From NCBI RefSeq assembly GCF_000328765.2, contig NC_019954.2, forward strand, positions 2,505,780 to 2,569,779: a stretch of DNA of 64,000 nucleotides, in the 5' to 3' direction. Every line of letters starts with the position of its first letter. Position 1 is the stretch's first letter. Below, piece by piece: positions 1-64,000 of the stretch. The notes under the pieces are model-generated. The model did not search any database. It worked only from the letters and a program-made list of their open reading frames with translations, and was not told the origin of the DNA. The stretch comes from Tepidanaerobacter acetatoxydans Re1 (GTDB lineage Bacteria; Bacillota; Thermosediminibacteria; Thermosediminibacterales; Tepidanaerobacteraceae). Both the position numbers and the translations under genes were made by a program.

Positions 1-106
1 TACCTAGACTTAATACATCGTCTTTTTCTTTCCTTCCTTTATATACAGCCCCTGGATCAGACCCACCATGTCCGTAATCAAAGCACAATCTAGCCACTTT
101 TTTCAT
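1..106 (-). CDS. N-acetylmuramoyl-L-alanine amidase (endolysin), N-terminal fragment
   Basis: The frame leaves the window at its left edge, so only about the first 35 residues are seen. They contain DYGHGGSDPGA, the first zinc-site motif of Amidase_3-type wall hydrolases, which cut the bond between muramic acid and the stem peptide. Beside a holin this is the phage lysis enzyme. The first ATG (104-106) directly abuts a GGAGG, so the GTG at 95-97, nine bases further on, is the likelier start. The start overlaps the end of the holin gene, suggesting coupled translation. The fold is inferred from the motif alone, since the rest is outside the window. Confidence 0.82.
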   Translation of the reverse strand, partial: MKKVARLCFDYGHGGSDPGAVYKGRKEKDDVLSLG

Positions 107-500
107 CCTCCTTTCCCAGCTCTATAAATACTGCCTTCAGCTTTTCCGGCACCGGCAGGCCTATCATGGTAGCGTTTTCAATAATGCTTAGGCCCTCATT
201 TGACAGATAGAAAAAGATAACAGCTGTTCTAAGTGCGCTGCCTTTTTGGATAATATAAAAGTCGATGATATGACCAAGCCCTACGAAGGCGAATATAAGC
301 ACCTTTTTAAAGATACCTTTAAAGCCAACGCTGCTGGATAGCTTCTTTTCTAAGAAGGCAGCCATAAGACCAGTGATGTAATCGGCAACCACAAAAGCCA
401 CTAAGGCATAAAGGAGCCCGTCAAGGCCACCTAAAAACCAGCCGATGTAGCCACCTATGGCAGCAAAAATTAGCTGCAAGGTGTGAATTAGCTCTTTCAT
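90..500 (-). CDS. phage holin (TcdE/Cph1-type family)
   Basis: A 136-residue protein with three or four hydrophobic segments, a GLDGLLYALVAFVVADYITG stretch near residues 25-44 and a short charged C-terminal tail. This pattern fits the toxin-secretion/phage-lysis holin family (Phage_holin_4). Holins collect in the cytoplasmic membrane and open holes that release the endolysin. The gene lies between the tail genes and the amidase and overlaps the amidase start, the usual lysis cassette layout. The family match is by recognition of sequence pattern. Confidence 0.88.
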   Translation of the reverse strand: MKELIHTLQLIFAAIGGYIGWFLGGLDGLLYALVAFVVADYITGLMAAFLEKKLSSSVGFKGIFKKVLIFAFVGLGHIIDFYIIQKGSALRTAVIFFYLSNEGLSIIENATMIGLPVPEKLKAVFIELGKEDEKSG

Positions 501-533
501 ATACTGTTTCTCCCCCTTTTCATAAAAAATGTC

Positions 534-1631
534 TTAACGGGTACTTTCTATTTTTATTTCCCCAAGTGCAGATTTTAACTTCCGGGCAAGGGTAGGAAGG
601 CTGCTGCCAAAGGTGACATTTAGCTTAAACCCACCTGCCTCGTAGATTTCTTCCACTTCGGTAATCCGGCTGTCCAGAGTCAAGTTCCAATCTTTATTCT
701 GCACTGTTACGATATCTCCCACATCCCAGTCTTTTTCATATTCAAAGGGACCTTTGGTAAGTATCTCTGATTGAAGCGATATAATCCTTTTGTGTTCAGC
801 AAGTTTCACTTTGCCCCTTTCCGAAAGGTCAGCACTGTTTTTAATATCCCTGGCATCAACAAAGACAACGTGTTTATCAAGACCGGTAGCATCACTGCCT
901 GCCAAGACAATCTCCCGATCTACCCCTTCTCCTTGTCCAGCCACAACAGCATAGTTTGCAAAGCCGATTAAGCTGTCGGTAAATTCCTGGGAGCTTATGT
1001 TTTCAAACTCAGGAGAAAAGATAACAGGAGGATTGGTATTCTGGTTTACAGAAAAATCCCTTCCACTGCATATGTCAAATATCCACCTCTTTTGCTCAAA
1101 GTCTGGATAGATGCGCCAGCCAAGACCGGTGAGTTTGCTTATTTGCTCTAGCTCCTCGCCCAGGTTCTTATACCGGCTTTGCCACTTAACTACGGGACCC
1201 CTGTTTTTGTTTTCAGCTATAGCAAGCATGGGAAACTTCATCTCTGGTATGTCCTTGCAGTTGCGCTGCACATAGTGCTTCATCACTGTTTCTGCATCGT
1301 CTTCCTGGATGTCGTAGGCCTGTCCGGTAGGTGGGATGGTAATGCGCTGCTGGGTGATTACCCCTAAAGCAGGTCCTTTGACGGTAAGTATTTCCTCGCC
1401 CCGCTCATTAGATTTGATTTCCTTGTGCCGGATAATAGCTGTCTTGTATTTATCTGCTCCCAGCATTATAAGGCTATTAATGTTTAGCTTATCGGTATTT
1501 TGCACCTTGCAATTTGTGACCAGCTGGAACTTTCCAGGCAAGTGGTAGCTGCGGCAAAAGGTAAGGGAGAGATAGTTGTCTACCTCTCCCTGTAGGTCAA
1601 GTGCAGGTGATAGTATCCTAATTGGTTTCAT
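534..1631 (-). CDS. siphovirus Gp37-like tail/baseplate protein
   Basis: A 365-residue protein starting MKPIRILSPALDLQGEVDNY and recognised as the ReqiPepy6 Gp37-like (Siphovirus_Gp37) family, found near the end of Firmicutes siphophage tail operons. Members are thought to form part of the baseplate, in the position where other phages have a Tal-like protein; no enzymatic motif was seen. It follows an XkdX-like gene with a 16-base gap and precedes the holin, so it is the last structural gene of the late operon. Confidence 0.8.
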   Translation of the reverse strand: MKPIRILSPALDLQGEVDNYLSLTFCRSYHLPGKFQLVTNCKVQNTDKLNINSLIMLGADKYKTAIIRHKEIKSNERGEEILTVKGPALGVITQQRITIPPTGQAYDIQEDDAETVMKHYVQRNCKDIPEMKFPMLAIAENKNRGPVVKWQSRYKNLGEELEQISKLTGLGWRIYPDFEQKRWIFDICSGRDFSVNQNTNPPVIFSPEFENISSQEFTDSLIGFANYAVVAGQGEGVDREIVLAGSDATGLDKHVVFVDARDIKNSADLSERGKVKLAEHKRIISLQSEILTKGPFEYEKDWDVGDIVTVQNKDWNLTLDSRITEVEEIYEAGGFKLNVTFGSSLPTLARKLKSALGEIKIESTR

Positions 1632-1647
1632 ACCCCACCAGCTTTCT

Positions 1648-1779
1648 TTAAGTTTCCTGACTTGTAATAGTATTAAATTCTTCTTCAGTTATCTTTCCTG
1701 CTTGCACCCAAATTTGCAGCTGCCACTTGCTAGCCCAACCTTTATCGTAGCAAAACTTACACCACTCAAAATCTGTCAT
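1648..1779 (-). CDS. XkdX-family small phage protein
   Basis: A 43-residue product beginning MTDFEWCKFCYDKGWASKWQ and containing the QIWVQAGKITEEEF pattern typical of XkdX proteins. These small proteins are common just after tail-fibre genes in Bacillus and Clostridium phages; their role is not known. A stop one base upstream closes the preceding gene, so the two are translationally close. Its small size is normal for the family. Confidence 0.85.
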   Translation of the reverse strand: MTDFEWCKFCYDKGWASKWQLQIWVQAGKITEEEFNTITSQET

Positions 1780-1780
1780 G

Positions 1781-2158
1781 TCACATCACCCCTTCTTCTA
1801 CTAGGATGGTCTGTAAATTAAAAAGCTGCTGACCTAAAAGTTCATTTTCTCTTTTAGTTTCCAGCAGTTCAGTTTGAGTTTGAAATAGTTGTTGTCCTAA
1901 AATACCAAGTTGCTCCTGTTGCAACTCTTCTGGTGTTGGTGGTATGTCTTCGTATTCATACCAGAGCTCTTTTGTGGTAGGATTGCAGCGTAAAATTGGT
2001 GCTTTACCTTCTATTTGTTGTGGTTCTGGTATGCTTTCTACAAAAAAACCTTCTTGTTCTAATTCCTCTTTGGTCTTGCCAAATCCGTATTTTTTATGGA
2101 AAGGCATAGCATGAACAAGCAAACTCTCTGTTTCGGCGTCATATTTTATAAAATACAT
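1781..2158 (-). CDS. hypothetical phage tail-region protein
   Basis: A 125-residue protein starting MYFIKYDAETESLLVHAMPF. This ATG is preceded by AGGAGGGGAAATT; an in-frame ATG 48 bases upstream lacks such a site. The C-terminal third (about residues 85-120) is a likely coiled coil with the unit LGQQLF occurring twice about 22 residues apart. It sits between a fibre-like gene and the XkdX-like gene, where small fibre accessory or chaperone proteins are often found. I do not recognise a family; a tail-fibre accessory role is inferred from position only. Confidence 0.7.
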   Translation of the reverse strand: MYFIKYDAETESLLVHAMPFHKKYGFGKTKEELEQEGFFVESIPEPQQIEGKAPILRCNPTTKELWYEYEDIPPTPEELQQEQLGILGQQLFQTQTELLETKRENELLGQQLFNLQTILVEEGVM

Positions 2159-2172
2159 AATTTCCCCTCCTG

Positions 2173-3249
2173 TTATTCTGATACCGTAATATAGGTTTTC
2201 ATACATTGAATTTGGTTTCCATCTGGATTAATGCCCACAATAACTACGCCTTTATTATCTTCAAAAGAGTACAGGGGACTTAAGTTTCCAGTCTGTCTAA
2301 AGTTTTTATAAGATTCAGTCCCATATATAAAAAACCCATTCTTATCTATTGGATGCGACCTAAATTCAGTTGAACATTGTAAAGTTAAGGTTTTATTCTT
2401 GTTATGCGTAAAACCATAGCCATACGTATAATGTAAATTGTAGTCATCCATTATATATTCAGACTTAATCAAAGCAAAAGTTTCTATATCAAAATAGCCA
2501 ACATTTGCCATATACCAGCCATTTTTATAACTATAATTAAACCCGTAGATTATATTAGGAGTTCTACCATTTACGGGGAAGGTCGTATTCGTGGATAGAA
2601 AGGAGTCTACTGATGATGTAACTATATTTCCTTTTGAGTCTATGATAGCCCTATTTGAACTATTGTAAAAATCTATTACAAGACAACAATTTGTAGGATA
2701 CATTCTTGTATAGTGTGGTGATGACCAGTTTGTAAAAGATTTTCTTGTGACTGAGTAGGTGCTTCTGTTTATTTTAGTAAAAATACTGGTTGTCTCGGCA
2801 GGGTTTTGTGTTAAACAGTAAATATAGCTAGCATCATAATCTAAAAAATCGACAATAGCCGGGGATAATGTAGCAACTTTAGTCCATGTACTTTCATCAT
2901 AAATGTGAACTGTGTTGTAAGAATCATTTAAGTTCCTATCTAATCCACTAATAAACACCAATCCATCAAGAACAAAAGCATAATTAAATTTATGAGCGCT
3001 TGGAAATGGCGAAGAAATCGTTTGAACAAGGTCCAGAGTTTTCATATCATATACATAAATGCTGGAAGATACGCAATAGAATATATATTTTCCTTCATTA
3101 TGCTCGGGAACAACCCGAGGAGCTGGGCCACTAACACTTCTTTTTGCTATAACTGGAAAGGTTAAATTGTCAACTGCTGTTACTACTTCAAAATCTTTTA
3201 TCTTTTTTAACCCGATTCCATGTGCTTTTAATACGCTATCTATATTCAT
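2173..3249 (-). CDS. putative tail appendage protein, propeller-like repeats
   Basis: A 358-residue protein of no family I can name. It is rich in Tyr, Ser and Asn and contains recurring blocks in which a hydrophobic strand is followed by YD or FD (IYVYDMKTLDLVQTI, VHIYDESTWTKVATL, YFDIETFALIKSEY), about 40-60 residues apart, as in beta-propeller proteins. The coding DNA is visibly more AT-rich than the flanking tail genes. Its place after the baseplate gene suggests a receptor-binding or fibre protein, which is inference. The ATG at 3249 overlaps the upstream stop by one base and has AAGGTGG at normal distance; a TTG three bases earlier is an alternative. Confidence 0.7.
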   Translation of the reverse strand: MNIDSVLKAHGIGLKKIKDFEVVTAVDNLTFPVIAKRSVSGPAPRVVPEHNEGKYIFYCVSSSIYVYDMKTLDLVQTISSPFPSAHKFNYAFVLDGLVFISGLDRNLNDSYNTVHIYDESTWTKVATLSPAIVDFLDYDASYIYCLTQNPAETTSIFTKINRSTYSVTRKSFTNWSSPHYTRMYPTNCCLVIDFYNSSNRAIIDSKGNIVTSSVDSFLSTNTTFPVNGRTPNIIYGFNYSYKNGWYMANVGYFDIETFALIKSEYIMDDYNLHYTYGYGFTHNKNKTLTLQCSTEFRSHPIDKNGFFIYGTESYKNFRQTGNLSPLYSFEDNKGVVIVGINPDGNQIQCMKTYITVSE

Positions 3250-4196
3250 CAACTCACCACCTTGCTGACTATGTCCCCGTCTTTATCATAGGAAATATTC
3301 CATATTACAGTATCTAATAATGTAATTCCATCAGTGTCAAAAAACTCCCACGTATTAATTTGGTAATTACCTTCTTCATCGGCATCGCTTACAGTCGATT
3401 TCATATATAAAGTATCATCTTTTCTTCTATACTCAACTACTGTAAATATGCCATTTATGTCTTTATCAAAAGCATACAAAGAGTAATTATCTAACTTCTT
3501 TTTTATTTCTTCTTTAAATGCATCCCATGCCGACAAGTGCTCATCAAACTGGGTTTTTGTAACAAGATTTGTAGTGTCCTGCACTTCATCAAACCAATCT
3601 TTCCACTCTCGGTAAAAATCGCCATCTGGCTCTGATGTTTTAGAATCAAGCCAAGATTGAAACCTGTTGAATATCTCTGTGGTGTTTACCTGTTCAAAAA
3701 GGTGTGTGACAAGTCCACATACTTCATTGTCCAGTCTTTCATCAGTTATTTGATGTGCTTCGATAAAGCTCTTTCCTGCGATAACTTCTACTTGGGCAAG
3801 GGATATTTCATAGATATTTTCATCTCTTGTCAGCTCCGGTACCTGTGGTGTTTCTGCTGGAGCGCCTTTTAGAATAAAGGCCTTTACATAGCGGTTTTCT
3901 AAAGTCTTGTCCAGGCGAATTACAACTCTGTCAATTCTATTAAGTTCTGGGTCTGCCATGCTGTGTTCTAATACTAAAGGCTCTTTTTCAATTTTATAAA
4001 GATACCCTTCAATCCAGGCATAGCCGGGCTTAATAAATATCTTCATGTCCCTTTCATCAGTTCCTACTTGCAGGTTTTCTCCTCCGTTAAATATCCCGTT
4101 TCTGATAAACTGCCTAAAATATTCGGCAAACTCATCAGCGGTATAGTAGCGCTCATCTTCACCATCGATGGAGTCAAAAAATCTAAACCTTTCCAC
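3249..4196 (-). CDS. phage baseplate/minor structural protein
   Basis: A 315-residue protein beginning (GTG) VERFRFFDSIDGEDERYY. This N-terminal pattern, followed by the YTADEFAEYF stretch, is seen in minor structural proteins that follow the distal tail gene in Firmicutes siphophages. A GGAGG six bases before the GTG at 4196 decides the start; the longer frame from 4238 would place that ribosome site inside the gene. The middle (residues 30-160) is a compact domain with a VRLDKTLENR-like strand; the C-terminal part is helical, then beta-rich. Likely baseplate component or fibre anchor; exact role unknown. Confidence 0.7.
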   Translation of the reverse strand: MERFRFFDSIDGEDERYYTADEFAEYFRQFIRNGIFNGGENLQVGTDERDMKIFIKPGYAWIEGYLYKIEKEPLVLEHSMADPELNRIDRVVIRLDKTLENRYVKAFILKGAPAETPQVPELTRDENIYEISLAQVEVIAGKSFIEAHQITDERLDNEVCGLVTHLFEQVNTTEIFNRFQSWLDSKTSEPDGDFYREWKDWFDEVQDTTNLVTKTQFDEHLSAWDAFKEEIKKKLDNYSLYAFDKDINGIFTVVEYRRKDDTLYMKSTVSDADEEGNYQINTWEFFDTDGITLLDTVIWNISYDKDGDIVSKVVS

Positions 4197-4210
4197 AATG
4201 TCCCTCCTTC

Positions 4211-5062
4211 CTATAAGCCTACATAACGGTTTTTCCATTTAACCAGTACCTTTGTCTTTATGCTGTCTTTGTTACTGGTATAGCTTAAGAGGTTTTCCCC
4301 TGGTATTAGCTGCCAGAAGGTGCTGTCTAGTTCTATATAGTGAAAAGCGTTCTCTCCGTTAATTTTTACATGCTTTTCCCCAAAGGCAGTGGAGATATAT
4401 AAGATATCTTCTTCCTCCAGCTTTCGGTTGACGGTTATAAACTCGCCAGTGGTAAGATTTGATACCGTAGGGTTGATAGCAGGTCCAGTAAATTCAATTT
4501 CTACAGGTGCAGCTACATCCCCCTCGTTTAATGCCGTCCTCTTAAAGCCCCGGTAAGAAAAGGCTGTTGGCAGCCTAAGCCTAAACTGAATTCCGCCCAT
4601 TAAATATGACATCTTGCGACTTTCGTAGAAGGTGTCAAGCCAGAAGGGCTGATGGCAAAGAAGGTATAATAAAAACTTCTGGTAATATAGACCTTGATTG
4701 CCCTTTGCTGCTGGAAATACGGGTGTGCTTTCAGCTATAGCCTTGATTTCCTTTACCAAGTTTCCTTGGCGATAGACAATATTTACTTCATCCAATTTTG
4801 GATTTATAACCCTTTGCATCAGCCTGCGAGCTTGCAAAACAGCATCGGGGTCGCCTTTAGCTATAATCATGCCTTTGATAGTAATGGCTCTATTTCCCAG
4901 GGTGCTATCGATATATGTTGAGCCGTCTTGTTTGGGTGCCTTTTGGCTTTCAATAGCTACCCCTACTTCCCCAACGCCGTCTATGGTCTCTAGGAAAAAG
5001 GGAGCCCGATTGCCCAAAGTAATGCTTTCTCCGTTTTGGTTAGTTATGATAATTTCCTGCAT
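4211..5062 (-). CDS. distal tail protein (Dit, Sipho_tail family)
   Basis: A 283-residue protein starting MQEIIITNQNGESITLGNRA. The early KQDGSTYIDSTLGNR stretch, the ITIKGMI strand and the LLYLLCHQPFWLD block match siphophage distal tail (Dit) proteins, which form the ring joining tail tube and baseplate. AGGAGG seven bases upstream supports the ATG at 5062. It directly follows the tape-measure gene, the standard order. No carbohydrate-binding insertion is apparent and the length is ordinary for the family. Confidence 0.85.
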   Translation of the reverse strand: MQEIIITNQNGESITLGNRAPFFLETIDGVGEVGVAIESQKAPKQDGSTYIDSTLGNRAITIKGMIIAKGDPDAVLQARRLMQRVINPKLDEVNIVYRQGNLVKEIKAIAESTPVFPAAKGNQGLYYQKFLLYLLCHQPFWLDTFYESRKMSYLMGGIQFRLRLPTAFSYRGFKRTALNEGDVAAPVEIEFTGPAINPTVSNLTTGEFITVNRKLEEEDILYISTAFGEKHVKINGENAFHYIELDSTFWQLIPGENLLSYTSNKDSIKTKVLVKWKNRYVGL

Positions 5063-5072
5063 GGCACACCTC

Positions 5073-7319
5073 CTACCATTCAAGAGCTAGCTGTCTTGAT
5101 GCGTTCTTTATCTGCCGAGCTGTTTCTGCCGGGGTAAGGGGAGTAGGACTATTAATGGTGATGTTTTGAGTTATCCCTTTATTACCCCCTAAAATCTCTT
5201 TGGTTTCATGGTCGTTATATATCTTACTTCCCCTTGGAAGCTTTACAAGCTCTGGTCCAAGTTCTCCTACCATAGTAAGCCCACCGGGAAAAAAGCTTGT
5301 TCCACTAAAGTTTGATGCAGCACTGCCACCGGAAGTTACAGTTCTAATAACTCTTGTGATTTTCTCTACAATGCTGAACACTTTTTCTTTTACGGTAGTG
5401 GCGTTCCATTCCTTAATCTTTTCTATGCCTTCCGATATTTTAGATTTAATGCCATCAATACTGTCCGCTACCGAGGATTTGATGCTAGCCCATTTATCCC
5501 TTGTAGAAATCTGCAGTTCTTCCCACCTTCGAGTAACATCTTCCTTTATTTCCTTAACCTTCAGTAGGGTATCTTCTTTCATAGACTGCCAGTTATTTGC
5601 AAGGGATGTCTTTATGTTTTCCCATTTCTCTGAAGTAGCTATCTTTATATCTTCCCATTTCTTTATTACATCTTCTTTTATCTCCTTTGCCTTAGTTGTT
5701 ATATCATCCTTCATTACTTGCCACTTGCTCTTTATTTCTCCTGTCTCCCAGTCCACCTGATTTACATGTTCCTTTGCCTGCATCTTGGCCTCTTCTACCA
5801 CCCGTTGGTGCATTTCCTCTGCTCTGGCTATGGACTCATCTTTTTGCCGGGCAGCTTCCTTAATCAATCTATCTGCCTGGTCTTTGGAGATGATCCCTGC
5901 TTCATCTCTTTGCCGGATGATTTCTTTTACCACTTCGTTGTACTGTTCTTCGGCAGCTTTGATAGTTTTATCCTTTTGCTCAATGCTGTTTTTTACAACT
6001 TCAGCAGCCTGCAAAGCAGTGATTTCACCAGCCTGAGCTCTCATGCGCTCCATGATGGCTTTGGCTTCTATTTCGTTTTCGGATAAGACTTTGATACCGG
6101 TTTCCACCATGGTCCTTTGGATAGCGTTTATTTCTTCCTGCTCGGCTTTGGTTAATGCTCTTTTTTCACCAGATGCAGTATCAAGTATTTCTTTAATCCG
6201 AGCTTCCCCTTCAACTATGGTTTGTTTCCTGCTTTCATAGCCCTGCTGCATATTGTTTAAAATCTCTTCTTGTTCTTTTTTGGATAAAGCAGTGCTGCTA
6301 GTAACAAAGCCCTGCATCTTAGATAAAGACTCTTGATGGTGTTTATCAAGACCTGCTTGAACATCACTTGCCATTTGAGAAAAGTTACCGGCTATTTTCT
6401 GCGCCATGTCTTTGGTCACTTTCTGACCGCTCCAGGAAAGCTGATTTAATGCAAGGGTTGCTTCATCATTGAGCTGTAAAAATCCAGTTACAGCCTCTTG
6501 TGTGGCTTTAGACGTCTCATTGCCAAAAAGCTTAATTTCAGGGATGCTCTCTTGACTTAAGTGTCTATATAGCGCAACACCTGCTGCCGTCACCCCTCCT
6601 ATAGCTGCAACCGCTATCCCCACAGGTCCTGTAAGAACAGTAAAGGCAGTGGCTAAAGCTCCTATTGCCGGGGTAGCAGCTGCCGCTCCGGTAGTAGCAA
6701 CTGCTATGGCACCTGATACTGATGATAAAACCCCTATGACAGAGCCGATACCACCCACCAGCTTGCCGAAAATTAAAAGTAGTGGACCAATGGCAGCTGC
6801 AAGCATACCAATTTTCACGATAGTTTCTTGAGTAGCAGGGCTTAAGTTGGCAAGCCAGTCTACTAATTGCTGCAGCTTTTCCACCAACTTATTTAGATGA
6901 GGGACTAAAATATCAAAGATTTGAATAGCCAAACCCTCTAAGCCTGATTTGAGTATAACGATACTTCCCTGCAGGTTATCTATCATTACATCCGCCATCT
7001 CTTTGGCAGTACCGGTATAGTTCCTGGTAGCTTCCGTCAACTTGGCATAATCTTCATCACTGGCGTTAATGATGGCCAGCATCCCTGCCATGGCTTCTTT
7101 TCCAAAGATGGTGGCAGCGTACTGGGCTTGCTGTTCTTCAGAAAGTCCTGCAAATTTAGACCTTAATTCATCCAGCACATCTTTAAACGGCAGCATTTCT
7201 CCATTGGCATCTGTGATGGAGATGCCTAGTTCATTCATAGCTGTTTTCATCTTGTCAGTGGGATTTGCAAGGTTTGCAATGGCGGTTTTTAAAGAGGTAC
7301 CGGCCTGGCTCGATTTAAT
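5073..7319 (-). CDS. tail tape-measure protein, exon 2 (C-terminal part)
   Basis: This block codes for 748 residues after the intron. It starts at codon ATT AAA (IKSSQAGTSLKTAI), which continues exactly the MANAG sequence that ends exon 1. It holds a hydrophobic segment (IGMLAAAIGPLLLIFGKL and the Gly/Ala-rich run after it), a long helical region rich in Lys and Glu with repeated WE.I..S...W blocks (about residues 480-650 of the exon), and a C-terminal FPGGLTMVGELGPEL motif common in tape-measure proteins. The protein sets tail length and helps DNA passage. An in-frame ORF extends upstream to 7385 but those 22 codons are intron. Spliced length with exon 1 is about 1,074 residues. Confidence 0.88.
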   Translation of the reverse strand: MKSSQAGTSLKTAIANLANPTDKMKTAMNELGISITDANGEMLPFKDVLDELRSKFAGLSEEQQAQYAATIFGKEAMAGMLAIINASDEDYAKLTEATRNYTGTAKEMADVMIDNLQGSIVILKSGLEGLAIQIFDILVPHLNKLVEKLQQLVDWLANLSPATQETIVKIGMLAAAIGPLLLIFGKLVGGIGSVIGVLSSVSGAIAVATTGAAAATPAIGALATAFTVLTGPVGIAVAAIGGVTAAGVALYRHLSQESIPEIKLFGNETSKATQEAVTGFLQLNDEATLALNQLSWSGQKVTKDMAQKIAGNFSQMASDVQAGLDKHHQESLSKMQGFVTSSTALSKKEQEEILNNMQQGYESRKQTIVEGEARIKEILDTASGEKRALTKAEQEEINAIQRTMVETGIKVLSENEIEAKAIMERMRAQAGEITALQAAEVVKNSIEQKDKTIKAAEEQYNEVVKEIIRQRDEAGIISKDQADRLIKEAARQKDESIARAEEMHQRVVEEAKMQAKEHVNQVDWETGEIKSKWQVMKDDITTKAKEIKEDVIKKWEDIKIATSEKWENIKTSLANNWQSMKEDTLLKVKEIKEDVTRRWEELQISTRDKWASIKSSVADSIDGIKSKISEGIEKIKEWNATTVKEKVFSIVEKITRVIRTVTSGGSAASNFSGTSFFPGGLTMVGELGPELVKLPRGSKIYNDHETKEILGGNKGITQNITINSPTPLTPAETARQIKNASRQLALEW

Positions 7320-8642
7320 CAATTGTGTTATCGTAAGGCTCTTTATCCTTACTTCTGGGAGTTTCCCCGCATGACGGGATGTCAATTCATCCCCAGTTCA
7401 GACTATATCTTAACCCTCACCATCATGTGTTAGGGTTCCGCCCATTCGTGGGCATTTGGGCATATAAAAAAGACCCTATTTAAATAGCGTCTTTAATACT
7501 TAGCCTACTTTGCCTAGTCGTTACACCTTCCTAGAGTTTCCTCTTAGGCTTGGCTCGGTATTGTCTTATTGAATATTTGAAAATGCTTGGTCTAGCTTAT
7601 CTATAACCTTTCTCCTAAAAGTATCGGAGTTACTACTTCTAGTGTGTTTTATTCTTAGCAGGGGAATGTCATTTTCCCTACAATAGTGATTTTTAATGCG
7701 ATCGTTTATTTGGATTCTTTCGAAGTTTTTAGCTCCGTTAGGGAATTTAGGGGTAAAATGTTGGGAGCCATCGTACTCTATCAAAAGCTGCAAGTTATGT
7801 TTAGTATCAAAAACTGCAAAATCAAATCGTAAAGGCCTCACATTCCTACAGCCATCCATTTTATATTGCTCTTGATAAAAGACACCTTTTTGTTTCAGGT
7901 AATCTACAACAACATACTCACCGTTTGACCTGTTTTGATCTAAATAGCAATGTGGGCATCTGACACCTTGATTGATAAATCTTGTGGGCAACATCCGGAA
8001 ACTTCTTCCACACTTATGATGAATAAAAGTAGTTTCTTTAGCTGAGCCTTGATAACCTCCAATGATAGCGTACTCATCACCTACTAGATCTTTAATGTGT
8101 GCCTTTACTTCTTCTAATGGTAGCCTATTTGATTCTGCACTCCTGATATACCTTTCGCTTGGACACCTTTGACCTTGATGCAAAAAGGCATTTGGCGACA
8201 TTTCAAATTCTGCCCCACACACGTTATGCCTAAATAATATAGGTGTATGCGTGTTAACATATTCGCCTAAAACTTCGTATTCATCCCCAGCAACATCGTA
8301 AACTTCTTTTTTAAATTGTGGGGTATCCTTGCGAAGGTTATTAGCACATTTGGGACAACCATGCCCGTTCCATAACGGTTCAGGATTAGCTTCCCAAACA
8401 TGCCCGCAGCTGTGTTGTACCAAAACCTTGGTTCTTTTATTTTTATATTCCCCTAATACCTTTATTTCCTTCCCATGTTGTCTTTCTATTCTTTCTATAA
8501 ATTCAGTATGGTTTAATCTTTTCATTGCTAGCTCACCCCCGAACTAAGCAAACCCAGCATTTTGAATATTCAACTTAGATTTCCACCGAATTAGAGCGGT
8601 ATTTTATGCTGCAAGTTTCCCTGCAACCGAGCATGTATTTCT
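7320..8642 (-). mobile_element. group I intron in the tape-measure gene
   Basis: A 1,323-base insertion splits the tape-measure frame so that removing it joins GGT to ATT AAA and restores AG-IKSSQAGTSL. Seen on the minus strand: the 5' exon ends in U; exon CGGGU can pair with intron GCUCG, putting the conserved U.G pair at the 5' splice site (P1); a hairpin of GUUGCAGG with a GAAA loop follows (P2). Near the 3' end ACGACTA (about 7516-7522) and AAGATATAGTC (about 7400-7410) give the P7 pairing GACTA/TAGTC with a typical J8/7. The P8 arms AACCCT/AGGGTT lie between them. The intron ends in G (7320). A homing-endonuclease gene lies in a peripheral loop upstream of P7. Confidence 0.93.
7566..8525 (-). 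CDS. intron-encoded homing endonuclease, Vsr/EDxHD-like, with zinc-finger repeats
   Basis: A 319-residue protein inside the group I intron. Three related units of about 65 residues (Cys near 40, 57 and 60; 103 and 121; 172, 190 and 193) have the HxCG...GxxCPxC form of treble-clef DNA-binding repeats; the second has lost its last Cys (CPS). The C-terminal domain has RFDFAVF (Asp 235), LLIEYDGSQHF (Glu 250, Asp 252, His 256) and a later IQINDRIKNHYC, which fits the Vsr-like EDxHD nucleases known from phage introns (I-Bth0305I type). Known members cut intronless alleles so the intron is copied in by repair. Start ATG 8525 has GGGGGTGAG upstream. Confidence 0.85.
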   Translation of the reverse strand: MKRLNHTEFIERIERQHGKEIKVLGEYKNKRTKVLVQHSCGHVWEANPEPLWNGHGCPKCANNLRKDTPQFKKEVYDVAGDEYEVLGEYVNTHTPILFRHNVCGAEFEMSPNAFLHQGQRCPSERYIRSAESNRLPLEEVKAHIKDLVGDEYAIIGGYQGSAKETTFIHHKCGRSFRMLPTRFINQGVRCPHCYLDQNRSNGEYVVVDYLKQKGVFYQEQYKMDGCRNVRPLRFDFAVFDTKHNLQLLIEYDGSQHFTPKFPNGAKNFERIQINDRIKNHYCRENDIPLLRIKHTRSSNSDTFRRKVIDKLDQAFSNIQ

Positions 8643-9620
8643 ACCCGCATTTGCCATTAGCCCTAGTGCAAGTGCTGCGTCTTCTGCCGAATAACCCAAT
8701 GCACCAAAGAGGGGAGCCACATATTTAAATGACTCCCCCAGCATGGCAACATTTGTGTTACTGTTAGAACTTGCGCTGGCAAGTAAATCTGCAAACTCTC
8801 CGGCTTGTTTTGCCTCCATGCCAAAAGCTGTTAAAGCATCTGTCACGATGTCAGACACTAGACCTAAATCCTCACCGCTTGCTGCTGCAAGCATCATAAC
8901 TCCTTCTAAACCGTCTAGCATCTGGGTTGTATCCCAGCCAGCCATAGACATATACTTTAAGGCTTCGGCAGACTCACTTGCACTAAACTTGGTGGTAGCT
9001 CCCATCTCTTTGGCTTTTTCTTCTAGCTTTTTAAGGTCCTCGCCAGTAGCTCCGCTGATAGCGGCAACCTCACTCATCCCCGCTTCAAAATCAGAGCCTA
9101 CCTTTACTGCTACGCCCCCAAGAGCTGCAAGAGGTGCTGTCACTTTCATAGATAGGTTCTTGCCTACATCCTCCATCTTTTTGCCTGCGTTCTGCAGGGA
9201 CTGTCCTAGAGGCTCTAAGCTCTTGGAAAGCTTATACCATGTAGAGGACTGAAGCTCTATTTCCTGATTTACTTTCTTTAAATCCTGCTCCATATAGGCA
9301 AGCTGTGTCTTTGCCTTATTTAGTTTTATCTCTAAATCCTGGGTAGCTTTAGCGTCGGCTCCCTTAGTCTCTACAGACTTTTGATGGGCTTCTTCTAATG
9401 CCTTTACCTTTTGCCGCTGCAACTCTGTCTGTTTGGTTAGGCTATCAGATTTAAGTTTTAAGCTGTCTAATTCTTTACCATGTTTACCCATCTCGGCACT
9501 TGCCAGCTTAAACTCGGACTGCACCTTTCTCATCTCTCGGTTCAAGCTACTGATGCCGTTTTGAAAACCAGTGGAGTCTAGACCGATTTTTACATTTAGC
9601 TGCCCGATTTCTTTAGCCAA
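8643..9620 (-). CDS. tail tape-measure protein, exon 1 (N-terminal part)
   Basis: Exon 1 gives about 326 residues, beginning at TTG 9620 (LAKEIGQLNVKIGLD), which has AAAGGTGG seven bases upstream; the open frame runs on to a GTG at 9653 without a good ribosome site. It has an N-terminal coiled coil (residues about 20-120), the phrase GLDSTGFQNGISSLNREMRK typical of Firmicutes tape-measure starts, and then the TP901-type domain (GSDFEAGMSEVAAISGATGE, TTKFSASESAEALKYMSMAG). The exon stops after MANAG at 8643; unspliced reading adds 12 residues and then meets a stop, so full protein needs intron removal. Confidence 0.88.
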
Positions 9621-9667
9621 TTTCTCACCACCTTTTGGGTATGAAAAAAGCACCTGATTGCAAGGTG

Positions 9668-9823
9668 CTATAAGATTTCATCAATATACACTTTCTCGTT
9701 TCCTAGTTTTTTGTTCAATAGTTTCAAGTAATAAATAATGTCCATGGAATCGATATCATTTAAGGTCCAGCCTTTATCAAGAAGTGCTAAATAAAGCTGG
9801 TCAATAAAGTCTTGGGGGTCCAT
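9668..9823 (-). CDS. tail assembly chaperone, T-frame (expressed by -1 frameshift)
   Basis: A 51-codon open frame (MDPQDFIDQLYLALLDKGWT...) between the chaperone G gene and the tape measure. It is in the -1 frame relative to gene 9835-10134 and joins it through a slippery run ahead of the upstream stop, so it most likely makes the tail of a G-GT fusion, as in lambda and many siphophages. An ATG at 9823 has GGGGG nearby, so separate translation is also possible. The protein is helical and small. Such fusions coat the tape measure before the tube polymerises. Confidence 0.72.
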   Translation of the reverse strand: MDPQDFIDQLYLALLDKGWTLNDIDSMDIIYYLKLLNKKLGNEKVYIDEIL

Positions 9824-9834
9824 GGCATCCCCCT

Positions 9835-10134
9835 CTACTCGTTTTTTCCCTCACCTGCTGTGACGCTACTTACCTCGCCTACCACCTCATTAATACACTT
9901 GGTGATGGTGGGGATTAAGTCTTTAGAGGCCAGGCCGTCATAAAGCTCATCTCTGGTAAACTGATTTCCAAAGAGCTCCACGATATAATCCATCAGCTTA
10001 TCCAGCTCCTCAGGCAAGATGTTATCAAAGTTTACCTCTTTGGATACTTCGATGGTCCTTCTTACCATCCTGGCGCTGATAAAGCCAGCGGTGTAAGTCT
10101 TGTCTTTGCCATTAATTTTTAATACAATCTCCAA
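9835..10134 (-). CDS. tail assembly chaperone (gpG-like)
   Basis: A 99-residue protein starting with TTG (LEIVLKINGKDKTYTAGFIS), nine bases after GGAGG. Length, position between major tail protein and tape measure and the FISARMVRRTIEVSKEVNF stretch fit the gpG-like chaperones of Firmicutes siphophages. It binds tape measure and tail tube protein during assembly and is not expected in the virion. Its last codons include the slippery sequence that leads into the T frame. Confidence 0.82.
   Translation of the reverse strand: MEIVLKINGKDKTYTAGFISARMVRRTIEVSKEVNFDNILPEELDKLMDYIVELFGNQFTRDELYDGLASKDLIPTITKCINEVVGEVSSVTAGEGKNE
9841..9850 (-). other. -1 ribosomal frameshift slippery site
   Basis: Read on the minus strand, the codons GAG GGA AAA AAC GAG TAG include two overlapping heptamers of the X XXY YYZ type, G GGA AAA and A AAA AAC. 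A one-base backward slip on either leads into the frame of the 51-codon T ORF with no stop in between. This arrangement is the known hallmark of siphophage tail chaperones. The frameshift rate cannot be judged from sequence. Confidence 0.75.
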
Positions 10135-10151
10135 GGCTTAGGTCCTCCTTT

Positions 10152-10724
10152 CTATAGCTCCGGGTTGGATGCCACGGTGCTACCAGGTACTTTATCAAAC
10201 CAAGTAGCGGCTCCAGTGAAATCCTCACTGTCTTCATCCGCAGTATGTTTCCACTGGCCATCATGGACTCTTGCCATAAAGGTAAATTTCACCTTAGGAG
10301 TTTTATGCTCCACATTATCTTTTTTAGTGGAGAAGTCTTCAGCTATGGGCTGGGCTACTCCTTTTAAGAGCCATATATAGCGGTACTTGCCGTTAGACTT
10401 TAAGCTCTTAAAGCCAAGGGCAACATGGGGCGGGACATCGGTAGCTTTTTCAATCAGCACCCCTTCTTTTAGTTCGTTGCCTAGTATCTTTGCTCTTATG
10501 TCAAGAGGTAAATCCGCTGTCTCTATTTCTACATCGATTTTCCCTAAAGCTGATACAGACTCCCACAGCTGGTCATCGGCATAAAGCTCCTGGGTGTTGA
10601 CTGCCGGGTTAATGGTAGCATTGATAGCCCCCACCATTGGCTCTGGAACCTCGTAAGTTAATGTTTCCTTAGTGTCTTCGCTTAAAATAGCAAAATGTAA
10701 ATCGTTAAGTCCTACCTGTGCCAT
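10152..10724 (-). CDS. major tail protein (phi13-type)
   Basis: A 190-residue protein starting MAQVGLNDLHFAILSEDTKE, a clear member of the phi13-type major tail protein family (Phage_TTP). It forms the hexameric tail tube. Signature blocks are the NDLHFA start, the INATINPAVNTQELYADDQL stretch and the C-terminal KFTFMARVHDGQW-like strand. A full AAGGAGGTG lies nine bases upstream. It sits between the tail terminator and the chaperone genes, as expected. Confidence 0.9.
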   Translation of the reverse strand: MAQVGLNDLHFAILSEDTKETLTYEVPEPMVGAINATINPAVNTQELYADDQLWESVSALGKIDVEIETADLPLDIRAKILGNELKEGVLIEKATDVPPHVALGFKSLKSNGKYRYIWLLKGVAQPIAEDFSTKKDNVEHKTPKVKFTFMARVHDGQWKHTADEDSEDFTGAATWFDKVPGSTVASNPEL

Positions 10725-10725
10725 T

Positions 10726-11052
10726 TTACAGCACCTCCTTAAAAAATCGCATTGCTTTGTGATAGATCTTCACGTCATCCTCATACAGGTCATAAAAGCT
10801 TTGTTTTATAAAACCCGCTGCCAGCATTTTTTCATGCACAGCTTTAACCAGGTCGGTATAATCTTTCTTACTCCAAACATCAATTTGAACATAGTGACCG
10901 GTAATGGTTTCCTCATCATCGGCATGTTGCTCAGGTTTATCTAGATAGGTGAAAAAGGTGATATAGGTATCGGCCGCTCCAGTGTAGGTTTGGAAAGAGA
11001 CCGGCACTCCAATATCCTTTAAGGCTGTTATCACTTCTTGATTTATGCTCAT
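10726..11052 (-). CDS. tail completion/terminator protein
   Basis: A 108-residue protein (MSINQEVITALKDIGVPVSF...) with the central pattern YITFFTYLDKPEQHADDEE and HYVQIDVWSKKDY, shared by tail terminator or completion proteins of HK97-like phages. Such proteins cap the tail tube and join it to the head. It overlaps the HK97 gp10-like gene by four bases. The family is assigned by pattern and position, not by a residue-level site. Confidence 0.75.
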   Translation of the reverse strand: MSINQEVITALKDIGVPVSFQTYTGAADTYITFFTYLDKPEQHADDEETITGHYVQIDVWSKKDYTDLVKAVHEKMLAAGFIKQSFYDLYEDDVKIYHKAMRFFKEVL

Positions 11053-11420
11053 AAGCCTAAGCCTTCTTTTAAATTCTTTTCAATTTCATCCATTGCCCTT
11101 TCTTTAGATTTCTCATAACCTGGGGCCATGAAAGGTTTAGCCTTCATTTTGACTGTACCGAATTCTAAAAATTTTCCATACCAGCCTTCCTTACCAGGAC
11201 CTACTTCTACATACTTTGCTCCATCTTTGGTTTTAACTCTAGAAACTTCAATGCTCTTTTTTAGAGTGCCGGTTTTCCGGGGAGCCTCTTGTTTAATGGC
11301 TTCTTTCATCGCTTCTCCCGCTTCCCGCAGGGCTTTATTCTCAATCCTTGCTCCTTGCTGTCCCAACTTTTCTACTTCAGTTATTAGGTTTTCTATTCCC
11401 TCAAGTTCTAAATTAGCCAC
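11049..11420 (-). CDS. HK97 gp10-like head-tail protein
   Basis: A 123-residue protein starting with GTG (VANLELEGIENLITEVEKLG) after GGAGG. It has the ALREAGEAMKEAIKQEAPRK.TGTLKKSI signature of HK97 gp10-like proteins, and ends with the KPFMAPGYEKSK motif typical of the family. It is part of the neck that joins capsid to tail. It overlaps both neighbours by a few bases, supporting one tightly packed late operon. Confidence 0.87.
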   Translation of the reverse strand: MANLELEGIENLITEVEKLGQQGARIENKALREAGEAMKEAIKQEAPRKTGTLKKSIEVSRVKTKDGAKYVEVGPGKEGWYGKFLEFGTVKMKAKPFMAPGYEKSKERAMDEIEKNLKEGLGL

Positions 11421-11739
11421 TACCTACCACCTCCAATGCTTTAATCTCCAAATAGCGGTTCTGGTATTTGATGTTATCGATTGCGGTGATGTTGTATTGT
11501 TTTCCCCGGAAAAGAATTCGCATGGTGGTATGGATGCCTGGTAAATACCTTATAGTAAACTTCACCGTGTTTTCTGCCTGAACAGCAGCAGCGGCAAAAT
11601 ACTCCCCACCATGAAGATTAGTGACTTTTGCCCAGACCGTTTTTACATCCTCCCAAGTTTCCTCCTCAAAGCCCCTTTCATTTATGGTGATAATTGGCCT
11701 TTGCAGGGTTATTCTTTTATTTAGCTCCCCTGGGTTCAT
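11413..11739 (-). CDS. head closure protein (SPP1 gp16-like)
   Basis: A 108-residue protein beginning MNPGELNKRITLQRPIITIN, the usual start of phage head-closure proteins (joining family, SPP1 gp16). It carries WAKVTNLHGGEYFAAAAV and the later ITAIDNIKYQNRYLEI strand. In the virion it plugs the connector to keep DNA in. GGAGG with six bases of spacing supports the ATG. The gene overlaps the gp10-like gene by eight bases. Confidence 0.87.
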   Translation of the reverse strand: MNPGELNKRITLQRPIITINERGFEEETWEDVKTVWAKVTNLHGGEYFAAAAVQAENTVKFTIRYLPGIHTTMRILFRGKQYNITAIDNIKYQNRYLEIKALEVVGSG

Positions 11740-12023
11740 TTTTCCACCTCCGGAAAGCAGTAGTTTAGCTGGGCTAATAGGCTTTCAATGACCGGTCTTG
11801 CCCCTTCTCCTACTTTACCAACCATAAGCCCTCGGTTTTCATACCAGTCAGTTACTAGGGTTAAGCAAAACAGCCTGGCAATATAGTTTGAGCCATCAAA
11901 AGTCCTACCGGTAGCGTTTTTAAGATAAGTCTCAGCGGCATCGATTAAGGATTCTATTAAATCATCTTCTTCAGTATGATCTACCTTGAGATACATCTTT
12001 GCCTCTTCCAGTGTAATAATCAA
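11736..12023 (-). CDS. head-tail connector protein (gp6-like)
   Basis: A 95-97 residue protein with the ITLEEAKMYLKVDHTEEDDL start and the IDAAETYLKNATG helix that mark the gp6-like connector family. It binds under the portal as the first neck ring. The TTG at 12023 lies eight bases after AAGGGG; a GTG at 12029 is an alternative that is too close to this site. It follows the capsid gene and overlaps the head closure gene by four bases. Confidence 0.85.
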   Translation of the reverse strand: MIITLEEAKMYLKVDHTEEDDLIESLIDAAETYLKNATGRTFDGSNYIARLFCLTLVTDWYENRGLMVGKVGEGARPVIESLLAQLNYCFPEVEK

Positions 12024-12066
12024 ATTCACTCACCCCTTAAAGGGAAAGGAGCGGAAAGACCGCCCC

Positions 12067-13248
12067 TTACGCACCTGAAGAAATTGTAAGCTGACCATAT
12101 ACCGCTGCTTCACTATCCCACTTTACACAGTCATCTCTTGTGATGGTCCTAAGCTCTGTGCTGTCCCTTCTCCAAGCATCGCCGCCGATGTTAGTGGAAG
12201 CAAGTTCATAAACGCCCCTACTAAATAGCACCATTAGCTCCTTAAAGTTTCCTACAATGAAAGGAGCCTTAACAGTAGTAGTTCCGGTGGAAGGTAGGGT
12301 TCTATTGGCCACCACTACAATGGGTCTTCCCTTAAAGAGTTTCTTGCCCGGCTGAGTAATATCATCTTGCAAGAGTGGTCTGTTGTTGGCATCCTCCTGC
12401 TCATCCAGCCACTGAAAGCCGTCCTGGTTTGTGATGATGGTGCTGGATAGGCTAATTGCAGGGTCTAAGTCCACATTTAAAACTTTCTTGATAGCTTTGA
12501 TATCTGTTAAACCCTTCTTATTAAGGCTGTTTAAGATGGCAATAATTAAGCTGTTTTTAGTTACCACATGCTTTTTAGCAATCCAGTTTGTGACATAGCT
12601 TAAGATATTTTGGTCAGTATCCTTTAAAAGCTCGTTGGTTAATGGTAAAAAGCCAGCTCGTTTAATGAGCTTGTAAGTAACTGGTGTAAACTTTGGATTA
12701 TCGATTTCCTGGATCTCCCCATACTCATCCACTACAGCAAAGGGCACCATGTCCTCATCCTTTTCCAGCACCCTAGAGCCTGATAGGGTATTAACGGTTT
12801 CTACCCGGATATACTTGGATAAATCGTTTAAGGTCCTCATTAACTCATTTATTCTGGTTTGAATATCTTGGGGAACAATTATCCCTGTGTCTCCATCTGA
12901 ATCTCCAGTTACTCCACCTTCATGCATTGCTGCCCGGTATTCATTAATAATGCTGTGGTCATCGGCAGTAATCCTCTGCCTCCTTAAACCCTTTAAAAAC
13001 ACTCGCTTATATTCTGCTTCAAGCTCGGCATCGGTGCGGTTGCGGGTATGGTCGATGGGAGTTGCATCATCAAGGGTCTGGTCTTCTAGTGCCTCCAGTT
13101 CCTGCTGTAGGGCCACTTCCTTTTGCAGGGAGCGCACCTTTTCCATGGCTTTTTCTGCATCAAGGACTTTGTCTTCTTTAAGTAACCCTCGCACTTTTGC
13201 CTTCTCAGTTTCCAATGCCTGCAGTAGTTCACGTAGTTTTTTACTCAA
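12067..13248 (-). CDS. major capsid protein (HK97 fold)
   Basis: A 393-residue protein starting with TTG (LSKKLRELLQALETEKAKVR) after AAAGGAAGG. Residues 1 to about 70 form a strong coiled coil, the delta domain that acts as built-in scaffold and is removed by the neighbouring protease. The rest has HK97-type blocks such as DGDTGIIVPQDIQTRI, SLIIAILNSLNKKGL, ITNQDGFQWLDEQED and GRPIVVVANRTLPS. No separate scaffold gene is seen, in line with this class of capsid. Confidence 0.92.
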   Translation of the reverse strand: MSKKLRELLQALETEKAKVRGLLKEDKVLDAEKAMEKVRSLQKEVALQQELEALEDQTLDDATPIDHTRNRTDAELEAEYKRVFLKGLRRQRITADDHSIINEYRAAMHEGGVTGDSDGDTGIIVPQDIQTRINELMRTLNDLSKYIRVETVNTLSGSRVLEKDEDMVPFAVVDEYGEIQEIDNPKFTPVTYKLIKRAGFLPLTNELLKDTDQNILSYVTNWIAKKHVVTKNSLIIAILNSLNKKGLTDIKAIKKVLNVDLDPAISLSSTIITNQDGFQWLDEQEDANNRPLLQDDITQPGKKLFKGRPIVVVANRTLPSTGTTTVKAPFIVGNFKELMVLFSRGVYELASTNIGGDAWRRDSTELRTITRDDCVKWDSEAAVYGQLTISSGA

Positions 13249-13283
13249 AGTGATCGCCTTCCTTTCAAAATAAAAATGAGCCC

Positions 13284-13973
13284 TTACAGCTCAAGTTCTA
13301 GTAATATTTTTTGTTTTAATAACTCCTGCTTTTTTTCATCAGGTTTTAGTCTTGATAACAATTCTTTAGGTGTGTTTCTGTATTTCGTTAATAGCGTCTT
13401 ATCAATACATGCCGCCATCTGTTTTTCCTTTCCCACCACATCGCAAAACCCGTATTCAAAACACTCGTCTGCCGTAAGCCAAGTCTCATCATCCATAATC
13501 TTTATAATCTCATCCCTTGTTAAGGCAGACCTTTCTTCATAGGCAGCAATTAAGCCCTCCCGGATTTTATCTAGGTCTTCTGCAAGCTTTCTAAACTCAT
13601 CTGCATTTCCCAAGCCAAAAGTCCAGGGGTTATGGATCATCATCATGGCGTTTTTGGGCATAAAAATAGTATCGCCGGCCATAGCTACGACACTTGCGAT
13701 ACTTGCTGCAAGTCCATCAATATATACGTTTTTATGAGCCTTATGCCTTTTTAGCATACTGTAAATGGCTTGGCCTGCGAACACATCCCCTCCGGGAGAA
13801 TTGATGTAGATGTTTAATGTGTCTATATCTCCCAAGCCATCTAAATCAGCTTTAAACTCTTTAGGAGTTATTTCATCTCCCCACCAAGTAGCACTAGCAA
13901 TCTCCCCGTATAGGGTAAGCTCCCCGGTTTTTTCATCTTGGTTTTTAAAGTTCCAAAACTTTTTACTCCCCAT
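13284..13973 (-). CDS. capsid maturation protease (ClpP-like)
   Basis: A 229-residue serine protease of the S14/ClpP type. NIYINSPGGDVFAGQAIY forms the oxyanion region, DGLAASIASVVAMAG carries the nucleophilic Ser, and MMMIHNPW has the catalytic His about 25 residues later. It trims the delta domain of the capsid protein. AAAGGTGGTG before the ATG at 13973 decides the start; the longer frame from 14015 lies within the portal gene. The start overlaps the portal stop by about 11 bases. Confidence 0.9.
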   Translation of the reverse strand: MGSKKFWNFKNQDEKTGELTLYGEIASATWWGDEITPKEFKADLDGLGDIDTLNIYINSPGGDVFAGQAIYSMLKRHKAHKNVYIDGLAASIASVVAMAGDTIFMPKNAMMMIHNPWTFGLGNADEFRKLAEDLDKIREGLIAAYEERSALTRDEIIKIMDDETWLTADECFEYGFCDVVGKEKQMAACIDKTLLTKYRNTPKELLSRLKPDEKKQELLKQKILLELEL

Positions 13974-15219
13974 TTTCACCACCACCTTTTTTATACTGCT
14001 CTCCTGCCATATCAATGGGCATCATGTTGCCGTTTACTAAAAGTCTTTCTCCTCCTTCTTTAGGCTCTAATTCTTCTAAGGCCCTCACCTCATTTGCCGT
14101 CATAAAGCCTGATTGGATGGCAATTCTATAGCCTTCGTACCTTGTTTTAGGGTCTGCTCTCAGTATGGCATTGACGTTAAACTTGATGTAGTACCCATCA
14201 TCCAGTTCTTTTTGGGTAAAAAGTTTATATGTTAGTTCCTGCTCGTAGCCTGTTAAAATATCCATCAAGGTATCAACGTAAAATTCCCGCTGCTGGTGCT
14301 CTACATTGGTGTGTGTTGCCCTATCTAAATCGTTTAGCTGATGGTTTTTTACTCCAAAGGCTGCGGCAATTTGCTTTACTGTAAGCTGAGTGTTTTCTAG
14401 AAACTGGGCATCTGCCATAGTAAGGCTAAGGGGCTGAAATTGATACCCTAGCGGAAGAAGGGATACCCTGTTTGCGTTTTTAAGGCCGCTTGCCATCTGT
14501 TCAAAACGTTCTCTAAATATTCGCTGGGCTTCCGGGCTTAAATCCCCCACATAGTGGATGATACCTTTAGTTTGCAGGCCGGTTTTGAAACTGTTGTTTA
14601 GATACTGGCTAGCAGCTCCGGCATTTTCTATTGTGTTTTTAAGCTCGCTTAAGGGAGTAATTCCCACAATGCCATCACTTGTTAAGCCCTTAAAGTGCAG
14701 CATCTCATCAGGGTCAATGCGGTATTCGGTGCCTTTGCTGTCGGTGTAGACATACCACAGTTTGCCTTTACCTGGCAGTAACCCAATATCATCAACGTAA
14801 ATTTGCACTTTGGCGCTATCTAAAGGGTAAATCCCTGTTATTTTACCTGCGTTCTTGCCTTTAGTTTCAAACTCCAGCCAAGCATAGGAATTTCCATAAA
14901 GATGCCTCTGGACCTCTAGGGCCTTAAAAAAGTCCCTGGAGCTCATCCAGGGGTTAGCCCTTATCTTTAAAAGCGGGGTTAAATAATGGTCTACAGTGCC
15001 GTTATGTTGATAAATCTTTACCGGTAATTTCCCTACAGCATCTGCTAAAATGCGGATACAGGCAAAGACGGTGGCTTCTTTTAGGGCGTTTTTGCCCTTA
15101 AAGTTTAGCTCCCCGGGCTCAATCCCAAGTAGCTCCAAGAGCCTTCTATCGTTTATTTCTACTACCTCCGGCACCGCCTGGGCCTTTGGTTTAAAGATGT
15201 TCTTTATTCTCTCAAGCAC
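13963..15219 (-). CDS. portal protein (HK97 family)
   Basis: A protein of about 418 residues starting with GTG (VLERIKNIFKPKAQAVPEVV), placed by the AGGGGGTGATAAA site just upstream; an upstream TTG at 15240 would overlap the terminase. It contains the phage_portal blocks ACIRILADAVGKLPVKIYQH, ANPWMSSRDFFKALEVQRHL and the LNDLDRATHTNVEHQQREFY region. Twelve copies form the ring through which DNA enters the capsid. Confidence 0.92.
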   Translation of the reverse strand: MLERIKNIFKPKAQAVPEVVEINDRRLLELLGIEPGELNFKGKNALKEATVFACIRILADAVGKLPVKIYQHNGTVDHYLTPLLKIRANPWMSSRDFFKALEVQRHLYGNSYAWLEFETKGKNAGKITGIYPLDSAKVQIYVDDIGLLPGKGKLWYVYTDSKGTEYRIDPDEMLHFKGLTSDGIVGITPLSELKNTIENAGAASQYLNNSFKTGLQTKGIIHYVGDLSPEAQRIFRERFEQMASGLKNANRVSLLPLGYQFQPLSLTMADAQFLENTQLTVKQIAAAFGVKNHQLNDLDRATHTNVEHQQREFYVDTLMDILTGYEQELTYKLFTQKELDDGYYIKFNVNAILRADPKTRYEGYRIAIQSGFMTANEVRALEELEPKEGGERLLVNGNMMPIDMAGEQYKKGGGENGE

Positions 15220-15230
15220 TTTATCACCCC

Positions 15231-16796
15231 CTAGCCCCAAAGTTTATCTAGTGTTTCTTCTGAAGTAAATTCATTTAAATCAAATCTGCTTCCTTCATTT
15301 CTTATGGCTCTATCTAGCGCCATAATAAGGGCTACTGCGCCGTCTATTTTTTCCGTGCTCTTTTCTTTATCCGGTTTGATATTGCCTGCAGGGTCTGTTC
15401 TAATATGGATATTATCCATCATCCAAGAGAGGACTGGATGTCCTCCATGAGCTATTCTTTTTTCCAAAGTTAATTTCATCAGTTCTTTTGTCGGTGGACT
15501 CATATCCTTAAAACCCTGGCCGAAGGGAACCACCGTAAAGCCTGCACCTTCTAGGTTCTGTGTCATCTGCACTGCTCCCCATCTGTCAAAGGCGATCTCC
15601 CTTATGTCATAGTCCTGCCAGAGCTCTTCTATGAATTTTTCAATAAAGCCGTAGTGTATCACATTTCCTTCTGTTGTTTGAAGATACCCCTGGCTTTGCC
15701 AGATATCATATGGGACGTGATCCCTTCTTACCCTCAGTTTCATGTTTTCTTCCGGTATCCAAAAGTAGGGGAGCACATAATACTTATCATCATCTGGCAC
15801 TGGCGGAAAGACTAAAACAAAGGCGGTAATGTCAATGGAGCTTGATAGGTCAAGACCGCCATAACACTTTCTTCCCTTTAGCTTTTCAGGGTCCACTTTA
15901 AAGGAGCACTCATCCCACACATGCATGGGCATCCATCGGACAGATTGCTTTACCCATTGGTTAAGTCTAAGCTGTCTAAAGAGGTTTTCTTCTGCCGGGT
16001 TTTGTTTGGCATTTTGAAAAGCTGCTCTTACTTTTTCTATATCAATGGTATGATCAAGGGAAGGGTTAGCTTTACGCCACACTTTTTCATCCGCCCAGTC
16101 ATCATCGTCATCAATCCCATAAATGACCGGGTAAAATGTAGGGTCAACCCTTTTTCCTCTTAAAATATCTTCTGCTTTTTGATGGACTTCATAGCAGATG
16201 GAATGTCTATCTGTTCCGGCAGTGGTAATTAAAAAAAATAGTGGCTGCTTTCTAGCATCACCACTACCTTTGGTCATAACATCATACAGTTGTCTATTGG
16301 GTTGCGCGTGTAGTTCGTCAAATACCACCCCATGCACGTTAAGGCCGTGTTTAGTATAAGCTTCTGCTGACAGCACCTGATAAAAGCTAGCCGTCGGCAT
16401 ATAGACTAATCGCTTTTGGGATAGTACCGGTTTTATTCTTTTCTTTAAGGCTGGGCACTGATCTACCATATCCACTGCTACATCAAATACTATAGAAGCC
16501 TGCTGCCTATCAGCTGCACAGCCATAAACTTCTGCACCCCATTCCCCATCGCCACAGGTAAGGTATAGAGCAATGGCAGCAGCTAGTTCACTCTTCCCAT
16601 TTTTCTTTGGAATTTCTACATAGGCAGTATTATATTGCCGGTAGCCATCTTCTTTAACAGTACCAAATATATCCCGAACAATTTTATCCTGCCAAGGTAG
16701 TAAATCAAAAGGCACACCTCGCCATACCCCCTTGGTGTGTTTCAAATTATTGATGAAGGTTACTACCCGCTCTGCTTTTTCATGGTCAAAGAGCAT
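15231..16796 (-). CDS. terminase large subunit
   Basis: A 521-residue packaging motor protein. The ATPase half has a Walker A variant (EIPKKNGKSELAAA, about residues 63-76), a Walker B (VHGVVFDELHAQ) and a coupling motif region (FLITTAGT). The nuclease half has YGGLDLSSSIDITAF and EIAFDRWGA with acidic metal ligands. It pumps DNA through the portal using ATP and cuts concatemers. Its start overlaps the stop of the small subunit by one base. Confidence 0.93.
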   Translation of the reverse strand: MLFDHEKAERVVTFINNLKHTKGVWRGVPFDLLPWQDKIVRDIFGTVKEDGYRQYNTAYVEIPKKNGKSELAAAIALYLTCGDGEWGAEVYGCAADRQQASIVFDVAVDMVDQCPALKKRIKPVLSQKRLVYMPTASFYQVLSAEAYTKHGLNVHGVVFDELHAQPNRQLYDVMTKGSGDARKQPLFFLITTAGTDRHSICYEVHQKAEDILRGKRVDPTFYPVIYGIDDDDDWADEKVWRKANPSLDHTIDIEKVRAAFQNAKQNPAEENLFRQLRLNQWVKQSVRWMPMHVWDECSFKVDPEKLKGRKCYGGLDLSSSIDITAFVLVFPPVPDDDKYYVLPYFWIPEENMKLRVRRDHVPYDIWQSQGYLQTTEGNVIHYGFIEKFIEELWQDYDIREIAFDRWGAVQMTQNLEGAGFTVVPFGQGFKDMSPPTKELMKLTLEKRIAHGGHPVLSWMMDNIHIRTDPAGNIKPDKEKSTEKIDGAVALIMALDRAIRNEGSRFDLNEFTSEETLDKLWG

Positions 16797-17269
16797 TATT
16801 TGCTCACCCTTAACAGCTCTTCCATAGGATCATCTGTTGGTGTGTCAATGGTATTTACCTGAATTCTGGTCCGGGCAGCAGGTGTAAGGCCAAATTCAGA
16901 GCAAAAATCCTTCATCACTTTAAGGTATGTCTGGGCAATGGATACCTGGGGCACCTGCTGGATATAACCGGAAGGGGTTTTAAAGATGGTGCCGTGTTTT
17001 GATAAAAATTCCTCGGCTTCTTTCCACCTAGCATAGGCCTGACAATAGCCTTCAAAAGCTGTCCGGTCTACTTGGGTTAAAACCCCCATCGCTTCTAAAG
17101 TCTTAGCCATCCGCTTCCATTCTTTCTTTGCTTCCGGCTCCAGCCATGACGGGCAGCGGGGTGCCTTCTTTTCTGGCTGGGGTTCTTTATCGTTTAGCGG
17201 CCGTTTGCCGGGGTTGCCTTCCAAAACTTTAAGTGCAGTTGGTTTGGGTTTTCTTCCTCGCATCGCCAT
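16796..17269 (-). CDS. terminase small subunit (P27 family)
   Basis: A 157-residue protein starting MAMRGRKPKPTALKVLEGNP; the GRKPKPTALK...GNPGKRPLN start is the signature of P27-type small terminases. It recognises phage DNA and recruits the large subunit. GGAGGTG nine bases upstream supports the ATG. It is the first gene of the packaging block; a terminator for the preceding small gene lies just upstream (17288-17311). Confidence 0.92.
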   Translation of the reverse strand: MAMRGRKPKPTALKVLEGNPGKRPLNDKEPQPEKKAPRCPSWLEPEAKKEWKRMAKTLEAMGVLTQVDRTAFEGYCQAYARWKEAEEFLSKHGTIFKTPSGYIQQVPQVSIAQTYLKVMKDFCSEFGLTPAARTRIQVNTIDTPTDDPMEELLRVSK

Positions 17270-17287
17270 AGCTTTTCACCTCCAATT

Positions 17288-17311
17288 GAAAAAAGGCCTT
17301 AAAGGCCTTTA
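17288..17311 (-). terminator. rho-independent terminator after gene 17309-17602
   Basis: On the minus strand AAAGGCC, a short loop and GGCC are followed by TTTTTT. It closes the first of three single-gene cassettes and overlaps the stop codon region. Confidence 0.8.
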
Positions 17312-17602
17312 GTTCCATTTCCTGCTTTTTCTTCTTCCGTCTGAGTCTGTGGTAAATAGGATTCTGTCTATCCTGGCGTCTTTGGCGCTGGTTGTTGTGT
17401 TATCCAGTCTATTTCTTTGCTGAATGGCTTCCTTAACCGCTTTAATCAGCCCGTAGCTAAATTCTCCCCTGTCTTCTTCTTTTCTCGCCAGCCTTCCCAC
17501 TTTGCGGTTGTCGGCATCATCAAGTCTGTCAATTAAAACCTCTACGTTGTCTGGTATTAACTCCTCCGGAAAATCAATGTGCAAGTCTCTTATCTTTCTC
17601 AT
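17309..17602 (-). CDS. hypothetical phage protein (cassette 1)
   Basis: A 97-residue charged protein, MRKIRDLHIDFPEELIPDNV..., rich in Arg and Asp. The ATG at 17602 has GGAGG eight bases upstream; a longer frame to 17662 would run through the promoter repeat. I recognise no family. It stands alone between its own promoter-like repeat (17614-17696) and its own terminator, so it is expressed apart from the late operon, like a phage 'moron' gene. Confidence 0.7.
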   Translation of the reverse strand: MRKIRDLHIDFPEELIPDNVEVLIDRLDDADNRKVGRLARKEEDRGEFSYGLIKAVKEAIQQRNRLDNTTTSAKDARIDRILFTTDSDGRRKSRKWN

Positions 17603-17613
17603 CTTTTCAGCCT

Positions 17614-17696
17614 CCCTGTGTGTTTGGTATGTGTATATTACCGTAAACACACGGTATAGCAAGTTGTATTTGGATAATATCTTGTATACTTTAGGT
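17614..17696 (-). repeat. 83-bp promoter-like direct repeat, copy A
   Basis: This stretch matches 19161-19243 at 81 of 83 positions. On the minus strand it holds TTGCTA, 16 bases, TAATAT as a possible promoter, with the inverted repeat TACCGT/ACGGTA between the two boxes. Arms GTGTGTTT (17618-17625) and AAACACAC (17645-17652) face each other nearby. It ends a few bases before the ribosome site of gene 17309-17602. A repressor or activator site is inferred. Confidence 0.75.
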
Positions 17697-17776
17697 AATT
17701 TTGAGCAAATGCTTTGCCCGCTCCAAAGCCCTTTTTGTTAAAAATATAAGGTCCCTATGGAAAGCCCTAGCCTCTT

Positions 17777-17795
17777 AAAAAAGCCCTTACAGGGC
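17777..17795 (-). terminator. rho-independent terminator after gene 17820-18008
   Basis: On the minus strand GCCCT, loop GTA and AGGGC are followed by six T. It ends the transcript of the 18762-17820 gene pair. The remaining 80 bases up to the next repeat copy hold no gene. Confidence 0.78.
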
Positions 17796-17819
17796 AAGTG
17801 TGGGGCTTACTTCACCCAA

Positions 17820-18008
17820 TTACTCCACTTCAACATACTCCATGATTATCACTAGAGCTTCATCGTAGCTTTTGGATTTTGTTATTCTATCTACCATTTC
17901 TTTCGCTTCCGTATCAAGTCCGGCCCGTCTTAAAGTTCTACAGGCAATACCCATCAGGTTAAAAATGTTGCCGTCTTCTCCGATAAGTTTGCATTTTGGC
18001 TTATCCAT
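17820..18008 (-). CDS. hypothetical phage protein (cassette 2, second gene)
   Basis: A 62-residue protein (MDKPKCKLIGEDGNIFNLMG...) of a type often seen in Firmicutes prophages; the CKLIGEDGNIFNLMGIA start and a helical rest are its marks. Function is unknown. It overlaps the preceding gene by eight bases and so belongs to the same transcript. Confidence 0.75.
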   Translation of the reverse strand: MDKPKCKLIGEDGNIFNLMGIACRTLRRAGLDTEAKEMVDRITKSKSYDEALVIIMEYVEVE

Positions 18009-18762
18009 TTACGGCTTCCTCCTTGGCCTGTTTTCTAAAAGCGCTGTTGCCTGAAAGGTTTTGTAGAAGCACCTTCCGGGCTGTTTTATACTCATCGCCA
18101 ATCATCCCTAGGCGCAGGAGCCAAGTTCTAAAGGTGTATTTTTCGTTATCTGTATGTTTGACCTTGGCTGCGGTGTTGCTTTTAAGCCGTCTAGCGCTGA
18201 TGTTTGCAAGTCCAAATAGCTTGGTTGCTGCTTCTGCCTTTTCTGGATCATCGCCGCCTGGTCCTAGCTTAAAGGTGATGGTTTCCTTTTCAAAATCAAA
18301 GTCAATGTAAGGACTGTCTACCCCAGCAAGTGCCTGCTTAAAATGATCCAGGGTCGTCATCCGCTCCTGTTTTAAGGCAGCAATGATCTTTTCACTGACA
18401 AGATCGTCTTTTAGCCCTAGAGCTTTTTTAATTAAGGGTTGATAGCTATAAATTATGTGCAGCAAGTTGCGTAAACCCTTACCTTGGAAGCCCTCCATTG
18501 GTATCGTCACTTCCAATGCAATGGGTTCTTTTTCTGTAGCAGTTTCTTGAGTAACCGCATCTTCCAATTCTAGCTCCTCCTTTTTTACTGGATTTTCTAG
18601 CAAATCTTTTAGCTCCACCACCTGTTCCTGTTTATCTAAAATGTTACTGTGCCGGTCCACGATGTAATCTCCAACTTGATAGGCAAAAGTGGGTGCAGCT
18701 AAATAAACAGGTTCTATTTCCAAGTGCTGGGCTAACTTGTAAACAAGCTCTTTCCTTGTCAT
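18001..18762 (-). CDS. hypothetical prophage protein (cassette 2, first gene)
   Basis: A 253-residue protein beginning MTRKELVYKLAQHLEIEPVY. It has an acidic linker near residues 55-80 and a basic C-terminal half (RRLKSNTAAKVKHTDNEKYTFRTW) that could bind nucleic acid. Similar proteins occur in clostridial prophages without a known role. GGAGGGATAGAA before the ATG supports the start. It has its own promoter-like region upstream and a terminator after its partner gene. Confidence 0.75.
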   Translation of the reverse strand: MTRKELVYKLAQHLEIEPVYLAAPTFAYQVGDYIVDRHSNILDKQEQVVELKDLLENPVKKEELELEDAVTQETATEKEPIALEVTIPMEGFQGKGLRNLLHIIYSYQPLIKKALGLKDDLVSEKIIAALKQERMTTLDHFKQALAGVDSPYIDFDFEKETITFKLGPGGDDPEKAEAATKLFGLANISARRLKSNTAAKVKHTDNEKYTFRTWLLRLGMIGDEYKTARKVLLQNLSGNSAFRKQAKEEAVNG

Positions 18763-18773
18763 TTCTATCCCTC

Positions 18774-18813
18774 CTGTGGTTTTTGGTATGTCTATACATC
18801 ACTTAAAACCACA
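18774..18813 (-). promoter_or_regulatory. promoter/operator region of cassette 2
   Basis: Perfect 10-base arms CTGTGGTTTT (18774-18783) and AAAACCACAG (18804-18813) flank GGTATGTCTATACATCACTT. The GGTATGTSTATA part and the paired arms are shared with the two copies of the 83-bp repeat, and TTGACT lies just upstream on the minus strand. It looks like a diverged version of the same control element. Confidence 0.6.
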
Positions 18814-18825
18814 GATAAGTCAAGT

Positions 18826-18846
18826 AAAAAAAGCCCCGTAGGGCTT
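18826..18846 (-). terminator. rho-independent terminator after gene 18849-19148
   Basis: On the minus strand AAGCCC, loop TACG and GGGCTT are followed by a run of T. It closes the third cassette immediately after its stop codon. Confidence 0.8.
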
Positions 18847-18848
18847 GA

Positions 18849-19148
18849 TTATTTTTCTAGGGCTGTGTATCTTGGGTAGTTATAGCCTTCGCTGTTTACG
18901 AGCACCCGCTCACCGGTTTCCTTGTTTATTACCCGGATGCAGCGGACCTCTCTCTTTTCATTAATACCGCCGTCTTCCGGGCTAATCCAAGGCTGGTCCT
19001 GGAAGAAGTCGCTGGCAAATTGCTCAAATTCTTTGCTGCTTAGCAGGACCTCTTTGGTTACCTGGTAGGCGGAGCTAGCTTCCCCCGTTAGAGCCTTTAA
19101 TTCCTCCAAGTCTGCAACCTTTCTGCCAAAAAATGCTTTCTTTTTCAT
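18849..19148 (-). CDS. hypothetical phage protein (cassette 3)
   Basis: A 99-residue protein starting MKKKAFFGRKVADLEELKAL. Residues 40-60 hold the acidic FASDFFQDQPWISPEDGG stretch; the C-terminus has VLVNSEGYNYPRYTAL. I recognise no enzyme motif. Its promoter-like repeat (19161-19243) and terminator isolate it as a single-gene unit. Confidence 0.75.
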   Translation of the reverse strand: MKKKAFFGRKVADLEELKALTGEASSAYQVTKEVLLSSKEFEQFASDFFQDQPWISPEDGGINEKREVRCIRVINKETGERVLVNSEGYNYPRYTALEK

Positions 19149-19160
19149 CTTTTCCTCTCC

Positions 19161-19243
19161 CCCTGTGTCTTTGGTATGTGTATATTACCGTAAACACACG
19201 GTATAGCAAGTCGTATTTGGATAATATCTTGTATACTTTAGGT
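19161..19243 (-). repeat. 83-bp promoter-like direct repeat, copy C
   Basis: Differs from copy A (17614-17696) at two positions only. It has the same TACCGT/ACGGTA operator-like inverted repeat and possible promoter boxes, placed just before the ribosome site of gene 18849-19148. Near identity over 1.5 kb distance suggests recent duplication or strong selection on the site. Confidence 0.75.
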
Positions 19244-19257
19244 TTTTATTTTTAAGC

Positions 19258-20490
19258 TTAAAAACAGGCTTTATATGGTATTTTCTTTTCATCTCTTATT
19301 AGAAAAACCTCATCATCTGAGCCCATGTATTCAACGTATCTTTTTACTCCTGCATCTACATATTTTTCGTCCAGTTCGATAGCGTAGCAGATACGATCTA
19401 GCTGCTCACAGGCAATTCCTGTTGAAAAACTTCCAGAGAAAGGGTCAAGGACAATGCCGTTGGGAGCGCTGCTATTTTGTATGGGATATGCACAAAGTGC
19501 CACCGGCTTCATTGTCGGGTGTTCCTTTGACTTTTTGGGCCTGTCAAACTGCCATACTGTGGTTTGCTTACGGTCAGCATACCACCTATGTCTACCTGTA
19601 GGTTTCCAACAGTAGATTATAGGCTCATGCTGCCATTGGTAATCGCTTCGGCCTAGTACCAAAGAATCCTTAACCCAAATGCAAACCCCGGAAAGATGAA
19701 AGCCAACTTCTTTTACAGCATTTCTAAAATTTAATCCTTCAGTGTCAGCATGAAAGACATATAAAGCCCCACCATCAGCAAGAGCTTGATAGATATTTTT
19801 GAAGGCTGCCAAGAGAAATTCATAAAACTCATCGTCTTTCTGGTTGTCGTTTTTAATAAGGCGTTCATTTTCCTTGCCAGCGGTGAAATTTACATTATAT
19901 GGGGGATCTGTTACCGCAAGATTTGCCTTTTTACCATCCAATAATTTTTCATAGGTTTTGGCTTTCGTGCTGTCACCACAAAGTAGCCGATGATGACCCA
20001 ACAGCCACAGGTCTCCTGGCTTACTAATAACCGGTTCTTTCAAAGCTTCATCTACATCAAAGTCGTCTTCTTTAACATCCTTATCATGAACTTTACTAAA
20101 TAAATCCTCTATTTCAGCGGCATCAAAGCCGGTTAAGGTAATGTCAAATATTCCGTTATCTAGTTCGCCAATTAAATCCGCTAGTTTGGGTAAGTCCCAC
20201 TCACCACTGACTTTATTTAGGGCCACGTTTAAGGCTTTTTCTTCGGTTTCATCTAGGTCCACCACTACACACTCTATCTCGGTATTACCTTGATGCTGTA
20301 ATATTTTTAATCTCTGGTGCCCTCCTACAATGTTTCCCGTCTGTTTATTCCAGACAATGGGTTCCACATAGCCGAAGGTCTCCATGGACTTCTTAAGCTT
20401 TTCATATTCCGCATCCCCTGGCTTTAAATCCTTCCTGGGATTGTATTTAGCCGGATTTAACTTTTCCAGCGGTATCTTTCGAATATCCAA
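19258..20490 (-). CDS. ParB-domain DNA methyltransferase (N4/N6, beta class)
   Basis: A 410-residue protein starting with TTG (LDIRKIPLEKLNPAKYNPRK) eight bases after GGAGG; the frame runs on to 20667 but without support. Residues 1-110 form a ParB/Srx-like domain (GNIVGGHQRLKIL). The rest is an amino-methyltransferase: catalytic DPPYN near residue 194 and the S-adenosylmethionine motif DPFSGSFSTG near 347, the order of the beta class. Such proteins methylate adenine or cytosine N4 in phage DNA, which can protect from host restriction. It sits just before the cassettes and terminase, as in many Firmicutes phages. Confidence 0.88.
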   Translation of the reverse strand: MDIRKIPLEKLNPAKYNPRKDLKPGDAEYEKLKKSMETFGYVEPIVWNKQTGNIVGGHQRLKILQHQGNTEIECVVVDLDETEEKALNVALNKVSGEWDLPKLADLIGELDNGIFDITLTGFDAAEIEDLFSKVHDKDVKEDDFDVDEALKEPVISKPGDLWLLGHHRLLCGDSTKAKTYEKLLDGKKANLAVTDPPYNVNFTAGKENERLIKNDNQKDDEFYEFLLAAFKNIYQALADGGALYVFHADTEGLNFRNAVKEVGFHLSGVCIWVKDSLVLGRSDYQWQHEPIIYCWKPTGRHRWYADRKQTTVWQFDRPKKSKEHPTMKPVALCAYPIQNSSAPNGIVLDPFSGSFSTGIACEQLDRICYAIELDEKYVDAGVKRYVEYMGSDDEVFLIRDEKKIPYKACF

Positions 20491-20730
20491 AATAGGTGCC
20501 TCCTTTTTCTGTTTGTTATTAACGTCTTCTGAAACAGCAAAGTCAAGGTTTATCGCATATACCCCCGCCCTTGAATTTTGCGAATTCTTGCGCGAGACCC
20601 CGCCGCCGCTCTTGTTGAGCATGTTTCTAAAAATTAGAACCCCCCTCATGGTCCCTCTAACGTGCATATAAAACTATTTACTGCATGTATTTTTTGAAAG
20701 CTATTGTAATGCTAATACCACTACATTGGC

Positions 20731-20759
20731 TTTACAATGCAAGAAATATTTGCTATAAT
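20731..20759 (+). promoter_or_regulatory. promoter of the toxin-antitoxin pair
   Basis: TTTACA, 17 bases, TATAAT, with TG one base before the -10 box (extended -10). ATTGTAA (20703-20709) and TTACAAT (20732-20738) form an inverted repeat reaching the -35 box, a possible binding site for the antitoxin. Confidence 0.75.
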
Positions 20760-20792
20760 ATCTACATAAACTATGAAAAGGAGGCGATCCCC

Positions 20793-21071
20793 TTGGCCAA
20801 AAAAACAGCTAGTGTTAGCTTTAGAATCGATGCCGATATTAAAAAACAGGCGGATGAACTGTTTGCAGAGCTTGGACTTAATATGACTACAGCCTTCAAT
20901 ATTTTTCTACGCCAATCAATAAGAGAAGGACGTATTCCCTTTGATGTCACTCTAAATACCCCTAATGCTGTGACAGTGGCCGCTCTACTTGAAGCAGAGC
21001 AAATTGCTAATAACTCAGATGCTAAACCTTATTTTGATGTCGAGGAAGCGCTGCAGGAGTTAAAATCATGA
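20793..21071 (+). CDS. dinJ: antitoxin of the RelB/DinJ family
   Basis: A 92-residue protein starting with TTG (LAKKTASVSFRIDADIKKQA), eight bases after AAAGGAGG; the frame upstream to 20685 crosses the promoter. The start is a ribbon-helix-helix DNA-binding unit with the LGLNMTTAFNIFLRQSIREG helix typical of RelB/DinJ. The C-terminal part (PYFDVEEALQEL) is the usual toxin-binding tail. It neutralises the toxin encoded next and probably represses the operon. This pair is the only plus-strand unit in the prophage. Confidence 0.88.
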   Translation: MAKKTASVSFRIDADIKKQADELFAELGLNMTTAFNIFLRQSIREGRIPFDVTLNTPNAVTVAALLEAEQIANNSDAKPYFDVEEALQELKS

Positions 21072-21343
21072 GCCGCCAGATTTTGTGGACAACACAATTT
21101 AAAAAGGATTATAAGCTTGCGGAAAAACGTGGACTTAATATTACCCTATTAGATGATTGTATCCGCATGCTTGCAACCGGAGAAAAGTTGCCACCCGAAT
21201 TCCGTGACCATAACCTTTCCGGCAGATGGAGTGGTTATCGTGAGTGCCATATTCAGCCTGACTGGCTTTTGATTTACCGTATTGATGTTGATAATTTAAT
21301 TCTTGTTTTAGTTCGAACCGGTAGCCATAGCGATTTGTTTTAG
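21068..21343 (+). CDS. yafQ: mRNA interferase toxin YafQ
   Basis: A 91-residue RelE-fold toxin that overlaps the antitoxin by four bases. The C-terminal half has the full YafQ signature: HNLSGRWSGYRECHI, PDWLLIYR and RTGSHSDLF, which supply the His, Asp, Trp and Phe residues needed for ribosome-dependent mRNA cutting in the E. coli protein. All expected catalytic positions appear intact. In a prophage it may stabilise the element or act in defence against other phages. Confidence 0.92.
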   Translation: MSRQILWTTQFKKDYKLAEKRGLNITLLDDCIRMLATGEKLPPEFRDHNLSGRWSGYRECHIQPDWLLIYRIDVDNLILVLVRTGSHSDLF

Positions 21344-21372
21344 CCTTGCCTCTACCTGGTGCATAAGGTACG

Positions 21373-21759
21373 CTATTGGCTGTAACCATATACAACACCT
21401 TTCTTGCCCCATCTGCCGTCTTCTTTGGCGGTTTTCCTATCATGGCAAGTCTTGCATAGAGGCTGCAGGTTGTTAATATCAAAGAACAGCTTCACATCGC
21501 CTTTGTGAGGTTTAATATGGTCCACCACTGTTGCCGGGTTGATTCTTTTATTTCCAAGGCAGATGACACAGAGAGGCTGTTTAGTTAAAACATGCTTCCG
21601 CAGTTTCTGCCAGCGGCTGGAGTTATATAGTTTTTTATAAGGCCTGCTGCTTTTGTTGTATTCCCGGTCTATTTCCTTTTGGTGTTTTTTACAGTACCTT
21701 TCTTCTGTAAGCTCTGGACAGCTAGGATAGCGGCAGGGCTTCTTTGGTTTTCTGGGCAT
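21373..21759 (-). CDS. HNH endonuclease
   Basis: A 128-residue protein with the HNH nuclease core: CVIC, VVDHIKPHKGD, NNLQPLCKTCHDRKT. The N-terminal part has another Cys-rich unit (CRYPSCPEL). In HK97-like phages an HNH protein next to the terminase is needed for cos cutting and packaging. Here the methyltransferase, the cassettes and the toxin pair have come to lie between it and the small terminase. It overlaps the upstream gene by about 38 bases. Confidence 0.9.
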   Translation of the reverse strand: MPRKPKKPCRYPSCPELTEERYCKKHQKEIDREYNKSSRPYKKLYNSSRWQKLRKHVLTKQPLCVICLGNKRINPATVVDHIKPHKGDVKLFFDINNLQPLCKTCHDRKTAKEDGRWGKKGVVYGYSQ

Positions 21760-21958
21760 GCTCCTTCACCTTTCTTTCACCACAGGCACACCCAGACCAA
21801 GTAATCCGGATACGCTTATCGCCATCAGGAGTTACATTCAACAAAGCTTTATAGTATTCACTCTTTGGGTTGCTGCACTCATACGCCGTCCAACCACTAT
21901 CACTTGCCTTTTTATCTACCGAAGCAAAGCAACAGGATATACACTTGATATGTTTCAT
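21722..21958 (-). CDS. small cysteine-rich phage protein
   Basis: A 78-residue protein with CISCCFA, YECSNPKSEYY and GCACGERK, so four to six Cys that could bind zinc. No family recognised. GGAGGTGCTGGT precedes the ATG. It is the first gene after the candidate late promoter and two terminators, so it may be the first late gene. Confidence 0.7.
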   Translation of the reverse strand: MKHIKCISCCFASVDKKASDSGWTAYECSNPKSEYYKALLNVTPDGDKRIRITWSGCACGERKVKEHAQKTKEALPLS

Positions 21959-21978
21959 ACCAGCACCTCCGTATATAG

Positions 21979-22012
21979 AAAAAGCCCTGAGAGCAAATTG
22001 CTTTCAGAGCTT
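21979..22012 (-). terminator. terminator 2 of the late leader
   Basis: On the minus strand AAGCTCTGA pairs with TCAGGGCTT, with an inner GC stem, and five T follow. It lies between the candidate late promoter and the first late gene, only 20 bases upstream of that gene. Confidence 0.7.
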
Positions 22013-22029
22013 AGTTATTCTTGGCACAG

Positions 22030-22064
22030 AAAAAGCCCCGGAGGATTTAATCCCCAAGGGCTTT
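22030..22064 (-). terminator. terminator 1 of the late leader
   Basis: On the minus strand AAGCCC with inner GGGGATT/AATCCTC arms closes with GGGCTT and five T. Together with the hairpin at 21979-22012 it makes a tandem block. It can end transcripts from the replication module and would also stop late transcription unless read-through is promoted. Confidence 0.72.
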
Positions 22065-22167
22065 ATCAAGAATGCTGCGTTTCCTGGGAGTCGTGGTCGA
22101 TCTATCCCTAGGCCTATTCAAACAGCACCTGGTGTTCTTGATATTTTTCCATGCCTGTACACTTTAT

Positions 22168-22222
22168 ACTATAGCAGGTATTGGGACTGAATTCTACTGC
22201 CCTTTACTGAACTTTACTGCCC
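22168..22222 (-). promoter_or_regulatory. candidate late promoter with tandem activator-like repeats
   Basis: An extended -10 box (TGC TATAGT, 22168-22176) has no good -35 box. In its place stand two tandem 20-base units, 22183-22202 and 22203-22222, alike at 15 of 20 positions (core ACTGAA and TACTGCCC on the plus strand). They lie directly after the gene for an ArpU/sigma-like regulator, where such regulators are known to act. Binding is inferred. Confidence 0.55.
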
Positions 22223-22635
22223 TCTTTTCGTATTTTAGCAATTTCTTTTAGTGCTCGGCTATGAATCTTGAAAACTGATCGGTCGTTGTATTTTAATCCT
22301 CTTGCAATCTCGTCCCAGCCTTTGCCGTTAACATACCTCATCTCTAGTATTATTTGACTGATAGGATCATCCACCCGGCTAATAGTCTCCATGATGTCAG
22401 CTTTTATATCTACCAGCCGATCGATATCCTCATTAATTTCCTTTTCCAAATCCACAATCTTGACAATGGTGCTTTCCATATGACTTTTTGTATTATTGCC
22501 GCCGGAGACTTTTTCTTCTGTTAGGTTGGCTCCTACCTTCATTGCCAGCGTTCGTAACGTTTCCAGCTGTTCTAATTTATTGTTAATTCTCTGGTCAAGC
22601 CATAGGGCTCTAGATAAATATTCTTTAGCATTCAT
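22204..22635 (-). CDS. ArpU/DUF1492-type late transcription regulator
   Basis: A 143-residue protein with an N-terminal coiled region and a C-terminal sigma-70 region 4-like HTH: DPISQIILEMRYVNGKGWDEIARGL followed by SVFKIHSRALKEI. This layout is known for DUF1492 and ArpU/RinA-like proteins, which switch on late phage genes. It overlaps the upstream gene by 11 bases. Its stop lies within the tandem repeats of the candidate late promoter. Confidence 0.82.
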   Translation of the reverse strand: MNAKEYLSRALWLDQRINNKLEQLETLRTLAMKVGANLTEEKVSGGNNTKSHMESTIVKIVDLEKEINEDIDRLVDIKADIMETISRVDDPISQIILEMRYVNGKGWDEIARGLKYNDRSVFKIHSRALKEIAKIRKEGSKVQ

Positions 22636-22840
22636 CCTTTAACACCTCCAGTTTGCCGCCGTAGTAAGTTTCAAAGATATGTTCTTGTCTCTCGACATCC
22701 AAACTTCGAATTCTCTCTATTGCCTTCTGTCGGTCCAGCTCATACTGCTCTTTGGTTTTATAGAAACTGCAGCCTTCACACTGTCTAACTTTTAAGGCTG
22801 TGCAGCCATGATGTTTATAGGCAAAACAATCTTTATGCAT
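22625..22840 (-). CDS. small cysteine-rich hypothetical protein
   Basis: A 71-residue protein with CFAYKHHGCTALKVRQCEGCSFYKT, a Cys cluster suggesting zinc binding, then a charged helix. Similar small proteins lie before DUF1492-type regulators in clostridial phages. GGGAGGTGAG precedes the ATG. Function unknown. Confidence 0.72.
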   Translation of the reverse strand: MHKDCFAYKHHGCTALKVRQCEGCSFYKTKEQYELDRQKAIERIRSLDVERQEHIFETYYGGKLEVLKDEC

Positions 22841-22842
22841 GG

Positions 22843-24198
22843 TTAACTCACCTCCCGATAAATTCTAGCTTTCACCGCATTAAGCAGTGCATCTTGACCA
22901 GCTTCTTTATTCTTCAGCACTTGCATCACGTCTTCGTCGATGGTTCCCCTGGCTACCAGATGATGCACCACCACCGTGTTCCTCTGCCCCTGGCGGTGGA
23001 TGCGGGCATTAGCTTGGCTGTAAAGCTCCAGGCTCCAGGGCAGTCCAAACCAGATGATGGTGCTGCCGCCTGCCTGGAGATTCAAGCCATGGCCAGCAGA
23101 GGCAGGATGTGCCAGCATCACCGGTATTTCCCCTTTGTTCCAATCAGCAATGTCTTTAGGTTTATCCAGCACCCGGCAGTCCAGATGTTTTTGTATCCGC
23201 TTCTGTTCATGGCGATAAGCATAATAGATTAAAACCGGTTTGCCATTTGCTGCTTCTACCAAATCCTCTAAAGCTTTTAGCTTTTCATCATGAAGAACTT
23301 GCACTCCGCCATCTTCGTCGTATACCGCTCCGCCGGTTATCTGCAAAAGTTTATTAGTCAGCACCGCAGCACTTCCCGCCACCACATCACCATTAAGCAG
23401 CGGCAGCAGTAAATCCCGTTCTAACTTTCGGTACTGCTCCATAGCCTTTGGCGGCAGCTCAACTGTTGCGATATTGTCTATGCGCTCGGGGATGTTCAGG
23501 TAGTCCCCACTTTTCATACTGATGCAGATATCAGAGAGCTTGTTGTAGATAGCTTCCTCAGCACCTTCTTTGGGTTTGTAGGTGAAAATTACATTATGGT
23601 TTCTTTTATCAGGCAAGAAGTAGCGCTCCCGGTAACCGGTTATGGTTTTGCCAAGCCTTTTGCCGCTATCTAAAAGGTAAACTTGGGACCATAAATCAAT
23701 GAGCCCGTTAGGAGCTGGAGTGCCAGTAAGGCCTACTACCCGCTTACAAAAGGGCCTTACCTTGCGAAGTGCCTTAAACCTCTGGGCTTTATGGGATTTA
23801 AAGCTGGAGAGCTCGTCTAGCACCACCATGTCAAAAGGCCAGTTATTTTTGTAGTAATCGACTAACCACTTTGTGTTTTCCCTATTTATGACGTAGATGT
23901 CGGCAGCAGTGTTCAAGGCTTGGATGCGCTCTTCTTTTGAACCTAGCACTTTGGCGATGCGTAGATGTTTTAGGTGATCCCACTTCTTAGCTTCCACATC
24001 CCAGATGCTCTCTGCAACTCTTAAAGGTGCAATTACCAAAGGTCGAGCTATTTCAAAGCGGTTATGCATAAGTTCGGCAATGGCAGTTAAAGTGATTACT
24101 GTTTTCCCTAAACCACAATCTAAAAATATCCCTGCTGCCTTCTGGTTTAAGATAAAATCTAGGGCATATTTTTGATAATCGTAAGGAATATACTTCAA
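22843..24198 (-). CDS. SNF2-family DNA helicase
   Basis: A 451-residue helicase starting with TTG (LKYIPYDYQKYALDFILNQK) after GGAGGTGG. Motifs: LDCGLGKTVITL (Walker A), VVLDELSSFK (DEAH-box type), VGLTGTPAPNG (motif III), LAHPASAGHGLNLQ (V) and QANARIHRQGQ (VI). These place it in superfamily 2, SNF2 type, common in phage replication modules. It probably moves along DNA to aid replication or recombination. Its start overlaps the VRR-NUC stop by four bases. Confidence 0.92.
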   Translation of the reverse strand: MKYIPYDYQKYALDFILNQKAAGIFLDCGLGKTVITLTAIAELMHNRFEIARPLVIAPLRVAESIWDVEAKKWDHLKHLRIAKVLGSKEERIQALNTAADIYVINRENTKWLVDYYKNNWPFDMVVLDELSSFKSHKAQRFKALRKVRPFCKRVVGLTGTPAPNGLIDLWSQVYLLDSGKRLGKTITGYRERYFLPDKRNHNVIFTYKPKEGAEEAIYNKLSDICISMKSGDYLNIPERIDNIATVELPPKAMEQYRKLERDLLLPLLNGDVVAGSAAVLTNKLLQITGGAVYDEDGGVQVLHDEKLKALEDLVEAANGKPVLIYYAYRHEQKRIQKHLDCRVLDKPKDIADWNKGEIPVMLAHPASAGHGLNLQAGGSTIIWFGLPWSLELYSQANARIHRQGQRNTVVVHHLVARGTIDEDVMQVLKNKEAGQDALLNAVKARIYREVS

Positions 24199-24473
24199 TC
24201 CGCCACCTCCTCGATAAAAGCATCAACTGCTGCATACGAATCCAGGACGTAAACCTTAAAACCTAAGCTCTCCAGCTGCTCTTTTCTTTTTAGCTGCAGA
24301 GGCCTTAACTTCTTGCCAGGTGCTTTTAGCTCCACGAACACCACGCTCCCAGTAGGTAAAAGCACTAACCTATCTGGCACTCCTGCTATTCCAGGAGAAG
24401 TGAATTTTAGAGCAGCTCCACCCCTTCGTTTTATCTCCCGCTTTAATTTTGCTTCGATTTGCTTTTCTCTCAT
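24195..24473 (-). CDS. VRR-NUC domain nuclease
   Basis: A 92-residue protein, MREKQIEAKLKREIKRRGGA..., almost wholly a VRR-NUC domain: GVPDRLVL and FVELKAPGKKLRPLQ carry the Asp, Glu and Lys of a PD-(D/E)XK centre. Relatives act on branched DNA, so it may resolve replication intermediates. The start at 24473 is chosen over 24503 as it leaves a GAGGCGG site upstream. It is translationally coupled to the helicase. Confidence 0.87.
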   Translation of the reverse strand: MREKQIEAKLKREIKRRGGAALKFTSPGIAGVPDRLVLLPTGSVVFVELKAPGKKLRPLQLKRKEQLESLGFKVYVLDSYAAVDAFIEEVAD

Positions 24474-24496
24474 ATAATCATCCCGCCTCAATATCT

Positions 24497-24770
24497 GGAA
24501 CAAGCCCTACCCACATATATGTGCCTATACGTATTAGGCGTTATATATACGTGTGTGTATGCCTATTCTTTATTTTTAATCGTATATAGTAAATCTTGTT
24601 CCACTTGTTCCATAACCTCTGTAACCTCTATGGGCATTGACCTTAAGGCTGGAACAAGATGTGGAACAAGATGTAATTCTCGTTCTCCTTGTTCCACCTA
24701 CTTTAATATTTGGTGGAACAAGGTATGATCTTGTTCCGCTTGTTCCGGACCTCGTTCCTATTCTTGTTCC
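24497..24770 (-). other. iteron-like repeat cluster, candidate phage replication origin
   Basis: Ten exact copies of CTTGTTCC or its complement GGAACAAG lie in 274 bases: 24497, 24595, 24604, 24651, 24663, 24688, 24715, 24730, 24739 and 24763 (first base of each), plus a CTCGTTCC at 24751. Between the first two lies an AT-rich stretch with the palindrome CACATATATGTG. The region has no gene and follows the primase-helicase gene directly. This is how iteron origins are built, but function is inferred. Confidence 0.6.
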
Positions 24771-27166
24771 AACCGAATATAAACTCGCTGCTTGCCATAA
24801 ATGGGAAGCCTGACCGTCTTATCACTTTGCTCCCAGCCTTCAATCTTTCGCATTATAGCGTTTAATTCATAAGAATCAATTTTTCTCATAGCACTAGGTT
24901 CTTTACAAAACAGTTCACACCAAATTTCCAGGGTGCAAACCATCTGTCTTTTTACCTCGCCTTTGATGCTATCGCTAAAACCATCTCCTCGGATAAAACC
25001 CCTTCTATCGCTTAACTCCATCTCATCCCAGTTAGTAGGCAAAAGCCTATCTAAATACTCCCGAACTAAGCCTTCTCGGTCATCGCTTTCTAAAGCTTCC
25101 AGCTGCACCTTTTGAGCAGTCTCTTCTAACGCACCTTCCAAGAAGAGCTTCTCCCCGGCTCTATATCTAACAATAGCTTCAGCCCAAATCTGATCTACAT
25201 CTTTTAAGTCCCAAGGCTTTAAGTTTTGACTACCTGGCACCCTAACCGGCCAGAACCTTCTGTTTCCTGTTAAATCCCTTAAAAAGCCGGTGGTCTTATT
25301 GGTGCTTCCCACAATGATGCACTGCCTTGGATGATCTTCCACTGCATAGCCATAAGCAGCTCGATACTTATCATCCTGCCGGGATAGGAAGGACTTTAAG
25401 GTTTCCTCATCTATTTTTTTAATTCCGGCCAGCTCCCCAATTTCCACTATCCAATAACCTTGCAGTTTTTCAGCAGCGGTTTTATCCCGCATATCAGCTA
25501 TAGATAACGAATCGCTAAACCACTCTCCACCCAGCCTATTAAATAGTGTGCTTTTACCAATCCCTTGAGGGCCATTTAGTACCAACATATAATCGAATTT
25601 AATACCTGGCTCCATTACTCTTGCCACTGCTGCCACTAGAGTCTTTCTAGTAACAGCCCTCACATATTCACTATCTTCAGCTCCAAGATAATCAATTAGT
25701 ATCCTATCTAGCCTTTCTACACCGTCCCATTTTGGCAAACTGTTTAGATATTCTCGGATGGGGTGTCTTGCTCTTTCAACAGCAACCTTTAAGGCAGCAT
25801 CCCTTAATTTCCCTGGGGAGTATAATTTATAGCGAGCGTCAATGTATCCGGCAAGATTTGCATCATCAGTTTTATTCCAGCCAGCTTTAAGACGTTTCCA
25901 AGGTAATTCCCCGTCTGCATCCACCCCATCCCTTAACTGGTTGTAGTAGATACCAGCCAAAGCCGGGTCATGTTTTATAATCAAGGACATATTGGTTAAG
26001 GTGTTTTTTAATTCACCTCTATTGTCAATTTCAAGCCCCGCTTGCCAATCTTCCTCGCCCTTAAAATCATCACTGGCAGATTCCATTCGCTCTGCAGCAA
26101 CCTGCTTTTTAACCTCCAAATCTTCAGTGGCTAGTCGCTGCATAGCCATATACGATGGCAGCTTATTAACTGGAGTTCCATCTTTGGCTTCATCATCTAG
26201 CTCACCGAACTTGTGCAGCCTCACCAAATCAAAGGCATTACAAAGCTTTCCACATATAGGGTCTGTAGCATGGTAAGAGTAGGCAAAGTTGTCTCTATCG
26301 TAAAGGACCAAGCCACCTGCAGTGCTTCCGGGTATATAGGTATAGCGGCTAGGGTCATCACCTGGTGCATAGACATCGCTTAAGAACTTCTCGATAACTT
26401 GGGCTATGGTGTAGGTTCGGCAAAAGGCGCCAACTATGCCGGGCTTCTCCCTGGGATCGCCCTGCTTATCCGCCAGTTTCTTGCGTTCAGCTTTAGTCCG
26501 GGAGGACTCTGGCCAGTAAGAGGGGTCACGCCAATCGGGATACCGGGCCAATATCTCATCCGGGTCTGCCCACTCTTCATCCAGGTATTTAAAGATAAAC
26601 TCCCCGTCCTTGGAGGTAGAAGGCCAATACATTAATCGGTGGGGTTGATATGTGCTGTCATCAAAGAAGTCGATGCCCAAATCCCCGGCGATACGTCTTG
26701 ATACCGCTTGGTACTCATCAGGTGATACAGGCCTTTTTAAAGGAATAACCAGTCTTAATCTGGGGAATGAAGGGCTGTGGCTATGGGTAGAATACATGCA
26801 GCAGCCACGGCCAAACATCACCTCTACCCCTGCCCATAAATCTCCCTTCACATGGTCAGCGTCAAGTGTTATAATCTGCCGCCAGACTACACAGTCTGCC
26901 TTCCTACGGCCACCCTTTAGAGTGCCACCGACAAAGCCACCCACGTCTTTTATATCGTCCCTTTCGGCCTTGGGGAGCTTTTTATACTCCCCATAGGTCT
27001 CATGGGTTCTGGTAGTAACACTTAATTTTCTCACCAGCTCTGACCACAGCGTCTCCCGGTTTTTCCACTCCAGCTCCCTGCGGCTCCTTCCGGTGACAAT
27101 GGTTAAAACTCCATCGTATTTGAAAGAGGGCTTGACTTTTTTATTGCTAGTCTCCTCTTGCATCAC
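24758..27166 (-). CDS. VapE-type primase-helicase
   Basis: An 802-residue protein. The N-terminal third has a primase-like fold (IITLDADHVKGDLW, then HSHSPSFPRLRLVIPL), followed by a PriCT-like linker. The C-terminal half is the virulence-associated E domain: Walker A GPQGIGKST near residue 530, Walker B YWIVEIGELA, and the VGSTN arginine-finger region. Such proteins start and unwind phage DNA replication. GTG 27166 lies nine bases after GGAGGTGG; ATG 27163 is an alternative. The gene ends in the iteron cluster, one copy of which lies in its last codons. Confidence 0.9.
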   Translation of the reverse strand: MMQEETSNKKVKPSFKYDGVLTIVTGRSRRELEWKNRETLWSELVRKLSVTTRTHETYGEYKKLPKAERDDIKDVGGFVGGTLKGGRRKADCVVWRQIITLDADHVKGDLWAGVEVMFGRGCCMYSTHSHSPSFPRLRLVIPLKRPVSPDEYQAVSRRIAGDLGIDFFDDSTYQPHRLMYWPSTSKDGEFIFKYLDEEWADPDEILARYPDWRDPSYWPESSRTKAERKKLADKQGDPREKPGIVGAFCRTYTIAQVIEKFLSDVYAPGDDPSRYTYIPGSTAGGLVLYDRDNFAYSYHATDPICGKLCNAFDLVRLHKFGELDDEAKDGTPVNKLPSYMAMQRLATEDLEVKKQVAAERMESASDDFKGEEDWQAGLEIDNRGELKNTLTNMSLIIKHDPALAGIYYNQLRDGVDADGELPWKRLKAGWNKTDDANLAGYIDARYKLYSPGKLRDAALKVAVERARHPIREYLNSLPKWDGVERLDRILIDYLGAEDSEYVRAVTRKTLVAAVARVMEPGIKFDYMLVLNGPQGIGKSTLFNRLGGEWFSDSLSIADMRDKTAAEKLQGYWIVEIGELAGIKKIDEETLKSFLSRQDDKYRAAYGYAVEDHPRQCIIVGSTNKTTGFLRDLTGNRRFWPVRVPGSQNLKPWDLKDVDQIWAEAIVRYRAGEKLFLEGALEETAQKVQLEALESDDREGLVREYLDRLLPTNWDEMELSDRRGFIRGDGFSDSIKGEVKRQMVCTLEIWCELFCKEPSAMRKIDSYELNAIMRKIEGWEQSDKTVRLPIYGKQRVYIRLEQE

Positions 27167-27701
27167 CAGCCACCACCTCCAGAGGCTTACACCTTTCGTT
27201 AAACCTTCTCATCCTAATCCCAAGCTTTTTGGCCCTTGTAATCTCATAAGACATCCCTTCAGAGATTTTTTCTCCAAAAGCCCACAGCTCATCACACATG
27301 CTTAATACCTCTAAACCCAGCTCTATACCAGCTGCTCTCTCCTCGGGGACGGCATCATCCAGGAAAGTGGTAAAGATGACATGTGGGGCTAACGGGATGC
27401 CGCCCCGGCTGTAAATATACCGGCAGTAGCCGATGGCTTTATGAATGTTTCTATCAATATCTCCTCGTAGGGGAGAGCAGACATAGATGATGGGTCTTTT
27501 CCTTTGCAACAACAATCGGTTTAAATACCAGCGAGCTTTTTGTAAATCTTCTTCTCCGGCTTTATGCTCAAAGCGAGAAAGATACTTAATGACATTCCCC
27601 GCCAGGTAGCCCTTAAACTGTTCCCCGGTGAGCTTGGCCTTGATAAAATCAATAGTTTCTATGCCACCTGTCTTGTAATGGTCAGGATTTATCTTGTCCA
27701 T
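27147..27701 (-). CDS. DUF3310 / DUF4406 fusion protein
   Basis: A 184-residue fusion. Residues 1-70 are a DUF3310 (SaV-like) unit: NPDHYKTGGIETIDFI and GNVIKYLSRF. Residues 70-165 resemble the nucleoside 2-deoxyribosyltransferase-like DUF4406 fold (IYVCSPLRGDIDRN, GGIPLAPHVIFT, CDELWAFGEKISEGM). The first is common in phages with unknown role; the second suggests nucleotide handling. It overlaps the primase gene by 20 bases. Confidence 0.85.
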   Translation of the reverse strand: MDKINPDHYKTGGIETIDFIKAKLTGEQFKGYLAGNVIKYLSRFEHKAGEEDLQKARWYLNRLLLQRKRPIIYVCSPLRGDIDRNIHKAIGYCRYIYSRGGIPLAPHVIFTTFLDDAVPEERAAGIELGLEVLSMCDELWAFGEKISEGMSYEITRAKKLGIRMRRFNERCKPLEVVAGDARGD

Positions 27702-27716
27702 AGATTTCTCCCCTCC

Positions 27717-28385
27717 TTAAGCGATTTTTTCAACCAGCTTCATTTTGTACCATTCCAGGTAGCGCTTGCGTTGCTGGTAATCCGGAACTGATAACAGCAA
27801 GCCAATATCAACTTTCTGCAGGGTTTCCATCATCCTAACCTGCTCACCGGTTAGATAGGGACGAATGCTGGTGCCTTTGGCTAAACCCTTTGCTTCTCTA
27901 AACTGCTTTGCTGACATCCCGGTAACAATGCGATTAATCATGTCACATTCGTTGCTGAAGTGGTATGGTCTAGGATTTTCATGTAAGAGCTTGATGTTTT
28001 CAGTTAATAATGGGAATTCCTTGCGAGCTGTAACAAGAGTTTTAATGAACTGTTCCATTTCGTTAAAACGTTTGATATATATCTCCTTAAACCTCATTGC
28101 TTTTTTGCCGGTGTATCCCATAACCAGTATGGTAAATCCATCACGAGTCATCATATAGCAAGGTTGTTTTTTGTTCTGTAAGTTGCGGTAAGAGGACAGC
28201 TCAAAATTGAGCCGTGCGAATTCCTCACTCAATCCAGAATTGGTGTCAGTGATTTTTTCAATATCCCGGAGGACGTTTTTATGTTCCTTTTCAAAAAACC
28301 TGGCAACAAACCTGCTGTCCGCTCTTGCGGTATCACGGGCATCAGCAAAAACACCATATTTATCCTTTGGAATTAATTCCTTCAT
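27717..28385 (-). CDS. Rha-family phage regulator
   Basis: A protein of about 222 residues. Residues 10-105 form the Rha domain (RADSRFVARFFEKEHKNVLR, MTRDGFTILVMGYTGKKAMRFKE) known from phage phi-80 and P22 relatives, linked to lysis-lysogeny control. The C-terminal half is a separate, probably DNA-binding unit. ATG 28385 lies seven bases after GGAGG; the ATG three bases before is possible. It overlaps the small upstream gene slightly. Confidence 0.85.
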   Translation of the reverse strand: MKELIPKDKYGVFADARDTARADSRFVARFFEKEHKNVLRDIEKITDTNSGLSEEFARLNFELSSYRNLQNKKQPCYMMTRDGFTILVMGYTGKKAMRFKEIYIKRFNEMEQFIKTLVTARKEFPLLTENIKLLHENPRPYHFSNECDMINRIVTGMSAKQFREAKGLAKGTSIRPYLTGEQVRMMETLQKVDIGLLLSVPDYQQRKRYLEWYKMKLVEKIA

Positions 28386-28579
28386 CATTTTCCCTCCAAT
28401 CTGCACTTGGTGCAGTAAACAGCCGTGCCGTACAGATCACTGTCGCTATTGCTGAACACTTCCGCAAGGTCAACTTCTACCTCACACCCGCAGCCAGGAC
28501 AGGTACAGAACACATTGTCATCGTGAATTTCTGCGGCTATCTCCACAGCATCGTTAATTTTTGCTTTTACATAAAACAT
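28385..28579 (-). CDS. small zinc-ribbon phage protein
   Basis: A 64-residue protein with CTCPGCGCEV and VYCTKC, two Cys pairs about 30 residues apart, as in zinc ribbons. GGAGGTTAAGAACCC before the ATG supports it. It lies between DNA polymerase and the Rha gene; function unknown. Confidence 0.75.
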   Translation of the reverse strand: MFYVKAKINDAVEIAAEIHDDNVFCTCPGCGCEVEVDLAEVFSNSDSDLYGTAVYCTKCRLEGK

Positions 28580-28594
28580 GGGTTCTTAACCTCC

Positions 28595-30553
28595 TTAATC
28601 TTTCATATAGTAATTAGTTTCAAAGCCTTCTGCCCGAAGTGGCAGTCCTTTTGCCCAGTTGATATCCTGGCTCATGATTTCCTCCACTTCTTTGAGGGAG
28701 CCAAAGCCTTGGGGGACATCTAGTACCACTTCATCATGGACATGAAAGGCAATTTTATATCCGGCTTTATCTAGCCTTAAAAGGGATTCTGCTAGACAGT
28801 CCCTGGCGATTGCCTGAATGATGTTTTCTGTGAGCTTCCCGCCGTAGGTGTCAATCCTAGCCCATTTGTTTCCGAGCATGATACCTTCGTAAGTTAATTT
28901 ATCTTTGTTAAACCGTGTGTCTAATTCAATCCTGGGCTTAACATAGGCGAGATTTCTACCAGAGGGGAGTCTGATAAACAGCACTCCTGATTTGTAGTAG
29001 AACTTAAGACCATACTGCATAGTAATTGAAGTCCTGTCTTTTACGGCTCTTATAGCTGCATCTTCTACATCCCACCACAGCTTTACGATATTAGGGTTAG
29101 ACTCTCGCCAAGCAGCTACAATGGCTGGTAGCTCATCTTCTTTAAGTCCCATATTTAAAGCTCCCATAGCTTTTAAAGCACCAACACTCCCCTGATAGCC
29201 ACATGCTAAAACTGCTACTTTCCCTTTTTGTCTTAACTCATACTCTGGATTGCCTTTTACGATAAGCTCCATAGGCACTCCAAACATCTTACTGGCGGTC
29301 ATTTCGTAAATCTTGCCATGGCCTTTAAAGGTATCAACAACCCACTTCTCACCGGCTAGCCAAGCGATTACCCTTGCTTCGATAGCACTAAAGTCAGATA
29401 TAATAAAGCGATGGCCAGGGGAAGGGACAAAGGCTGTTCTAATTAATTGGGATAAAACATCCGGCACACTGTCGAATAATAGTTCCAAACTTTCATAATC
29501 CCCGGCAAGCAGTAGTTTTCTAGCTAAATCCAAATCCTTCATGTTGTTTCGAGGCAGGTTTTGCACCTGCACCAGTCTGCCTGCCCACCGGCCTGTGCGA
29601 TTGGCTCCATAGTATTGGAGCAGCCCTCTTATCCGCCCATCCCCACCCATTGCTCTGTCCATGGCCTCATATTTCCTAACCGAAGTCTTGGACATATCCT
29701 GTCTTAGCTCCAAGACTCGGGTAACGGTGGGGTGGTTGATTTTATTTAAAAGTTCTTCCACATTGGCTTTAGATAGGCTGTCTACTTGGATGTTGTGGTT
29801 ACCTTTAAGCCAAGTCTTTAACTGGGCCGGGCTGTTGGGGTTTTCAAGCCCAGTTAGATCTATAGCTTCAGCCATTAATTCCTTTTGGTGGATTCCATCA
29901 CAGCAGATGGCGTTTTCTACTAACTGCCGGTCTACCCGCACTCCATAGTCATTGATCTTCTGGTCTAAAGACCACAGTTTTAGTTCCTTATCAGTCATAG
30001 GGTAATTTTCTAATCTTTTACGGATACTTCGCTCCACCACCACATCTTGTTTACAGTAGGCTTTAAAGGTTTCCCATTTTTCCCTGTCATGGTGGGGAAG
30101 GTTTCTAGTCCTACCACCATTGGCTTTGGTGGGTTTGCAGGGTATGGAAAAATATCTAATGAGTGCTTTTCCTTCGCTCATCTTTTGGTCAGCTAAACCT
30201 AAGCATTTGGCCACCCCGGCAAGGTTTAAAGGAAGCCCTAGAGTTAGAGCATGGGCCTGGCTGCACCGCCACTCTTCTGGTGGCATGGGTTTATTTAAAT
30301 ATTTTGCTAAGCAGGTTCTTTCGAAGTTGGCATTAAAGGCTGTTTTAATTACTGCGGAATCTGTTATGGCATTTGTCACTTCATCCGGAATCTGCTCTCC
30401 ACTTGCTAAATCGATAACCTCTACTGGGTCATTATTAAAGGCATAGCCAAAAAGTAATATTTCAAAGTCCTCCGCTTGGGTGTAAGCGTAAACCCCACAC
30501 TTGGTGAGGTCTACGCTAGAATAGGTTTCAATATCGATGCTCAGAATCGTCAT
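28595..30553 (-). CDS. phage DNA polymerase, family A
   Basis: A 652-residue polymerase. The 3'-5' exonuclease starts with LSIDIETYSSVDL (metal-binding Asp and Glu). The polymerase part has SDFSAIEARVIAWLAGE (motif A), KVAVLACGYQGSVGALK (motif B region) and HDEVVLDVP (motif C). It copies the phage genome. The ATG overlaps the stop of the DUF2815 gene (TAATG), a sign of coupling. Confidence 0.95.
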   Translation of the reverse strand: MTILSIDIETYSSVDLTKCGVYAYTQAEDFEILLFGYAFNNDPVEVIDLASGEQIPDEVTNAITDSAVIKTAFNANFERTCLAKYLNKPMPPEEWRCSQAHALTLGLPLNLAGVAKCLGLADQKMSEGKALIRYFSIPCKPTKANGGRTRNLPHHDREKWETFKAYCKQDVVVERSIRKRLENYPMTDKELKLWSLDQKINDYGVRVDRQLVENAICCDGIHQKELMAEAIDLTGLENPNSPAQLKTWLKGNHNIQVDSLSKANVEELLNKINHPTVTRVLELRQDMSKTSVRKYEAMDRAMGGDGRIRGLLQYYGANRTGRWAGRLVQVQNLPRNNMKDLDLARKLLLAGDYESLELLFDSVPDVLSQLIRTAFVPSPGHRFIISDFSAIEARVIAWLAGEKWVVDTFKGHGKIYEMTASKMFGVPMELIVKGNPEYELRQKGKVAVLACGYQGSVGALKAMGALNMGLKEDELPAIVAAWRESNPNIVKLWWDVEDAAIRAVKDRTSITMQYGLKFYYKSGVLFIRLPSGRNLAYVKPRIELDTRFNKDKLTYEGIMLGNKWARIDTYGGKLTENIIQAIARDCLAESLLRLDKAGYKIAFHVHDEVVLDVPQGFGSLKEVEEIMSQDINWAKGLPLRAEGFETNYYMKD

Positions 30554-31086
30554 TATCCTAAAAAGTCTTCCTCAATTTCCACTGGTTCAAAATCGTCCTC
30601 TGGTCTTGATTTGCCACCCAGCGGTCCCCCATCTTCTAACTTTTGAAGGTTTTGAAGCCCACAAGCAATGCCTTTATTCCCATTCACGTTGTATGCATAA
30701 AATGTGATGCTGGCTCTACCGTAGCAACCGGAATAAAATTCAGTCTGGTCTAGGATAGGCTCTACATTTTTATCTACAATACCGGGTTTGGTGAAGCTGT
30801 TGGCGTTTACAAAATAGCTGTCGGCATAGGCTTCATCATCAGGTCTATCAATATCCCCATCCCTAAGTGGGGTTTTTAAATTGGCTGGGATTTTCTTTCC
30901 TAGCTTGGAAGCCCCCTCTTGCTTTGCTACTTCAATAGCGGCCTTAATCTTTTCGATAGTCTTTTTATCTGATTTGGGGATAATTAAACTTACTGAATAT
31001 TTGGGGTCGCTGCCGTTTACACTCTGCGGCTCCCACACATTGGCGTATGAAAATCTCACTTTTCCGGTAACAACTTTTGTACTCAT
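30553..31086 (-). CDS. DUF2815 protein, likely ssDNA-binding
   Basis: A 177-residue protein with KVRFSYANVWEPQSVNGSDP and SVSLIIPKSDKKTI, the start typical of DUF2815, and GCYGRASITFYAYNVNGNKG. Known members lie beside phage polymerase and are thought to bind single-stranded DNA. The acidic C-terminus (EDDFEPVEIEEDFLG) resembles the protein-binding tail of SSB proteins. GGAGGAATTGTA precedes the ATG. Confidence 0.88.
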   Translation of the reverse strand: MSTKVVTGKVRFSYANVWEPQSVNGSDPKYSVSLIIPKSDKKTIEKIKAAIEVAKQEGASKLGKKIPANLKTPLRDGDIDRPDDEAYADSYFVNANSFTKPGIVDKNVEPILDQTEFYSGCYGRASITFYAYNVNGNKGIACGLQNLQKLEDGGPLGGKSRPEDDFEPVEIEEDFLG

Positions 31087-32245
31087 TACAATTCCTCCTT
31101 AAAATCTATTTCAGCGGTGCTTTTAATCGCTGGTCTGTTATCTGATTCCGGTGCAAGCCTTGGTTTGCCCGGTGGTTTAATTATCAAGGTGCCAAGAATT
31201 TCATTAAACTGCTTTTTGCCCACAAGCTTTTCCATGGCGGTTATGCCTAAGAGGCTTTTGGTGTAAATCTCTTCTTCATCAAAACCTGCCGCTACTAAAA
31301 CCTCCGTCACTTCCGCTTCGTCTGCATATCTTCGGTAGCTCCTACCTTCGATTAATTTAAAGCCGGGCCACTCCCTACCATGGTTTACGGCTTGGTCTAG
31401 GGCATAGGCCTGGACATCTGATATCCAGCTTTGCAGCTCATCAGCTGCTGCCAATATTTCAACAATCTCATCATCTGTTAAAAGAGGTGGTTTTTTAAAA
31501 TCATGTTCTGCTAATTTTAGGTTCTCATCTGCCCTAGCTCGGCAGGTGGCCTTAACTTTGCAAAATCGGCAATGTTCCCCGGGTTGAAATGCTCCTTCAC
31601 CTTTAAAGGCAAGGGCTGCGATTGGTTTGATGGTTGCCTCTCCCCAGTTAGTTAATTCATCTACCGGCATTTCATCAGTGGAAACGCTATCAAGCCTTGG
31701 TTGATGAATAGTCATCCTTACAGTTTCAATATCATAGAGATAACCAAACTGGTTGATGGCACCGAGGCATATAGCCTCATCTGGCTGTTATCAATTGCTG
31801 AAACTTTAACCCCACGTCCAAATTTAAGGTCGACAATTTCTAATATCCCGTCTGTGATAAGAACTAAGTCCCCGGTGCCAAAACCCTCCGGCACCCAAGA
31901 GGAGTAATCTAGTTTGGCCTCCAACAGCACTACTGCGTCTTTGGTACGGGCTTTAGCTTCGTTAATCTTTTCAACGGCAAAGTCCACATAGATTTGCACA
32001 TCATCCTCTAGCCCTCGGCTGTAAAAGCTATCTTGTTTTAGCTTTTTTAGTTCTGTGTTATACTTAAGATTGGTTAAGTTTCCTAAGTAGTGGGCCAGTT
32101 TGAGTTCTGCCAAAGCATGGGCAAAGGTGCCTTCTTTGGCATACTCACTGGCCCTCTCTTCTATTGATTCTTCAAGCCTTGCTGATGGTGGGCAGCTAAG
32201 CCACCTGTCAGAGCCGGAGGCGGAAAGTAGGGCGTGTTCTACCAA
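31086..32245 (-). pseudogene. DUF2800 PD-(D/E)XK nuclease gene broken by a 1-base frameshift
   Basis: Two frames, 31718-32245 (175 residues) and 31086-31715 (209 residues), together make one DUF2800 protein of about 386 residues. The first keeps LSASGSDRWLSCPPSARLEE, DYSSWVPEGFGTGD and LEIVDLKFGRGVKVSA (nuclease core), then loses frame after SQMRLYA. Adding one base near 31764-31768 (GCCTCGG to GCCCTCGG) restores LGAINQFGYLYDIETVRMTI without a stop. The second part has a Cys cluster (CRFCKVKATC) as in Cas4/RecB-like enzymes. Start is TTG 32245. A real mutation or a sequence error are both possible. Confidence 0.88.
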
Positions 32246-32527
32246 TTAAATCCCCTCCGCATCTTTAAGTAGCTCTGGATACTTGTCCTCAGGTATTTCA
32301 GACAGTTTCTTAGCTCCATATTTTGTGATAAGGGCCTTCACTTCTGCCTGCTTGCCACTTTGGGTTAAAGCCGCAAGCTTTGCCCGGACTTGTTCTAATG
32401 TTGGTAAATTATCTTCCACCTTTTCTTTAGGTTCATTTCCTTCTACTACATCCGTTAAAGCTTCAATACTATCTGCAAGACTCCGTAGATTTTCCACAAC
32501 ATCTAAAGCTAACTTCATTTTGCTCAT
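32246..32527 (-). CDS. small hypothetical protein, paralogue of 32542-32793
   Basis: A 93-residue helical protein. Its C-terminal part, EVKALITKYGAKKLSEIPED, closely resembles EIKALLKKYGATKLVEVKKK in the next gene, so the pair are probably tandem duplicates. Such proteins are frequent beside DUF2800 in Firmicutes phages; role unknown. AAAGGAGAGG precedes the ATG. Confidence 0.75.
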   Translation of the reverse strand: MSKMKLALDVVENLRSLADSIEALTDVVEGNEPKEKVEDNLPTLEQVRAKLAALTQSGKQAEVKALITKYGAKKLSEIPEDKYPELLKDAEGI

Positions 32528-32541
32528 TCTTTTCCTCTCCT

Positions 32542-32793
32542 TTATAGGTGCTTCGCTTCTTTATAAAAGGCCTCATAGTCTTTTTTCTTAACTTCCACTA
32601 ATTTCGTTGCACCATATTTCTTTAGTAACGCCTTAATTTCCGATACCTTGCCTTTTTTAATTTTTTCTGTGAGTACAATGCTTATATCCTGAATATTAGC
32701 CTCATAGGGCTTTACCTCACCTCTTGCTAAAGCACGATATCCAGCTGCTAGTTTTTCTAATTCTTCTGCTAATGCATAATGCAAATCACTCAT
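32542..32793 (-). CDS. small hypothetical protein, paralogue of 32246-32527
   Basis: An 83-residue protein, MSDLHYALAEELEKLAAGYR..., with a helical N-terminus and the shared KALLKKYGATKL unit. No enzyme motif seen. It starts the replication module after the HTH regulator. The shared unit may bind DNA or a common partner, which is inference. Confidence 0.75.
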   Translation of the reverse strand: MSDLHYALAEELEKLAAGYRALARGEVKPYEANIQDISIVLTEKIKKGKVSEIKALLKKYGATKLVEVKKKDYEAFYKEAKHL

Positions 32794-32811
32794 AGCTCCA
32801 CCTTCTTTCCT

Positions 32812-33135
32812 TTAGGCATTCAGAGCAAAATCTTTAATAATGCTGTTCATCACCATTAGGTCATTGCCGGAAAGGTTAGCACACAACCGCTCCAATAGCT
32901 CTTGCTGCTCAGGCTTTAGATATTTTTTGTGCAAATAATAGCCATCTGCTACCCTAACACCTCCACCATAACGACCCCGGATAGTTTCTATAGGGTAGGA
33001 AAGCGATAGGATGTCAATGTCATTTTTTATAGTTCTAACACTGACGCCAAACTCAATCGCCAAGTTGGACATCGTATCTTGCCTTCTACGGCATAAGGCT
33101 TCTATGATTTCCATGCGTCTTTCATTTGGTCCCAT
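32812..33135 (-). CDS. HTH transcription regulator (HTH_11/DeoR-like)
   Basis: A 107-residue protein with one winged-helix unit at residues 8-65: RRMEIIEALCRRRQDTMSNL, then FGVSVRTIKNDIDILS (recognition helix) and ETIRGRYGGGVRVADGYY (wing). This is typical of HTH_11. The rest is too short for a ligand domain. GGGGGTGAGAAAGCG precedes the ATG. It may control the replication genes that follow. Confidence 0.85.
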   Translation of the reverse strand: MGPNERRMEIIEALCRRRQDTMSNLAIEFGVSVRTIKNDIDILSLSYPIETIRGRYGGGVRVADGYYLHKKYLKPEQQELLERLCANLSGNDLMVMNSIIKDFALNA

Positions 33136-33219
33136 CGCTTTCTCACCCCCTTCTATTTGCTCTGTGACTAAAGAATAAATGTTAAATATGCAGGTCTATT
33201 TCATGTTTAAAAAAGATAT

Positions 33220-33277
33220 TTAAAATAAAAAAAATAGCCAGATGACCGCTAAATTAATAGCGATCATCCGGCTATTT
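33220..33277 (-). terminator. strong terminator after the small zinc-ribbon gene
   Basis: On the minus strand AAATAGCCGGATGATCGCTA and its near-perfect complement form a long hairpin, followed by eight T, A, and four T. It separates the control module (33,311-35,890) from the HTH regulator and replication genes. Confidence 0.85.
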
Positions 33278-33310
33278 GGTAGTTCAGAAGACTCCGCTGC
33301 TCGGTATGAA

Positions 33311-33475
33311 TCATACTGCTTTGGCTTTTATTTGGTTGTTTTGAAAGTATAAATAGATTAAATTTCTACACTTAGGGCATTTTATTATGAGTTCCGCTTG
33401 GGTTGCTGATACAAGGTCAAAAAGTCTTTTATTTGAACAAACAGGGCATCTTACTTTTTTAGCTATAACTCTCAC
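33311..33475 (-). CDS. Com-like zinc-ribbon small protein
   Basis: A 54-residue product from GTG 33475: VRVIAKKVRCPVCSNKRLFD..., with CPVC near residue 10 and CPKC near 33. The spacing and the RLFD/IKCPKCRN phrases resemble the Com family of phage Mu, a translation activator, and related cysteine-rich proteins. The start is not certain, since the AAAGGGGGTGAG site overlaps the GTG. It ends just before a strong terminator. Role unknown. Confidence 0.6.
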   Translation of the reverse strand: MRVIAKKVRCPVCSNKRLFDLVSATQAELIIKCPKCRNLIYLYFQNNQIKAKAV

Positions 33476-33498
33476 CCCCTTTGGTTTAGTCCTATAAG

Positions 33499-33577
33499 CA
33501 TGTATGCGAACGCTATGGGTAAAAAAATATGGTATTACGTGTATTTAAAAGTGTTCACATGCTTTATGGCATACATG
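33499..33577 (-). promoter_or_regulatory. inverted-repeat control region
   Basis: Perfect 9-base arms CATGTATGC (33499-33507) and GCATACATG (33569-33577) flank an AT-rich 61-base stretch between the ImmA gene and the zinc-ribbon gene. The motif is related to the ATGCTTGT tandem repeats at the 35.9-kb promoter. I see no clear -35/-10 pair. It could be a repressor site. Confidence 0.4.
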
Positions 33578-33588
33578 GTTTAGACTTG

Positions 33589-34311
33589 CTATTTTGGTAA
33601 GTTGATACCTAGTGTCTGGATTCTAATTCCCGCTGCCTGCTTTGAAACCTGGAAGAAATCCGCTAATTCATCAGTGATAAATTCTGCAATCATGCCTGGG
33701 CTAAATCCTTTCCACATAAATTCATTAATCTTTGTTCCAACTCTACCACGGTATTTATTTTTAATTTCTTCCGCTTTTAGCCTGAACATTTCAGCAGGCA
33801 TAAGGATTGCTGCTGCCAGGTTATCAGCCTGCCATTCCACCCACTCATCCGGCTTTTTGGGTCTATGCACTTTTTCACTAGGACAGCGACATGCCTTAGC
33901 TAGGGTTTTATCTTGATAGGAAAGGGTCATGAATCTCAGTTGGTGTTTGTCCCAGTGGACTAATTCATGGGCGATAGTAAACCTTTCTCTGCCTTTGTTA
34001 TCCAGTTCGACTAGGTCATTTTCAACAAGTATAGTTCCTTTTTCATAGGGGCGTTTAAAATATTTCTTTGTTTCTTTATCATAAAGTTCTACCATACCAT
34101 TAGAAAATAGCACCATTCCAAGTGTGTCACAGTTTTTGTCTAAGTTTGCATAATCGATTTCCAATCCCATTTTAAACTCTGCAATATCCTCAACAGGAAT
34201 TGGCATGGGCTTTTCTAATGCTGCGGGACAATACTTTTCTAAAAACTTAGCGGCTTCTATATCCATATCCTTTTTACTTATAATCGGCACTAGGTCTTTA
34301 CTTAAATTCAT
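33589..34311 (-). CDS. ImmA/IrrE-family metalloprotease, copy 1
   Basis: A 240-residue protein starting MNLSKDLVPIISKKDMDIEA; the ATG at 34311 has GGAG eight bases upstream. RFTIAHELVHWDKH holds the HExxH zinc motif and WVEWQADNLAAAILMP gives the third-ligand helix. ImmA-type proteases cut their partner repressor when the host is stressed and so induce the element. The C-terminus (LADFFQVSKQAAGIRIQTLG) forms an HTH-like unit. It is a paralogue of the gene at 35099. Confidence 0.88.
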   Translation of the reverse strand: MNLSKDLVPIISKKDMDIEAAKFLEKYCPAALEKPMPIPVEDIAEFKMGLEIDYANLDKNCDTLGMVLFSNGMVELYDKETKKYFKRPYEKGTILVENDLVELDNKGRERFTIAHELVHWDKHQLRFMTLSYQDKTLAKACRCPSEKVHRPKKPDEWVEWQADNLAAAILMPAEMFRLKAEEIKNKYRGRVGTKINEFMWKGFSPGMIAEFITDELADFFQVSKQAAGIRIQTLGINLPK

Positions 34312-34325
34312 CGGCACCTCTCCCC

Positions 34326-34694
34326 CTATTTATTATAAGCTTCAATTCCATCAATACTAAAATCGGTTAATGTAGCGTTTTCTAGAACGGCACTACAGCT
34401 TAATTCAAACCATTGGCATACCGATTCCGTGATATTTTCACCGGCAAAGTAATCTCCTATTTCAATATCACAACTAACTAACATGTTAAAGGCTACATCA
34501 CTACCATCCTGCTTGATGTTATATACTCGTAGGACTTCAGCCAAATCGAGGCTAGCTTCGAGGACTTCATTAACCTCATTTGCTCTTCGGGTTAAATCGT
34601 ATTGGTCATAGTTATTCATAATATGATCCTGCAAAAAATCATAGATTTCCTGTTCAAAGTGCTCTGCTAGCATATCCTTAAATAGGTTGTTCAC
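34326..34694 (-). CDS. hypothetical protein in the repressor operon
   Basis: A 122-residue acidic protein starting with GTG (VNNLFKDMLAEHFEQEIYDF), nine bases after GGGGGAAA. No motif recognised. It lies between the XRE regulator and the first ImmA-like protease in one transcript, so it may modulate either of them. This is inferred from place only. Confidence 0.7.
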   Translation of the reverse strand: MNNLFKDMLAEHFEQEIYDFLQDHIMNNYDQYDLTRRANEVNEVLEASLDLAEVLRVYNIKQDGSDVAFNMLVSCDIEIGDYFAGENITESVCQWFELSCSAVLENATLTDFSIDGIEAYNK

Positions 34695-34697
34695 CGG

Positions 34698-35084
34698 CTA
34701 TTTCCCCCTTTCTTCATCTAAGGTTTTTATAAATTCTTTCCACGCTCTTTCGGTAATATCACTACTGCCTTCTTTTTCATCCATTCTACGAGCTTTTCTA
34801 AGGGCAGTTCTGGCTAGGCCACTGTCCTTAATATAATCGGGTAGATCCATGGGGATCTCATCTCTGTCTTCGGATGCCAAATCTATCATGTGGTATTTTT
34901 CTTCTGATGTTAGTTTTAATATCCTAGCCAACTCTTCCAACTTATTAATATTGGGTGGATTCCTTCTCCCTTTTTCAATATCACTCCAATAGGCAGGGGA
35001 GAAGTCTAGTAGTTCTGCCATTTTTCTTAAAGTAATTTTTTCTGCTTTTCTTCTTGCTGTGATGAACTCACCAAACTTATTCAT
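34698..35084 (-). CDS. XRE-family transcription regulator
   Basis: A 128-residue protein with an N-terminal HTH (residues 8-60): RKAEKITLRKMAELLDFSPA, YWSDIEKGRRNPP. It is the probable phage repressor. The C-terminal part could be the site cut by an ImmA-like protease. GGAGGTGTTAAAGA precedes the ATG. No divergent cro-like gene is visible. Confidence 0.88.
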   Translation of the reverse strand: MNKFGEFITARRKAEKITLRKMAELLDFSPAYWSDIEKGRRNPPNINKLEELARILKLTSEEKYHMIDLASEDRDEIPMDLPDYIKDSGLARTALRKARRMDEKEGSSDITERAWKEFIKTLDEERGK

Positions 35085-35098
35085 TCTTTAACACCTCC

Positions 35099-35890
35099 TT
35101 ATCCAAATAAAGATTGATTGTTCTCCTGTTGTTTTCTAATAAAGTTTAGACCTTTTAATCTTATTCTTACCGCTGTTACAGATACATCAAAGAGGTCTGC
35201 TAGCTCGTAGGGCAGCACTTCAGCACGTAAATTTAATTCAAAATCGGTGCCTACTTCAAAGTAGTCTTTCTTTAATCCCATGGCTTTGAACTTTTCTTTA
35301 ACGGCTCTGGTAAAAGCTTTTTTAGGCATTAGTAGGGCTGATGCCATATAGTCAGCTTGCCACTCCATCCAGTCATCATCTGTTTCAAATTGTCTTTTGC
35401 CGCTGTTTTCTATGTCGGTACTGCGGCATTTAATTACAGGTTGGGTATCATTTGGTAGGAAATCAAATAAAGACAGCTGGTTTTTATCAATCATATAGAT
35501 GTGCCGATGTAATAGCCAATGGGATATTTCATGCCCTAGGGTAAAGCGGCCTCGCCTTAGCTGGCCATCGTTTAAAAGGCTGTTATCTACGATAATGGTG
35601 CCTTCATCCACCGGTATCTCTTCGGCTTTGTTTTCTTCGGCGTTGTATATAGGAATATAGCAGTTGCAAAATACCGTCATGCCTAGTATTGATTGGTTAT
35701 GGGTTAAGTCCTTGTAGTCCATTTCTAAGTCCGCATATCCTTCAGCAAAATCCTCAACATCTAAGCTGCCTGGCTCTTCAAGAAGTTTTGGGTTATAATC
35801 CTTTATAACCATTTCGGCTAGGGTTTCTATCTCAGCTTTTGAGAGAATTGGCACCCCATTACTTTTTCTTCTAAAGTCTAAATCTATCAC
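35099..35890 (-). CDS. ImmA/IrrE-family metalloprotease, copy 2
   Basis: A 263-residue protein from GTG 35890 (VIDLDFRRKSNGVPILSKAE), six bases after AGGAGG; the frame up to 36001 crosses the promoter. FTLGHEISHWLLHRH has HExxH, and DWMEWQADYMASALLMPKKA the second zinc helix. It shares the layout and many phrases with copy 1 (LGMxxFxN, ELADxF), pointing to gene duplication. It is first in the repressor operon. Confidence 0.88.
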   Translation of the reverse strand: MIDLDFRRKSNGVPILSKAEIETLAEMVIKDYNPKLLEEPGSLDVEDFAEGYADLEMDYKDLTHNQSILGMTVFCNCYIPIYNAEENKAEEIPVDEGTIIVDNSLLNDGQLRRGRFTLGHEISHWLLHRHIYMIDKNQLSLFDFLPNDTQPVIKCRSTDIENSGKRQFETDDDWMEWQADYMASALLMPKKAFTRAVKEKFKAMGLKKDYFEVGTDFELNLRAEVLPYELADLFDVSVTAVRIRLKGLNFIRKQQENNQSLFG

Positions 35891-35905
35891 ATCATACCTC
35901 CTCTC

Positions 35906-35961
35906 ATGCTTGTATGCTTGTAAGCTAACATTATTATATACCCAATCATTTCCAATGTCAA
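35906..35961 (-). promoter_or_regulatory. promoter and tandem repeat of the repressor operon
   Basis: On the minus strand TTGACA (35956-35961), 17 bases, TATAAT (35933-35938). Downstream are two adjacent 8-base repeats (plus-strand ATGCTTGT at 35906-35913 and 35914-35921) over the start of transcription, a likely operator for the XRE protein. Confidence 0.82.
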
Positions 35962-35981
35962 TGGTAATTTTGTTTTTTTGC

Positions 35982-36022
35982 AATAAAAAAAGAAGAACCA
36001 ACCGGTTAAGGTCAGTTCTTCT
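35982..36022 (-). terminator. duplicated terminator, distal copy
   Basis: Same 42-base sequence as 36071-36111 with one added A. Arms AAGAAGAAC/GTTCTTCTT surround a loop with ACCGGT, and a T run follows on the minus strand. The 48 bases between the two copies hold another imperfect inverted repeat, AACACAGAGGGAC/CCCCTTGTGTT. Confidence 0.75.
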
Positions 36023-36071
36023 TGATTGCTACTATTTCTTATAACACAGAGGGACTGTCCCCTTGTGTTTA

Positions 36072-36111
36072 ATAAAAAAGAAGAACCAACCGGTTAAGGT
36101 CAGTTCTTCTT
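36072..36111 (-). terminator. terminator of the Ig-repeat surface protein gene
   Basis: Fourteen bases after the stop of the gene at 36126. Arms AAGAAGAAC (36078-36086) and GTTCTTCTT (36103-36111) with a T run on the minus strand. It marks the end of the host S-layer operon next to the prophage. Confidence 0.85.
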
Positions 36112-36125
36112 GTGTTTGGCGTTAG

Positions 36126-38384
36126 TTACCTTGTAGCGGTTACTGTCTTGGCACCTTTATTAAGGTTTCCGTTCACATCTTCTATAGTTTCGTCTGCTAT
36201 CTCAACTGTTACAACATCGCTTAAATTTGCTATTCCTGTAGTAAGAGTTAGCAATACTTTAGTATCTCCGTCAGCTACTGCAGTAGCCCCATCTTCTTCA
36301 GTAACACCAGTTACTGTATCCGAAACGCCGTTAACTTTTACTGTAAAGTTAGCAGGTATAGCTGAAGTAGCTTTTATTCCTTCACTAAATGTCACTAGAA
36401 TCTTGTCAACATCTACTATTTTAGCTGAAAGCATTTGAGGTTTTACGTTTTCAGTAAAGTCTACAGGGTATGTTACAGGATCCATAACGTTTCCGGCATT
36501 ATCTGCTATGTTCTTAATCTCTAAGCTTCTTTCGCCGTTAACGTCAATAGCTCCATCTCTTAGAGTTAACTTAACTTTTGTTTTGTCTCCATCAAATATA
36601 GCGGACACAAATACCTTTTCGCCTTCTACAGTGTAGTTTGCGGTATTTAATGCTGTAGCATTTGTAACTTCTTCTGTAAACTGTATAGTTACAGTATCAT
36701 TATCAGGTAAGTTAATTCCAGCTAATCCGCTTAGTACTGCTGGCTTAGTTGTATCGGCAATGTCGCCGATAGTAACGTTTATTGTAGTTTGTGCGTTTTT
36801 CTTTCCCGCAGCATCTGCTACTAAATTTGCTGGTAGTGTAATGGTGTATTCGCCGTTTGGCATTACAGCACCACTGCCGTCATAGTTTTCAGTATCAATC
36901 TTTACAGACTCATCATTTCCATCGCTGTCCTTATCGTAACCACTTACAGCTGCTACTGCAATTCCGCCAGTTAATGTCTTTTGGACTCCATCTACTACGT
37001 AAGTCACGGGTGTAAGTGCTGCTGCTGTTACAGTAACATCTTCGTCAAATTCTACAACTATATATCTTGTTCCGCTGATGGTTTCTACTGTTACAGTTTT
37101 TACCACAGGTGCCTCTGTATCAGGTACGAAGTTAATTAAAGTGTTGTACGCAGAATCTGTTATAGTGGCAGGATTACCGGATAGATCTTGGAATTCGGTT
37201 ATATCTACTCTCTTTAAGCCTGATAATGAAGTAAAACCAGCGGTTGTTAAATCCACCGTAACTACTGTCTTATCATCGCTAACAGTTGCATTTGAAGTAG
37301 TAACGGCTACTGGAGTGCCAGTTGAGCCGATATTAAGTTTAAATATTGTAGGGGTTGTTTTAATTGGCTCTGAAAAAGTCACTACTAATTTAGAATCATT
37401 AACAGCTTCTACGGAAACAACTTCTGGATTAACATTGTCAACAACCTGTTTTTTAAAGCTTACTGTTACGGGGTTTGGACTAATTAGATTTCCTGCAAAG
37501 TCCTTTGCTCCCACTATGGTTAATTTGTATTCTTCATCAACTGTCAATCCTGCCATGTTTAGTGTAAATGACTTTTTATCTGTGGCTAAGGTAATAAGAC
37601 CAGTAATAGAAACAGTTGCACCATTTTTATCTTTTAATGTTGAAATCCCTTCAAGTGTAGTTCCGCTTGTTAAATTCATAGGTTCGGAAAACTCGAATTT
37701 TACAGTGTTATTGTCAGGATAAGTTGGTCCACTGATTGTAGGTCTTACAGTATCCTTAAGCGTCACAACAGCTGAATAAGCCTCTATTGGATTACCGTCT
37801 AGGTCAGTTACTGCAACCGGAACTAACACAGCGTATTGTCCATCAAAGTACTCTGTTCCACTAGCAGTTATAGTTAGGGTTTTACCATCTTCGCTTAGCT
37901 TAGCTTCTGCTGAAGTAGAAGTAATAGCTGGAGCACTTCCGATATTTGTGAAAGTTATATTCTTTAACGTATCAGGTGCACCTGTAGTGATGACTGTGTC
38001 TTTTTTCACAGCTTTACTAAACTTAATTTGAACTTCTTTAGCATTAATAGCACTTACACTTACAACCTTAAGTTCCTCGTCAGTGTCTAAATCAACTGGA
38101 ACTAGGCCTACAACAGCTTCATCTATTCCTGTTCCATCTTGTGTTGCTGCGTCCACCTGCTCAACTTCATAATATTTGCCATTGACTTCAATGACATACT
38201 GACCTGGATTGTCTAAAACGTCAGAGAAAAAATCCATGTCGTCTGTCAGGTCAAAAAAGTCATTTCGAGTCAGTGTGTTTTTGTTGATAAGGTCATAATC
38301 TTTTGCAAAAGCCACTGTTGTCATGCTCAGTATCAGAGTCAGAGCAAGTAACAGCGATAGCAATCTTTTACTAATTCTCAACAT
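36126..38384 (-). CDS. secreted surface protein with Ig-like (SbsA-type) repeats
   Basis: A 752-residue exported protein. Residues 1-27 form a signal peptide (basic start, LLSLLLALTLILS core, cleavage near VAFA-K). From about residue 105 on there are six Ig-like units, each opening with a phrase such as VRPTISGPTYPDNNTVKFEF or VKPQMLSAKIVDVDKILVTF, of the SbsA/Big_5 type found in S-layer proteins. No SLH anchor is seen, so it may bind the wall through its partner or another route. It follows the S-layer gene with an 83-base gap and shares its transcript. Confidence 0.85.
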   Translation of the reverse strand: MLRISKRLLSLLLALTLILSMTTVAFAKDYDLINKNTLTRNDFFDLTDDMDFFSDVLDNPGQYVIEVNGKYYEVEQVDAATQDGTGIDEAVVGLVPVDLDTDEELKVVSVSAINAKEVQIKFSKAVKKDTVITTGAPDTLKNITFTNIGSAPAITSTSAEAKLSEDGKTLTITASGTEYFDGQYAVLVPVAVTDLDGNPIEAYSAVVTLKDTVRPTISGPTYPDNNTVKFEFSEPMNLTSGTTLEGISTLKDKNGATVSITGLITLATDKKSFTLNMAGLTVDEEYKLTIVGAKDFAGNLISPNPVTVSFKKQVVDNVNPEVVSVEAVNDSKLVVTFSEPIKTTPTIFKLNIGSTGTPVAVTTSNATVSDDKTVVTVDLTTAGFTSLSGLKRVDITEFQDLSGNPATITDSAYNTLINFVPDTEAPVVKTVTVETISGTRYIVVEFDEDVTVTAAALTPVTYVVDGVQKTLTGGIAVAAVSGYDKDSDGNDESVKIDTENYDGSGAVMPNGEYTITLPANLVADAAGKKNAQTTINVTIGDIADTTKPAVLSGLAGINLPDNDTVTIQFTEEVTNATALNTANYTVEGEKVFVSAIFDGDKTKVKLTLRDGAIDVNGERSLEIKNIADNAGNVMDPVTYPVDFTENVKPQMLSAKIVDVDKILVTFSEGIKATSAIPANFTVKVNGVSDTVTGVTEEDGATAVADGDTKVLLTLTTGIANLSDVVTVEIADETIEDVNGNLNKGAKTVTATR

Positions 38385-38411
38385 GTGACCCTCCTTTATT
38401 TTTTATATATG

Positions 38412-38442
38412 GGTCTTTGCCCCATTGAGTGGGGCAAAGACC
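38412..38442 (-). promoter_or_regulatory. intercistronic 12-bp hairpin between the S-layer genes
   Basis: Perfect arms GGTCTTTGCCCC (38412-38423) and GGGGCAAAGACC (38431-38442) with a seven-base loop. No T run follows on the minus strand, so it is more likely an mRNA-stability or processing element than a terminator. It lies 26 bases after the upstream stop. Confidence 0.65.
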
Positions 38443-38467
38443 TTATACTTACACTATATATAGTTAG

Positions 38468-41467
38468 TTATTTAATTGTTACATCTATTACACTACCATC
38501 GTTCAGTATAAGTTTTATATCTGTGATTTCGCTACCGAAGTTAACTCTTATAATATCACCTTTGATATTATAATCTCTTACTACACCATTTACTTTTACA
38601 TTTTTTACTTCGTCAATTCTCGATGAATCGCTTAGAGTGATTTCCGCATATTTTACTCCAAGCAGTGAACCCAGTGTTGCTTCGGCTGTCAGCTCTTCTT
38701 CTGGCACTCCTGGCTCATCGTCATCATCTTTAGCAAGCTTCATTTCAGTAACTACGCCGTCTTCTTCTGTAATCTTAGATAGAATGTCGCCTACTTTTAA
38801 TTGTTTGGCTACGTCTTTTGGTCCTATTGCTATGGTCTTTCCGTCTGCGTCAACAAGTCTTACTCTTTTATCAAGTTCGAGTACTTTCCCGTCTACTTCA
38901 ATTAATTCTTCGTCAACGTTGATATAGGTTACTTCACCTGTAACTTTAGTATCCGATGAACCATCTTTGCCATCGTATACTACTGCTGCGACTACTATAC
39001 CATCATCAAGTGCAAAGTCAATTCGTTTGTTTGCATACTCTTTAAGTTTTGTTCTACCAATCTTCTTATCTAAGTCGCCATCTTTGTCTTTGTTATAGAG
39101 CACGGCCGCACTGTCTACTTTGTAGACCTTGCCGTCGATGGTAACAAAGCCATCGTCGTATTTCTTAAGAATTTTATCATCATAGAGCTTAGAGGTCTTT
39201 AGCACGGCCTCATCTTTACTATTGAGGTTAAATGCTACGACTACACCTTTCTTGAAGTCTGCCGCATCATTTACCTTGTAGTCTTTTTCGCCTTCGCCAA
39301 AGACGTTGATTGTTGCATAGTAAGAACTGCCTGATTTGTAAGGCTTATCGGTTACTACGCCGTAGAAGTAATCTTCTTCGGTTCCTTCAAAGGCCTTATT
39401 CAGCATAACAATAAGGTCTGCATCTTTACCAGCCTCACCAAATACGACAGCTTCGTTATATTGGCTTACACCAATAGATACGAATCTATCAACGGATATG
39501 GTCTCAGGATCTAACTCACCATCTTCGTTTAGTGCTTTCATTATTACTGTATCACTTGAAATATAGAAGCTTTCTCCATTAAGTTTGAAGGTTTTCTTAT
39601 CAGTGTCTTTTGTAAGTTTTCCTTCGAATATTACTTCGGAAGCTTTTACATCACTGTCATATGATTTTCTGGATGTAATATCGGTTCCTTCTATTACAGC
39701 ATATACTGACCTTTCTTCAGCAATTTCGCTGTCGGATGTCAGCTTGTATTTCAATGCTGCATATTGCGGAGTATTAGCATTATATTTTAAGTCTGTTAAC
39801 TCATCGAACTCTTTTGAGCTCTCGGCTACATAGTCTACTTCTTTGCCTTCTTTGTTGAAGACTGTTAATGTAGGATATCTGCCTGATTTTGCATAGGTTA
39901 CTATGCCGTAGAGGTTACCGCTGGTAGCCTTGGCAGCACCTGTTACAAGCAGTACTCTTCCGCGAAGGTCGAGAACCAGCATTACATCTTCGTCAACGAA
40001 GTCTTCAACTGCTTCTAAGTCTGCCCATTCTTCGTAGTTATCGCCTTTATCGAGAGTGATTAGAGCTTTTGTACCCTTAAAGCTGCCTCTCTTATATTCC
40101 TTGCCGTCAACTTTAATCTTATCTTCTTTTACACTGTCAACATTACCTTTTACGGTTTCGTTCTTAACTATGATGTAAACATCATCGTCGTCGCCTTCCC
40201 AGAAGAAAATGGCGGAGTCTTCGTCGATGTCTTTTACATCAGCTTTTGTGAAGTCGGGATTGTAGATGTATACATCATCATAGTCGCTAAGGTCTACTTC
40301 GTCTTCATCGGTATTTATGTTGATGAATTCGATAACCTTGCCGTCGACCGCTGTTACTACACCTACTTCGTCAAAATCAAAGAGGTTAGCAAACGCAACC
40401 TGACCTCTGTCGAGGACAAACTTGCCGTATGCGTCTTCAGGTATCTCGTCGAGATCCTTTTCTTCAAAATTGACATAGGCAACAGCGCTATCTGCCCATT
40501 TGTATGCTTTATCTGCTTCCTTCAGATAGATTTCATCTTCGTCGCTCTCCTCAGCATCAACCGCATCGAGGAGGATATCTTTATCTTCTGTAGAAACCTC
40601 TACGAAGAACACCTCGTCATCATCGTTGACCCATGCATCTACCTTAAGACCGAAGATTGCTTCGGGATTGACATCAGCTATAAGTGTGTAGATGTTGGAA
40701 TCTACTTTTTTACCGTTTTTGTCATATTCGGTAAGTTCTATTTCGTCATCATCCAGTTTGTCGTTGACTCTGGCGATTTCGGTTACTCTTACATCTTCCA
40801 GTTCATCAACATCCATCTTGGATAAGAAGGTCTTGTCGCCTTCGACATACTGTTTCAGATCGCCATAGCCGGTCTGCTCTAAGTGCTTTATGGTCAATGA
40901 GTTGTCGATCATCTTGACAACATCACCGCGGATAGCCGGTGCGTCTGGTGCTGAGCTGACCTTGTCAAATAGTCCCAGGTCATCGGCTTTGCCCATTACG
41001 CCTGCAGGCCATGGAGCACCTTCTACGGTTACGCCGTAGTTCATGGCATAAAGAATCATCTTAGCCATTTCTGCATATGTTACGTTGGCATTTCCTCTGA
41101 ATGTGCCATCGGGATAGCCGTTGATGATTCCCTGGCCTACTCCCAGGTTTATGTAACCCGTGGCCCATTCCAGCGAGGGATCAGGATTTACATCTGCAAA
41201 TTTGGTCTGACCCTTCATTAGTTCTGCGGAAGTTTCCAGACCGGAAACCCTGATAATTATAGCCAGTGCTTCTGCTCTGGTAATCGGATTTTCTAGGTTA
41301 AGATTGCCTTGAGCATCGCCCTTTAAGTAGCCGAGAGCCATGGCTCTTACTACTTCTGTAGGCAGGTCTTTTGTGTCAGTTGTTGTAGCTGCGAACCCTA
41401 CGCTGAATGTGCTCATTACAAATGTAAGCACGAGCAGGGTTACGAGTAATTTTTTTGCCTTTCTCAT
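38468..41467 (-). CDS. S-layer protein with three SLH domains
   Basis: A 999-residue, very acidic exported protein. The ATG at 41467 lies eight bases after GGAGG; a TTG six bases earlier is too close. Residues 1-26 are a signal peptide ending VGFAA. Three SLH units follow (about 35-78, 90-145, 155-196), with ENPITRAEALAIIIR and GYPDGTFRGNANVTYAEMA as typical phrases; they hold the protein on wall polymers. The rest is rich in Asp and Glu and likely beta-structured, perhaps binding calcium. It is probably the main S-layer protein, given its strong promoter and long leader. Confidence 0.92.
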   Translation of the reverse strand: MRKAKKLLVTLLVLTFVMSTFSVGFAATTTDTKDLPTEVVRAMALGYLKGDAQGNLNLENPITRAEALAIIIRVSGLETSAELMKGQTKFADVNPDPSLEWATGYINLGVGQGIINGYPDGTFRGNANVTYAEMAKMILYAMNYGVTVEGAPWPAGVMGKADDLGLFDKVSSAPDAPAIRGDVVKMIDNSLTIKHLEQTGYGDLKQYVEGDKTFLSKMDVDELEDVRVTEIARVNDKLDDDEIELTEYDKNGKKVDSNIYTLIADVNPEAIFGLKVDAWVNDDDEVFFVEVSTEDKDILLDAVDAEESDEDEIYLKEADKAYKWADSAVAYVNFEEKDLDEIPEDAYGKFVLDRGQVAFANLFDFDEVGVVTAVDGKVIEFININTDEDEVDLSDYDDVYIYNPDFTKADVKDIDEDSAIFFWEGDDDDVYIIVKNETVKGNVDSVKEDKIKVDGKEYKRGSFKGTKALITLDKGDNYEEWADLEAVEDFVDEDVMLVLDLRGRVLLVTGAAKATSGNLYGIVTYAKSGRYPTLTVFNKEGKEVDYVAESSKEFDELTDLKYNANTPQYAALKYKLTSDSEIAEERSVYAVIEGTDITSRKSYDSDVKASEVIFEGKLTKDTDKKTFKLNGESFYISSDTVIMKALNEDGELDPETISVDRFVSIGVSQYNEAVVFGEAGKDADLIVMLNKAFEGTEEDYFYGVVTDKPYKSGSSYYATINVFGEGEKDYKVNDAADFKKGVVVAFNLNSKDEAVLKTSKLYDDKILKKYDDGFVTIDGKVYKVDSAAVLYNKDKDGDLDKKIGRTKLKEYANKRIDFALDDGIVVAAVVYDGKDGSSDTKVTGEVTYINVDEELIEVDGKVLELDKRVRLVDADGKTIAIGPKDVAKQLKVGDILSKITEEDGVVTEMKLAKDDDDEPGVPEEELTAEATLGSLLGVKYAEITLSDSSRIDEVKNVKVNGVVRDYNIKGDIIRVNFGSEITDIKLILNDGSVIDVTIK

Positions 41468-41861
41468 ACTCAAATCCTCCTTTTAATTTTTAAGAAAGTA
41501 ATACTTGCTAAAAAGGCTTTTCTCAGTCCTCTCGGTGCCATCCCCCCTTTAAAAAATAATTATTAAAAGTTGAGTTTTATCCTTCTTTCAATCTTTTTAA
41601 AAGCACTAAAACAGAGCAATAATTATATAATTGCTCGACAGATTGAAAGTTAAAGGCAGATTCGAAAAACTTGAGGTCATTTTGCATTTTGTATATTTCG
41701 ATAACAAGGATGAATTTTCCTGCTTTGTTTAGTGATTATGTGAAAAATTTATTTATAACAATGAGCTCTGTTCCAGATTTGAGTATGCCTTGGAACTCAT
41801 TATTAAATTATCAATGTGCAACATCTAGAATTATTATAGCATCCGTCTGGCTGCTGGTCAA
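41468..41861 (-). promoter_or_regulatory. S-layer gene promoter and long structured 5' leader
   Basis: On the minus strand TTGACC (41856-41861), 17 bases, TATAAT (41833-41838) form a near-ideal promoter, about 360 bases before the gene. The leader has a perfect 10-base outer stem CTTTCAATCT/AGATTGAAAG (between about 41586 and 41648) enclosing GAGCAAT/ATTGCTC arms. Such leaders often raise mRNA life for S-layer genes. No riboswitch class was recognised. Confidence 0.75.
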
Positions 41862-41915
41862 CATTTTTAGGGGAAATGTAATATAAATGTAATATCTGTA
41901 AATATATATTTTTCT

Positions 41916-42066
41916 TCATTTCTCACTGTCATAAAACTTTTTGGCGGTTTCAGCCATATTTTTCAGCGATTCCTTTACCTTGTCGTGAAATTCTTCAGCC
42001 TGCATGCCTGTCATTATTTCTATGACATCGTCGATGGTTTCGGCCGTATAAATATGAAACTTATCT
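41916..42066 (-). pseudogene. detached C-terminal end of the Lon-like protease
   Basis: After the stop of the protease frame, the next frame reads EDKFHIYTAETIDDVIEIMT and goes on to a stop at 41916-41918. This is the normal C-terminus of this protease family, in which FHIY and GIEILTG-like phrases follow the last catalytic helix. One extra T in GCC AAA T GAA splits it off. A sequence error is possible. Confidence 0.78.
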
Positions 42067-44301
42067 TCATTTGGCGGCTGCTACCACTTCAGGTTTCAGC
42101 ATGAGGTTTGTGATATTTTGGCAAGGAATGACCACACCTTGAGTTCCGGTAAAGCCTTTCAGTTTGCACGCGTGATAAAAGCCTTCTATCTTATAGGTGG
42201 TACCCCCTACCGGCTGGATTTTCCCATGCTGGTCCAGCGAACCGGTGACCGCTATATCCTGGCGCACCGGCACCGATGCAATAGCCGACAACAGTGCCAT
42301 AAGCTCGGCACAGCTTGCACTGTCCCCTTCTATGCCGCCGTAATTTTGTTCAAATGTTAAGCTCGCCGATATACTCAAAGGAATACTGCGGGCATATTTT
42401 TCTCCCAGATAACCTGTAAGAATCATAACTGCCTTGTTGTGAATTCGACCGCTCATTTTAGCCTCGCGTTCGATGTTCACCACACCGGCATTGCCCATGT
42501 AAACTCGAGCCGTAATGCGTGAAGGCTGACCAAAAATATAGTCGACGGTGTCAATTACCGAAAGGCCGTTGATTTGTCCGGTAGCAAAGCCTTCCGTATC
42601 CACCAGAATCTCTTCTTTTTCAATCATCGACAGCAGCCGCTCTTCTATGCGATTTGATCGGTAAATCTTTTCTGATACGGCCTTTTCTACATGTTCTTTT
42701 GTAACAAGGCTGCTGCCGTCAAGCTCCGCCCATGTGCTTGACTCATAAAGCACTTCAAGAATTTCATTAAATCGTGTGGAAAGTTTTGTTTTATCCTCCG
42801 CAAGGCGTGAGCTGTAGTCAATTATCTCGGCAACACCGTTTGTGTCAAAATGCAGAAGGCCGCGAGTTTTTACAATTTCGGAAATGAGTTCCGCATATTT
42901 TTTTATATTATGCGGGTTTCTCTCCATTTCTACATCAAAATCAACTTTTACCTTGAAAAGTTTTTTAAAGTCCTCGTCATATACATTTAAAAGACTGTAA
43001 ATATAGGGGTTGCCTATGAGGATAATCTTCACATCTATCGGAATCGCCTCGGGCTTTAATGTTACGGTAGGAAAGAGGAGGTATTCCTGCCCTATATTCT
43101 CAATCTGCGACTCACCGTTGTTCAGTGTCCTTTTAAGGGCGTCCCATGCAAACGGCTCTTTAAAAAGGTCTGCAGCTTGAATTATGAGGTAGCCGCCGTT
43201 TGCTTTATGAATTGCACCGCTTTTTATAAGCATGAAATCCGTAACAACGGTTCCAAGGCGGGCTCTTCCTTCTATCTTACCAAAGAGATTATAATATGTA
43301 GGATTTGTTTCAAATATTACCGGTGCATGTGCCGTAGCTTTATTGTCCACAAAGAGATTTATGCGGTACCGCAAAAAAAACTCAGATGCACCTGTTGTGC
43401 CGTATAATGGGACGATTTCATCGCCGTCTTGCTTTTCTTTCCTATCCTCTTTTACAATCATCAGGTTAGCTATAAGGTCGTTTTTTACTGCTTTAAGGTA
43501 ATCGATGATTTTAGCGTTGTCTTTGTACACTGCGTTCATTTCTTCAAAAAGCGGGTTTATGGCGGCAAGTGCTGTGCCTTTTTCCAGTTCATCCATTTCT
43601 CTCCTGGCTGATTTATCAAGTGCCCGCATTTTTCGTATGGCTTCATCTATTTTATTTTGCAGATTCCTGCCTTTTTCCTCAAGCTCTTTTTTCTGTTCAG
43701 TCGTAAGTGTTTCGTATTCTTCTTGGCTCATGGGTTTTGGGTTTGAATCGGAAAGCGACAGCGGTATTGCTATAATGCCTTGAACAGTTTTCTGAAGTGC
43801 AAACCCTTCGGCTTTAGCAATTTCGTCTAAATTTGCAATTATTTCCATGGATTGTTTCTGATAGCGGTCAATAATCTCCTGCCGCTGCTCTTCAAAGCTG
43901 TCATCGCTAAATGCTCTTGATATTTCAGAACGAATATCATAAATAAGTTTTTCCATATCCTTTGCAAATTCAGAGCCTTTCCCCGCCGGAAGGTTTATGG
44001 CAATGGGCCTTTCCGGCTTTAAAAAGTTATACACATAGATGATATCATCAGGTATCGGCCTGCCCTGAGCAGCTTTGGCAACCGCCGCTCTGGCATAGCT
44101 TGTTTTCCCGGTACCGGTAAGGCCCGTCATAAAAATGTTATATCCTTTAAGGTCTATCTTTAGGCCAAACTCCATAGCCCGCACGGCCCGCTCTTGACCG
44201 ATGATGTCCGCAGGCGGAGTTAGGTCTTTTGTTGATTGAAAAGAAAGAACCGATTTATCGCAGGTTTCTCTAAGTTGGTCGTGTGTAAGCTTTTTAAGCA
44301 T
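42067..44301 (-). CDS. Lon-like ATP-dependent protease (AAA_32 type), frameshifted at C-terminus
   Basis: A 744-residue protease. Residues 40-75 hold an AAA start with Walker A FMTGLTGTGKTSYARA. A long helical insert (about 110-270) follows, and the Lon proteolytic domain lies after residue 540, with EGDSASCAELMALLSA (catalytic Ser) and the Lys in GGTTYKIEGFY. It degrades damaged or regulatory proteins. A stop cuts it about 50 residues before the normal end; the missing part is in the next frame. The catalytic dyad is kept, so the protein may still work. AAGGTG precedes the ATG. Confidence 0.88.
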   Translation of the reverse strand: MLKKLTHDQLRETCDKSVLSFQSTKDLTPPADIIGQERAVRAMEFGLKIDLKGYNIFMTGLTGTGKTSYARAAVAKAAQGRPIPDDIIYVYNFLKPERPIAINLPAGKGSEFAKDMEKLIYDIRSEISRAFSDDSFEEQRQEIIDRYQKQSMEIIANLDEIAKAEGFALQKTVQGIIAIPLSLSDSNPKPMSQEEYETLTTEQKKELEEKGRNLQNKIDEAIRKMRALDKSARREMDELEKGTALAAINPLFEEMNAVYKDNAKIIDYLKAVKNDLIANLMIVKEDRKEKQDGDEIVPLYGTTGASEFFLRYRINLFVDNKATAHAPVIFETNPTYYNLFGKIEGRARLGTVVTDFMLIKSGAIHKANGGYLIIQAADLFKEPFAWDALKRTLNNGESQIENIGQEYLLFPTVTLKPEAIPIDVKIILIGNPYIYSLLNVYDEDFKKLFKVKVDFDVEMERNPHNIKKYAELISEIVKTRGLLHFDTNGVAEIIDYSSRLAEDKTKLSTRFNEILEVLYESSTWAELDGSSLVTKEHVEKAVSEKIYRSNRIEERLLSMIEKEEILVDTEGFATGQINGLSVIDTVDYIFGQPSRITARVYMGNAGVVNIEREAKMSGRIHNKAVMILTGYLGEKYARSIPLSISASLTFEQNYGGIEGDSASCAELMALLSAIASVPVRQDIAVTGSLDQHGKIQPVGGTTYKIEGFYHACKLKGFTGTQGVVIPCQNITNLMLKPEVVAAAK

Positions 44302-44313
44302 ATATGCACCTTC

Positions 44314-45396
44314 TTATCTTTTTTTTGCTCGGCGGAAAAAGTTTACCACATCTTTTCTTATTTTGCGGTAAGCCGGAATCACCTGCACCCACAGGTAGTA
44401 GAAAAACGGAGAAAGCGGCATGTCGAATTCCCCGATAAATTCGGTAAATTCGCCGTTAAATCCCTTTTTAAATCTATACAGCCCATATAAAGGGTTATCT
44501 GGTGAAAGGTCCCCGGATACCCCCCGAAAATCATACATGGTGCAGTTGTTTTGTTTTGCCCACTCAATCATTGCCCATTGAAGGGCATAGTTAGGCATGA
44601 CATTGCGGTCTTCATTGGACGACGCTCCATATATGTACCATGCCTTGTCGCCGAAAATAAAGGCCAGCGTCCCCGCTATATACCTTCCCTCATACTCTGC
44701 CATAAATAGCCGTGCAAGCCCATTTTCCACCAACTCATCCCATAGTGTTTCAAAATAGTCAAAACTTCTTACAAGAAACTCATCGCGAATACAGGTTTCC
44801 TCCAGGATATCATAAAACGGCTTTAAATCCTCCCTACGTCCCACCTTGACCGTGACACCTTTGCGCTTTGCCAGTCGGATATTGTAGCGGGTTTTATGGT
44901 GGAAATCGGCAGCAATTTCTTCCAACGGCTTGCTTATATCCAAGCGAAAAACAAATTTAGGCTGGACGCCATCGAAATCCTTGCCTGAATCAATAAGGTT
45001 AAAGCCCAATGAGCGAAGGTTTTTTACAACTTCATCGTTGGGTGCCTTTATATCCGGGTCTATCTTTAATAAAATAGCCCCATGCTGTTTTGCCATAGAT
45101 TTTATTTTTGTAAAGAGAAATCTAAGCGTATCTTTATCAGTATAGTCGGCTACAGGTCCTCTGGGAGCATAAAAAATACATTTGTTAAAACCCGGAATGG
45201 GCAGTTTCCTCTTTAATATAGAAATTCCGGCTTTAGGTTTGCCCTCATCCATGACAAGCAGCCTGATAGGTTCCCATCCGGTGTGCAGCTTTACTTCGCC
45301 CCATTCATAGGACTGAAGCACATGTCCTTTAGGCCCCCAAGCCATAAAATCGTTAAAAAATTTCTTCTCATCTTGATTTATGATTTTTATTTCCAT
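44314..45396 (-). CDS. FemAB-family aminoacyltransferase
   Basis: A 360-residue protein with two GNAT-like halves: GHVLQSYEWGEVKLHTGWEP near the start, FYAPRGPVADYTD, FHHKTRYNIRLAKRKGVTV in the middle and WYIYGASSNEDRNVMPNYAL, MYDFRGVSGDLSPDNPLYGL, RFKKGFNGEFTEFIGEFD later. These are the marks of Fem enzymes, which add amino acids from tRNA to the lipid II side chain. It may build the peptidoglycan cross-bridge; the amino acid used is unknown. GGAGGTTATTCATATA precedes the ATG, and it ends 12 bases before the protease start. Confidence 0.87.
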   Translation of the reverse strand: MEIKIINQDEKKFFNDFMAWGPKGHVLQSYEWGEVKLHTGWEPIRLLVMDEGKPKAGISILKRKLPIPGFNKCIFYAPRGPVADYTDKDTLRFLFTKIKSMAKQHGAILLKIDPDIKAPNDEVVKNLRSLGFNLIDSGKDFDGVQPKFVFRLDISKPLEEIAADFHHKTRYNIRLAKRKGVTVKVGRREDLKPFYDILEETCIRDEFLVRSFDYFETLWDELVENGLARLFMAEYEGRYIAGTLAFIFGDKAWYIYGASSNEDRNVMPNYALQWAMIEWAKQNNCTMYDFRGVSGDLSPDNPLYGLYRFKKGFNGEFTEFIGEFDMPLSPFFYYLWVQVIPAYRKIRKDVVNFFRRAKKR

Positions 45397-45482
45397 TATA
45401 TGAATAACCTCCGCTAAATGTTTTACCCCGACCTTTATTATATATTATACATGATTTATTCGACGATTAAATAAAGTATTAC

Positions 45483-45520
45483 AAAAAAGGACCGGTAAAT
45501 TTTGCTTACCGGCCCTTTTG
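45483..45520 (-). terminator. terminator of the chemotaxis transducer gene
   Basis: On the minus strand AAGGGCCGGTAA and TTACCGGTCCTT make a 12-base stem with one mismatch, followed by six T. It lies just after the stop at 45527. Confidence 0.88.
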
Positions 45521-45526
45521 GAAGGC

Positions 45527-46783
45527 TTAGATTTTTATTACATTCATGATTTTATCAAGTTTATCCGCATCTTCTCCGAGTCTTAGCACCGAGGAAGCAA
45601 TTTCATCCAGCAGCTTCTGCTGTTTTTCTATTGAATCAATTATGGTTTGTGCCTGATTGGAGCCGTCCAGGCTGATATCAGTCATCTTTTTAAAGGACTC
45701 GCTGGTGCTTTCTGTGCTGGCCGCCATCTGCTCCGTTGCTGCGGAAATCTCCTGCATCTGTTCTGCCACTTTTCCAACGGCAACCAAGATTTGCTCAAAG
45801 GTTTCGGCGGCGGATTTCACTGCTTTAATACCGTTTTCTACATTGGCCGAACCTTGGTCTTTTGCCTTGACAGCTTTATCCACTTCATTTAGAACAGTGC
45901 CGATGAGCTGCCCTATCTGTTTTGCGGCATCGCCTGACTGCTCGGCAAGTTTCCTTATTTCATCTGCCACAACGGCAAATCCCCGACCCTGCTCGCCTGC
46001 TCTGGCGGCTTCAATAGCGGCATTTAATGCCAAAAGGTTGGTCTGGTCGGCTATGCCGGTAATGGTTTCTACAATCTGACCGATAGTTTCGGAGCTTTCT
46101 CCCAAAGACTTTATGACCGAGGCAGTATAATTACTTGATTCTTTGATTTTGCCCATCTGTAAAGTTACCTGATCCATAGCAGTGCGGCCGGATTCGGCAA
46201 GTTGAGATGCATCGGAAGCCGTTGCGGCTGCTTCAGAGGAACTTACGGCAATCTGTTCGACCCCACCGGTCATTTGCGACAGCATATCCGACATGCCGTC
46301 TATTAAGTCTTTCATTTCTTTAAGTCTGTCGGTAATATGGTTCAAGGCATTCTTTATGGATGTTTCAATATTTGAAGACATTTCCTTGCTCTGATGAGTT
46401 ATCTTTCCAATAGAAGCAGCTGATGCCAACATATCTGCTGTGGTATCCTTGGCATTTTTCAAAATCTTTCTTACCTTGTCCAAAGAATCATTATACACAT
46501 CAGCCAGTGCACCTATGTCATCCCCAATAATCCTTTTAGCCTTGACAGTAAAGTCACCCTTTGCTATGGCGCTTAAGCTCTGCTCTATAGCTTCCAACGG
46601 GCGTGAGGCCCCTTTTGTCACTAAAAAAGATATAATACCGGAAACTAAAACTGCTGCGGCTGCTGCCAGCAGATTATTTGTACTTGCAAAGTCTTCCCCG
46701 TGAAAACAGTATATGTATCCACCCAAGGAAAAGGCCACCAACAGCATTGTAATTAAAACCACTCTTAGTCGAATTCCTTTCAC
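45527..46783 (-). CDS. methyl-accepting chemotaxis protein without a sensor domain
   Basis: A 418-residue transducer starting with GTG ([20 protein letters not shown]). Two membrane segments (about 7-26 and 38-56) are joined by only a dozen residues ([11 protein letters not shown]), so there is no external ligand domain. A HAMP unit follows (about 57-110), then the signalling coiled coil with the conserved hairpin tip [20 protein letters not shown] and [17 protein letters not shown]. It controls CheA activity and may sense membrane or internal state. Single gene with its own terminator. Confidence 0.92.
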
Positions 46784-46846
46784 GACTCTTCCTCCTTTTC
46801 AGAAAAGTAATATATATATTATTAGACAAATATCTGGTTTTTCCTG

Positions 46847-48535
<1,689 letters not shown>

Positions 48536-48558
48536 TAGCACCGGAGCTTTTATTTTAG

Positions 48559-48595
48559 TAAAAATCCCCGAAGAATAAAACCTCTCAGGGGATTT
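48559..48595 (-). terminator. terminator of the metallo-hydrolase gene
   Basis: On the minus strand AAATCCCC and GGGGATTT with a long loop, then TTTAC. It lies some 60 bases past the stop and separates this gene from pyrG. Confidence 0.65.
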
Positions 48596-48653
48596 GACGA
48601 TAGTTTTCAGACTCATAATGATGGCTGCTGTGAGTTTTGTCCCGAACCGTTTT

Positions 48654-49292
48654 TTATTCGTAATTTAGAACTACTATACGATTCTGATTATCAAGGGTTT
48701 CGGGGTTTATCTCTATGGTATTGGAATCTAAGTGCTCCACATCACCCATCTTCTCTACGAACTTATCCACCGGATCTATGGGCATGCTGACAGCCGGTGT
48801 TCTAAAATGCATGGGAATGGTAATCTTGGGGGAAAGCTGTTCTATCAATGCAGCAGCTCCATCGGCATCCAGGGTAAAGGTTCCTCCTACCGGAATCATG
48901 ATTACATCCACATCGCCGATTTCTTCTATCTGGGTTTTTGAAAGTAAATGCCCCAGATCTCCTACATGGCATACTCTAATACCATCGATCTCAAAAGTGT
49001 AGATTATGTTGGGACCTCGCTTGGCTCCCTTGGCTTCATCATGAAAAGCCGGGATACCCTTTATACTTATACCGCTTATAGCACATTCACCTGTAGATTT
49101 TACAACCTCCGGGTCGCCTTGAATTCCCTCCACATAATTATGGTCATAATGGTCATGACTTACGGTTACTATATCTGCTTCAACCATCGGTATCTTATAG
49201 CCCACACTTCCGTCGAATGGGTCGGTAACTATCTTTGTGCCATCTTTTGATTCCAAAAGAAAACAGGAATGGCCGAACCACCGAATTTTCAC
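48654..49292 (-). CDS. UPF0173-type metal-dependent hydrolase
   Basis: A 212-residue metallo-beta-lactamase-fold protein starting with GTG (VKIRWFGHSCFLLESKDGTK). The zinc motif is VSHDHYDHNY, with further ligands in HVGDLGH and MHFRTP. This matches the UPF0173 (YtkL-like) group of small hydrolases whose substrate is unknown. GGGAGG precedes the start. It stands alone between argS and pyrG. Confidence 0.9.
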   Translation of the reverse strand: MKIRWFGHSCFLLESKDGTKIVTDPFDGSVGYKIPMVEADIVTVSHDHYDHNYVEGIQGDPEVVKSTGECAISGISIKGIPAFHDEAKGAKRGPNIIYTFEIDGIRVCHVGDLGHLLSKTQIEEIGDVDVIMIPVGGTFTLDADGAAALIEQLSPKITIPMHFRTPAVSMPIDPVDKFVEKMGDVEHLDSNTIEINPETLDNQNRIVVLNYE

Positions 49293-49445
49293 GACTGGAA
49301 AACCTCCCTTTCATTCAAGGTTTTAGTTTATATATATCTCTATAAAAAAATATCCTAACTATAATATATTCTTGGTAAAAATTGAAATTCCTTCTTTGCA
49401 CCGTTATTTTATCCATTTCTGCCAGTTCCAATTCTTGGATGAACC

Positions 49446-51155
49446 CTACATGCGATCCGGTGCACTGATTCCTAAAATCGCCAGTGCGTTTTTAATTACC
49501 TGCTGGACAGCCATAACCAGCAAAAGTCTGGCGGTTGTCAAATCTTGAGCATCTGTCAGCACTCGGCATTTATTATAAAAGGAATGAAATGCCGATGCCA
49601 GTTCTTGAGAGTATACGGTAATACGGTACGGAGCAAGATTGTCGGCAGCAAGCTTTATTTCACCGGGAAAGTCGGCAAGTTTTTTAATGAGCTCTATTTC
49701 GGACTCCTCAATTAATAAGTCTGCATATTTATTCATGTCATTTTGTGTAAGATTATTTACATTGGGTATATCTACTCCCTGTTCTTTTGCCTGCCTGAGT
49801 ATGCTGGATATGCGGGCATGGGCGTATTGAACATAGTATACGGGATTGTCGTCAGATTGTTTTATAGCCAAATCCAAGTCGAAGTCCAAGTGGGTATCGG
49901 CACTTCTAAGGTTAAAGAAAAACCTTGCGGCATCTTTTCCCACTTCTTCCACAATGTCGGCTAAGGTAACAGCCCGACCGGTACGTTTGGACATACGGGC
50001 TATCTCGCCATTGCGGTAAAGCCTGACCAATTGCATGATGATAACCGTAAGCTTGTCCGGGTCATAACCCAAGGCTTCAAGAGCCCCCTTCATTCTGGCT
50101 ATATGCCCATGATGGTCTGCTCCCCAAATATTTATTACCCAGTCAAAGCCTCTGTCAAATTTATTCTTATGATAAGCTATATCCGATGCAAAGTATGTAG
50201 GCAAGCCATTTGCCCTTATCAATACCTCATCCTTTGTTTCTCCAAACTGTGAAGCTTTAAACCAAAGGGCACCATCCTTTTCATAGGTGTATCCCCTGTC
50301 TGTCAAAATCTTTATAACCTCATTTACCTTTCCGCTACTGTGCAAGCTCTGTTCTGAAAACCATACATCAAAATGAACTCCAAAGTTTTCCAAATCCTTT
50401 TTCATGCGCTCTATATTTTTCTCGAGCGCGTAATTAATAAAGTAGGCTCTGCGGGTGGGAGAGTCCATATATAAAAACCTGTCGCCTTCCTGCTCAATCA
50501 AGTCTTTCATATGTTCTATTATGTCTTCACCGTGATAGCCGCCTTCGGGGATTTCGCCCTGCTTGCCCATCAGCTCGAGATAACGGGCTTCCAATGAAAG
50601 GCCGAAGTTTTCAATTTGATTGCCGGCATCATTTATATAGAACTCCTTTGTTACATCAAATCCTACCATTTCTAAGATTGATGCCAGGGCATCACCTAAT
50701 GCCGCACCCCTGGCATTGCCCATGTGCATAGGGCCGGTGGGGTTTGCACTTACAAATTCCACCTGAACTTTTTTACCTTCACCTGTGTTGCAGCGCCCGA
50801 AGTCGCTGCCATATTTTAGTATATCCGAAATCACAGCATTAACCCAAGTAGGTACTAAGTAAAAATTGATAAATCCGGGACCTGCAACCTCTATTTTTTC
50901 AATTAAGTTGCTATGTGTAGTATCAACTCTTTCGGCAATGACCTCTCCGATTTTTCTGGGAGGCATTTTAGCTTCCCTTGCCAAAATCATAGCGATATTT
51001 GTGGCAAAATCTCCATGGCCCTTGTCCTGAGGAACTTCAATATGAAAATCAGGTATGTCCTTAATCGGCAAAGCCCCATCGTCAATGGCTTTATTTAAGG
51101 CAGACATTACAATATCCATTAATTTCTGCTGAACTTGTGTCTTTAAGTCCTTCAT
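49446..51155 (-). CDS. argS: arginyl-tRNA synthetase
   Basis: A 569-residue class I synthetase that charges tRNA-Arg. The ATP site HIGH variant is in SANPTGPMHMGNARGAALGD near residue 130, and KMSK appears as ARMSKRTGRAVTL near residue 385. The N-terminal add-on domain that binds the tRNA D-loop (residues 1-105) and the C-terminal DALR anticodon domain (YVQYAHARISSILRQA on) are complete. TAGGAGGATCTT precedes the ATG. A TTGCAA-17-TAGAAT promoter lies upstream. Confidence 0.96.
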   Translation of the reverse strand: MKDLKTQVQQKLMDIVMSALNKAIDDGALPIKDIPDFHIEVPQDKGHGDFATNIAMILAREAKMPPRKIGEVIAERVDTTHSNLIEKIEVAGPGFINFYLVPTWVNAVISDILKYGSDFGRCNTGEGKKVQVEFVSANPTGPMHMGNARGAALGDALASILEMVGFDVTKEFYINDAGNQIENFGLSLEARYLELMGKQGEIPEGGYHGEDIIEHMKDLIEQEGDRFLYMDSPTRRAYFINYALEKNIERMKKDLENFGVHFDVWFSEQSLHSSGKVNEVIKILTDRGYTYEKDGALWFKASQFGETKDEVLIRANGLPTYFASDIAYHKNKFDRGFDWVINIWGADHHGHIARMKGALEALGYDPDKLTVIIMQLVRLYRNGEIARMSKRTGRAVTLADIVEEVGKDAARFFFNLRSADTHLDFDLDLAIKQSDDNPVYYVQYAHARISSILRQAKEQGVDIPNVNNLTQNDMNKYADLLIEESEIELIKKLADFPGEIKLAADNLAPYRITVYSQELASAFHSFYNKCRVLTDAQDLTTARLLLVMAVQQVIKNALAILGISAPDRM

Positions 51156-51212
51156 AAGATCCTCCTACTAAAAAATGTTTCACGTAACGTTGCTGTCGTT
51201 TTACGTAAGTAA

Positions 51213-51241
51213 ATTCTACCACTCAGAAATTTTAATTGCAA
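51213..51241 (-). promoter_or_regulatory. promoter of argS
   Basis: On the minus strand TTGCAA (51236-51241), 17 bases, TAGAAT (51213-51218). TTACGTAA- and TTACGTGAA-like inverted motifs follow within 40 bases and could be a regulator site. No T-box was seen. Confidence 0.6.
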
Positions 51242-51244
51242 CAA

Positions 51245-51595
51245 TTATCGTTTTTTGCCGCCACCGTCCCTGCGGGCTCTCTGGACTAAAGCTTCGGCTC
51301 GAATGCGAGCTGTTTCAATTTCTACATCCTTTGGTTTGCGGCCAACCTGCTTTTTGAACTCCTTTATAAACAGCTCTAAGAATTTATCCATCTTCTCGTT
51401 GCCTGTTATGCCCCAGTCTTTATAGTTTTCTTCAATATAATCAACTATATCAGCAGTTATGTCCATGATGATTTTAAAGCGGCGGTTTTTTGCATATATG
51501 TTTACGCCATAGCCGAGTATGAGTGCGATTAAAGGCTCCATTACCGCTTCATTTGTTATCACATTTATTATCATTTTAAGCCATCCCAAATCCAT
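51245..51595 (-). CDS. small membrane protein, LL-H-type holin-like
   Basis: A 116-residue protein with one hydrophobic segment (AVMEPLIALILGYGVNIYA, about 17-35), then a basic helical domain (FLELFIKEFKKQVGRKPKD) and a positively charged tail (RRDGGGKKR). The pattern recalls phage holins of the LL-H type, but in a host operon after pyrE. AGAGGGGGATTTTT precedes the ATG. It begins 19 bases after pyrE and probably shares its transcript. Function unknown. Confidence 0.65.
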   Translation of the reverse strand: MDLGWLKMIINVITNEAVMEPLIALILGYGVNIYAKNRRFKIIMDITADIVDYIEENYKDWGITGNEKMDKFLELFIKEFKKQVGRKPKDVEIETARIRAEALVQRARRDGGGKKR

Positions 51596-51614
51596 AAAAA
51601 TCCCCCTCTCTTGT

Positions 51615-52223
51615 TTATATTATGCGCGAGGGGGGGATTAGTGCACTTATTATTTTTTTCGACTGCCGGGTTTTATTATAGGTAAGTTTTTTTTTGCACA
51701 GCGGACATTCTTCAGGAGCATAGGACTCTACCTGCAGCTTTAAGAGATAATGCGCAGGCACACCAAAGTCCACCTTGCCGCCGCTTCTGTCAACCAGTGC
51801 CGCTACGGCAGCTACTTCGCCGCCCAGCTCTTTTATAAGTGATATGACCTCTTTTACTGAACCGCCGGTAGTAACTACATCCTCAACTACAAGTATCCTT
51901 TCACCGGGCTTTACGGTAAAACCGCGGCGAAGCGCCATTTTGCCTTCTTCCCTTTCGGTAAAAATAGCACGGGTATTAAGCTGCCTTCCCATTTCATAGG
52001 AAATTATTATGCCGCCCATAGCCGGGCCAATTACCGTTTGAATGCCCAAATCCTTTACGTTTTCAGCCAACTTGGCACATACTTGTTCCGTTGATTTAGG
52101 ATACTGCAGGAGCTGGGCGCACTGCATGTATTTGTCGCTGTGGCGTCCGGAGGTCAAAAGAAAATGTCCGGTCTTGAGCACCCCCGTTTCATAAAACAGC
52201 TTTAAAATATCTTCATCTGTCAT
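51615..52223 (-). CDS. pyrE: orotate phosphoribosyltransferase
   Basis: A 202-residue enzyme that joins orotate and PRPP to give OMP. The PRPP site is RILVVEDVVTTGGSVKEVIS, and the flexible loop has REEGKMALRRGF. The C-terminus has an extra CPLC near residue 178, which could bind metal but lacks a second Cys pair. GAAGGGAGAAATTTTT before ATG 52223 decides the start. It is the last pyr gene of the operon. Confidence 0.95.
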   Translation of the reverse strand: MTDEDILKLFYETGVLKTGHFLLTSGRHSDKYMQCAQLLQYPKSTEQVCAKLAENVKDLGIQTVIGPAMGGIIISYEMGRQLNTRAIFTEREEGKMALRRGFTVKPGERILVVEDVVTTGGSVKEVISLIKELGGEVAAVAALVDRSGGKVDFGVPAHYLLKLQVESYAPEECPLCKKKLTYNKTRQSKKIISALIPPSRII

Positions 52224-52261
52224 AAAAATTTCTCCCTTCAAGGCAATTATCATCTTATATA

Positions 52262-52957
52262 CTATTGAAATAGCTTATTAAGGGCTTCGGCAGGGTCCGG
52301 GGCAGCGGTGACCGGGCGACCTACTACTATGTAGTCCGCACCTTCGTCAAGGGCCTGAGCCGGAGTCATAACACGCTTTTGATCTCCCGTCGCAGCCCAT
52401 GCAGGTCTTACTCCCGGTGTTACTATTAGGAAATCATCTCCTGCTGCCTCCCGTATGACGGATATTTCTTTAGGGGAGGCTACTACCCCGTCGAGGCCTG
52501 ATTCCTTTGCCATAAGTGCCAGCGTTTTTACCTGTTCTGTCGGTGATTTATTTATATTTACAGCTGCCAAATCGCTCTCATCAAGACTTGTAAGGACAGT
52601 AATGGCAAGTAAAATCGGCTTTGGGGAAACATCTGCATTGTCCACTGCCTCACGAGCCTTTCTCATCATCTGGCACCCGCCGGATGCATGCACATCAAGC
52701 ATAAACGCACCGGTGCTCAAACATGCTTTTGCAGCACCGGCTACGGTATTCGGGATATCGTGCAGTTTCAAATCCAGGAAAACTTTACACCCTTCATTAT
52801 TAATCTTTTTAACAATTTTAGGTCCCTGTGAACAGAAAAGTTCCAGTCCTACCTTAAAAACAGATACCTTGTCTTTTAAAAGTCTAACAATTTCCAAGGC
52901 TTTTTGTTCATCGGGGGTGTCCAGTGCTATGATGACCTTACTGTAATCATATGACAT
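52262..52957 (-). CDS. pyrF: orotidine 5'-phosphate decarboxylase
   Basis: A 231-residue enzyme converting OMP to UMP. FLDLKLHDIPNTV carries the catalytic Lys-Asp array and the second Asp; IVTPGVRPA binds the phosphate group. Length is normal for the bacterial class I form. AAAGGAGACAGCGT precedes the ATG. It lies 38 bases before pyrE. Confidence 0.96.
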   Translation of the reverse strand: MSYDYSKVIIALDTPDEQKALEIVRLLKDKVSVFKVGLELFCSQGPKIVKKINNEGCKVFLDLKLHDIPNTVAGAAKACLSTGAFMLDVHASGGCQMMRKAREAVDNADVSPKPILLAITVLTSLDESDLAAVNINKSPTEQVKTLALMAKESGLDGVVASPKEISVIREAAGDDFLIVTPGVRPAWAATGDQKRVMTPAQALDEGADYIVVGRPVTAAPDPAEALNKLFQ

Positions 52958-52994
52958 ACGCTGTCTCCTTTCGAAATTTTAAATATTATATGGC

Positions 52995-53912
52995 TTATCC
53001 TCTTGCAGCACCTATCAAGTCTTGAAGGTTTCGGCCTTTCATGTCAAGATATGCCTTTATGCCTTCTATGATTTCAAGGGGAGCCGTAGGGTTTACAAAG
53101 TTGGCGGTGCCTATGGCTACGGCTGAAGCTCCTGCCAGTATAAATTCTACCGCGTCCTGCCATGTGGTTATGCCGCCCATGCCTATGACAGGCACATCCA
53201 CCGCTTCACAAACTTCCCAGACCATGCGCAGTGCAACCGGTTTTACTGCTGGCCCTGAAAGGCCTGCAAATTTGCGGCTAAATATGGGCTGCTGTGTATC
53301 GATATCAATTGCCATGCCCAGGAGGGTATTTATGAGGGAAACAGCATCGGCTCCGGCAGACACTGCGGCTTCGGCAATTTTCTGGATATGTGTGACATTT
53401 GGCGAAAGTTTGGCTATGATGGGAAGTCTTGTAGCTTCACGGACTGCTTTTATGACTTCAAAGGCACTTTCCGGTTCTTGCCCAAAGGCAAGACCCCCTT
53501 TTTCCACATTGGGACAGGATATATTTACCTCCAGTGCTGCCAGGCCTTCAAGTGACGACAGCTTTTTTGCTATTTTATGGTAGTCTTCCACCGTATCACC
53601 GTCGATGTTGGCTATTACGGGTATGGCAAGTTCTGAAAGATGCGGCCACTCCTCCTCAATAAATCCTTGGACACCGGGATTTTCAAGACCCACGGAGTTC
53701 AGCATGCCTGCAGGTGTTTCATGAACCCTAGGGGGAGGATTGCCGTTTTTTGGCATAAATGTAAGGCCCTTCGTCACTAAGGCCCCCAGTTTATTTATAT
53801 CGTAAAAATCGCTATATTCTCTGCCGAAACCAAAAGTCCCCGAAGCTACCATGACGGGGTTTTTCATGTTTATGCCTGCTATATTGACGCTAAAGTCCAC
53901 ATCATGTATCAT
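52995..53912 (-). CDS. pyrD: dihydroorotate dehydrogenase (type 1B), catalytic subunit
   Basis: A 305-residue FMN enzyme, here with PyrK. Blocks: VASGTFGFG, LEVNISCPNVEKGG, IIAKLSPNVTH and VIGMGGITTWQDAVEFILAG. Class 1B enzymes pass electrons to NAD through PyrK and use a catalytic Cys instead of the Ser of class 2. ATG 53912 is placed by GGAG with seven bases between; an ATG six bases before is too close. Confidence 0.95.
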   Translation of the reverse strand: MIHDVDFSVNIAGINMKNPVMVASGTFGFGREYSDFYDINKLGALVTKGLTFMPKNGNPPPRVHETPAGMLNSVGLENPGVQGFIEEEWPHLSELAIPVIANIDGDTVEDYHKIAKKLSSLEGLAALEVNISCPNVEKGGLAFGQEPESAFEVIKAVREATRLPIIAKLSPNVTHIQKIAEAAVSAGADAVSLINTLLGMAIDIDTQQPIFSRKFAGLSGPAVKPVALRMVWEVCEAVDVPVIGMGGITTWQDAVEFILAGASAVAIGTANFVNPTAPLEIIEGIKAYLDMKGRNLQDLIGAARG

Positions 53913-53924
53913 TTCCATTCTCCT

Positions 53925-54728
53925 TTAACACAGCTCTACTTCTCCGGCTTCAAATACCGGCCCGTTTTTGCAAACTTTTTTATATACTTTTCCGGAAGAT
54001 TTTACCGAACATCCTAAACATGCCCCTACGCCACAAGCCATATGCTCTTCCAAGGAAAGATATGCTCTGATGTTTTTACTTGCCGCAATCTCCTTTACCT
54101 TTATGAGCATGGGCTTAGGCCCACAGGAGTAGATTATGGGATTGGTTTTACCCATGTGTTCCTGAAGGAGTCTTTTCAATATATCCGTTGGAAATCCTTT
54201 GTATCCATAGCTTCCGTCATCTGTTGCAATTATTGTTTCTACTCCCGGGAATTTAAGGTATTCTTCACCGAATACTTCGCTTTTTGTAGTAAAGCCCAAT
54301 ACTGTGGTAATGCTGTTTTTATTCTTCGACTCTGAAGCGATTTTTTTAGCAAGATATATGATTGGTGCCGTTCCAATCCCGCCGGCAACTATAATGCAGG
54401 GTGCATCTTTTTCCGGCAGGGGGAATCCGTTTCCCAGAGGTCCGATTACATCCAGCTTGTGACCGGTAAGAGTTTGGGAGAGGAGTCGGGTCCCCTCTCC
54501 CACCACCCTGTATATTATTTCGACACAGCCTGTTTTCTCATCTATGTCAGCAATACTTATGGGCCTTCGCAAAAGAGGCGAAAGGGTTTTCCCGCAGCGG
54601 ATGTGCAGGAATTGTCCGGGCACAGCCTTCTTGGCTATATCTAAAGCTTTTATCTTCATATGATAGATATTTGGAGCTATTTCCTTATTTTGTACAATAT
54701 CTACCAAGGCGGCAACAGTATTATTCAA
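53925..54728 (-). CDS. pyrK: dihydroorotate dehydrogenase electron transfer subunit
   Basis: A 267-residue FAD/iron-sulfur protein starting with TTG (LNNTVAALVDIVQNKEIAPN). It has RRPISIAD (FAD), GGIGTAPIIYLAKKI (NAD) and CGVGACLGCSVK with a later VCKNGPVF that bind a 2Fe-2S cluster. It links PyrD to NAD in anaerobes. AAAGGGG lies seven bases before the TTG. An upstream 167-base gap to carB has its own hairpin. Confidence 0.94.
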   Translation of the reverse strand: MNNTVAALVDIVQNKEIAPNIYHMKIKALDIAKKAVPGQFLHIRCGKTLSPLLRRPISIADIDEKTGCVEIIYRVVGEGTRLLSQTLTGHKLDVIGPLGNGFPLPEKDAPCIIVAGGIGTAPIIYLAKKIASESKNKNSITTVLGFTTKSEVFGEEYLKFPGVETIIATDDGSYGYKGFPTDILKRLLQEHMGKTNPIIYSCGPKPMLIKVKEIAASKNIRAYLSLEEHMACGVGACLGCSVKSSGKVYKKVCKNGPVFEAGEVELC

Positions 54729-54783
54729 AAAAATGCCCCTTTCTATGTTTAAATACTTTTTAATATGTTTTTTAATATGTTCG

Positions 54784-54839
54784 CAGTGTAAAAATTACTC
54801 CGGTAAAGATGACTGCATCTTCGAATAGTTTCTACACTG
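54784..54839 (-). promoter_or_regulatory. hairpin in the carB-pyrK gap
   Basis: Arms CAGTGTA (54784-54790) and TACACTG (54833-54839) enclose a second stem AAGATG/CATCTT. No T run follows on the minus strand and no PyrR motif is seen. The rest of the 167-base gap is AT-rich and empty. It may be a processing or stability element. Confidence 0.45.
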
Positions 54840-54895
54840 AAACCAAATATTAATTCCATCGCAAAAAGTTAATTTTGACCTGAGAATGTCTGAGC

Positions 54896-57800
54896 TTAGG
54901 CACCTGCCGCCAGCGGTCGGCAGGAAACGGAGGTAGCTTCGATTACCTTATAGAGGGCGCGCGCCGTGTCCAGTGAGGTGATGCAGGGGATGCCGTCTTC
55001 GGCTGCCACCCTACGTATTTTGAAGCCATCTCTCTGGGGTGCTTTGCCCCGTGTAAGGGTGTTTATTATCATATCTATTTTGTTTTCCTTTATAAGGTCG
55101 ATGATATTGGGAGAACCTTCTTCAACCTTGTTTACTACTTCAACCGAAACTCCCTGTGCTTTTAAGGCTTCGGCAGTGCCATTCGTAGCATATATCTTAA
55201 AGCCTAGTTCCCAGAACTTTTTCAGAAGTTTTACGGCCTCTTTCTTATCTCTGTCAGCAATAGTAGCAAGGATTGCTCCGTCTGTGGGAACGATGATTCC
55301 TGAAGCGGTAAATGCCTTGTATAATGCCTTTTCAAAGGTTTTTTCCATGCCTAGGACTTCGCCGGTTGATTTCATTTCGGGGCCTAGGGAAGGTTCTACC
55401 ATTCGCAGCTTCGAGAAGGAAAATACCGGTGCTTTTACGGCCACAAAATCAGGCCTGGGCGGAAGCAATCCGCCTTTATATCCCAGATTGGCAAGGTTTT
55501 CCCCCAATGCTATCTTGGTAGCGATGTTCACCATGGGAATTTGGGTAATTTTGCTCATATACGGAACTGTCCGGCTTGAGCGGGGGTTTACCTCTATTAT
55601 ATATACCTTGTCATTTTCAACTACGAATTGAATATTTATTAAGCCTTTTACCGAAAGCCTAAGGGCAATCCGGGTAGTATAGTCTACAATTTTTTCTACG
55701 GCAGTGGGGCTTAACGTCTGATGTGGATATACGGCAATACTGTCGCCTGAGTGGATGCCTGCCCGCTCGATATGTTCCATTATTCCGGGTATCAGTACTT
55801 CCTTGCCGTCGCAAACCGCATCGACTTCTACCTCGGTACCTCCGATATATCGGTCTATGAGCACCGGCTTTTCGCTGGAGGCTTCTACGGCATTTTCCAT
55901 ATAATTTTTAAGTTCTTTCATATTATATACTATTTCCATGGCTCTGCCGCCAAGGACGTAAGATGGCCTTACCAGCATGGGGAAACCTATTTCTCCGGCT
56001 TTAGCCAGAGCTTCTTCAACACTCCTTGCGGCAGTGGCCTTCGGCCTGGGAATGCCTAATTCACTCAGTAAATCGTCAAATTTCTCCCGGTCTTCGGCCA
56101 AATCTATGGACTTTACATCGGTTCCTAAAATCCTTACACCATAGCTTTCCAGTGTGGCCGCCAGGTTAATGGCAGTCTGGCCGCCAAATTGCACGATAAC
56201 TCCAAGGGGCTTTTCACGATCAATTATCGACAGTACGTCTTCAATGTAAAGCGGTTCAAAATACAGGCAGTCTGCTGTGTTAAAATCCGTGCTGACTGTT
56301 TCGGGATTGTTATTTATGATTACGGTCCTGTAGCCTGCCTCTTTTGCAGCCCAAACCGCATGCACCGAGCAGTAGTCGAACTCTATCCCTTGACCGATTC
56401 GGATGGGTCCGGAACCCAGGATGATTACCGAAGGCTCTACATCGGTATATGCTTTGTCATTGTCTTCAAATGATGAATAGAAATACGGTAAAGCCGCACT
56501 GGTTTTCGAAGGATGGGTGTTTACCGCTTTATAGGCAGGCAGGATATTATTCGCTTTCCGCTGAGCCTTTATCTGGCTTTCATCTTTACCTGTTAAATCT
56601 GCAATAAGTTTATCCGGAAACTGCATGGCTTTTGCCTTGCTTAAAAGCTGCGGCGAAAGCTCCTCTTCTTTTAACTTGTTTTCCATTTGAACTATATTTT
56701 TAATCTTTTCAAGGAAAAACTTATCTATTTTACTTAAATCTTGTATGGCATTTATGCTCATTCCTCGGCGAAAGCCTTCCGCCACTGCAAACAATCGCTC
56801 ATCGGTAGCTTTTGCAATTTTCCTCTCTATTGTTTCTATATCTGCCTGTTTGAGGCTTTTCAGCGACAGGCCGATAAGACCCTGCTCCAAAGACCTGGCT
56901 GCTTTCATCAGAGCGCCTTCTAGATTTGTGTCTATTGACATGACTTCTCCGGTAGCCTTCATCTGAGTGCCGAGGAAGCGGTCAGCATCGTTAAATTTAT
57001 CAAATGGCCAGCGGGGCATCTTTACAACTACATAGTCTAGGGCGGGTTCGTAGCAGGCACTGCCGCCACCGTTGACAGGATTTTTTATTTCATCCAGACA
57101 AAGTCCTGCTGCAATCTTGGCAGTTATCTTTGCTATGGGATATCCTGATGCCTTGGAGGCCAACGCACTGGAACGGCTAACCCGAGGATTTACTTCTATT
57201 ACATAGTAGTTTCCGGTTGTAGAATCCAAAGCATACTGGACATTGCACCCTCCTTCGATGCCCAATGCTCGGATTATTTTAAAAGAGGCAGCCTTGAGTT
57301 TGTTATACTCTGCATCAGTAAGGGTTTGCGAGGGCGCAACCACCACGCTGTCTCCGGTATGAATTCCTACGGGGTCGATGTTTTCCATATCGCAAATACA
57401 TATGCACTGGTCTTTTCCATCCCGGATAACCTCAAACTCAATCTCTTTCATGCCCAGCAGACTTTTTTCCAAAAGAACCTGATGAATGCGGCTGAGGCGA
57501 AGTCCATTATAGGTTATTTCCATCAGTTCTTCCTCAGTGTTAGCTACACCTCCTCCGGTTCCTCCTAATGTATAGGCAGGCCGCACTATTAGTGGCAAAC
57601 CCGCTTCTTTGGCAAAATTTCTGGCTTCTTCAAGGCTGTGTACTATACGGCTGTCCGGTACCGGCTCGCCGATGTCTTCCATAAGCTTTTTAAACAGCTC
57701 CCGATCTTCAGCTTTTTTAATAGAGGTGAGGGGGGTTCCTAGCAGCTTTACACCCTCCCGATCGAGAATCCCCTTTTCCGCAAGTTCCACTGCCAAATTA

Positions 57801-58087
57801 AGTCCAACTTGACCGCCCAATGTCGCAAGAAGCCCATCCGGCTTTTCACGGCGTATTACTTTAGCGGCAAATTCCGGTGTCAGCGGTTCTATATAAACCT
57901 TGTCGGCTATATGGGAATCCGTCATGATAGTAGCAGGATTGCTGTTAATCAGTACAACCTCCAAGCCTTCCTCCCTAAGGGATAAACAGGCCTGAGTCCC
58001 TGCATAATCAAATTCCGCAGCTTGACCAATTATGATGGGGCCTGAACCGATAACCATTACTTTTTTTATGCTTTTATTTCTAGGCAT
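54896..58087 (-). CDS. carB: carbamoyl phosphate synthase large subunit
   Basis: A 1,063-residue enzyme that makes carbamoyl phosphate from bicarbonate, ATP and ammonia. Two ATP-grasp halves each start with a GSGPI motif ([40 protein letters not shown]) and include [13 protein letters not shown] and [13 protein letters not shown]. The C-terminal MGS-like domain (from about residue 930) is the usual site for effector control. AAAGGAGATTTTCTC supports ATG 58087. The small glutaminase gene carA is not next to it. Confidence 0.96.
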
Positions 58088-58148
58088 GAGAAAATCTCCT
58101 TTCAAAAAAGCCGAACTTCATTCGTGGTATATTTATTCATTATATTGT

Positions 58149-58178
58149 ATTTTAACACTGAATTATTCGGAAGGTCAA
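58149..58178 (-). promoter_or_regulatory. internal promoter before carB
   Basis: On the minus strand TTGACC (58173-58178), 18 bases, TAAAAT (58149-58154) in the gap after pyrC. It could start a second transcript carB-pyrK-pyrD-pyrF-pyrE. Confidence 0.65.
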
Positions 58179-58184
58179 GCCTTT

Positions 58185-59480
58185 TTATGAATAATTATGC
58201 ATAATGTCATCAGAATAAACTATTCTCCCATCGACCATTGTTAAAACTGCCTTGCCTGTTAGCCTCCAACCGTCAAAAGGAGTGTTTCTGCCTTTGGAGA
58301 AAAATTTATTTTTATCAACGGTCCATACCCGATTCGGATCTATAACTGTTATATCTGCAGGTGCTCCAATCTTTAATGTTCCCATATCAAGGCCTAAAAC
58401 TTTCGCCGGACCCGAGGTCATTTTCTCTATGGCAGCATTTAAACTCAAAACACCTTCTTTAACTATATGTGTCAATATCACGCCGAGAGCCGTTTCAAGT
58501 CCCACCATGCCAAAGGCCGCCTTGTCAAACTCCATGTCTTTTTCGTCCATGTGGTGTGGAGCATGGTCGGTAGCTATGGCATCAATAGTGCCGTCCTTTA
58601 AGCCTTCAAGTAAGGCATCTATATCGCTTTGAGTTCGCAGCGGGGGATTGACTTTTGCGTTTGTATCGTAGCCCATCACAGCTTTTTCGGTAAGTGTAAG
58701 ATGATGTGGTGTCACTTCACAACTTACTTTTACTCCTTCACTTTTGGCCTGTCGTATCAGTCTTAATGAGCCTTCGGTGCTTACATGTGCTATGTGAACA
58801 CGAGTCCCCATTTCCCTTGCAATCAGTATATTACGGGCTACCATGATTTCTTCGGCAGCAGCAGGAATTCCCGCAAGGCCCAGTAATGTTGAAATATAGC
58901 CTTCATTTATTTGACCGCCTTCAAACAGGAAAGGGTCTTCACAGTGGTCAATAATCACCTTATCAAACATAGAAGCATAAACCATTGCTTTTCGCATAAG
59001 GGCACTGTCAGCTATAGGCTTTCCGTCATCAGAAAATGCTACGGCACCGGCCTGAGCCATATCTCCCATTTCGGCAATTTCCTTACCTTCTTGACCCTTT
59101 GATACACATCCGATGGGAAGAAGTTTTATCTTGCCTGCTTTCGATGCCTTGGATTTTACATATTGCACCAAGGCCGCATTGTCAATGGGAGGCTTGGTGT
59201 TTGGCATACATGCAGCTGCCGTAAAGCCTCCCACCGCTGCACTCATACTGCCCGATTCGATATCTTCCTTGTATTCATAGCCGGGGTCCCTGAAATGTAC
59301 ATGTATGTCGATGAGGCCGGGGGTGACTATCATCCCTGAAAGGTCAATTACTTTTGCATCACTTATTTCAATCTCGTCTTTGACAGCCGCAATGCGTCCG
59401 TCAACTATGAGCACATCACTTGTAGTATCTGTGTTTTGGCTGGGATCTATAACTCTTGCTCCTTTTAAAAGTTTTTTCAT
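58185..59480 (-). CDS. pyrC: dihydroorotase
   Basis: A 431-residue zinc enzyme closing carbamoyl aspartate to dihydroorotate. GLIDIHVHFRDPGYEYKEDI has the HxH zinc motif and substrate Arg, DHCED and HIAHVS give further ligands, and AIATDHAPHH the catalytic Asp. It is of the class I type found in Firmicutes. The ATG overlaps the pyrB stop (TAATG) after AGGAGGAAGCCGA. Confidence 0.95.
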   Translation of the reverse strand: MKKLLKGARVIDPSQNTDTTSDVLIVDGRIAAVKDEIEISDAKVIDLSGMIVTPGLIDIHVHFRDPGYEYKEDIESGSMSAAVGGFTAAACMPNTKPPIDNAALVQYVKSKASKAGKIKLLPIGCVSKGQEGKEIAEMGDMAQAGAVAFSDDGKPIADSALMRKAMVYASMFDKVIIDHCEDPFLFEGGQINEGYISTLLGLAGIPAAAEEIMVARNILIAREMGTRVHIAHVSTEGSLRLIRQAKSEGVKVSCEVTPHHLTLTEKAVMGYDTNAKVNPPLRTQSDIDALLEGLKDGTIDAIATDHAPHHMDEKDMEFDKAAFGMVGLETALGVILTHIVKEGVLSLNAAIEKMTSGPAKVLGLDMGTLKIGAPADITVIDPNRVWTVDKNKFFSKGRNTPFDGWRLTGKAVLTMVDGRIVYSDDIMHNYS

Positions 59481-60400
59481 TATCGGCTTCCTCCTATCAG
59501 GTGGTATAAAACAGCCATGCGAACGGCAACTCCGCTTTTCACCTGCTCGTTTATGACCGACTGGCTGCCGTCAATTATCTCTGATGTAAGCTCGATTCCT
59601 CGATTTACAGGGCCCGGATGCAGTAAAAGGGCATCTTTCTTGGCCAGGTCCAGCTTTTCTTTATTCAGGCCGAAGAATTTGCAGTATTCTCTCACCGTCG
59701 GAAACAGGCCTTTTTTCTGCCGTTCCAATTGTATTCGCAGTGCTATTACAACATCGGCATTTTCTACAGCTTCCTCTACGGTTGCTGCAAGTTTTGCTCC
59801 GGTCTTTTCTATGTCAACAGGCATCAATGTTGAAGGGCCTGCCACATATACATCTGAACCCATTTTTGTAAATCCGAAAATATTGGAGCGTGCTACTCGG
59901 CTGTGGAGAATATCTCCAAAAATAGCTACTTTAAGCCCTGATAATGTGCCTTTTCTTTCCCTTACGGTCAGCATATCAAGCAGCGCCTGTGTAGGATGTT
60001 CGTGGGTGCCGTCACCGGCATTTATTACCGAAGCTTTAACATGGTTGCACAGATAATTTGCCGCTCCCGATGAGCTGTGTCTAATAACTACTGCGTCGAT
60101 GCCCATCATTTCCAAGGTTTTAGCGGTGTCTTTTAGGGTTTCACCCTTTTGCACACTGCTTGCGGATGATGTAAAATTAATGGTATCAGCGCTTAGATAC
60201 TTGCCTGCCAATTCAAAGGATGTGCGGGTTCGAGTGCTCGGCTCATAAAAAAGGTTTACTATTGATTTTCCGCGGAGTGTGGGAACTTTTTTTACATCCC
60301 TGTCCAGAATTTCTTTAAACGAATCCGCTGTATCTAAGATTAGTTCAATATCGGATTTTTTAATATGCTCCAGTCCTAAAAGATGTTTTTCACTGAGCAT
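59480..60400 (-). CDS. pyrB: aspartate carbamoyltransferase, catalytic chain
   Basis: A 306-residue enzyme joining carbamoyl phosphate and aspartate. [19 protein letters not shown] is the carbamoyl phosphate site; [14 protein letters not shown] and [14 protein letters not shown] follow, and [10 protein letters not shown] closes the active site. No regulatory chain gene (pyrI) is beside it. GGAAGGAGGCACTTT precedes the ATG. It is the first gene of the pyr operon. Confidence 0.96.
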
Positions 60401-60501
60401 AAAGTGCCTCCTTCCTGATAATCCCCGTCAGAAATTAAGTTAAACGGTCCATAAATATGACTTATACTATTTTCTGCAGCTTGAGAGCAGATTATTATTA
60501 C

Positions 60502-60533
60502 AAAAAACCCTGTCCGCAAGGGGCAGGGTTTTT
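60502..60533 (-). terminator. second terminator in the pyr leader
   Basis: On the minus strand AAAACCCTGCCCC and GGACAGGGTTTTTTG make a strong GC hairpin with a T run, about 100 bases before pyrB. It lies after the PyrR-linked terminator, so the leader holds two stops in a row. Confidence 0.8.
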
Positions 60534-60587
60534 AATAAGCAATGGAATTTTTAGGCACATTCTTAAGCGGGGATGTACAGCACTTTC

Positions 60588-60676
60588 AAAAAATACCTTT
60601 TCCCACAGAGGCGGAAAAAGGCATTCTTATCCCAACTTATAAAAATGCGTCTAACCTTGCCGGCCTCGCTGGACCA
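60588..60676 (-). promoter_or_regulatory. PyrR-type attenuator
   Basis: On the minus strand GGTCCAGCGAGGCCGGCAAG (about 60655-60674) matches the known PyrR-binding loop consensus (UCC.G.GAGG...AAGG). Some 30 bases on, ATGCCTTTTTCC and GGGAAAAGGTAT (60593-60624) form a 12-base stem followed by six T. In known systems UMP-bound PyrR holds the loop and lets the terminator form. No pyrR gene is in the window. Confidence 0.85.
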
Positions 60677-60719
60677 GATTTAAAGGTGTTGCATTTGGCT
60701 TCGTTTATTTATTTTTTTA

Positions 60720-60748
60720 AATATACCACACGATGGTCCTGTTGTCAA
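60720..60748 (-). promoter_or_regulatory. promoter of the pyr operon
   Basis: On the minus strand TTGACA (60743-60748), 17 bases, TATATT (60720-60725). The leader to pyrB is about 310 bases and holds the PyrR-type attenuator. It diverges from the pheA promoter 15 bases away. Confidence 0.88.
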
Positions 60749-60762
60749 ATAAAAAATATTTA

Positions 60763-60791
60763 TTGACTTTTCAAAAAAAGTGAAATATAAT
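60763..60791 (+). promoter_or_regulatory. promoter of pheA
   Basis: TTGACT (60763-60768), 17 bases, TATAAT (60786-60791), about 90 bases before the pheA start. No terminator or Phe-rich leader is seen in between. Confidence 0.85.
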
Positions 60792-60878
60792 GCTTTAAAT
60801 TAGTTTAATAAAATGCAGCAGACCTTCAGTGTGTTAACTTTCCATATTACATAACGCTTTTAAGAACAGGAAACGGAG

Positions 60879-61718
60879 ATGATTAAAATTAAAATAGGAT
60901 TCTTGGGACCACATGGAACTTTTTCGGAGGAAGCTCTCGATAATTGGATAAATAAAAGCGGATTAGGTCCTGATTCATATGAAAAAATAGCATTTCCTAC
61001 AATCATCGATGTTATAAATGCCGTCGGAAAGCAAATAGATATGGCTATCGTGCCTATTGAAAACTCTCTTGAAGGTTCCGTCAATATGACCATAGATTGT
61101 CTTATTCACGAAGCGGAGGTTATGATTGCCGGAGAGGCAGTTTTACCAATTGTTCAGCATCTGTTTGCCAAGAAAAGCATACCCTTTGAAGAAATAAGGG
61201 AGGTGTATTCACATCCTCAGGCTCTTTTCCAGTGCCGCAAATTTTTAATGAAGAACTTGCCCCATGCTGTATTAAAAGAAGTATCGAGCACCGCCGAAGG
61301 TGCAAATATAGTTGCTAAAAGCCCCTCCTATGGCATTGCGGCAATAGGCAATCAATTCCTTTCTAAATTATACAATCTAACAGTGGTAGCTGAAAGCATA
61401 CAGGACAGTCAAAATAATATGACGCGCTTTTATTTACTTTCAACAGAAGATAAACCGTCTACGGGTCACGACAAGACCACTCTTGTTTTTTCAACGGCAA
61501 ATCGCCCCGGAAGCCTTTTTAAGTGTTTAAAGGTATTTGCACAACAGCAGCTTAATTTAACCAAGATAGAATCTCGGCCCTCAAAGAGAATCCTGGGTGA
61601 ATACATTTTTTTTATAGAAGTGGAAGGTCATAGGCTGGATGAACCATTAAAGACTGCTCTAGTCGAGCTTAAGCAGTTGACAGGTTTTTGTAAGGTCCTA
61701 GGCTCCTACCCCGTTTAA
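60879..61718 (+). CDS. pheA: prephenate dehydratase
   Basis: A 279-residue enzyme turning prephenate to phenylpyruvate in phenylalanine synthesis. KIGFLGPHGTFSEEA, AIVPIENSLEGSVN, YSHPQALFQCRKFL and MTRFYLLSTE are the catalytic blocks. The C-terminal ACT domain (about 195-279) has ESRPSKRILGEYIFFIEVEG, the ESRP site through which phenylalanine inhibits the enzyme. AGGAAACGGAG precedes the ATG. No chorismate mutase is fused. Confidence 0.95.
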   Translation: MIKIKIGFLGPHGTFSEEALDNWINKSGLGPDSYEKIAFPTIIDVINAVGKQIDMAIVPIENSLEGSVNMTIDCLIHEAEVMIAGEAVLPIVQHLFAKKSIPFEEIREVYSHPQALFQCRKFLMKNLPHAVLKEVSSTAEGANIVAKSPSYGIAAIGNQFLSKLYNLTVVAESIQDSQNNMTRFYLLSTEDKPSTGHDKTTLVFSTANRPGSLFKCLKVFAQQQLNLTKIESRPSKRILGEYIFFIEVEGHRLDEPLKTALVELKQLTGFCKVLGSYPV

Positions 61719-61747
61719 TGCCGTTTATTAGACAAAAAATATTTTGC

Positions 61748-61776
61748 TTGACTTTGGTCAACTGATTATATATAAT
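61748..61776 (+). promoter_or_regulatory. promoter of the aroF-tyrA unit
   Basis: TTGACT (61748-61753), 17 bases, TATAAT (61771-61776). Transcription would start near 61783, about 37 bases before the leader ORF. Confidence 0.85.
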
Positions 61777-61819
61777 AGTTAAAATACTTTTTATTTGTTA
61801 TTTGGAGGCTTAAACGAGC

Positions 61820-61975
61820 ATGAAAAATCTTACTGGAAGAACTTTTGCAGAATTTTATTACTTTTTTAGCCAGTACTATTTTTATTTTAGCACTGGTTAT
61901 TGGTTCTGCAAAAAAATAGTTTCTTCTTCAAGTGAGGTTTCAAGCAAGTTTAAGCGTAGGTTGCTGCCGGTGTAG
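61820..61975 (+). CDS. Phe/Tyr-rich leader peptide of the aroF-tyrA operon
   Basis: A 51-codon ORF from ATG 61820 with GGAGG 11 bases upstream. Residues 9-29 hold 14 aromatic residues (seven Phe, six Tyr, one Trp), with FYYFF and YYFYF runs; the C-terminal part is rich in Ser, Lys and Arg. It lies between a promoter and a terminator ahead of the DAHP synthase gene. This is the layout of amino-acid leader peptides such as PheL, whose translation rate reports on charged tRNA. A small membrane protein is the less likely option. Confidence 0.72.
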   Translation: MKNLTGRTFAEFYYFFSQYYFYFSTGYWFCKKIVSSSSEVSSKFKRRLLPV

Positions 61976-62023
61976 CATTTATACGGCCTAAGCATATCAT
62001 TTTCATATTTTCAGCGTATAAAA

Positions 62024-62054
62024 AGAATCTCACTAAGTGAGATTCTTTTTTTTT
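62024..62054 (+). terminator. attenuator terminator before the DAHP synthase gene
   Basis: AGAATCTCAC (62024-62033), loop TAA, GTGAGATTCT (62037-62046), then eight T. The first arm can instead pair with AGTGAGGTTT (61931-61940) in the leader ORF over ten positions including two G-U pairs, giving a possible antiterminator. The 118 bases from here to the gene hold no other clear signal. Confidence 0.85.
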
Positions 62055-62172
62055 AATAAAATTTGGTTTCGATGCAGAAATCCTTCCAAGATGAAGGTGG
62101 TCTCATCTTCACAGGAATAGTTTTCTATATCGGAATCAAAGAATCAAATTTGTTTCAGGAGGGATAAGTATT

Positions 62173-63186
62173 ATGATAGTAGTAATGAAGACCGATGCAG
62201 ACCCCGACGATGTCCATACTGTTAAAAGCAAAATCTCGGATATGAAACTTGAGGTGTATGAATCCATAGGCTTGAACTACCATCTGATAGGTATTGTGGG
62301 AGATACTAGCAAAGTTGATGCCGAGAGTTTTACCGGAATTCAAAGTGTTAAGAAGGTCATTCATGTGCAGGAACCTTATAAAAAGGCCAGTCGGCTTTTT
62401 CATCCGGAAGATTCCGTAATTTCTGTAGGCGATAAAACCATCGGTGGGAACAAGCTTGCAATAATCGCAGGCCCTTGCTCGGTTGAAAGCAGGGAACAGA
62501 TAATCCATGTAGCCGAAAAGGTTAAGGAGGCAGGAGCAGGCTTTTTAAGGGGAGGTGCTTTTAAGCCCAGGACATCGCCCTATAGTTTCCAAGGTCTTAA
62601 AGAGGAAGGGCTGGAATTGTTAAAATACGCCCGGGAAAAAACCGGCCTCCCCATTGTTGTTGAATTAATGTCACAGGACAAGTTAGACCTTTATGAACGA
62701 GATGTGGATATTATTCAGATAGGCGCAAGAAATATGCAGAACTTTGAGCTGCTGAAGGCCGTAGGCCAGACCAGAAAACCCATTTTATTAAAAAGAGGCC
62801 TGTCGGCAACTATTGAGGAGCTTTTGATGGCAGCCGAATATATAATGGCCGGCGGCAATGAAAATATCATATTATGTGAAAGAGGAATTAGGACATTTGA
62901 AAATTACACTCGAAATACCCTTGACTTAAGCGCAATCCCTGCCATCAAAAAGTCAAGCCATCTTCCGGTAATAGTAGACCCCAGTCACGCCTCCGGCATA
63001 TGGTGGATGGTAGAACCTCTTGCAAAGGCTGCAGTTGCCGTAGGGGCAGACGGTATAATGGTAGAGGTTCACAATGACCCTGCTAATGCCTTGTGCGACG
63101 GCAGTCAGTCCATCAAACCTGAAAAATTTAAGCATCTGGTAGACAGCATTAGAGAAATAGCCAGAATACAAAATCGCGAAATATAG
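62173..63186 (+). CDS. aroF: 3-deoxy-7-phosphoheptulonate (DAHP) synthase
   Basis: A 337-residue enzyme joining phosphoenolpyruvate and erythrose 4-phosphate, the first step to aromatic amino acids. Residues 1-75 form the ferredoxin-like regulatory domain of the AroA-I-beta type (MIVVMKTDADPDDVHTVKSK). The barrel has IIAGPCSVES, RGGAFKPRTSPYSFQG, QIGARNMQNFELL, ILLKRGLSATIEE, LCERGIRTFE and VIVDPSHASG, with metal ligands Cys, His, Glu and Asp in place. AGGAGGGATAAGTATT precedes the ATG. It is followed by the dehydrogenase gene after ten bases. Confidence 0.95.
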   Translation: MIVVMKTDADPDDVHTVKSKISDMKLEVYESIGLNYHLIGIVGDTSKVDAESFTGIQSVKKVIHVQEPYKKASRLFHPEDSVISVGDKTIGGNKLAIIAGPCSVESREQIIHVAEKVKEAGAGFLRGGAFKPRTSPYSFQGLKEEGLELLKYAREKTGLPIVVELMSQDKLDLYERDVDIIQIGARNMQNFELLKAVGQTRKPILLKRGLSATIEELLMAAEYIMAGGNENIILCERGIRTFENYTRNTLDLSAIPAIKKSSHLPVIVDPSHASGIWWMVEPLAKAAVAVGADGIMVEVHNDPANALCDGSQSIKPEKFKHLVDSIREIARIQNREI

Positions 63187-63196
63187 AGGTGATTAA

Positions 63197-64000
63197 ATGG
63201 ATTATTCAGACTTTAGTATGACGGTTGTCGGACTTGGACTTATAGGCGGTTCTCTGGCTATGGCCATTAAAGATAGGCTGAAGCCAAAAAACTTATGGGG
63301 TATAGATGTCAATACGAATGCGTTGGACTATGCCGAAAGTGCGGGACTTATTAACCGAGGCTTTTTATCTGCAAAAGAACCCCTCCAAAAATCTGATTTT
63401 GTCTTTATTTGCATATATCCTCGGGAAACTGCGGAATTCATAAGACAGAACATGGATAATTTCAAGTCCGGCGCCGTCATAACCGATACTACAGGTATCA
63501 AGGTGCCCATTATTTCCGAGATAGGCTCGATTTTAAGGGATGATGTGGATTACATAAGCGGACACCCCATGGCCGGCCGAGAGAGTAAGGGGCTGGAATT
63601 TGCACGGGAAAATATTTTTGAGGGTGCGGATTATTTAATAACACCTACCGAAAAAAATAAACCTGAAAATATTGCACTAATAGAGGATATCGTAAAGCAA
63701 TTGGGCTTCGGCCATGTAGTCCGGCTAACTCCGCAGCAGCATGATAATATGATTGCTTTTGTAAGCCATCTCCCCCATGTGATTGCTGCGGCATTGGTCT
63801 TAAATCCAATTTTGGAAAAGGAAACTCTGTATTTCGGAGGCAGCTTTCGGGATATAACAAGAGTTGGCCGCATAAACCCTGATTTATGGTCACAACTGCT
63901 GCTGGATAATGGGGATTATGTTATAAAGCACTTGAAAATCTTTGAAGACAGCATACAAGATTTTATACAAGTCATCGACAGCCAAGATGAAACCCGGCTC
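63197..64000 (+). CDS. tyrA: prephenate dehydrogenase, N-terminal part (runs off the window)
   Basis: The frame starts MDYSDFSMTVVGLGLIGGSL at ATG 63197 and is still open at the right edge after 268 codons. VVGLGLIGGSLAMAIKD is the NAD site, GHPMAGRESKG binds substrate, and FVSHLPHVIAAAL holds the catalytic His. It oxidises prephenate to 4-hydroxyphenylpyruvate for tyrosine. GAGGTGATTAA precedes the start. Whether it has a C-terminal ACT domain cannot be seen. Confidence 0.95.
   Translation, partial: MDYSDFSMTVVGLGLIGGSLAMAIKDRLKPKNLWGIDVNTNALDYAESAGLINRGFLSAKEPLQKSDFVFICIYPRETAEFIRQNMDNFKSGAVITDTTGIKVPIISEIGSILRDDVDYISGHPMAGRESKGLEFARENIFEGADYLITPTEKNKPENIALIEDIVKQLGFGHVVRLTPQQHDNMIAFVSHLPHVIAAALVLNPILEKETLYFGGSFRDITRVGRINPDLWSQLLLDNGDYVIKHLKIFEDSIQDFIQVIDSQDETRL

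Follow-up and report, generated by a model that had tools for sequence, protein, structure and literature searches.

EDxHD-type homing endonucleases are exemplified by I-Bth0305I, whose host is an intron of recA. This enzyme and its family have been reviewed (PMC3943268). Introns in phage tape-measure genes have been described in Lactobacillus phage JCL1032 (EU409559), whose introns were reported to be self-splicing (Riipinen and Alatossava 2004, according to the citation in PMC6669764), and in the vibriophage ICP1, where the gene carries three introns and splicing was demonstrated by RNA-seq and RT-PCR (PMC10448857). The locus analyzed here lies in Tepidanaerobacter acetatoxydans Re1, in a stretch of 64,000 nt that is referred to in its entirety as the window, and comprises an intron of 1,323 nt (7320-8642, minus strand) within a TP901-type tape-measure gene, on the strand that carries the prophage tail genes here.

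The intron in JCL1032, where the split gene is annotated, shares with this locus the tape-measure host and the target motif, and its insertion point is only 2 nt away. The two intron cores are 69 % identical over 167 nt. However, the JCL1032 intron measures 322 nt, is ORF-less and uses the exon pairing GGGAU. ICP1 differs by its HNH endonucleases, its Gram-negative host and the presence of three introns. For the endonuclease, the intron-encoded protein A of the Twort terL gene (MT151386, phrog_559) provides a full-length match with 35 % identity and the same layout of fingers and EDxHD core, but it resides in a terminase intron and, by inspection, its ORF is flanked by the two strands of P7 instead of being located in L5. 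I-Bth0305I shares the E-D-H-D residues with the protein and may resemble it in the catalytic fold, whereas the host gene differs and the PDB match is not at the sequence level. Three viral contigs, L091, L108 and L057 (IMG/VR UViGs 2841778323_000002, 3300014039_000058 and 2663763491_000002), have the identical insertion point, NAG|I/V. The endonucleases of L091 and L108 are 53 % and 47 % identical to that of the window, whereas the intron of L057 has 282 nt and no ORF.

The sequence-only reading had proposed an IA-type group I intron with an EDxHD (Vsr-like) endonuclease in the tape-measure gene, and an intronless allele, a covariance model, covariation and structure prediction all agree with this. 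We consider it highly probable (about 0.95) that the locus is an IA-type mobile group I intron that homed into a prophage tape-measure motif, with splicing, cleavage and homing as the activities that we infer for it. The intron RNA would fold into the group I core, a guanosine-driven cut would occur after the exon sequence CGGGU paired in P1, and the exons would be joined and the intron released, yielding the full-length tape-measure protein of 1,085 aa. The ORF in L5 would be translated into the endonuclease, the zinc fingers of which would read the uninterrupted tape-measure sequence, and after cleavage the intronless allele would be repaired from the intron-bearing copy.

Intron boundaries and the tape-measure frame

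The tape-measure gene is present as two open frames on the minus strand (9653-8643 and 7319-5073). Joined without 7320-8642, they give a single 1,085-aa frame with zero internal stops, and the exact restoration of the frame by removing 1,323 bases, as previously claimed, was thereby confirmed. The TP901-type identity is given by the PF10145 and TIGR01760 domain, and in the Pfam search the PF10145 profile runs up to position 128 in exon 1 and continues from 129 in exon 2. Intronless tape-measure alleles had been suggested as a check, and one was found in a congener (locus L009 of genome G002). Here, the gene is in one open frame and aligns to the spliced junction ungapped over 238 nt with 213 identities (89 %). 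At the DNA level, this alignment leaves the intron ends ambiguous by 1 nt. They were therefore set at 8643|8642 and 7320|7319 by the group I rules of a terminal G and a U preceding the 5' splice site, where the 5' exon finishes with GCGGGU, and these ends agree with the coordinates of the sequence-only reading. Reading through from exon 1 into the intron leads to a stop after 12 codons. No clear co-conversion tract was observed around the insertion, as identity along the gene is too variable to tell. The features of the locus are as follows (window positions, minus strand):

8643-9653 (-): 5' exon of the tape-measure gene; 337 codons, with GTG listed as the start codon (PF10145 to position 128, TIGR01760)
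7320-8642 (-): group I intron, 1,323 nt (L009 intronless allele, R1 model, Rfam RF00028)
5073-7319 (-): tape-measure 3' exon, 748 codons (PF10145 129-201; in frame once spliced)
8628-8647 (-): P1, exon CGGGU (8643-8647) with guide GCUCG (8628-8632), U-G wobble at the splice site
8610-8625 (-): P2 hairpin UGCAGG-GAAA-CUUGCA
8604-8606 (-): in-frame stop UAA met by ribosomes leaving exon 1 (sequence)
8594-8599 (-): P3 5' strand CCGCUC; partner GGGCGG at 7438-7443
8584-8590 (-): P4 5' strand UUCGGUG; partner UACCGAG at 7554-7560
8556-8573 (-): P5 5' strand; partner at 7569-7587; ORF between both strands, in L5
8532-8540 (-): putative Shine-Dalgarno-like GGGGGUGAG preceding the ATG of the endonuclease, within a small hairpin of the predicted structure (sequence and fold)
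7566-8525 (-): EDxHD homing endonuclease ORF, 319 aa; final codons overlap the P5 3' strand
7511-7554 (-): P6/P6a (GCC/GGU; P6a capped by GAAA), P7 5' strand GACUA (7515-7519), P7.1 5' strand GGCA (7511-7514)
7446-7514 (-): P7.1/P7.1a stem, GGCA/UGCC and GGC/GCC; GAUA/UAUC and AGC/GCU in relatives (alignment A3)
7409-7437 (-): P8, AACCCU/AGGGUU
7401-7405 (-): P7 3' strand UAGUC within AAGAUAUAGUCUGAAC
7333-7398 (-): P9, with an insertion of about 25 nt absent in relatives, and P9.2 GUAAGG/CCUUAC
7320 (-): intron terminal G (the R1 match stops here)

Two further observations were made in this context. The 5' fragment of a related tape-measure gene, interrupted by stops in frame, occurs in another genome of the genus (L011, G001) and probably belongs to a decayed prophage. 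Outside the prophage tail region, the window contains a PyrR binding site at 60586-60690 on the minus strand (RF00515, 57.4 bits).

The endonuclease and the probable mobility of the intron

The endonuclease matches phrog_559 with an E-value of 4e-79, and its Pfam matches are CapR, DUF4379 and DUF2726. A tblastn search returned 529 phage records, 335 of them over at least 80 % of the length, including the Twort terminase intron protein. Sequence searches of the PDB with the endonuclease gave no useful match. With the AlphaFold model (pLDDT 92), Foldseek reported the catalytic domain of I-Bth0305I (3r3p) with a probability of 0.99 and a TM-score of 0.63 by target length, at an E-value of only 0.078. 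In 35 sequences, the catalytic residue E203 is conserved in more than 90 %, and D235, H256 and D275 are invariant.

The protein contains three treble-clef repeats, as had been read from the sequence, and the second lacks its last cysteine (CPSE). One repeat had been described as partly degraded, but the CPxERY motif of the second is common to the three nearest relatives, which makes it a feature of the clade and not decay of the window copy. Treble-clef matches were found in 29 of 35 aligned relatives. The combination of zinc fingers with an EDxHD core had been regarded as unusual, but together with the 529 matching phage records these sequence comparisons show that it is the norm among endonucleases of this family.

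An intron that splices but is immobile, with an endonuclease inactivated, for example, by the lost finger cysteine, and that is passively inherited with the prophage, appears unlikely. The incomplete second finger would fit this, as would the persistence of the ORF-less L057 intron at the same site and the single genomic copy, a scan of the genome with the covariance model R1 described below having found no second match. Nevertheless, the ORF is full length, none of its catalytic residues is missing, and the altered finger, being clade-wide, does not represent fresh decay. A scan of genome contigs with an alignment of four endonuclease sequences yielded one distant locus only.

The group I core and the position of the ORF

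At the gathering threshold, Rfam gave no match at the intron. In a permissive local scan, Intron_gpI (RF00028) was the sole result from a curated model, with 22.4 bits and an E-value of 0.0045 at a cutoff of 50. The low score is likely due to the ORF of about 1 kb, which places the 5' strands of P3, P4 and P5 far from their partners. A covariance model, R1, was built from 15 related introns (alignment A4), gathered by a pattern for the conserved 3' end and from phage records, with the window excluded. It matched the 3' domain (7566-7320) with 185.1 bits and an E-value of 1.2e-49, ending exactly at 7320, while the runner-up match reached 7.7 bits. The high covariance score predicted by the sequence-only reading was thus obtained with R1, but not with the stock Rfam model, which remained below its cutoff. 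Taking an absent covariance match as refutation, as had been proposed, would misfire at the stock gathering threshold, the most likely reason being the interruption of the model by the ORF. Stock Rfam thresholds can therefore overlook introns with an ORF inside P4/P5.

The helix arms were first picked by hand to pair. For this reason, weight is placed on the R1 match, the covariation counts and the unconstrained fold. Among the relatives, 28 of the 42 pairs show changes in both partners. Double changes were counted in 131 cells, compared to 41.9 in shuffles and 6 to 20 for slid structures. The window contributes a covarying change of its own in P7.1, where it has GGCA/UGCC and most relatives have GAUA/UAUC. 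Unconstrained folding of the ORF-trimmed intron recovered P1, P2, P3, P4, P5, P6a, P7.1, P7.1a, P8, the P9 hairpin and P9.2. The conserved core of P3, P4, P6, P7 and P8 is present, with P7 formed by GACUA/UAGUC. Every element recognized earlier (P1, P2, P7, P8 and the terminal G) is present, and the same holds for P5, P6a, P7.1/P7.1a, P9 and P9.2. P1 is identical in the introns at the same site, and P1 and exon have changed together in JCL1032 and L148. The location of P7.1, together with P7.1a, between P7 and P3 and the covariation of GGCA/UGCC and GGC/GCC support the assignment to group I, type IA, made for IA as a whole, with IA1 and IA2 taken together.

The additional 25 nt or so (GATGAATTGACATCCCGTCATGCGG) carried by P9 at window 7352-7398 are themselves capable of forming hairpins. 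A dispersed repeat was rejected as their origin, as the genome contains only one copy of them. Variation in peripheral P9 elements is common. It is very improbable that splicing has been lost, for example through this insertion, leaving a broken tape-measure gene and a defective prophage. The insertion is unique to the window copy, but it affects a peripheral and often variable element, all core helices are intact, the R1 score is high, and each exon retains an intact open frame with its half of the conserved domain. A gene split by an intein or by a free-standing endonuclease without an intron would look similar at first, with an endonuclease gene flanked by the halves of another gene, but both can be dismissed. 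The stop 12 codons into the insert rules out the intein, and a group I core that covaries and has exact ends rules out the bare endonuclease gene.

Within the intron, the ORF lies between the P5 strands, with its final codons forming the P5 3' strand. In the ORF-less intron L057, inserted at the identical tape-measure position, a short P5 hairpin takes the place of the ORF, which supports L5 as the region where the ORF was gained or lost. The ORFs of L091 (3468-4502), L108 (2615-3640) and L155 (1060-2055) continue across P4' and P6 into P7, where they end with CND and a stop, and their codons overlap the catalytic core. Intron ORFs overlapping the ribozyme core are already known (PMC3984707). 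No sigma-70-like promoter for the endonuclease was found inside the intron on its own strand. An intron of the same type in the portal region of Clostridioides phage CD1801 (L035 2250-3140) has a long L5 resembling a decayed ORF and is unannotated in the record.

Insertion sites in tape-measure genes

The insertion point lies in the most conserved tape-measure motif, NAG|IKxSQAGT. About 16 to 17 of the 120 loci found by the pattern are in tape-measure genes, which is not an unbiased frequency because the pattern was derived from the window intron. Besides the three contigs with the identical insertion point, near-identical sites are used in L148 (2 nt away) and L194/L203 (about 1 nt away), the latter two originating from the endonuclease search and not from the pattern. 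In L067, L155 and L158, the intron is inserted at a second site, some 90 nt further upstream. Other hosts of this intron type include portal and tail-tube genes, two of the tail-tube cases being judged by neighboring genes. The earlier view of the tape-measure gene as an uncommon host is contradicted by JCL1032, ICP1 and the further viral contigs, and such a host is not rare for this intron lineage. The site itself is usually empty, as in 796 of 833 phage records a single match covers at least 80 % of the surrounding 137-aa region.

In the endonuclease tree, the four closest sequences (window, L091, L108 and L155) form a clade with 100/100 support, all located in tape-measure introns, and L155, from the second site, is sister to L091. 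The chances are about even that the motif NAG|IKGSQAGT is a recurrent homing target of several endonuclease lineages and that this clade is a tape-measure specialist which moved with its intron between the two sites, both preceded by GGGU at the splice point. A tape-measure-specific endonuclease clade using two nearby sites would be mildly new, while there are precedents both for the host gene and for the design of the endonuclease. The L009 intronless allele, the same-site relatives with and without an ORF and the sister-clade endonuclease at the second site form a convenient set for site choice by EDxHD enzymes and ORF gain in L5.

In the viral contigs L041 and L076, the tape-measure domain is divided among four or five short open frames and several group I introns appear to be present, although only two were seen by motif in L041. 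Two species of one genus (L242 in G397, L243/L273 in G359) have a tail-tube-like gene with an intron of the same type, which is accompanied by an endonuclease in only one of the two species.
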